This document shows, piece by piece, positions 1 to 20,480 of a DNA stretch of 20,480 bases. Where the stretch lies: contig SKWP01000294.1 in assembly GCA_007128865.1 (NCBI GenBank), positions 1-20,480 of the forward strand. Direction: 5' to 3'. Numbering within the stretch: position 1 is the stretch's first letter; the number at the start of each line of letters is the position of its first letter. This DNA is from Paracoccaceae bacterium. Its GTDB lineage: Bacteria; Pseudomonadota; Alphaproteobacteria; Rhodobacterales; Rhodobacteraceae. A model generated the notes under the pieces. That model was not told the DNA's origin and ran no database searches. It was given only the letters and a program-made list of their open reading frames with translations. The position numbers were made by a program, and so were the translations under genes.

Positions 1-1442
1 ACGACATTGACCAGCGCCATGGCAAAGATCGCCGCATCCGAGAAGTCGATGACCGCATCGAGGCTGGAAACGGCACCGACAAAGACGAAGCCGCAGAAGA
101 TGACCTTGAACACCAGCTCGCGCGTGCGGCCCTCGCCGAACAGATAGGTCCAGGCCTTCATGCCATAATATCCCCAGGTGATGATCGTGGAAAAGGCAAA
201 CAGGACCACGGCGATTGCCAGCGCGAGCGGCGCCCAGCCAAAGGCCGACCCGAACGCCGCCGAGGTTATCGGAACGCCGCCGGTCGCACCCGAGGCCGTG
301 GCGATGCGCCCGGCCGCGTCCAGAATGTACCGCCCGGTTTCGGGGTCGATCAGCAACTGCTGCGTGATGATGATGACCAGCGCCGTCATGGTGCAGATCA
401 CCACCGTGTCGATGAAGGGTTCGAGCAGCGAAACGAAACCCTCGGTAACCGGTTCGCTGGTGCGCACTGCCGAATGGGCGATCGCGGCCGAACCGACCCC
501 GGCCTCGTTGGAAAACGCCGCACGGCGGAAGCCCTGGATAATCGCACCGACGATGCCGCCGGCGATTCCGGTGTCGGTGATGGCCCCGCGCAGGATTTCG
601 CCAAGCGCCCAGGGGATCATGTCGCCATGGCGCCACAGAACCAGCACGCTGACAAGCACATAGCCCACACCCATGAAGGGCACGACCTTTGCGGTCACCC
701 GGGCGATCGAGCGGATGCCACCCACGATGACCGCAAAGACCACCCCCGCAAGCGCCAGCCCCGTGATCCAGGTGGGAATACCGAAGACCGTCTGCACCTG
801 GCTTGCCGCCTGGTTGGCCTGGAACATGTTGCCACCGCCCAGCGACCCCAGCACGCAGAAGACCGCGAACAGGATGGCCATCAGGCCGCCAAGCGGCAAC
901 CCCCGTTCGGCAAAGCCCTTGCTGATGTAGTACATCGGACCGCCTGATACGCTGCCGTCGGGGTATTCGTTGCGATACTTCACCCCCAGCGTGCATTCGG
1001 TGAACTTCGACGCCATTCCCAGCAGGCCGGCCACGATCATCCAGAAGGTCGCGCCGGCCCCGCCGATACTGACCGCCACCGCCACGCCGGCGATATTGCC
1101 CAGCCCTACCGTTCCAGACAGGGCCGCCGTCAGGGCCTGGAAATGGCTGACCTCGCCGGCATGGCGCGGATCCGAGTACCTGCCCAGGACGATTGCGACG
1201 GCATGGCCGAAGGCGCGGAACTGGATGAAGCCGAAATAGACCGTGAAGACGGCCGCCGCCAGCACCAGCCAGCCGACGATCCAGGGAATGCCGGTGCCGG
1301 GAAACGTCGAAAACACGAAATCGACGAACCACCCCGTCGCCCAGGCGAACCAGCGGTCGATCGCATCGTCGATACCCTGCCCGGAAGCGGCCTCCGGGAT
1401 CAGCCAGGTCGCACCCGCAAGCAAAAGCACCCTGCCGTACAC
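1..1442 (-). CDS. Sodium:alanine/glycine symporter, AGCS family (C-terminus cut by the window edge)
   Basis: Inner-membrane secondary transporter that would import alanine or glycine with Na+ (family knowledge; substrate not provable here). About 480 residues are visible; the family is usually 450-540, so only the C-terminal end is missing. Reading the minus strand shows family stretches such as TAALSGTVGLGNIAGVAVAV, SGGPMYYISKGF, GGGNMFQANQ, RRAAFSNEAGVGSAAIAHSA and TIITWGYYGMKAWTYLFG. The N-terminus (MYGRVLLLAGATW...) resembles a signal or first hydrophobic segment and is followed by a short soluble stretch, as in many proteobacterial AGCS proteins. The start is the GTG at 1442: the frame has a TGA only 27 bp upstream, so there is little choice. 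A GTG at 1430 and a TTG just upstream are alternatives, and no strong ribosome-binding site is seen. It lies 223 bp downstream of the permease-binding-protein fusion on the same strand. Confidence 0.9.
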   Translation of the reverse strand, partial: MYGRVLLLAGATWLIPEAASGQGIDDAIDRWFAWATGWFVDFVFSTFPGTGIPWIVGWLVLAAAVFTVYFGFIQFRAFGHAVAIVLGRYSDPRHAGEVSHFQALTAALSGTVGLGNIAGVAVAVSIGGAGATFWMIVAGLLGMASKFTECTLGVKYRNEYPDGSVSGGPMYYISKGFAERGLPLGGLMAILFAVFCVLGSLGGGNMFQANQAASQVQTVFGIPTWITGLALAGVVFAVIVGGIRSIARVTAKVVPFMGVGYVLVSVLVLWRHGDMIPWALGEILRGAITDTGIAGGIVGAIIQGFRRAAFSNEAGVGSAAIAHSAVRTSEPVTEGFVSLLEPFIDTVVICTMTALVIIITQQLLIDPETGRYILDAAGRIATASGATGGVPITSAAFGSAFGWAPLALAIAVVLFAFSTIITWGYYGMKAWTYLFGEGRTRELVFKVIFCGFVFVGAVSSLDAVIDFSDAAIFAMALVNV

Positions 1443-1572
1443 ACATACCCCCAAGACGGCGGCCGGCCGCCAACCCGTTCACCGCGCGCGCAGCGTCTGC
1501 CACGTCCGGCACAATCCCGGCCCGCCAAGGCGGCAAACACCGGACGCATGACCAACATCGCTGACAACGACC

Positions 1573-1589
1573 TGCAATGCCATATTGCA
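1573..1589. promoter_or_regulatory. Perfect dyad upstream of the AGCS symporter gene (possible operator)
   Basis: TGCAAT (1573-1578) and ATTGCA (1584-1589) form a perfect 6-bp inverted repeat with a 5-bp spacer, 131 bp upstream of the GTG start at 1442. It sits in the AT-richest part of the otherwise gene-free 1443-1665 interval. The shape fits a dimeric regulator site, but no regulator can be named. The same interval has a perfect 14-bp GC palindrome at 1458-1471 just before the start codon. No gene is visible in the interval. Confidence 0.25.
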
Positions 1590-1665
1590 TGCCGGGTCAG
1601 GAACCGGAACCACCGCCAATGGGGGGCCGCCCGCTGCATGGCAATCCGTCACGGCAACCCATGGC

Positions 1666-4434
1666 TCAACGCGCAAGCCAGAGCGAAATCCTGTCCTGAT
1701 TTGCCTCGATCCAGCCCCTTGCGACCTCGGCATGCGCTGCCCCGCCTTCGGATGACGCGAGCACCCATTGATTGACGTCCGCATTGGAAAAACTCACCCT
1801 CGACAGCATCTCGGCAGCCAGAGGATAGGTTTCGGCAAGGTAGGATCCGTACGCCACATGGACCTCGACCGGTGGGAAACCGCACGCAGCGCCGCCGTGC
1901 TGTAGCGGACGCAAACAAGCTTTCCCTCCGGAATCATCATCCGACAGGCGGACAAGATCGAACGCGGCGTGAATCCAGTCCGGCTCATAGCCGTAGAACA
2001 CCAGATCCCGACCCGAGGAAACATACTGGCGCAGCCGCGCCTTGAAGATCGTTTCGGAATAGACCGCAAAGGTCCACAGATCCGAAAGGCCGGCATCTGC
2101 CAGCGCGTTTTCCAGCAACCGGGTCGAGATCCAGCCCGGCGCACCGACCCAGATCTCGCCCCGGCCATCACCGTTGCTGTCGAACCTTGCCGCGATCGCG
2201 GGGTCGGCGAGGTCCGAGAAATGTTCCACCTGAAGGGCTTGCGCCGTCTCGGCAGGCAGGTAGAGACCCTGCAACCCGAGATAGGGCGCCGCATTGAGCC
2301 GGACCCTGCCTTGGCCGAAGACATAGCCTGCCGCCATTTCCGGCTGGTTCTGAAGCCAGAAATCCGGATGCACATCAAAACGCCCGTCCGGATCGGCCAG
2401 CTCGGAAAAGATGGTTGCCACCTCGGCCCGGCGGACGTCGACCGAAAGGCCCAGTTCGCGCTCCATCACATCGGCCAGAATATGGGCAATGATCGCACTG
2501 CTGTCCCAGTCAAACCGGCCGATGACGATATCGGAACGCGATGCCCCGAAGACGCCCGCAGCCTGCCCGGCAAAGCTGTCGGGACGCATGACGCGCCCGA
2601 AATCACGATCCCTGATCTCGGTGACCGATGTCGGCAGGAAGATCAGCGCACAGACGAGCAGGCCGCTGCAGGCGTAATAGATCACGCGAAAGGAATTCTG
2701 GCCGCCGCCGCCTTCGAATCGGTTCAGCGCACCGTTTTCCGCCCGGTAGCGCGTGGCACGATCATCGGGCAACGCATGCACTTCGTTCGTTGCAACGACA
2801 CGGGACGGCAGATAATAATCGCGCCCCATTTCCCGAAACGGCTGCTGCAGGCGCAGGATGTGCTTCCGAAAGCCCTGGACATTGCTGCGCTCGTAGTCGG
2901 AAATGGTGAAGATCAGCAGGAAGCAGCCGGCCGAGAAGGCATAAAGGCCGATCTGCCCGAAAAAGCTGTCCGGCCTCAGCAGGGTGAGAAACAGTATGCT
3001 GCTGCCGCCGGTGATCCACAGCGCGAGCTTTTCACCGATCGAAAGCCGGTCGCGATGGATCGTGAACCACAGATCGAAGCTTCGCAGCAGCCGCCGCCGC
3101 TCGCGCGGGGCCTTTTGCGAAAGCGCGGTCAGCTCGATACGCAGGCTTTCCGCGATCCGGTCCTTCACCTGTGCCTGGTCCTCGTATTCAAGGTCGATGA
3201 GGCCGCGGAACACGGCATCGATCTGATCATCCCGTGCAGCTTCTGTCCGGGCATCGGTGCCGTCGACGCGCAGATCCAGAAGGTCTCGGGTAAAGACCGC
3301 GCGCTGATCGAGCTCGGCCGCACGCCGGCTCGATACGCGCGACAGAACGAAACCTGACAGAATGGCAAAGACACCGGCAATCAGCGCCAGCATCTCGGGC
3401 AGGACCGGGACCTCCAGCCTTGGCGGCAGGACGGATGCAACGGCGACATAGAGCGTTCCGACAAGCGCGAGCACAATCGCATTGTTTGACTGGTACATCC
3501 CGTGCAGGCTGAGGTTCGAGAACAGGATCAGGGTCAGACCGAACGCGGCAAGGGCGGATACCGGCTCGTCAAAGAACAGGTAGAGCATCACCACGGACAG
3601 CGCGGGCGAGAAATACGGCAGCGAAGTGAGCGTAAGCGACCGATACTCGGCGAATGCCCATGTCCATGTTATCTCGGCGACAAGATAGGTTCCGATGCCG
3701 ATAAGCGCGCACAACAGCAGAACCTGCGTATCGAAGGCATAGAACAGCAGACTCTGTCCGGTTCCGAAGGTCAGGCCGCCGACCAGAAGCAGGGCAACAA
3801 GGTTTGCTATCGAGATCGCAACAAAGGTTCCGAACACCTTGGAGCCCTGGATATCACGAAACCGCCCTGCACCGTTGATTGCGAAAGGCAGATAGAACCC
3901 CGATCCGATCGCGGCAAGAAACGCAAAGATGATCTCGAAGCCGCCGGTGCTGTCGGTCCTGGTCATCTGTGCCAGACCGATCGAGATTGCGCCGAAAAAG
4001 GCAACCGCAACAAGCGCGAATTCGAGCCGGTTGAGGCTGCGGGCCTTGTCCGGCGCGAATACGCGCATTGCAAAGACCGCGATCAGGGGCCAGCTGAAGG
4101 CGATGATCGTGGCCTCGACCTTTGCCGAACCGTACAGCGCCCGATAGAAGCCATAGTACCAGGCGGCAAGGCAGACCCCGGAAATCGCGGATTGCCAGGC
4201 TCCGTAAAGGCTGCGGCTATCGGTCAGCAGGCGGATGATATCCCGGCTCCGCAGCGTGGCAATTGCCAGGCTGGCGATAACCGAAATCACCCCGGCAACG
4301 ATATAGACCTCGAGATAGCTCGCACGTTCGCCGATCTGGCTGATCAGTATCGGCTTCAGGGACCAGAAGCCAACCGCAATTGCCGCCGCCGTCGCAACCA
4401 GCGGCAGGGCGTGTTGGACGTCGGTCTGTTTCAT
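1666..4434 (-). CDS. Fusion of a DMT/EamA permease with a ProX/OpuAC-type betaine-binding domain
   Basis: A single uninterrupted frame of 922 residues. Residues ~8-154 and ~166-309 are two EamA repeats (ten helices, DMT superfamily). Two more hydrophobic segments follow (~319-335, ~346-365), then a charged linker (~366-467), two helices (~468-486, ~493-510), a second linker (~511-580), a last helix (~581-601) and a binding-protein domain (~634-920). That domain follows E. coli ProX: FDSNGDGRGE and APGW match FDTNGDGKADL and NPGW, FYGYEPDW matches YYTWTPYW, and the ends are alike. Aromatics W643, W693, W768, Y816 and W820 could form a betaine-type cage. With 15 predicted helices and the N-terminus inside, the domain would be periplasmic. 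EamA proteins are normally ~300 residues without a binding protein. I chose ATG 4434; a TTG at 4452 would add six residues. Substrate and direction are unknown; uptake or sensing of a quaternary amine is inference. No frameshift or codon-use break is obvious at the junctions. Confidence 0.85.
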   Translation of the reverse strand: MKQTDVQHALPLVATAAAIAVGFWSLKPILISQIGERASYLEVYIVAGVISVIASLAIATLRSRDIIRLLTDSRSLYGAWQSAISGVCLAAWYYGFYRALYGSAKVEATIIAFSWPLIAVFAMRVFAPDKARSLNRLEFALVAVAFFGAISIGLAQMTRTDSTGGFEIIFAFLAAIGSGFYLPFAINGAGRFRDIQGSKVFGTFVAISIANLVALLLVGGLTFGTGQSLLFYAFDTQVLLLCALIGIGTYLVAEITWTWAFAEYRSLTLTSLPYFSPALSVVMLYLFFDEPVSALAAFGLTLILFSNLSLHGMYQSNNAIVLALVGTLYVAVASVLPPRLEVPVLPEMLALIAGVFAILSGFVLSRVSSRRAAELDQRAVFTRDLLDLRVDGTDARTEAARDDQIDAVFRGLIDLEYEDQAQVKDRIAESLRIELTALSQKAPRERRRLLRSFDLWFTIHRDRLSIGEKLALWITGGSSILFLTLLRPDSFFGQIGLYAFSAGCFLLIFTISDYERSNVQGFRKHILRLQQPFREMGRDYYLPSRVVATNEVHALPDDRATRYRAENGALNRFEGGGGQNSFRVIYYACSGLLVCALIFLPTSVTEIRDRDFGRVMRPDSFAGQAAGVFGASRSDIVIGRFDWDSSAIIAHILADVMERELGLSVDVRRAEVATIFSELADPDGRFDVHPDFWLQNQPEMAAGYVFGQGRVRLNAAPYLGLQGLYLPAETAQALQVEHFSDLADPAIAARFDSNGDGRGEIWVGAPGWISTRLLENALADAGLSDLWTFAVYSETIFKARLRQYVSSGRDLVFYGYEPDWIHAAFDLVRLSDDDSGGKACLRPLQHGGAACGFPPVEVHVAYGSYLAETYPLAAEMLSRVSFSNADVNQWVLASSEGGAAHAEVARGWIEANQDRISLWLAR

Positions 4435-4600
4435 GAGCTTCTGGTTCCACAAATTACGCTGCGCGCCAAGGACGGCACTGGCTGCATCCCTGATGCGTCG
4501 ACCGGTCCCGGCAATCGGCTGGCCGAGGGTTCGACACCGACAGGCTTCGGACCCTTCATCTGCCGAAGTGGCGTCCCCGGATCAAGGGGCTTGCGCGGCG

Positions 4601-4631
4601 CCCCGCGTTGCAGCCTTTTGACGTCGCGGGG
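4601..4631 (-). terminator. GC-rich inverted repeat after the acyl-CoA ligase gene (weak terminator candidate)
   Basis: CCCCGCG (4601-4607) and CGCGGGG (4625-4631) form a 7-bp stem with a 17-nt loop, starting 9 bp beyond the ligase stop codon. No T-tract follows on the minus strand, so it is not a canonical intrinsic terminator. It may mark the end of the nine-gene operon or only protect the 3' end of the RNA. The 205-bp gap 4435-4639 holds no gene and would have to carry any separate promoter for the fusion gene. Confidence 0.25.
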
Positions 4632-4639
4632 TCCGGGTT

Positions 4640-6172
4640 TCAGCGGCGCCCGCCGTCGGCTGCGAGCCGGTCCCAGGCGCCTGCGGCAGTGCTGCCAAGG
4701 GTGTGTTTCATGATCCGCTGGCTGGGCGTACGTGCGAAACCCTCGACAATCCGGATGTAGCGCGGCAACTGATAGCGGGCGAGGCGCGGTGCAAGCCATT
4801 CGGCCAGCTCGGCCGGGTCGAGCCGGGCGCCGGCACGCGGCTGGACATGCAGCACCGCCTCCTGCTCGCCCACCTCGGCAGCGGCACCGGTGACGGCACA
4901 ATCCTCGACATCGGGGTGGGTGGTCACGACATGTTCGATTTCCCAGGCCGAGACGTTCTCGCCGCGGATGCGCAAGGCATCGCCCTGCCGGCCATGAAAC
5001 CGCAGCAAGCCGCCCTGGTCGAGAGAGCCGATGTCGCCGGTGTGCAGCCGACCGCCGCGCAGGGTGCGCGCCGTGGCCTCGGGGTTCAAGTGATAGCCGT
5101 CGAAAAATGCACCGGGATCGGCGGTTTCCACGACGATTTCGCCACGCATCCCGGCCGGCAGCGCGCGGCCGGTCGTGTCGCGAATGCTGATGTCGAACCA
5201 GGGCAGCGGCTTGCCGACGACGCCGCCGGTGCTGCCGTCCGACACGGTGGTGATCGAGGACATCTCGGTCATGCCATAGCATTCGTGGATCGCAAGGCCC
5301 CAGCGGCTGCGGGCGGCGGCGAAAACCTCTGCCGTGCAGCCTCCGCCCCAGAGGATGCGGACCCGGTTGGCGCGTTCTTCCGGGCAAGGCGGCTGTTTCA
5401 GAAGAATCTGCAGGATGCCGCCAAGGTAATGCACATGCGTTGCCCCGCTTGCGGCCACCTGGGGCCAGAAGCGGGTGGCGCTGAAGCCGCCGGTCACGGC
5501 AAGCTCGACCCTGGCCAGCCCCGGCAATCCGAGCATCTGCGCCCCGCCCACGTGATAAAGCGGCTCCCACAGGAACAGCACGTCGCCGGGCTGCGCAGCG
5601 GTCACCCGCAGCACGCCTTCGGCGGCGATGCGCAGCATGCGGTGGGTGACGCGCACGCCCTTGGCCGGGCCGGTGGTGCCCGAGGTATACATCAGCGCTG
5701 CCAGCGCCTCGGGCGCGGGCAGCGGCGGCAGGCCTTCGGTACCGGCGGCCGGCAGCGCCGCAAGCCCTGCCCCGCCTTGCAGCACGGCAGGCACCCCGGC
5801 GCCGCTGGCGGCAATTTCCGGCAACAGGTCCGGTTCGGCGATCACAAGCGCCGGGGCGGAATGGTCAAGAACATGGCGCAGCCCGTCGCCGCGGGCCTGC
5901 GCATTGACCGGCACCCAGACCAGCCCCGCACGCCCCAGGGCGAGGATCACCAGCACCGCCTCGCGCGAATTGCGCAGCATCACCGCCACCCGGTCGCCCG
6001 GAACCAGCCCCCGCGCCAGCAGCCCGCCCGCAAGCGCGGCGGTTTCCCGGTCAAGATCGCCGAAGCAGAGCGGCACCCCGTCGAAGCGGGCATAGATGCG
6101 CGCGGGATCGCTGCGGGCGATCTCGGGCAGCGGGTCGAGGAAGCCGCCGGGCGGCGGCAGCGTTTCGGTCAC
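4640..6172 (-). CDS. AMP-forming acyl-CoA ligase, CaiC-like
   Basis: Cytoplasmic class I adenylate-forming enzyme of 510 residues: ATP plus a carboxylic acid gives an acyl-AMP, then an acyl-CoA. The P-loop-like motif YTSGTTGPAKG is at 162-172, YGMTE at 299-303, the ATP-binding Asp in HTGD at 377-380, the hinge region GRQGDALRIRGEN at 394-406 and the catalytic lysine in QRIMKHTL at K489. Overall layout and several stretches (PGAFFDGYHLNPEAT, FWPQV...LLKQPP) resemble E. coli crotonobetaine/carnitine-CoA ligase CaiC more than long-chain fatty acyl ligases. The start is a GTG at 6172 overlapping the hydratase stop as GTGA (6169-6172), so translation is probably coupled. It is the last gene of the leftward operon. 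The true acid substrate is not known; a betaine-like or short polar acid is inference from CaiC likeness. Confidence 0.88.
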   Translation of the reverse strand: MTETLPPPGGFLDPLPEIARSDPARIYARFDGVPLCFGDLDRETAALAGGLLARGLVPGDRVAVMLRNSREAVLVILALGRAGLVWVPVNAQARGDGLRHVLDHSAPALVIAEPDLLPEIAASGAGVPAVLQGGAGLAALPAAGTEGLPPLPAPEALAALMYTSGTTGPAKGVRVTHRMLRIAAEGVLRVTAAQPGDVLFLWEPLYHVGGAQMLGLPGLARVELAVTGGFSATRFWPQVAASGATHVHYLGGILQILLKQPPCPEERANRVRILWGGGCTAEVFAAARSRWGLAIHECYGMTEMSSITTVSDGSTGGVVGKPLPWFDISIRDTTGRALPAGMRGEIVVETADPGAFFDGYHLNPEATARTLRGGRLHTGDIGSLDQGGLLRFHGRQGDALRIRGENVSAWEIEHVVTTHPDVEDCAVTGAAAEVGEQEAVLHVQPRAGARLDPAELAEWLAPRLARYQLPRYIRIVEGFARTPSQRIMKHTLGSTAAGAWDRLAADGGRR

Positions 6173-6933
6173 TTCTGCCCCCGGCGGGCAAGAAAGGCCT
6201 CCATCATCCGTGCCGGTTCGCCGGTGCCATAGGCCTCGGCCTGAATGCGGGCACCGGCCTCCAGCGCCTCGCGGAAGGACGCCTCGGTCAGCTCGCGAAA
6301 CCGCTGCTTGTTCAGGCGCATGGCCACCGGTGGCTTGGAGGCGAGGTCCGTGGCCAGCGCCAGGGCAGCCGGCAGCACCTGTTCAGCCGCAACAAGGCGG
6401 TTGATCAGCCCCAGCCGATGGCATTCTTCGCCCTCCAGCAAGCGGCCGGTCAGGGTCAGTTCGACCGTGCGCGCCAGTCCGATCCGGTCCAGCATCAGCC
6501 AGGGCCCGGTGGTGCTGGGAATGCCGGCATCGATCTCGGGCTGGCCCATGCGCACCCCGTCATGCCCGACCCGCAGATCGCACAGGAGCGCAAACTGAAA
6601 GGCCGAACCGGCCGCGACGCCGTTCAGGGCCGCAACCGAAGGCTTGTCGAGATTGCGCAGCGCGCCATAAAGCTCGCCCCATTCGGCGATCCATTCCCGG
6701 GCGCGGTCAGTGTCGAAGCCATGCGCCTCGCCCAGATCCTGCCCGGCACCAAAGGCGCGCGTGCCGGCGCCGGTCAGCACCACCGCACCGATACCCGGCT
6801 CGGCATTGGCCGCGCCCAGCGCCGCCACCAGTTCCTGGCGCATCGGCCGGTGCCAGGCGTTCATGACCTCGGGCCGGTTGAGGGTGATCAGTCGGACCGG
6901 GCCGCGTGTTTCGGTCAGGATGAACTCGGGCAT
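6169..6933 (-). CDS. Enoyl-CoA hydratase/isomerase (crotonase family)
   Basis: Cytoplasmic crotonase-fold protein of 254 residues, the normal family length. The oxyanion-hole segments are FGAGQDL (61-67) and GVAAGSAFQFALLCDLRVG (105-123). Glutamates corresponding to rat mitochondrial hydratase E144 and E164 are kept (E133 in GQPEI, E158 in TVELTLTG), so hydratase chemistry is plausible. A good ribosome-binding site (GAGGAAAG) precedes the ATG at 6933. It starts 22 bp after the TauE-family gene and overlaps the ligase by 4 bp. In carnitine metabolism CaiD and CaiC form the same pairing, but no CaiB-type CoA transferase or CaiA dehydrogenase is present, so that pathway is not shown. Likely role: hydrate or isomerise the CoA thioester made by the neighbouring ligase. 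Confidence 0.9.
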   Translation of the reverse strand: MPEFILTETRGPVRLITLNRPEVMNAWHRPMRQELVAALGAANAEPGIGAVVLTGAGTRAFGAGQDLGEAHGFDTDRAREWIAEWGELYGALRNLDKPSVAALNGVAAGSAFQFALLCDLRVGHDGVRMGQPEIDAGIPSTTGPWLMLDRIGLARTVELTLTGRLLEGEECHRLGLINRLVAAEQVLPAALALATDLASKPPVAMRLNKQRFRELTEASFREALEAGARIQAEAYGTGEPARMMEAFLARRGQK

Positions 6934-6955
6934 GGCAGGGCTTTCCTCGCTGCGT

Positions 6956-7696
6956 TCACATGAGCCCGCGAACGATCAGAAGCACCGCGGCGGCGCCCGA
7001 GATCGTCAGCAGGAAGGGGCGAAAGCGGGTGTCGAACCGGGCCTGGGTGCGCGCGGCGATCCACAGGCCGAACAGCAGCGGCGGCAGCATCAGGAAAGCC
7101 AGGACAAGGTCCTGCATCGTTCCGAAACCGGCCAGGTAGAGCCCGGCCAGCGACATGATGCAGCCGATGGAAAAGAAACCCGCAAGTGTCGGCCGGGCAG
7201 CGCGGGCGGCGCGACCCTGATAGACCAGCGCCATGGGCGGCGCCCCGACCGAGGTGATGGTGCCCATGGTTCCGGACAATGCCGCCATGGCCATCATGTT
7301 TGGCCGGGTAAACGGCAGGGGCCGACCGAACAGGGAAATCAGCACCCCTGCCCCGACCATGAGCCCGAAGACCAGCGAGAAGGATACCGTATCGGCCAGA
7401 ACCGCCAGCAACCCCACCCCGGCCATCACCCCGGGGACGCGCCCCAGCGATCCCAGCCCGACCTCGGGCCAGACGATGCCCTGCCGTTCCGCAAGCGCCG
7501 TCCAGCTGGCGGTAAAGAACCCCATCCAGATACAGGGCACGGGCACGAACTGGGGTGCGACCAGCGCCAGCAGCGGTGCGGCCATGATGCCGAAGCCCAT
7601 GCCGAGCCCCGCCTGAACCACCGCCGCCACGGTGATGATGGCAAAGACCGCGGCAAGAACCAGGGGCGAAGGCAGAGCGGTGAAAAACGCCTCCAC
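6956..7696 (-). CDS. TauE/SafE (TSUP) family anion exporter/permease
   Basis: Polytopic inner-membrane protein of 246 residues with about eight hydrophobic segments arranged as two repeats. The first begins with AAVVQAGLGMGFGIMAAPLL and the second with ALSGTMGTITSVGAPPMALV, both typical of TauE/SafE proteins. Members have been linked to export of sulfite, sulfoacetate and related organic or sulfur anions, but many have no assigned substrate. Its GTG start (7696) directly follows the dctM stop codon (TGA at 7699-7697) with no base between, so translation should be coupled to the TRAP genes. Position inside a catabolic operon suggests release of an anionic end product or by-product. A sulfur-containing product is only one possibility. 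Confidence 0.88.
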   Translation of the reverse strand: MEAFFTALPSPLVLAAVFAIITVAAVVQAGLGMGFGIMAAPLLALVAPQFVPVPCIWMGFFTASWTALAERQGIVWPEVGLGSLGRVPGVMAGVGLLAVLADTVSFSLVFGLMVGAGVLISLFGRPLPFTRPNMMAMAALSGTMGTITSVGAPPMALVYQGRAARAARPTLAGFFSIGCIMSLAGLYLAGFGTMQDLVLAFLMLPPLLFGLWIAARTQARFDTRFRPFLLTISGAAAVLLIVRGLM

Positions 7697-9010
7697 TCAC
7701 CCCCCCGGCCGTTGTCGGATGTTCTCGGGAAGCCAGGTCGCGATTTCGGGAAAGGCGATCAGCACGAAAACCATCAGAACCATGATCATGAACATCGGGA
7801 AGGCAGCCTTCGAGATGTAGGTCATTTCATGTTTGGTCATGCCCTGGAGCACGAACAGGTTGAAGCCGATGGGCGGCGTGATCTGCGCCATCTCGATCAC
7901 CACCACGATGAAGATCCCGAACCAGATCATGTCGATCCCGGCCTGACGGATCATCGGCTCGACGATGGCCATGGTCAGCACCACCGAGGAAATCCCGTCA
8001 AGGAACATGCCGAGGATGATGTAGAAGACCAGAAGCGCCATCAGCAGCTGGAACGTCGTCAGATCGAGGCCGTCAATGAAACCGGCCAGTGCCCGCGGAA
8101 GGCCGGTAAAGCCCATCGACAACGACAGGAATGCCGCCCCGGCAAGGATCAGCGCGATCATTGCCGATGTCCGGGTGGCGCCAAGCAGGCTTTCCAGAAA
8201 GGTCTGCCAGGTCAGCGTTCCCTGTGTCGCGGCCAGGATCAGCGCCCCGATGACCCCGAATGCCGCGGCTTCGGTGGCCGTGGCATAACCCAGATACATC
8301 GAGCCGATCACCACCAGTATCAGGATCACCACGGGGATCAGCGAACGCGAATTCCTGACCTTCCACAGAAAGCTCGTTCGGGGTTCGGCCGTGGGGTTGA
8401 AATTGCGCGACAGGCTGGCGCGGATGGCCACATAGGCCATGAACATGCCCGCCAGCACCAGCCCGGGAAAGACGCCCGCCATGAACAGCTTGGTGATCGA
8501 TTCATTGACCGTCACGCCATAGACGATCAGCGCCAGCGAGGGCGGAATCATCAGCCCCAGCGTGGCCGCCCCGGCCAGCGTGCCGATCACCATCGGTTCG
8601 GGATAGTTGCGCTTGCGCAGTTCGGGGATCGACATCTTGCCCACCGTCGTGAGCGTCGCCGCCGAAGAGCCCGAGACCGCCGCAAACACCGTGCACCCGA
8701 CGATATTGGTATGCACCAGCCCCCCGGGCAGGCGCGCGAGCCAGGGCGACAGGCCGCGGAACATGTCTTCGGACAATCGCGTTCGATACAGGATCTCGCC
8801 CATCCATATGAACAGCGGCAGTGCCGTCAGTGTCCAGGACGAGGTCGAGCGCCACATCACCGTTATCATCGAATCACCCGCCGGCCGCGTGGTGAAAAGC
8901 TCCATTCCCACCCATGCCACGCCGACCAGCGCCAGCCCGACCCAGACGCCCGAGCCCAGCAGCAGGAAAAGCACGAAGAGAAAGATCGCAATCGGGGCGA
9001 GTTGTTCCAT
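7697..9010 (-). CDS. dctM: TRAP transporter large permease subunit (DctM family)
   Basis: Inner-membrane ion-driven permease of a TRAP transporter, 437 residues, the usual DctM length, made almost wholly of hydrophobic helices. Family stretches are ALPLFIWMGEILYRT, VFAAVSGSSAATLTTVGKM, LGLMIPPSLALIVYG, FLDGISSVVLTMAI and QITPPIGFNLFVLQGM. It works with DctQ and the periplasmic DctP to import a carboxylate-bearing solute using a Na+ gradient (family knowledge). The ATG at 9010 is 12 bp beyond the dctQ stop, with a G-rich sequence just upstream as possible ribosome-binding site. The symbol is the family name; C4-dicarboxylate specificity is not implied. Confidence 0.95.
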   Translation of the reverse strand: MEQLAPIAIFLFVLFLLLGSGVWVGLALVGVAWVGMELFTTRPAGDSMITVMWRSTSSWTLTALPLFIWMGEILYRTRLSEDMFRGLSPWLARLPGGLVHTNIVGCTVFAAVSGSSAATLTTVGKMSIPELRKRNYPEPMVIGTLAGAATLGLMIPPSLALIVYGVTVNESITKLFMAGVFPGLVLAGMFMAYVAIRASLSRNFNPTAEPRTSFLWKVRNSRSLIPVVILILVVIGSMYLGYATATEAAAFGVIGALILAATQGTLTWQTFLESLLGATRTSAMIALILAGAAFLSLSMGFTGLPRALAGFIDGLDLTTFQLLMALLVFYIILGMFLDGISSVVLTMAIVEPMIRQAGIDMIWFGIFIVVVIEMAQITPPIGFNLFVLQGMTKHEMTYISKAAFPMFMIMVLMVFVLIAFPEIATWLPENIRQRPGG

Positions 9011-9022
9011 GGTCGTCGCCCC

Positions 9023-9556
9023 CTATTCCGTCTGCGCCGGGTCGCCCGGGTCACCCTCGGTGCCGGAACGGCCGGTAAAGATCATGCGGATCAGATTGTC
9101 CCACAGGCAAAGCGTCAGCAAGGATGCGCCGATCACCATCACCAGCTGCGGTATCCAGAGCGGAGTTGCGTCCTGCCCCTGGCTGACATCGCCCAGCAGC
9201 CGCGACCAGTACACGGCATTATAGGCGTAGCGCAGGATGTAGGTCGCCACCAGTGCACCGATCGCAAGGCACCATATCTCGCCCCAGCGGCGGAACCGCC
9301 CGAGCGCAGTCAACCCCAGCGTGACGCGGATGTGCGAACCGGAGTTGAGCGCATAGGCAAATGCCATGAACGAGGCGCCGGCCATGGCGTAACCGGCATA
9401 GTTGGAGGCGCCGGGTATGGTAAGCCCGGTCCAGCGCGCCACCATCTGCGCGGTGATCAGCAGCAGGATCGTGACGAGAAACATCGCCCCGATGTAGCCG
9501 CCGATCAGATAAAGCGTGTCGAGCACACGCCGGACAAGGCCGAGGGCCCGGGTCAT
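9023..9556 (-). CDS. dctQ: TRAP transporter small permease subunit (DctQ family)
   Basis: Small membrane subunit of the TRAP transporter, 177 residues with four hydrophobic helices, typical for DctQ. The helix-2/loop region SGSHIRVTLGL matches the conserved G-x-H-I-R-V/V-D segment of the family. I start at ATG 9556 because GGAG lies six bases before it. A TTG at 9571 in the same frame would add five residues and would itself overlap this ribosome-binding site. It lies between dctP and dctM and is probably translated at a lower level than dctP, given the strong hairpin between the two genes. Confidence 0.92.
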   Translation of the reverse strand: MTRALGLVRRVLDTLYLIGGYIGAMFLVTILLLITAQMVARWTGLTIPGASNYAGYAMAGASFMAFAYALNSGSHIRVTLGLTALGRFRRWGEIWCLAIGALVATYILRYAYNAVYWSRLLGDVSQGQDATPLWIPQLVMVIGASLLTLCLWDNLIRMIFTGRSGTEGDPGDPAQTE

Positions 9557-9592
9557 GGCCGTCTCCGTCAATGCGGGGTCGGAAGGCGCAAT

Positions 9593-9616
9593 GGGGCGGG
9601 GTAACGACCCCGCCCC
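9593..9616 (-). promoter_or_regulatory. Strong intergenic hairpin between dctP and dctQ
   Basis: GGGGCGGGGT (9593-9602) and ACCCCGCCCC (9607-9616) are perfectly complementary: a 10-bp, nearly all-GC stem with a 4-nt loop (CGTT on the transcribed strand). It starts 14 nt after the dctP stop, and no T-run follows. Such hairpins after a binding-protein gene often stabilise the upstream message and reduce read-through, giving more binding protein than permease. Here that is inference; the stem itself is plain in the sequence. Confidence 0.65.
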
Positions 9617-9630
9617 GAGCGCTGCAAGGG

Positions 9631-10608
9631 TCAGTTACCGGCGCGATAGGCCTCGATCACGGCGCGGCCGGTGTCGCCGGCGTTCTGGAGCCATTCCTCG
9701 GTCATGATGGCGCCGACCTCGCGCAGCCCCTCCATCAACTCGTCACCGGCGCGCTGCACGATCATGCCGCCTTCGCGCAGCCCGTCGAGGGTGAAGTTGG
9801 TATAGGCAATGGAGCGTTCGAGCCCGGCCGCCTTGGCTTCGGCGGCACAGTCGCGAATGGCGGTCTGGGTCGCTTCGTCCAGAGCCGCCCAGGCCTGCTT
9901 GTTGGCGAAGATGATGTTGCGCGGCAGCCAGGCGTCCACCTCATAGAAATGCGTCAGGCTTTCCCAGACCTGGCTGTCATACCCGGTTGCGCCGGATGAG
10001 ATGAAGCTCTCTGCCACGCCGGTGGCAAGCGCCTGGCTCAGTTCGGCAGCTTCGATCTGAACCGGCCGCATGCCGGTCAGCTCGGCCATGCGCGCGGTGG
10101 CCGTGTTGTAGGACCGGAAGCGGATGCCTTCCATGTCGGCCACCGAGTTGATCTCGCGCTTGAAATAGAGGCCCTGCGGCGGCCATGCCACCGAGTAGAG
10201 ATAGACGAGGTTCTGCGCGTCGAGGATTTCGACCATGGCGGGACCGGCCGCTTCCCACAGCCGCTCGTGATCCTCGAAAGAGGTGGCAAGGAAGGGGATC
10301 GAGTCAATCCCGAACATCGGGTTTTCGTTCTGATGCGCCGAGATCAGCCGCTCGCCGATCGGCGCCTGGCCGGTCTGAACCGCACGCTTGATGTCGTTTC
10401 CGGCAAACAGTGAGCCGTTGGGATGGGTGACGATATTGATTGCCCCGCCGGTGGCCTGGCCGACGCAGGCGCCGAAATCGGCCGCATTTTCGGAATGGAA
10501 GTTGGTCGCCGGATACGCCAGCGGCAGATCCCAGGTTTCGGCCGCGGCCGAGGCCGCGCCCACCGCGGTGAGCGCCGTGGCTGCCATGAGTGTCTTGATC
10601 GTCCGCAT
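9631..10608 (-). CDS. dctP: TRAP transporter periplasmic solute-binding protein (DctP family)
   Basis: Periplasmic binding protein of 325 residues. It starts with a clear signal peptide (MRTIKTLMAATALTAVGAASAAA, cleavage probably before ETWDLPLAYP). GIRFRSYNTATARM carries the family arginine that usually clamps the ligand carboxylate, and AELSQALATGVAESFISSG is the typical DctP segment after it. The ATG at 10608 is chosen because GGGAGA precedes it and because it gives the signal peptide; an upstream in-frame start at 10677 would place 23 polar residues before it and overlap the dehydrogenase gene. It follows the dehydrogenase by 31 bp. The substrate cannot be read from sequence; a carboxylate such as an amino acid or betaine derivative would fit the neighbouring enzymes. 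Confidence 0.95.
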   Translation of the reverse strand: MRTIKTLMAATALTAVGAASAAAETWDLPLAYPATNFHSENAADFGACVGQATGGAINIVTHPNGSLFAGNDIKRAVQTGQAPIGERLISAHQNENPMFGIDSIPFLATSFEDHERLWEAAGPAMVEILDAQNLVYLYSVAWPPQGLYFKREINSVADMEGIRFRSYNTATARMAELTGMRPVQIEAAELSQALATGVAESFISSGATGYDSQVWESLTHFYEVDAWLPRNIIFANKQAWAALDEATQTAIRDCAAEAKAAGLERSIAYTNFTLDGLREGGMIVQRAGDELMEGLREVGAIMTEEWLQNAGDTGRAVIEAYRAGN

Positions 10609-10639
10609 CTTCGTTCTCCCTGTCGGTTGCGGTTTGTCG

Positions 10640-11941
10640 TCAATAGAAACGCGAAGGCGCATAGGGCGCAAGGTCAATGTTGGGCCTGCGGCCGGTTATG
10701 AGTTGCGCCAGAAGCTGTCCGCTGCGCGGTCCTCCGGTCAGACCGATGTGGTGGTGACCGAAGGCGAGAAAGGCGCCATCCACCCCGGGAACCGGCCCGA
10801 TGAGCGGAATCGAATCGGCCGGCGCAGGCCGGTGGCCCATCCATTCGGTGCAGGATTGCCACGTCAGACCAGGAAAGGCCCGGGCCACCTGACGCCTGAG
10901 CAGGGCCAGCGGTGCGCGCGAGGCGGGCGCCTGCAGACCGCCGAATTCAAGAACCCCGGCGATTCTGATCCGCCCCTCCATGGGCGTCGCCACGAACTTG
11001 CCCGCCGCCACCATGCAGGGCGCACGCAGCATCCTGTCCGGCTCCCACAATTCCAGATGGTAGCCACGCTCGCTTTCCAACGGCACCTTGAGCCCCAGTT
11101 TCGCGGCCAGCGACCCCGACCAGGCGCCGGCGGCGACAACCACGGCATCGCATGGCAGGGTTTCGGCCCGGCCGTCCCGGCCCCGCAGGCGCAAGCCGAC
11201 GACGCGGCCGCTGTCGCGGGCAACGTCGGTGACCTCGGCGGTCCGCAGCACGCCGCCGCTGGCAACCACATGATCGGCCAGCGCGCGCACATAGGCACCC
11301 GGGTCGCTGATGCGCCCGTGATCGGGCATTCGGACGCCGAAGCCGATGCCAGGACCAAACGCCGGGTCGTACCCGCGCAGGCGATCGCCCGCCATCTCTT
11401 CCATGGCGAAACCGAAGCCCTTGCGGATATCCCAGCCGAAGGCATCCGCGTCATAGGCGCTGCGGTCCGGGTAGAGGTACAGGTAATCCGAGGGCACCAC
11501 ATAGCGTTCGGCGCCGGTGCCGGCGGCAAGCGCCTGATGATCGGTCAGGCTGTCACCGATCAGCGGGTACAGCGCAGCGGCGATGCGACGGGTTTGCCCT
11601 TCATTGGCGTGGCGCAGGTAGCGGATCAGCCAGGGCGCCAGCCGCGGCAGATAGCGCCAGCGCAGAAACAGCGGCTGGTCGCGGTCAAGCAGCATCCTCG
11701 GCGCCCTTGCGACCAGCCCGGGCACCGTCACCGGCACCACCGAACAGGAAGCAAGCACACCGCCATTGCCGAAAGATGCCCCCTCGGCCGGCCCGGACCG
11801 GTCAATCAGCTCCACCCGGAGCCCGTAACGCTGCAGCCACACCGCCGTGGCGACCCCGACGATCCCCGCGCCGACCACTGCGACCGTCCCGGTCACCGCC
11901 GGCACAGCCCCCGTGGATTCCATGATCGCGGTTTCGGTCAT
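10640..11941 (-). CDS. FAD-dependent D-amino-acid dehydrogenase-like oxidoreductase (DadA/DAO family)
   Basis: Flavoprotein of 433 residues that would oxidise an amino acid, probably of D-configuration or with a secondary or tertiary amine, to an imine and then a 2-oxo acid. The N-terminal dinucleotide-binding motif is [10 protein letters not shown] (20-29), ending in an acidic residue near D47. [21 protein letters not shown] matches the DadA segment after it; [10 protein letters not shown] and the C-terminal [18 protein letters not shown] are the other FAD-contact regions. The protein is soluble or membrane-associated, with no signal peptide. The ATG at 11941 overlaps the preceding stop by 4 bp (ATGA); a second in-frame ATG six codons on is possible. 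Being between an epimerase-type enzyme and a ThDP enzyme supports a role as the oxidation step. Sarcosine- or hydroxyproline-type substrates cannot be excluded. Confidence 0.88.
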
Positions 11942-13080
11942 GCTGCTTCCCGCGTCACGCTTCGCAAGCTGTAGCGGGCAAGCCGCCCGGGATCGACGAC
12001 AATTCCCAGCCCCGGGCCCTGCGGCACCACGACGCGCCCCTCGCGGACAGGAAAGGGTTCGGCAAGGATGTCTTCGACAAGGTAATGGCGCGCCTGATAG
12101 AATTCACAGCCAAGACTGATCGCCGGGGTTGCGGCGATCATGTGCGCGCCGGCAAGATGGCCGAGCCCGGTTTCGAACATGTCGCCGCCATAGGCCGTCA
12201 ACCCCGCGGCCGCCGCCATTCCTGCCACCGCCTGGGCACGCCTCGGCCCGCCGGCCTTCATCACCTTGACCGACACGCCGTCACAGATGCCCTCGGCGAT
12301 GGCGCGCAGCATGTCCTCGGGGCCAAAAACGCTCTCGTCGGCCAGAAGCGGCACGTCAATGGCTTCGCGCAGCCGCCGCATCAGGCCGAACTGCGATGCC
12401 GCCACCGGCTGTTCGATGAAACCGGGCCGAAAGGCTGCAACCTCGCGGACACAGGCAGCAGCTTCGGCCGGCCCGAGCCCCTGATTGTAGTCCACCCGGA
12501 TGTCCAGACCGGGATGATCCCGCCGCAAACGCTCCATCCGGTCGAGATCAAAGCGGTGGCCGGCCACCCCGGCCTTCAGCTTGACGATGCCGACACCGTC
12601 GGCCACCAGACGTGCGACCAGCGCCAGATCGGCGTCGAAGTCGGGGTCGGCCAACGAAACCGACAGCGGGATTTCAGCCTGCGCACAGCCGCCAAGCAGC
12701 GCCCAGACCGGCACGCCCGCAATCCGCCCGGTCAGGTCCAGCAGCGCCGTTTCGAGCGCCGCCTTCGCCTCGGTACAATGTGCGACGGCGCGGCAGGCAT
12801 CGGCGGTGATGTCGGCTGCCCGGGCCAGCGGGCGGCCCAGCACATGCGGGCGCATGTAGCGGTCGAGCGCGGCGAATGAAGCCTCGGGCGACCCGGTGAA
12901 CGGCGCCCAGCAGGCCGCCTCGCCCCAGCCTTCGCAGCCACCCTCGGCCGTCAGCCGAAGCACCACGACCTCGACTTCGGCCTCGACCCGGCCGATACCG
13001 TGATCGCGCCGGGAAACCACCGGCAGTGACAGATGCCACAGATCGAAACCGATGATCCGCTGCGCGAGATCGGCCGTCAT
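11938..13080 (-). CDS. Enolase-superfamily enzyme, muconate-lactonizing (MLE) subgroup; epimerase, dehydratase or cycloisomerase
   Basis: Cytoplasmic (beta/alpha)7-barrel enzyme of 380 residues. The catalytic set of the MLE subgroup is complete: K167 and K169 in VKLKAG, metal ligands D197 (RVDYN), E223 (IEQP) and D248 (LADES), and the opposite lysine K272 (SVKVMKAGG). Two lysines facing each other allow 1,1-proton transfer (racemase or epimerase), dehydration or cycloisomerisation. The C-terminal [15 protein letters not shown] and [12 protein letters not shown] are typical of the subgroup. There is no catechol or muconate gene nearby, so muconate cycloisomerase is unlikely. Adjacent DadA-like and TRAP genes suggest an amino-acid or betaine epimerase, as with hydroxyproline-betaine epimerase clusters of marine alphaproteobacteria (inference). 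The ATG at 13080 gives a 4-bp ATGA overlap with the upstream gene; an ATG at 13089 would add three residues. Confidence 0.88.
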
Positions 13081-14777
13081 GCGATCCATTCCGACACCGG
13101 CGCCGCGGCCTCGTGCAACGGCTGGCTGATCACATCCACCAGGGTCGGGCCATCGGCGGCGATGGCCGCCCGCAGCGCCGGCTCCAGCGCGTCGGGCGTG
13201 TCCACCCGCCAGGATTGCAGCCCATAGGCAGCGGCGACCGCGGCATGATCCGTGCGCGAGAAATCGACATTGTAATACCGCTTGCCGAACCCCGAATCCT
13301 GCCCGGCCTTGATCCAGCCGAAGGCGGAATTGGAAAACACCACGATGGTGATCGGCATCCGGTGCCGGACCAGTGTTTCCAGCTCGCCGACGCAGAAGCC
13401 GAACGAACCGTCGCCCGTAAGCGCCACGGTCTTGACCCCGGGGCGGCCGACATGGGCGCCCATCGCCGCAGCCACGGCATAGCCCAGCGCGCCATGCGCC
13501 CGGTTCGAGAATACCTGCCGCCCGGCCCGCCGCAGCCGGTACTGGGCCGACATGTACGGGCATGGCGTGCCCGGATCGGCCACCACCACGGCATCGTCGT
13601 CCAGCAGCCGCGACAGTGTGGCCATGACCCGCTCGGGCCGGACCGGGACCGCATCGCAGGCGGCCAGCGGGGCCAGATCATCGAGCTTCGCATTCCAGGC
13701 GGCCCGCGCCCGTGCAGCGCCGTTCTGCGCCGCCAGCGGGCCGCGGGTTTCGAGTTCCGCCACCAGCGCCTCGAGCGCCAGCCGCGCATCGGCAACGATG
13801 GCGACATCGGTGGGATAATTCGCGCCGATCACCATCGGATCGCTGTCGACATGGATCACCCGTCGCCCCGGCGGCGGCGAGCGCCAGCGTTCGGTCGTCA
13901 CCGACCCGGCCCGACAGCCGATGAACAGCACCAGATCGGCCCCGTCCACGACTGCCCGCGTTGCCGGGTGCCCTCCGTTGGAACCGACCACGCCCACCGC
14001 ATGCGGCGCGGTTTCGGCAATCGCCCCCTGCCCCGAAACCGAGGTCGCCACCGGCAGGTCCAGCAGTTCCGCCAGCCGCGCCAGCGCCGCCTCGGCCCCG
14101 GCGATCACCGGCCCGCCACCACAGACCGCCACCGCCGCGCGTGCATTTGCCAGCAGGTCTGCCGCCTCGCGGATGGCGGCGGGATCCGGTGCCGCCGGTT
14201 CGGCCGGAAAGCTGCGGTGGCGCGGGTCGGCCCAGATATCCTCGGCCCCCACCGGGGCCTTCTGCGTATCGAAGGGCAATGCCAGATGCACGGCGCCCGG
14301 CCGGCCCGTTGTCATCGCGCGAAACGCGGCGCGCACCATGGCCGGCAATCGCGCCGGCTGATCGAGCGAGGCGTTCCACTTGGTCAGCGGCCGGAACAGC
14401 GCCGCCTGGTCGAGTTCGGTCAGCGGATAGCGCCCGCGCGATGCCGTGCTTACATCGGTGGTGATGGCCAGGATCGGGATCGAGCTTTCATTGGCCTCGA
14501 CGACCCCCGGCAGGATATAGGTCGCGCCACCACCCGAAGGCCCCTCGCATACGCCGGGTTTGCCGGTCACCCTGGCATAGCCGTCGGCCATGTAGGCCGC
14601 ATGCCGTTCGTCCCGGGTCAGCAGATGGGTCATGCCATGATCGAGCCGCGCCAGCGCATCGTAGAACGGCAGGGTGGTGTCACCGCAAAGCCCGAAAACA
14701 TGCGTGACGCCATGCGCCTGAAGCATCCGCACCATGGCCTCGGCACCGGTGATCTCGTTGGTCTGGGCATTGGCCAT
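13077..14777 (-). CDS. Thiamine-diphosphate-dependent enzyme, acetolactate synthase-like (substrate unknown)
   Basis: Cytoplasmic ThDP enzyme of 566 residues with the usual three domains: pyrimidine-binding (~1-175), central (~195-345) and pyrophosphate-binding (~380-560). The cofactor-activating glutamate is E57 in [19 protein letters not shown]. The metal and diphosphate motif begins GDG at 455-457 and ends FSNSAFG: the metal-ligand asparagine is kept (N483) but the residue before it is S rather than the usual N. No FAD-binding role can be judged. Candidates are a 2-oxo-acid decarboxylase, a carboligase or a C-C lyase. Following a DadA-like dehydrogenase in the same operon, decarboxylation of the resulting 2-oxo acid is the simplest role (inference). 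It is the first gene of the leftward operon. The ATG at 14777 is chosen by family alignment; the frame is open upstream to 14894 but that stretch crosses the promoter region and the gntR start. The ribosome-binding site is weak. Confidence 0.88.
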
Positions 14778-14871
14778 ATTTCTGCATGCCTTTCTGTATT
14801 CAGACTTGCGCACAGCTTGTAAACTCTTCCGGCCCGTGTCAAGCTTTGCGGTGGCGGAACAGTGGGCGGGC
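14778..14871. promoter_or_regulatory. Divergent promoter/operator region between the catabolic operon and gntR
   Basis: This 94-bp gap separates the two divergent start codons. For the leftward operon a sigma70-like pair reads TTTACA (14823-14818) and AATACA (14800-14795) with a 17-bp spacer, about 20 bp before the ATG at 14777. An imperfect 12-bp palindrome, TCTGTATTCAGA (14793-14804, one mismatch), covers that -10 box and could be the operator of the GntR regulator. A second inverted repeat, AGCTTG (14814-14819) and CAAGCT (14840-14845), spans the -35 side. No clear rightward promoter was picked out. FCD-type GntR proteins commonly repress their divergent operon until an organic acid binds. 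Confidence 0.45.
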
Positions 14872-15618
14872 ATGGACGCAACCGACAACGGCACGAGCGG
14901 CGCACCACGGGTGGAGGCGGTCTATCGCCAGCTCAAGGCAATGGCGGTGGATTTCCGGCTGCGCCCCGGCGAGCGGCTGAACGAAGGGGCGCTGGCGCGC
15001 GACCTCGGCACCAGCCGCACGCCCCTGCGCGAGGCGCTCAACCGGCTGGTCGCCGAAGGTCTGGTCACCTTCCAGCCGGGGCGCGGCTTCTGCTGCCGCA
15101 GCCTCGACGCCGAGACGGTTTTCGACCTTTACGAACTGCGCTCGGTGCTCGAATGCGCCGCCGTCAGGCTTGCCTGCAAGCGGGCATCCGACCGCGGCCT
15201 TGCCGGACTGGAGGCAACACTTGCGGCGCAGGCTGATACCGCCGGCCGGACAGTGCGCGAAGTGACGGCAGGCGACGAGGCGTTTCACCTGGCGATAGCC
15301 GACCTCGCCGGCAATGCCGAATTGCTGCGCCAGCTTCAGGGCATCAACGAACGCATCCGCTACATTCGCTGGATCGACATGCAAAGCCGGGTCAGCACCA
15401 CCAAGGGCGAACACCGCACCATAATGGCCGCGCTGTCCGCCCGGAATGCCGAGGCCGCGGTGGCGGCCATGCAGAGCCATATTTCAAAGCGGATGGATCA
15501 GGTGGTGGCGGCGGTGCGTGAAGGTTATTCCAGCATCTATGTACCGGGCAGCGCGGTGATCTTCGATCAGCCTCTGCCCGAAAACGGCGCCGGCAGCCAA
15601 CAGGAGCGCAAGACATGA
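14872..15618 (+). CDS. GntR-family transcriptional regulator, FadR/FCD subfamily
   Basis: DNA-binding regulator of 248 residues. The winged helix covers ~12-75 (PGERLNEGALARDLGTSRTP, LREALNRLVAEGLVTFQPGRGF). The FCD effector domain follows (~80-215), with the usual metal-binding pattern: acidic/His in GDEAFHLAI, His in GEHRTI and His in MQSHI. FCD domains bind small carboxylates, often with a divalent metal, so the effector is probably the operon's substrate or an intermediate. It lies divergent from the catabolic operon, which is the normal place for its regulator. I chose ATG 14872; a GTG at 14851 would add seven residues. Its TGA overlaps the next gene's ATG by 4 bp. Confidence 0.92.
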   Translation: MDATDNGTSGAPRVEAVYRQLKAMAVDFRLRPGERLNEGALARDLGTSRTPLREALNRLVAEGLVTFQPGRGFCCRSLDAETVFDLYELRSVLECAAVRLACKRASDRGLAGLEATLAAQADTAGRTVREVTAGDEAFHLAIADLAGNAELLRQLQGINERIRYIRWIDMQSRVSTTKGEHRTIMAALSARNAEAAVAAMQSHISKRMDQVVAAVREGYSSIYVPGSAVIFDQPLPENGAGSQQERKT

Positions 15619-16346
15619 AGACACGGGGCGGCAAGGCGGTGTATGGTGCAGCGGTCGGCATCCTGATGCTCGAGGCCCGGTTTCCCCGCATCCCCGGCGA
15701 CATGGGCAATGCGCTGAGCTGGCCCTTCCCGGTGCTGTACCGCGTGGTGCGCGAGGCCAGCCCGGACCGTGTCGTGCGACGCGGCGCCGAGGGGTTGCTG
15801 AACGCCTTCATCGCCGCTGCCCGCGACCTGGTGGCCGATGGCGCCGACGGAATTACCACAAACTGCGGGTTCCTTTCGCTCTATCAGCAGGAACTGGCCG
15901 CGGCGGTGCCGGTGCCGGTTGCAACCTCGTCGCTGATGCAGGTGGCCACCGTGAACCGCCTGCTGGCACCGGGGCGGCGTGCAGGGATCCTGACGATTTC
16001 GGCATCGAGCCTTACACCGCGGCATCTGGAACGCGCGGGCGTGCCCCCGGACACCCCGATCGGCACCACCGAAGGCGGGCGCGAGTTTACCCGGGTCATC
16101 CTGGGCAACGAGGCCGAGCTCGACGTGGCGGCAGCCCGCGCCGACAATGTCGACGCTGCGCTGGCCCTGCAGGCATCGCACGCCGATCTGGGCGCAATCG
16201 TGCTCGAATGCACGAACATGGTTCCCTATGCTGCCGACATCCGCACGGCAACCGGCCTGCCGGTGTTCTCGATCGCCAGTTTCGTCAGCTGGTTCCATTC
16301 AGCGCTCGTTCCGCCGCGTTTTCCGCCGCCCGATCGGCTCGGCTGA
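15615..16346 (+). CDS. Aspartate/glutamate racemase-family protein with both catalytic cysteines
   Basis: Cytoplasmic, cofactor-independent enzyme of 243 residues. The two-cysteine catalytic pair of the superfamily is present: C84 in TTNCGFLSL and C199 in VLECTNMVPY. This pair does proton transfer at both faces of a carbon next to a carboxylate in Asp/Glu and hydantoin racemases; related maleate isomerases also use cysteines. The N-terminal GILMLEARFPRIPGDMGNA and the end TGLPVFSIASFVSWF are typical of an uncharacterised subgroup often annotated only as racemase family. It overlaps gntR by 4 bp (ATGA), so the regulator and this enzyme are made together. The likely role is to invert or isomerise the operon's substrate, but the substrate is not known. 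The last ~13 residues are Pro/Arg-rich and probably unstructured. Confidence 0.88.
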   Translation: MKTRGGKAVYGAAVGILMLEARFPRIPGDMGNALSWPFPVLYRVVREASPDRVVRRGAEGLLNAFIAAARDLVADGADGITTNCGFLSLYQQELAAAVPVPVATSSLMQVATVNRLLAPGRRAGILTISASSLTPRHLERAGVPPDTPIGTTEGGREFTRVILGNEAELDVAAARADNVDAALALQASHADLGAIVLECTNMVPYAADIRTATGLPVFSIASFVSWFHSALVPPRFPPPDRLG

Positions 16347-16363
16347 CGCCTGGCTTGCCGGCA

Positions 16364-16394
16364 ATGACCGGGGCACCGGGAGACGGCCGGTCAT
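16364..16394 (+). terminator. Inverted repeat after the racemase-family gene (weak terminator candidate)
   Basis: ATGACCGG (16364-16371) and CCGGTCAT (16387-16394) form a perfect 8-bp stem with a 15-nt loop, 18 bp beyond the stop codon. No T-run follows. The surrounding 16347-16596 interval (250 bp) has no convincing gene on either strand. Confidence 0.3.
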
Positions 16395-16596
16395 CGTGAA
16401 GGGCCATGACAGGGGCCCGCCATGCAGCACAGCGACGGCCGCAGGGCATGAGGTGCGCGCCGCCACTGGTGCCGGCAGCACGCTCCATCCAGCACTCCGG
16501 CCCAGCCGAACAGGACGCAGTGGCGGCCACGGCGGATTTCCCGTAGGTCAGGCCCACAGCCCAGCCGCAACCCCGAAACCCGAAGGAGCAACGCCG

Positions 16597-17064
16597 ATGC
16601 CTGCGCAACGCCCGATTACCATTCGTCCGGTGGCCCCGGGGGACCGGGCCGCCTGGGATACCCTCTATCGGGGATATGCCGCCTTCTACAGGGTTGACCA
16701 GACCGAAGCGATGCGTAACCGGGTCTGGGCATGGCTGCACGACCCCGAAGCCGAATCCGAAGGCCTCGTGGCCGAGACCGTCGACGGCAGGCTTCTGGGC
16801 CTGGCCCATTTCCGGCCCTTCGCCCGACCGCTTTCGGCAACAACCGGCGGCTTTCTTGACGATCTCTTCGTGGCGCCCGAGGCACGGGGCGAAGGCATTG
16901 CGGATGCGCTGATCGAAGCGATCCGGCAGATCGCGATTGAACGCGAATGGTCCGTTGTCAGGTGGATCACTGCCGAGGACAACTATCGTGCCCGGGGCCT
17001 TTACGACCGGCTTGCATCAAGGACCGGCTGGCTGACATACGACCTGCCCCTGCAGAAAGGCTGA
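16597..17064 (+). CDS. GNAT-family N-acetyltransferase
   Basis: Small cytoplasmic acetyl-CoA-dependent acyltransferase of 155 residues, the normal length for a single GNAT domain. Motif A is FLDDLFVAPEARGEGIADALI (split here: FLDDLFVAPEA then RGEGIA at 97-102, the R/Q-x-x-G-x-G/A pyrophosphate loop). The C-terminal WITAEDNYRARGLYDRLA is the usual motif B with N and Y contacts to CoA. The ATG at 16597 is chosen because GGAG lies nine bases before it and the conserved domain begins at residue 7; the frame is open further upstream but that part has no family likeness. It stands alone, 250 bp after the racemase-family gene. The substrate is unknown; a small-molecule amine or antibiotic-like target is possible but not shown. 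Confidence 0.88.
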   Translation: MPAQRPITIRPVAPGDRAAWDTLYRGYAAFYRVDQTEAMRNRVWAWLHDPEAESEGLVAETVDGRLLGLAHFRPFARPLSATTGGFLDDLFVAPEARGEGIADALIEAIRQIAIEREWSVVRWITAEDNYRARGLYDRLASRTGWLTYDLPLQKG

Positions 17065-17330
17065 ATCGCCGGGCATGTCGGACGGCTGCCCGCACGGTGC
17101 CAGTTGCGCCGCACGGACCGCACGACCGATCAGACCGACACAGCACCCGGGCGCGGCCTTGCCAGAGCGCAGTGCCCCATCTCCGGGCCGTTGCGTTGCG
17201 GCTGCCGTGGCGGGGGCATCGCGACCTCGAAGACAATCGGAGAGACAATCGGCCGAAACCGGGCTGGACGTGGTCGTCGAAGGCTTTCTGGGGGCCATTC
17301 CGGGCGACAACCCGACGTGCCGTGTTTTGA
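17065..17330. other. Gene-free interval between the GNAT gene and tRNA-Met
   Basis: No reading frame here has family likeness or a good ribosome-binding site. A 6-bp inverted repeat (CGGGCA 17070-17075, TGCCCG 17087-17092) follows the GNAT stop and may be a weak terminator. A 10-bp unit AGACAATCGG occurs twice with a 12-bp period (17231-17240, 17243-17252). The interval faces the 3' end of the tRNA, the side where islands usually insert, but I see no integrase remnant or repeated tRNA end. Confidence 0.5.
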
Positions 17331-17407
17331 TGGTAGCGGAGGAGGGACTTGAACCCCCGACACGCGGATTATGATTCCGCTGCTCTAACCAACTGAGCTA
17401 CTCCGCC
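17331..17407 (-). tRNA. tRNA-Met (anticodon CAT, elongator type likely)
   Basis: The minus strand folds as a full cloverleaf of 77 nt: acceptor GGCGGAG with CTCCGCT (one G-T at the end), D arm GCTC-AGTTGGTTA-GAGC, anticodon arm GCGGA-ATCATAA-TCCGC with anticodon CAT, variable loop GTGTC, T arm GGGGG-TTCAAGT-CCCTC, discriminator A and encoded CCA. The paired acceptor end excludes an initiator tRNA, which has a mismatch at position 1-72. A tRNA-Ile with lysidine-modified CAT is the other option, but the body looks like the usual alphaproteobacterial elongator tRNA-Met. Confidence 0.93.
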
Positions 17408-17418
17408 AAGCCGCGTGC

Positions 17419-17447
17419 CTCGTATGCCAAGGCCCGCAATCCGTCAA
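17419..17447 (-). promoter_or_regulatory. Probable promoter of the tRNA-Met gene
   Basis: On the minus strand TTGACG (17447-17442) and TACGAG (17424-17419) are 17 bp apart, matching the sigma70 -35 box at five of six positions and the -10 box at three of six. The stretch between the -10 box and the tRNA is GC-rich, as in stringently controlled stable-RNA promoters. The -10 match is weak. Confidence 0.45.
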
Positions 17448-17598
17448 GTCGGAAATCCGGACCATGCCCGCGCCCGGCTGTGCTTTGCCGCTGATCCAGG
17501 CAACGAAGCCGTGATCAGGCGCCAGCAGCGTTGCATGGCACAACATACAGTGTAAGAACAGATCTAGCAATGGTTCCCACCCCAGCATACAGCCCGCG

Positions 17599-20328
17599 AT
17601 GGACCTTGTCCTGATCCTTGGTGTTCTTGCGGCGTTCTTCGTCGTGATCGGCTTTGGCCAGCCGCTGGCCGACCGTTTGCGGCTGCCGTTCACCGTTCTT
17701 CTGGCCATGCTTGGCATCCTGATCGGCTTCGGGGCCGGATGGGCGCTGCGCACCGAGGTGACCGATACGCTCGACCCGGTGGCGCGCTCGATCCTCGACT
17801 TTCCGGTCAGCAGCCAGGTGTTCTTGTATGTGTTCCTGCCGACACTGCTGTTTCAGGTCGCCTTGATGCTGAACCTGCGCCGCATGCTGGACGACTGGGT
17901 GCCGATCCTGGTGATGGCGGTGGTGGCGGTGGTGGTTGCCACATTCTTCATCGGCGGGGCGCTGTGGCCGCTGGCCGGGCAGCCGCTGCTGGTCTGCCTT
18001 CTGGTCGGGGCGATCGTTGCCACCACCGACCCTTCGGCCGTGGTCGGCATCTTCCGCGACATCGGGGCGCCGCGGCGGCTGTCGCGGCTGGTGGAGGGCG
18101 AAAGCCTGCTGAACGACGCCGCCGCGATCGCGCTGTTCGTGCTGTTTGCCGGGCTGTTGCTGCCCGGCGCGCAGGAACCCGGCGTAACGGTGCTGCTGGG
18201 CACCTTTGCGACCCAGCTCGGGCTTGGCGCGGTCGCGGGTTTCGTGGTGGCGCGCATTGCCGTGGCCGCGATGGACCCGCTGGGCGGGCACCGGATGGCG
18301 CAGGCCTCGATCAGCATCGCCCTGCCCTATGTCACCTTCATCGTCGCCGAACAGGTGTTGCAGGTTTCCGGCGTGGTGGCGGTGGTGGCGGCAGGAATGA
18401 CGCTGGCGCTGAACGCACCGGCGCGGATGCCGCCGCAGCACTGGGGATTCCTGCGCGACATCTGGGAGGCCCTGGCGCACTGGGCCGGCGCGCTGATCTT
18501 CCTGTTCGCGGCGATCCTGGTGCCGCGGCTTCTGGACGGGGTGACCTGGGAAGACGTCGGGCTGGTGGCGGTTGTCGTGGCTGCGGCGCTGGCGGCGCGG
18601 GCGGTCATCCTGTACGGGCTGTTGCCGCTGCTTGGCCTGATGCGGCTGTCACCACCGATCAGCGGCGGCTACAGGTTCGTCATTCTCTGGGGCGGGTTGC
18701 GCGGGGCGGTGACGCTGGCGCTGGCGCTGGCAGTGACCGAAAGCCGCACCGTGCCACCCGATGCACAGCGGCTTGTCGCGGTGCTGGCCACCGGCTTTAC
18801 CCTGTTCACCCTGCTGGTGCAGGGCACAACGCTGCGCTGGGTGATCCGCTGGCTGGGCATCGACCGCCTGCCACGGATCGAGGCCGCGCTTCAGCATCAG
18901 GTGGTCGCCGTCGCGTTGCAGACCGTGCGCGAGGAAGTCGCCGAAACCGCCCGCCGCCACGACCTGCCGCGCGAGATCGTCCGCTCGGAGGCCAAGAGCT
19001 TTGCCGAGCGGCTCGACCGCGCCGTATCGGAGGCCGAAAAGGCGCAGGAAATCCTGGATCGCGACCGTCTGACACTCGGCCTTGTCACGCTTGCCGGCCG
19101 CGAACGCGAACTGATCCTGGAAGGCTTCCGCGACCGCATTATCTCGGCCTGGCTGGTGGAACGGATGCTCAGCGATGCCGCGCGGCTGATCGAACGCACC
19201 CGCGCCGGCGGCCGAGGCGCCTATCGCAGCACCGCTCGGGCCAATATCGCCTATGGGCGCAGCTTTGCCATGGCGCGCTGGCTGCACCGCTGGTTGCGCA
19301 TCTCGCGCCCGATGGCGGCGCTGGTGGGCGCGCGTTTCGAGGTCTTGCTGACCACGCGCATGATCCTGCGCGATCTGGGCGATTTCGTCGATACCAAGAT
19401 CCTGCGCATCCACGGCCGAAGGGTCACCGACCTGCTGCACGAGGTGCTGTCGCGCCGCGCCGACGAGGTCGACCGCGAGATCAGCGGGCTGCGGCTGCAA
19501 TACCCCGGTTTTGCCGAACAGCTCGAACGCGCCTTCCTGCGCCGTCTGGCCCTGCGGCTGGAGGAACGCGAGATCGAGATCAGCCATGACGACGGGCTGA
19601 TCGGCGCCGATCTGTTCAACAGCCTGATGCGCGACATGCGCCAGCGGCGCGCGGCCATGCAGACCCGCCCGACGCTGGATCTTTCCTTGCAGAAGCGCGA
19701 GATGGTAGCCCGGTTCCCGCTGTTTGCCGGCCTGTCGCCGCGCCAGCAGCGCCGGCTTGCCCGGTCGCTGGTGACGATCTATGCCGAACCGGGCGAAGTG
19801 CTGCTGCAGCGGGGCGAGCCGGTCCGGGCGGTGTTCTTCATCGCCTCGGGGGCGGTCGAGCGCGACATCGCCGGGCACACCCGGCAGATCGGCAGCGGCG
19901 AGATGTTCGGCGAGATCGCGCTGCTGGCCGGCCATCGCAACCGCCGCGGACGGGTCAGGGCAATCACCCATTGCACGTTGCTGCGGCTGGACGAGGCGCG
20001 TTTTCTGAAGCTGTGCCAGCGCCTGCCCGAACTGCGTGCGGCGGTCATCGCATCTGCCTCGGCCCAGGGGCAGGACGCCGGATCGGTCATCGCGCGGATC
20101 GAGGGGCAGGCCGAGGCCGCGACCGGGGCAGCACCCGCAACCGGCCCGACAAGGCACGACGATGCCCCGGAGGCCGAAAGCCCGACGGCAACGGCCCGCG
20201 AACCCGAACCGCCGCGAGAAACCGGTGACGAGCCCACTGCCGACACAGCCGCTGATCATGCCGCCGCACAACCGCCGGCAACCGAAGACGAACCGACCGA
20301 GCCGGAGAGGCAGGCCGCTTCCCGCTGA
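17599..20328 (+). CDS. CPA1-family Na+/H+ antiporter with C-terminal cyclic-nucleotide-binding-like domain
   Basis: Inner-membrane cation:proton antiporter of 909 residues. About twelve hydrophobic helices fill residues 1-420, with TDPSAVVG at 143-150 and EGESLLNDAAAIALF at 166-180; the Asp of the ND pair (D173) is the expected ion-binding residue of CPA1 antiporters. A long, charged, mostly helical cytoplasmic region follows (~425-700). A cyclic-nucleotide-binding-like domain covers ~703-815, with FGEIALLAGHRNRRGRVRA (770-788) in the phosphate-binding-cassette position. The tail (~835-909) is rich in Ala, Pro, Glu and Thr and probably unfolded. The layout recalls SOS1-like exchangers. It is unlinked to the catabolic locus and likely serves pH or Na+ homeostasis. 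The ATG at 17599 is the first usable start; no ribosome-binding site is evident. A weak promoter-like pair, TTGCAT (17531) and TAAGAA (17553), lies upstream. Confidence 0.92.
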   Translation: MDLVLILGVLAAFFVVIGFGQPLADRLRLPFTVLLAMLGILIGFGAGWALRTEVTDTLDPVARSILDFPVSSQVFLYVFLPTLLFQVALMLNLRRMLDDWVPILVMAVVAVVVATFFIGGALWPLAGQPLLVCLLVGAIVATTDPSAVVGIFRDIGAPRRLSRLVEGESLLNDAAAIALFVLFAGLLLPGAQEPGVTVLLGTFATQLGLGAVAGFVVARIAVAAMDPLGGHRMAQASISIALPYVTFIVAEQVLQVSGVVAVVAAGMTLALNAPARMPPQHWGFLRDIWEALAHWAGALIFLFAAILVPRLLDGVTWEDVGLVAVVVAAALAARAVILYGLLPLLGLMRLSPPISGGYRFVILWGGLRGAVTLALALAVTESRTVPPDAQRLVAVLATGFTLFTLLVQGTTLRWVIRWLGIDRLPRIEAALQHQVVAVALQTVREEVAETARRHDLPREIVRSEAKSFAERLDRAVSEAEKAQEILDRDRLTLGLVTLAGRERELILEGFRDRIISAWLVERMLSDAARLIERTRAGGRGAYRSTARANIAYGRSFAMARWLHRWLRISRPMAALVGARFEVLLTTRMILRDLGDFVDTKILRIHGRRVTDLLHEVLSRRADEVDREISGLRLQYPGFAEQLERAFLRRLALRLEEREIEISHDDGLIGADLFNSLMRDMRQRRAAMQTRPTLDLSLQKREMVARFPLFAGLSPRQQRRLARSLVTIYAEPGEVLLQRGEPVRAVFFIASGAVERDIAGHTRQIGSGEMFGEIALLAGHRNRRGRVRAITHCTLLRLDEARFLKLCQRLPELRAAVIASASAQGQDAGSVIARIEGQAEAATGAAPATGPTRHDDAPEAESPTATAREPEPPRETGDEPTADTAADHAAAQPPATEDEPTEPERQAASR

Positions 20329-20342
20329 TGCCAGCTGCGCAT

Positions 20343-20432
20343 GGTCGGTTCGGACGTCTTGCCGGATCGGTTTGATCCGTTCGGGACGCGCGTGCGGGGA
20401 AGGACCGTTGACCAACCGAACCGATCAAACGG
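20343..20432. repeat. Cluster of dyad repeats downstream of the antiporter gene
   Basis: A perfect hairpin, CGGATC (20363-20368) and GATCCG (20374-20379) with a 5-nt loop, begins 34 bp after the antiporter stop and could end its transcript, although no T-run follows. Around it GGTCGGTTCGG (20343-20353) is matched by the inverse CCGAACCGATC (20417-20427, one mismatch), and CGGTTTGATC (20368-20377) by the inverse GATCAAACGG (20423-20432, one mismatch). The recurring core is GATCGGTTYG. The array could be a terminator, or operators for a gene beyond the right edge. No gene is visible from 20329 to 20480. Confidence 0.4.
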
Positions 20433-20480
20433 GTCGCGCGCGGGCAGGCGCCGCCGGACAGGTTCGATGGGCGCCCTACG

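What the first reader, a model, noticed from the sequence alone, without database searches (positions are those of the whole stretch)
1666..4434. Single-polypeptide DMT permease fused to a betaine-type periplasmic binding domain
One continuous frame joins a complete ten-helix EamA permease to a complete ProX/OpuAC-like domain, through extra helices and two cytoplasmic linkers. DMT carriers are not known to use binding proteins, whereas ProX-like domains normally serve ABC transporters. The count of about 15 helices puts the binding domain in the periplasm, and the ligand-cage aromatics look kept (W643, W693, W768, Y816). This could be a new class of binding-protein-assisted secondary transporter, or a transporter-like sensor.
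Basis: partly seen in the sequence, partly recalled or inferred. Interest (0 to 1): 0.82.

Follow-up and report, generated by a model that had tools for sequence, protein, structure and literature searches.

The report
Carrier fused to betaine-binding domain
A single bacterial membrane protein joins a ten-helix metabolite carrier to a betaine-type capture domain that normally feeds ATP-driven pumps, which points to a little-known way of importing scarce nutrients, although transport itself has not been shown.

The parts
1666..4434 (-). Whole gene: 922-aa DMT permease - membrane linker - ProX/OpuAC fusion protein (P0001)
   Evidence: homologues
3490..4407 (-). Residues 10-315: EamA/DMT permease, ten helices, two five-helix repeats
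2542..3489 (-). Residues 316-631: linker with about five membrane helices and two cytoplasmic stretches (about 376-465 and 517-580)
   Evidence: helices (575-631 under pLDDT 50); loop charges; no independent family found
1669..2541 (-). Residues 632-922: ProX/OpuAC-type binding domain, inferred to lie outside the membrane
2506..2508 (-). W643, aligned with position 16 of the choline-binding protein chain 2reg (ChoX W43 by recalled numbering)
2356..2358 (-). W693, aligned with position 63 of 2reg (ChoX W90 by recalled numbering)
2131..2133 (-). W768, aligned with W140 of the ProX chain 1r9l
1987..1989 (-). Y816, aligned with W188 of 1r9l and position 178 of 2reg (ChoX W205 by recalled numbering)
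4363..4365 (-). W24 of helix 1, invariant in 29 of 29; possible counterpart of LicB/YddG Trp17 in the aromatic box (inferred from the start of the aligned range)

Best explanation
The gene encodes a one-chain, binding-domain-assisted secondary importer for a quaternary-ammonium or sulfonium compatible solute of the betaine/choline type. Steps: (1) the outer ProX/OpuAC domain, tethered by helix 15, captures the solute in its aromatic cage [fold and cage positions supported by prediction, alignment and conservation; binding inferred]; (2) it docks on the outer face of the DMT permease and hands the solute to the central aromatic cavity [inferred]; (3) the permease releases it inside by gated alternating access, driven by membrane potential or an ion gradient, not ATP [inferred; no ATPase domain in the chain or in the Pfam-scanned neighbours]. 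The linker helices put the binding domain outside and may dimerise or regulate [inferred].
Confidence: 0.55

Rival explanations
1. Transceptor or osmosensor: the outer domain senses a betaine-like solute and the carrier-like part signals or gates inward through the two cytoplasmic stretches.
For: Large charged cytoplasmic stretches (segments 370-468 and 510-585); no shared metabolic neighbours seen; no free-standing relative of the linker found.
Against: No known output domain found in the chain; the cytoplasmic stretches are among the least conserved parts (mean identity 0.33-0.34) while the permease is the most conserved large part.
Confidence: 0.17
2. Exporter (YddG-like) whose outer domain recaptures or monitors the exported solute.
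For: Weak sequence matches to YddG in four of six relatives scanned: NF050091, E 1.2e-5 to 6.3e-4.
Against: All far below the curated cut-off (19-25 of 300 bits), P0048 and P0020 match TIGR00950 slightly better, and the window protein has no such hit at E 0.1. Capture domains outside the cell are known as import devices (general knowledge).
Confidence: 0.12
3. Tethered binding protein that feeds a separate ABC permease in trans, with the DMT part serving as anchor or having an unrelated job.
For: OpuAC domains normally serve ABC importers; 17 of the other 60 genomes encode separate OpuAC proteins.
Against: A mere anchor would hardly keep 66 of 306 permease columns invariant; no ABC component in the seven Pfam-scanned window neighbours or ten flanking ORFs of six loci. 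Whether the host genomes hold ABC betaine systems elsewhere was not tested.
Confidence: 0.07
4. Annotation or assembly artefact: two genes joined by a frameshift or missing stop.
For: The genome is a 67%-complete draft in 491 contigs.
Against: 41 clusters over 800 aa and 8 named genomes with the same fusion; second-position GC is lowest, or once tied lowest, in 19 of 19 blocks of 50 codons along the gene.
Confidence: 0.01

Closest known systems
TAXI-GltS (Bordetella pertussis BP0403/GltS and Lachnospiraceae fusions; PMC12344293)
   Same: Solute-binding domain with, or fused to, a secondary carrier outside TRAP and TTT; rare fusions
   Different: Binding domain is TAXI, carrier is GltS (elevator-like by modelling); here ProX/OpuAC plus a DMT carrier with an extra membrane linker
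LicB choline importer (DMT; PDB 7b0k, 7paf)
   Different: LicB has no binding domain (recalled); no sequence match detected
YddG aromatic amino acid exporter (DMT; PDB 5i20)
   Different: Exporter, no binding domain (recalled); far below the family cut-off
OpuA (Lactococcus lactis; permease-OpuAC fusion, PDB 7ahd)
   Same: OpuAC domain tethered to a membrane protein in one chain
   Different: OpuA is an ABC importer driven by ATP; here the carrier is DMT
ProX (PDB 1r9l) and the choline-binding ChoX (PDB 2reg)
   Same: Fold and aligned aromatic positions
   Different: Free proteins serving ABC importers (recalled); the W188/W205 position is Tyr here
TRAP and TTT transporters
   Same: Binding protein works with a secondary carrier
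   Different: Different binding-protein and membrane families

Membership tests
DMT superfamily (EamA) | Two EamA repeats by sequence | tested here: met
   Two stretches, E 3.6e-4 but below the cut-off for this protein; 5 of 7 fused relatives and 2 of 4 unfused relatives exceed it
DMT superfamily (EamA) | Ten-helix fold, both ends inside | tested here: met
   predicted model and fold match; loop charges agree for most loops, loop 8-9 is neutral
DMT superfamily (EamA) | Transport activity | not testable with these tools
   needs uptake assay
OpuAC/ProX binding proteins (PF04069) | Sequence over curated cut-off | tested here: met
   134.9 against 21.2 bits
OpuAC/ProX binding proteins (PF04069) | Fold and aromatic ligand cage | tested here: met
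   which residues form the cage is recalled
ProX equivalog (NF008334) | Score over equivalog cut-off | tested here: not met
   72.2 against 215 bits
ABC betaine importer (OpuA type) | ABC permease or ATPase domain in the chain or next door | tested here: not met
   none in the chain or in the seven Pfam-scanned window neighbours, nor in ten flanking ORFs from six loci; the rest of the flanks was not scanned
TRAP / TTT / TAXI-GltS | DctM, TctA or GltS membrane component | tested here: not met
   membrane part matches EamA only; the DctPQM genes in the window are separate genes
Binding-protein-dependent secondary transporters (general kind) | Binding domain coupled to a non-ABC carrier in transport | not testable with these tools
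   architecture present; coupling needs assays
LicB choline importers | Sequence relationship | tested here: inconclusive
Membrane sensor proteins | Known signalling output domain | tested here: not met
   whole chain: OpuAC only; linker of 9 members: best Pfam E 0.022, to a family of unknown function
Bestrophin (for the linker) | Fold or sequence match of residues 316-634 | tested here: inconclusive

The most novel reading that the evidence does not exclude
A new class of binding-domain-dependent secondary transporter built on a DMT carrier, which works by gated alternating access and not as an elevator. It would be the first such class outside the elevator folds and would show that binding proteins can be wired onto DMT-type carriers, with choline/betaine-type substrates as the natural bridge.
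Probability: 0.5. Interest if true: 0.88.

Novelty: new variant of a known kind. Interest (0 to 1): 0.76.

Why it matters
Binding proteins give importers affinity and direction, but among secondary carriers only TRAP, TTT and, as proposed in 2025, TAXI-GltS use them. The TAXI-GltS authors suggest that an elevator mechanism may be required and say that further classes would allow the idea to be tested (PMC12344293, Discussion). A DMT carrier fused to a betaine-type binding domain is such a test case, in one chain. The unfused permease relatives are natural controls.

Tried and rejected
Frameshift or assembly artefact: rejected. One database record, P0041 (Promicromonospora thailandica, 586 aa), lacks the domain and has an unrelated tail; the P. 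thailandica contig (L025) has the full fusion.

Another fusion in G025 (979-aa open frame): a separate ChoX-like gene with an open frame upstream, not a fusion.

Sequence link of the permease to a solved structure: none. The first genome-contig scan with one sequence found nothing; the alignment found 8 loci.

Operon logic: flanking ORFs differ between genera; only the three Promicromonospora loci appear to share a neighbour (L21, Pfam-tested in L024 only).

Split versions (permease gene beside a binding-protein gene): not found. The one unfused relative with context, on a Tsukamurella plasmid, has no binding-protein gene among the 25 listed features (the plasmid gene table is incomplete).

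Literature: no paper with EamA, OpuAC and fused together; none with LicB, choline and drug metabolite transporter; none with substrate-binding domain, fused, drug metabolite transporter and permease. The listings shown (12 of 14 papers; 10 of 340; 8 of 20) showed no title on such a fusion. The LicB structure paper is not held. The library is open-licence PMC only.

Full report
OBSERVATION. The minus-strand frame 4434-1666 codes for 922 aa. Pfam finds OpuAC at 635-910 (E 5e-39) and, in the whole protein, no EamA at E 0.01. The permease alone shows two EamA stretches, E 3.6e-4 but below the curated cut-off; of seven fused relatives scanned, five pass the cut-off and two do not. In the own genome (67% complete, 491 contigs) it is the only match.

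IS THE FUSION REAL? Two searches of about 5.8 billion proteins (in each only the roughly 8000 candidates sharing most words were scored) gave 53 clusters in all. Of these 41 exceed 800 aa (P0002 being the window protein itself, P0013 lacking the C-terminal end), and all 41 carry precomputed OpuAC; 26 of the 41 also carry precomputed EamA (my count from the two tables). The other 12 are P0035, P0041 and P0045 (645, 586 and 532 aa, whose tails look truncated or chimeric), and nine proteins of 341-428 aa, P0046-P0054. P0046 looks like a truncated copy of a fused protein (it pairs with P0022 in the tree); P0047-P0054 look like genuine unfused permeases. The alignment scan of genome contigs matched 17 stretches, of which 8 encode relatives: a Rhodobacterales MAG, Tropicimonas, three Promicromonospora, Microlunatus, Gordonia and a Brevibacterium MAG. 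All 8 are single frames of 898-955 aa (open frames also).

DISTRIBUTION. Rare and patchy in the samples drawn. With the permease as query: 1 of 295 genomes of the host's family at E 1e-20, the window's own; 1 of 396 in the order of Promicromonospora panici at E 1e-20; with the permease profile A2 at E 1e-30, 1 of 396 in the phylum of Microlunatus, 3 of 221 in the Promicromonospora family, 1 of 57 in the genus of the Brevibacterium genome and 1 of 59 in the genus of the Gordonia genome. Searches count the centre genome itself; no other genome had it. Among 61 relatives 18 matched the whole protein, but all except the own genome matched only from residue 599 on, that is, the binding domain. None of the five same-genus genomes (71-99% complete) has a match. 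GC3 of the gene is 0.73 against 0.80-0.85 for eight other genes of the window. In a midpoint-rooted tree of 52 permease rows the window protein and the named Rhodobacterales rows fall inside a 32-row group that also holds Microlunatus, Gordonia and Brevibacterium rows; that group's support, 86/96, is not among the strong ones. Together this suggests lateral transfer; the direction is unsure. Whether the unfused forms are ancestral or derived is open: the tree needs three changes of the label and strong branches force two, with P0046 counted as unfused.

CAGE. HMMER alignments place W768 on ProX W140 and Y816 on ProX W188, and W643, W693 and Y816 on positions 16, 63 and 178 of the choline-binding protein 2reg (ChoX W43, W90 and W205 in precursor numbering, recalled). 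That these residues form the ligand cages of ProX and ChoX is recalled; a paper search for the ProX residues gave one unrelated title. W643, W693 and W768 are invariant in 29 of 29; Y816 is Y in 28 and F in 1. In the permease, W24 (29 of 29) lies near the place expected for Trp17 of the LicB/YddG aromatic box described in PMC10654088 (passages); this is inferred from the start of the aligned range, not from coordinates.

CONSTRAINT. Mean identity to the window protein: permease 0.57, helices 11-12 0.53, helices 13-14 0.60, cytoplasmic stretches 0.33-0.34, helix 15 0.32, the stretch after it 0.20, OpuAC 0.39; invariant columns 66 of 306 in the permease and 17 of 291 in OpuAC. dN/dS among three Promicromonospora copies is 0.09-0.26 for the three parts. 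The faster OpuAC may mean drifting substrate preference: NCBIfam scores P0020 nearer the choline model (TIGR03414 E 3.5e-10) and the window protein nearer ProX (NF008334 E 4e-20), all below the curated cut-offs.

LINKER. Residues 316-634 of 9 members gave no Pfam match better than E 0.022, and no free-standing family was found. A bestrophin-like shape appeared weakly and is not claimed.

CONTEXT. Flanking ORFs in the eight loci differ. Ten flanking ORFs from six of the eight loci, scanned by Pfam, gave DUF192, beta-lactamase family, fatty-acid desaturase, ribosomal L21, DUF1707, glyoxalase, TauE, ArsR-type regulator, flavin reductase and one without a hit; the rest of the flanks was not scanned. 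Nothing there points to betaine metabolism. In the window the gene lies about 205 bases behind an acyl-CoA ligase gene on the same strand; the consensus scan shows no terminator-like or promoter-like site between them.

MECHANISM AND RIVALS. Best reading: the outer domain captures a quaternary-ammonium solute and hands it to the DMT cavity, which imports it without ATP. In support, EamA-family carriers are associated with choline and trimethylamine (PMC12155760, passages: a cluster induced by growth on choline holds an EamA-family gene whose top database hits are MttP and LicB), and LicB takes up choline in pneumococcus (PMC13385700, passage). Against: four of six relatives scanned match the exporter YddG weakly, P0048 and P0020 matching TIGR00950 slightly better; unfused relatives show that the permease can exist alone; no gene context helps. 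A transceptor, an exporter with recapture, or a tethered donor for an ABC system are the rivals.

COMPARISON. PMC12344293 (passages, whole Discussion) says that before that work only TRAP and TTT among secondary transporters were known to use binding proteins, adds TAXI-GltS, notes 14 TAXI-GltS fusions among about 10,000 GltS entries, and proposes that an elevator may be needed. It also explains fusion as a tether in bacteria presumably without a conventional periplasm; several carriers of the present fusion are actinobacteria, which fits. DMT carriers are described as working by alternating access with gating helices or symmetry-related movements (PMC6508934 and PMC13342644, passages); that they are not elevators is my reading. 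So this family is not a member of TRAP, TTT or TAXI-GltS, but may work like them.

VERDICT. A real, conserved, rare fusion family; I found no paper describing it in the searches made (open-licence library only). Function is inferred. Interest is high because binding and uptake assays on one chain would bear on an open question about which carriers can use binding proteins.

Noticed in passing
L037 7959-8900 (Tsukamurella tyrosinosolvens plasmid record NZ_LR134455.1): Unfused 313-aa relative of the permease (47% identical) annotated as hypothetical protein, with no binding-protein gene among the 25 listed features around it.
   Followed up: partly
window 4643-14774, minus strand: Run of genes on one strand: acyl-CoA ligase, enoyl-CoA hydratase, TauE/SafE, TRAP DctM/DctQ/DctP, D-amino-acid-dehydrogenase-like oxidase, enolase-superfamily (cycloisomerase-like) enzyme and acetolactate-synthase-like ThDP enzyme, with a GntR-type regulator next to it on the other strand: looks like an uncharacterised catabolic cluster.
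   Followed up: partly
window 2542-3489: Linker with a helix arrangement that Foldseek places, weakly, near bestrophin channels; model confidence too low to judge.
   Followed up: yes
window 2155-2181 (residues 752-760): DxNGDGxGE loop (D752, G757 invariant in alignment A1), also present in ProX, which resembles an EF-hand-type calcium loop.
   Followed up: no
window 17599-20325: 909-aa protein with an Na+/H+ antiporter N-terminal part and a long C-terminal part whose residues 706-825 match the family 2B encapsulin model below its cut-off (43 of 400 bits), perhaps a cyclic-nucleotide-type domain.
   Followed up: no
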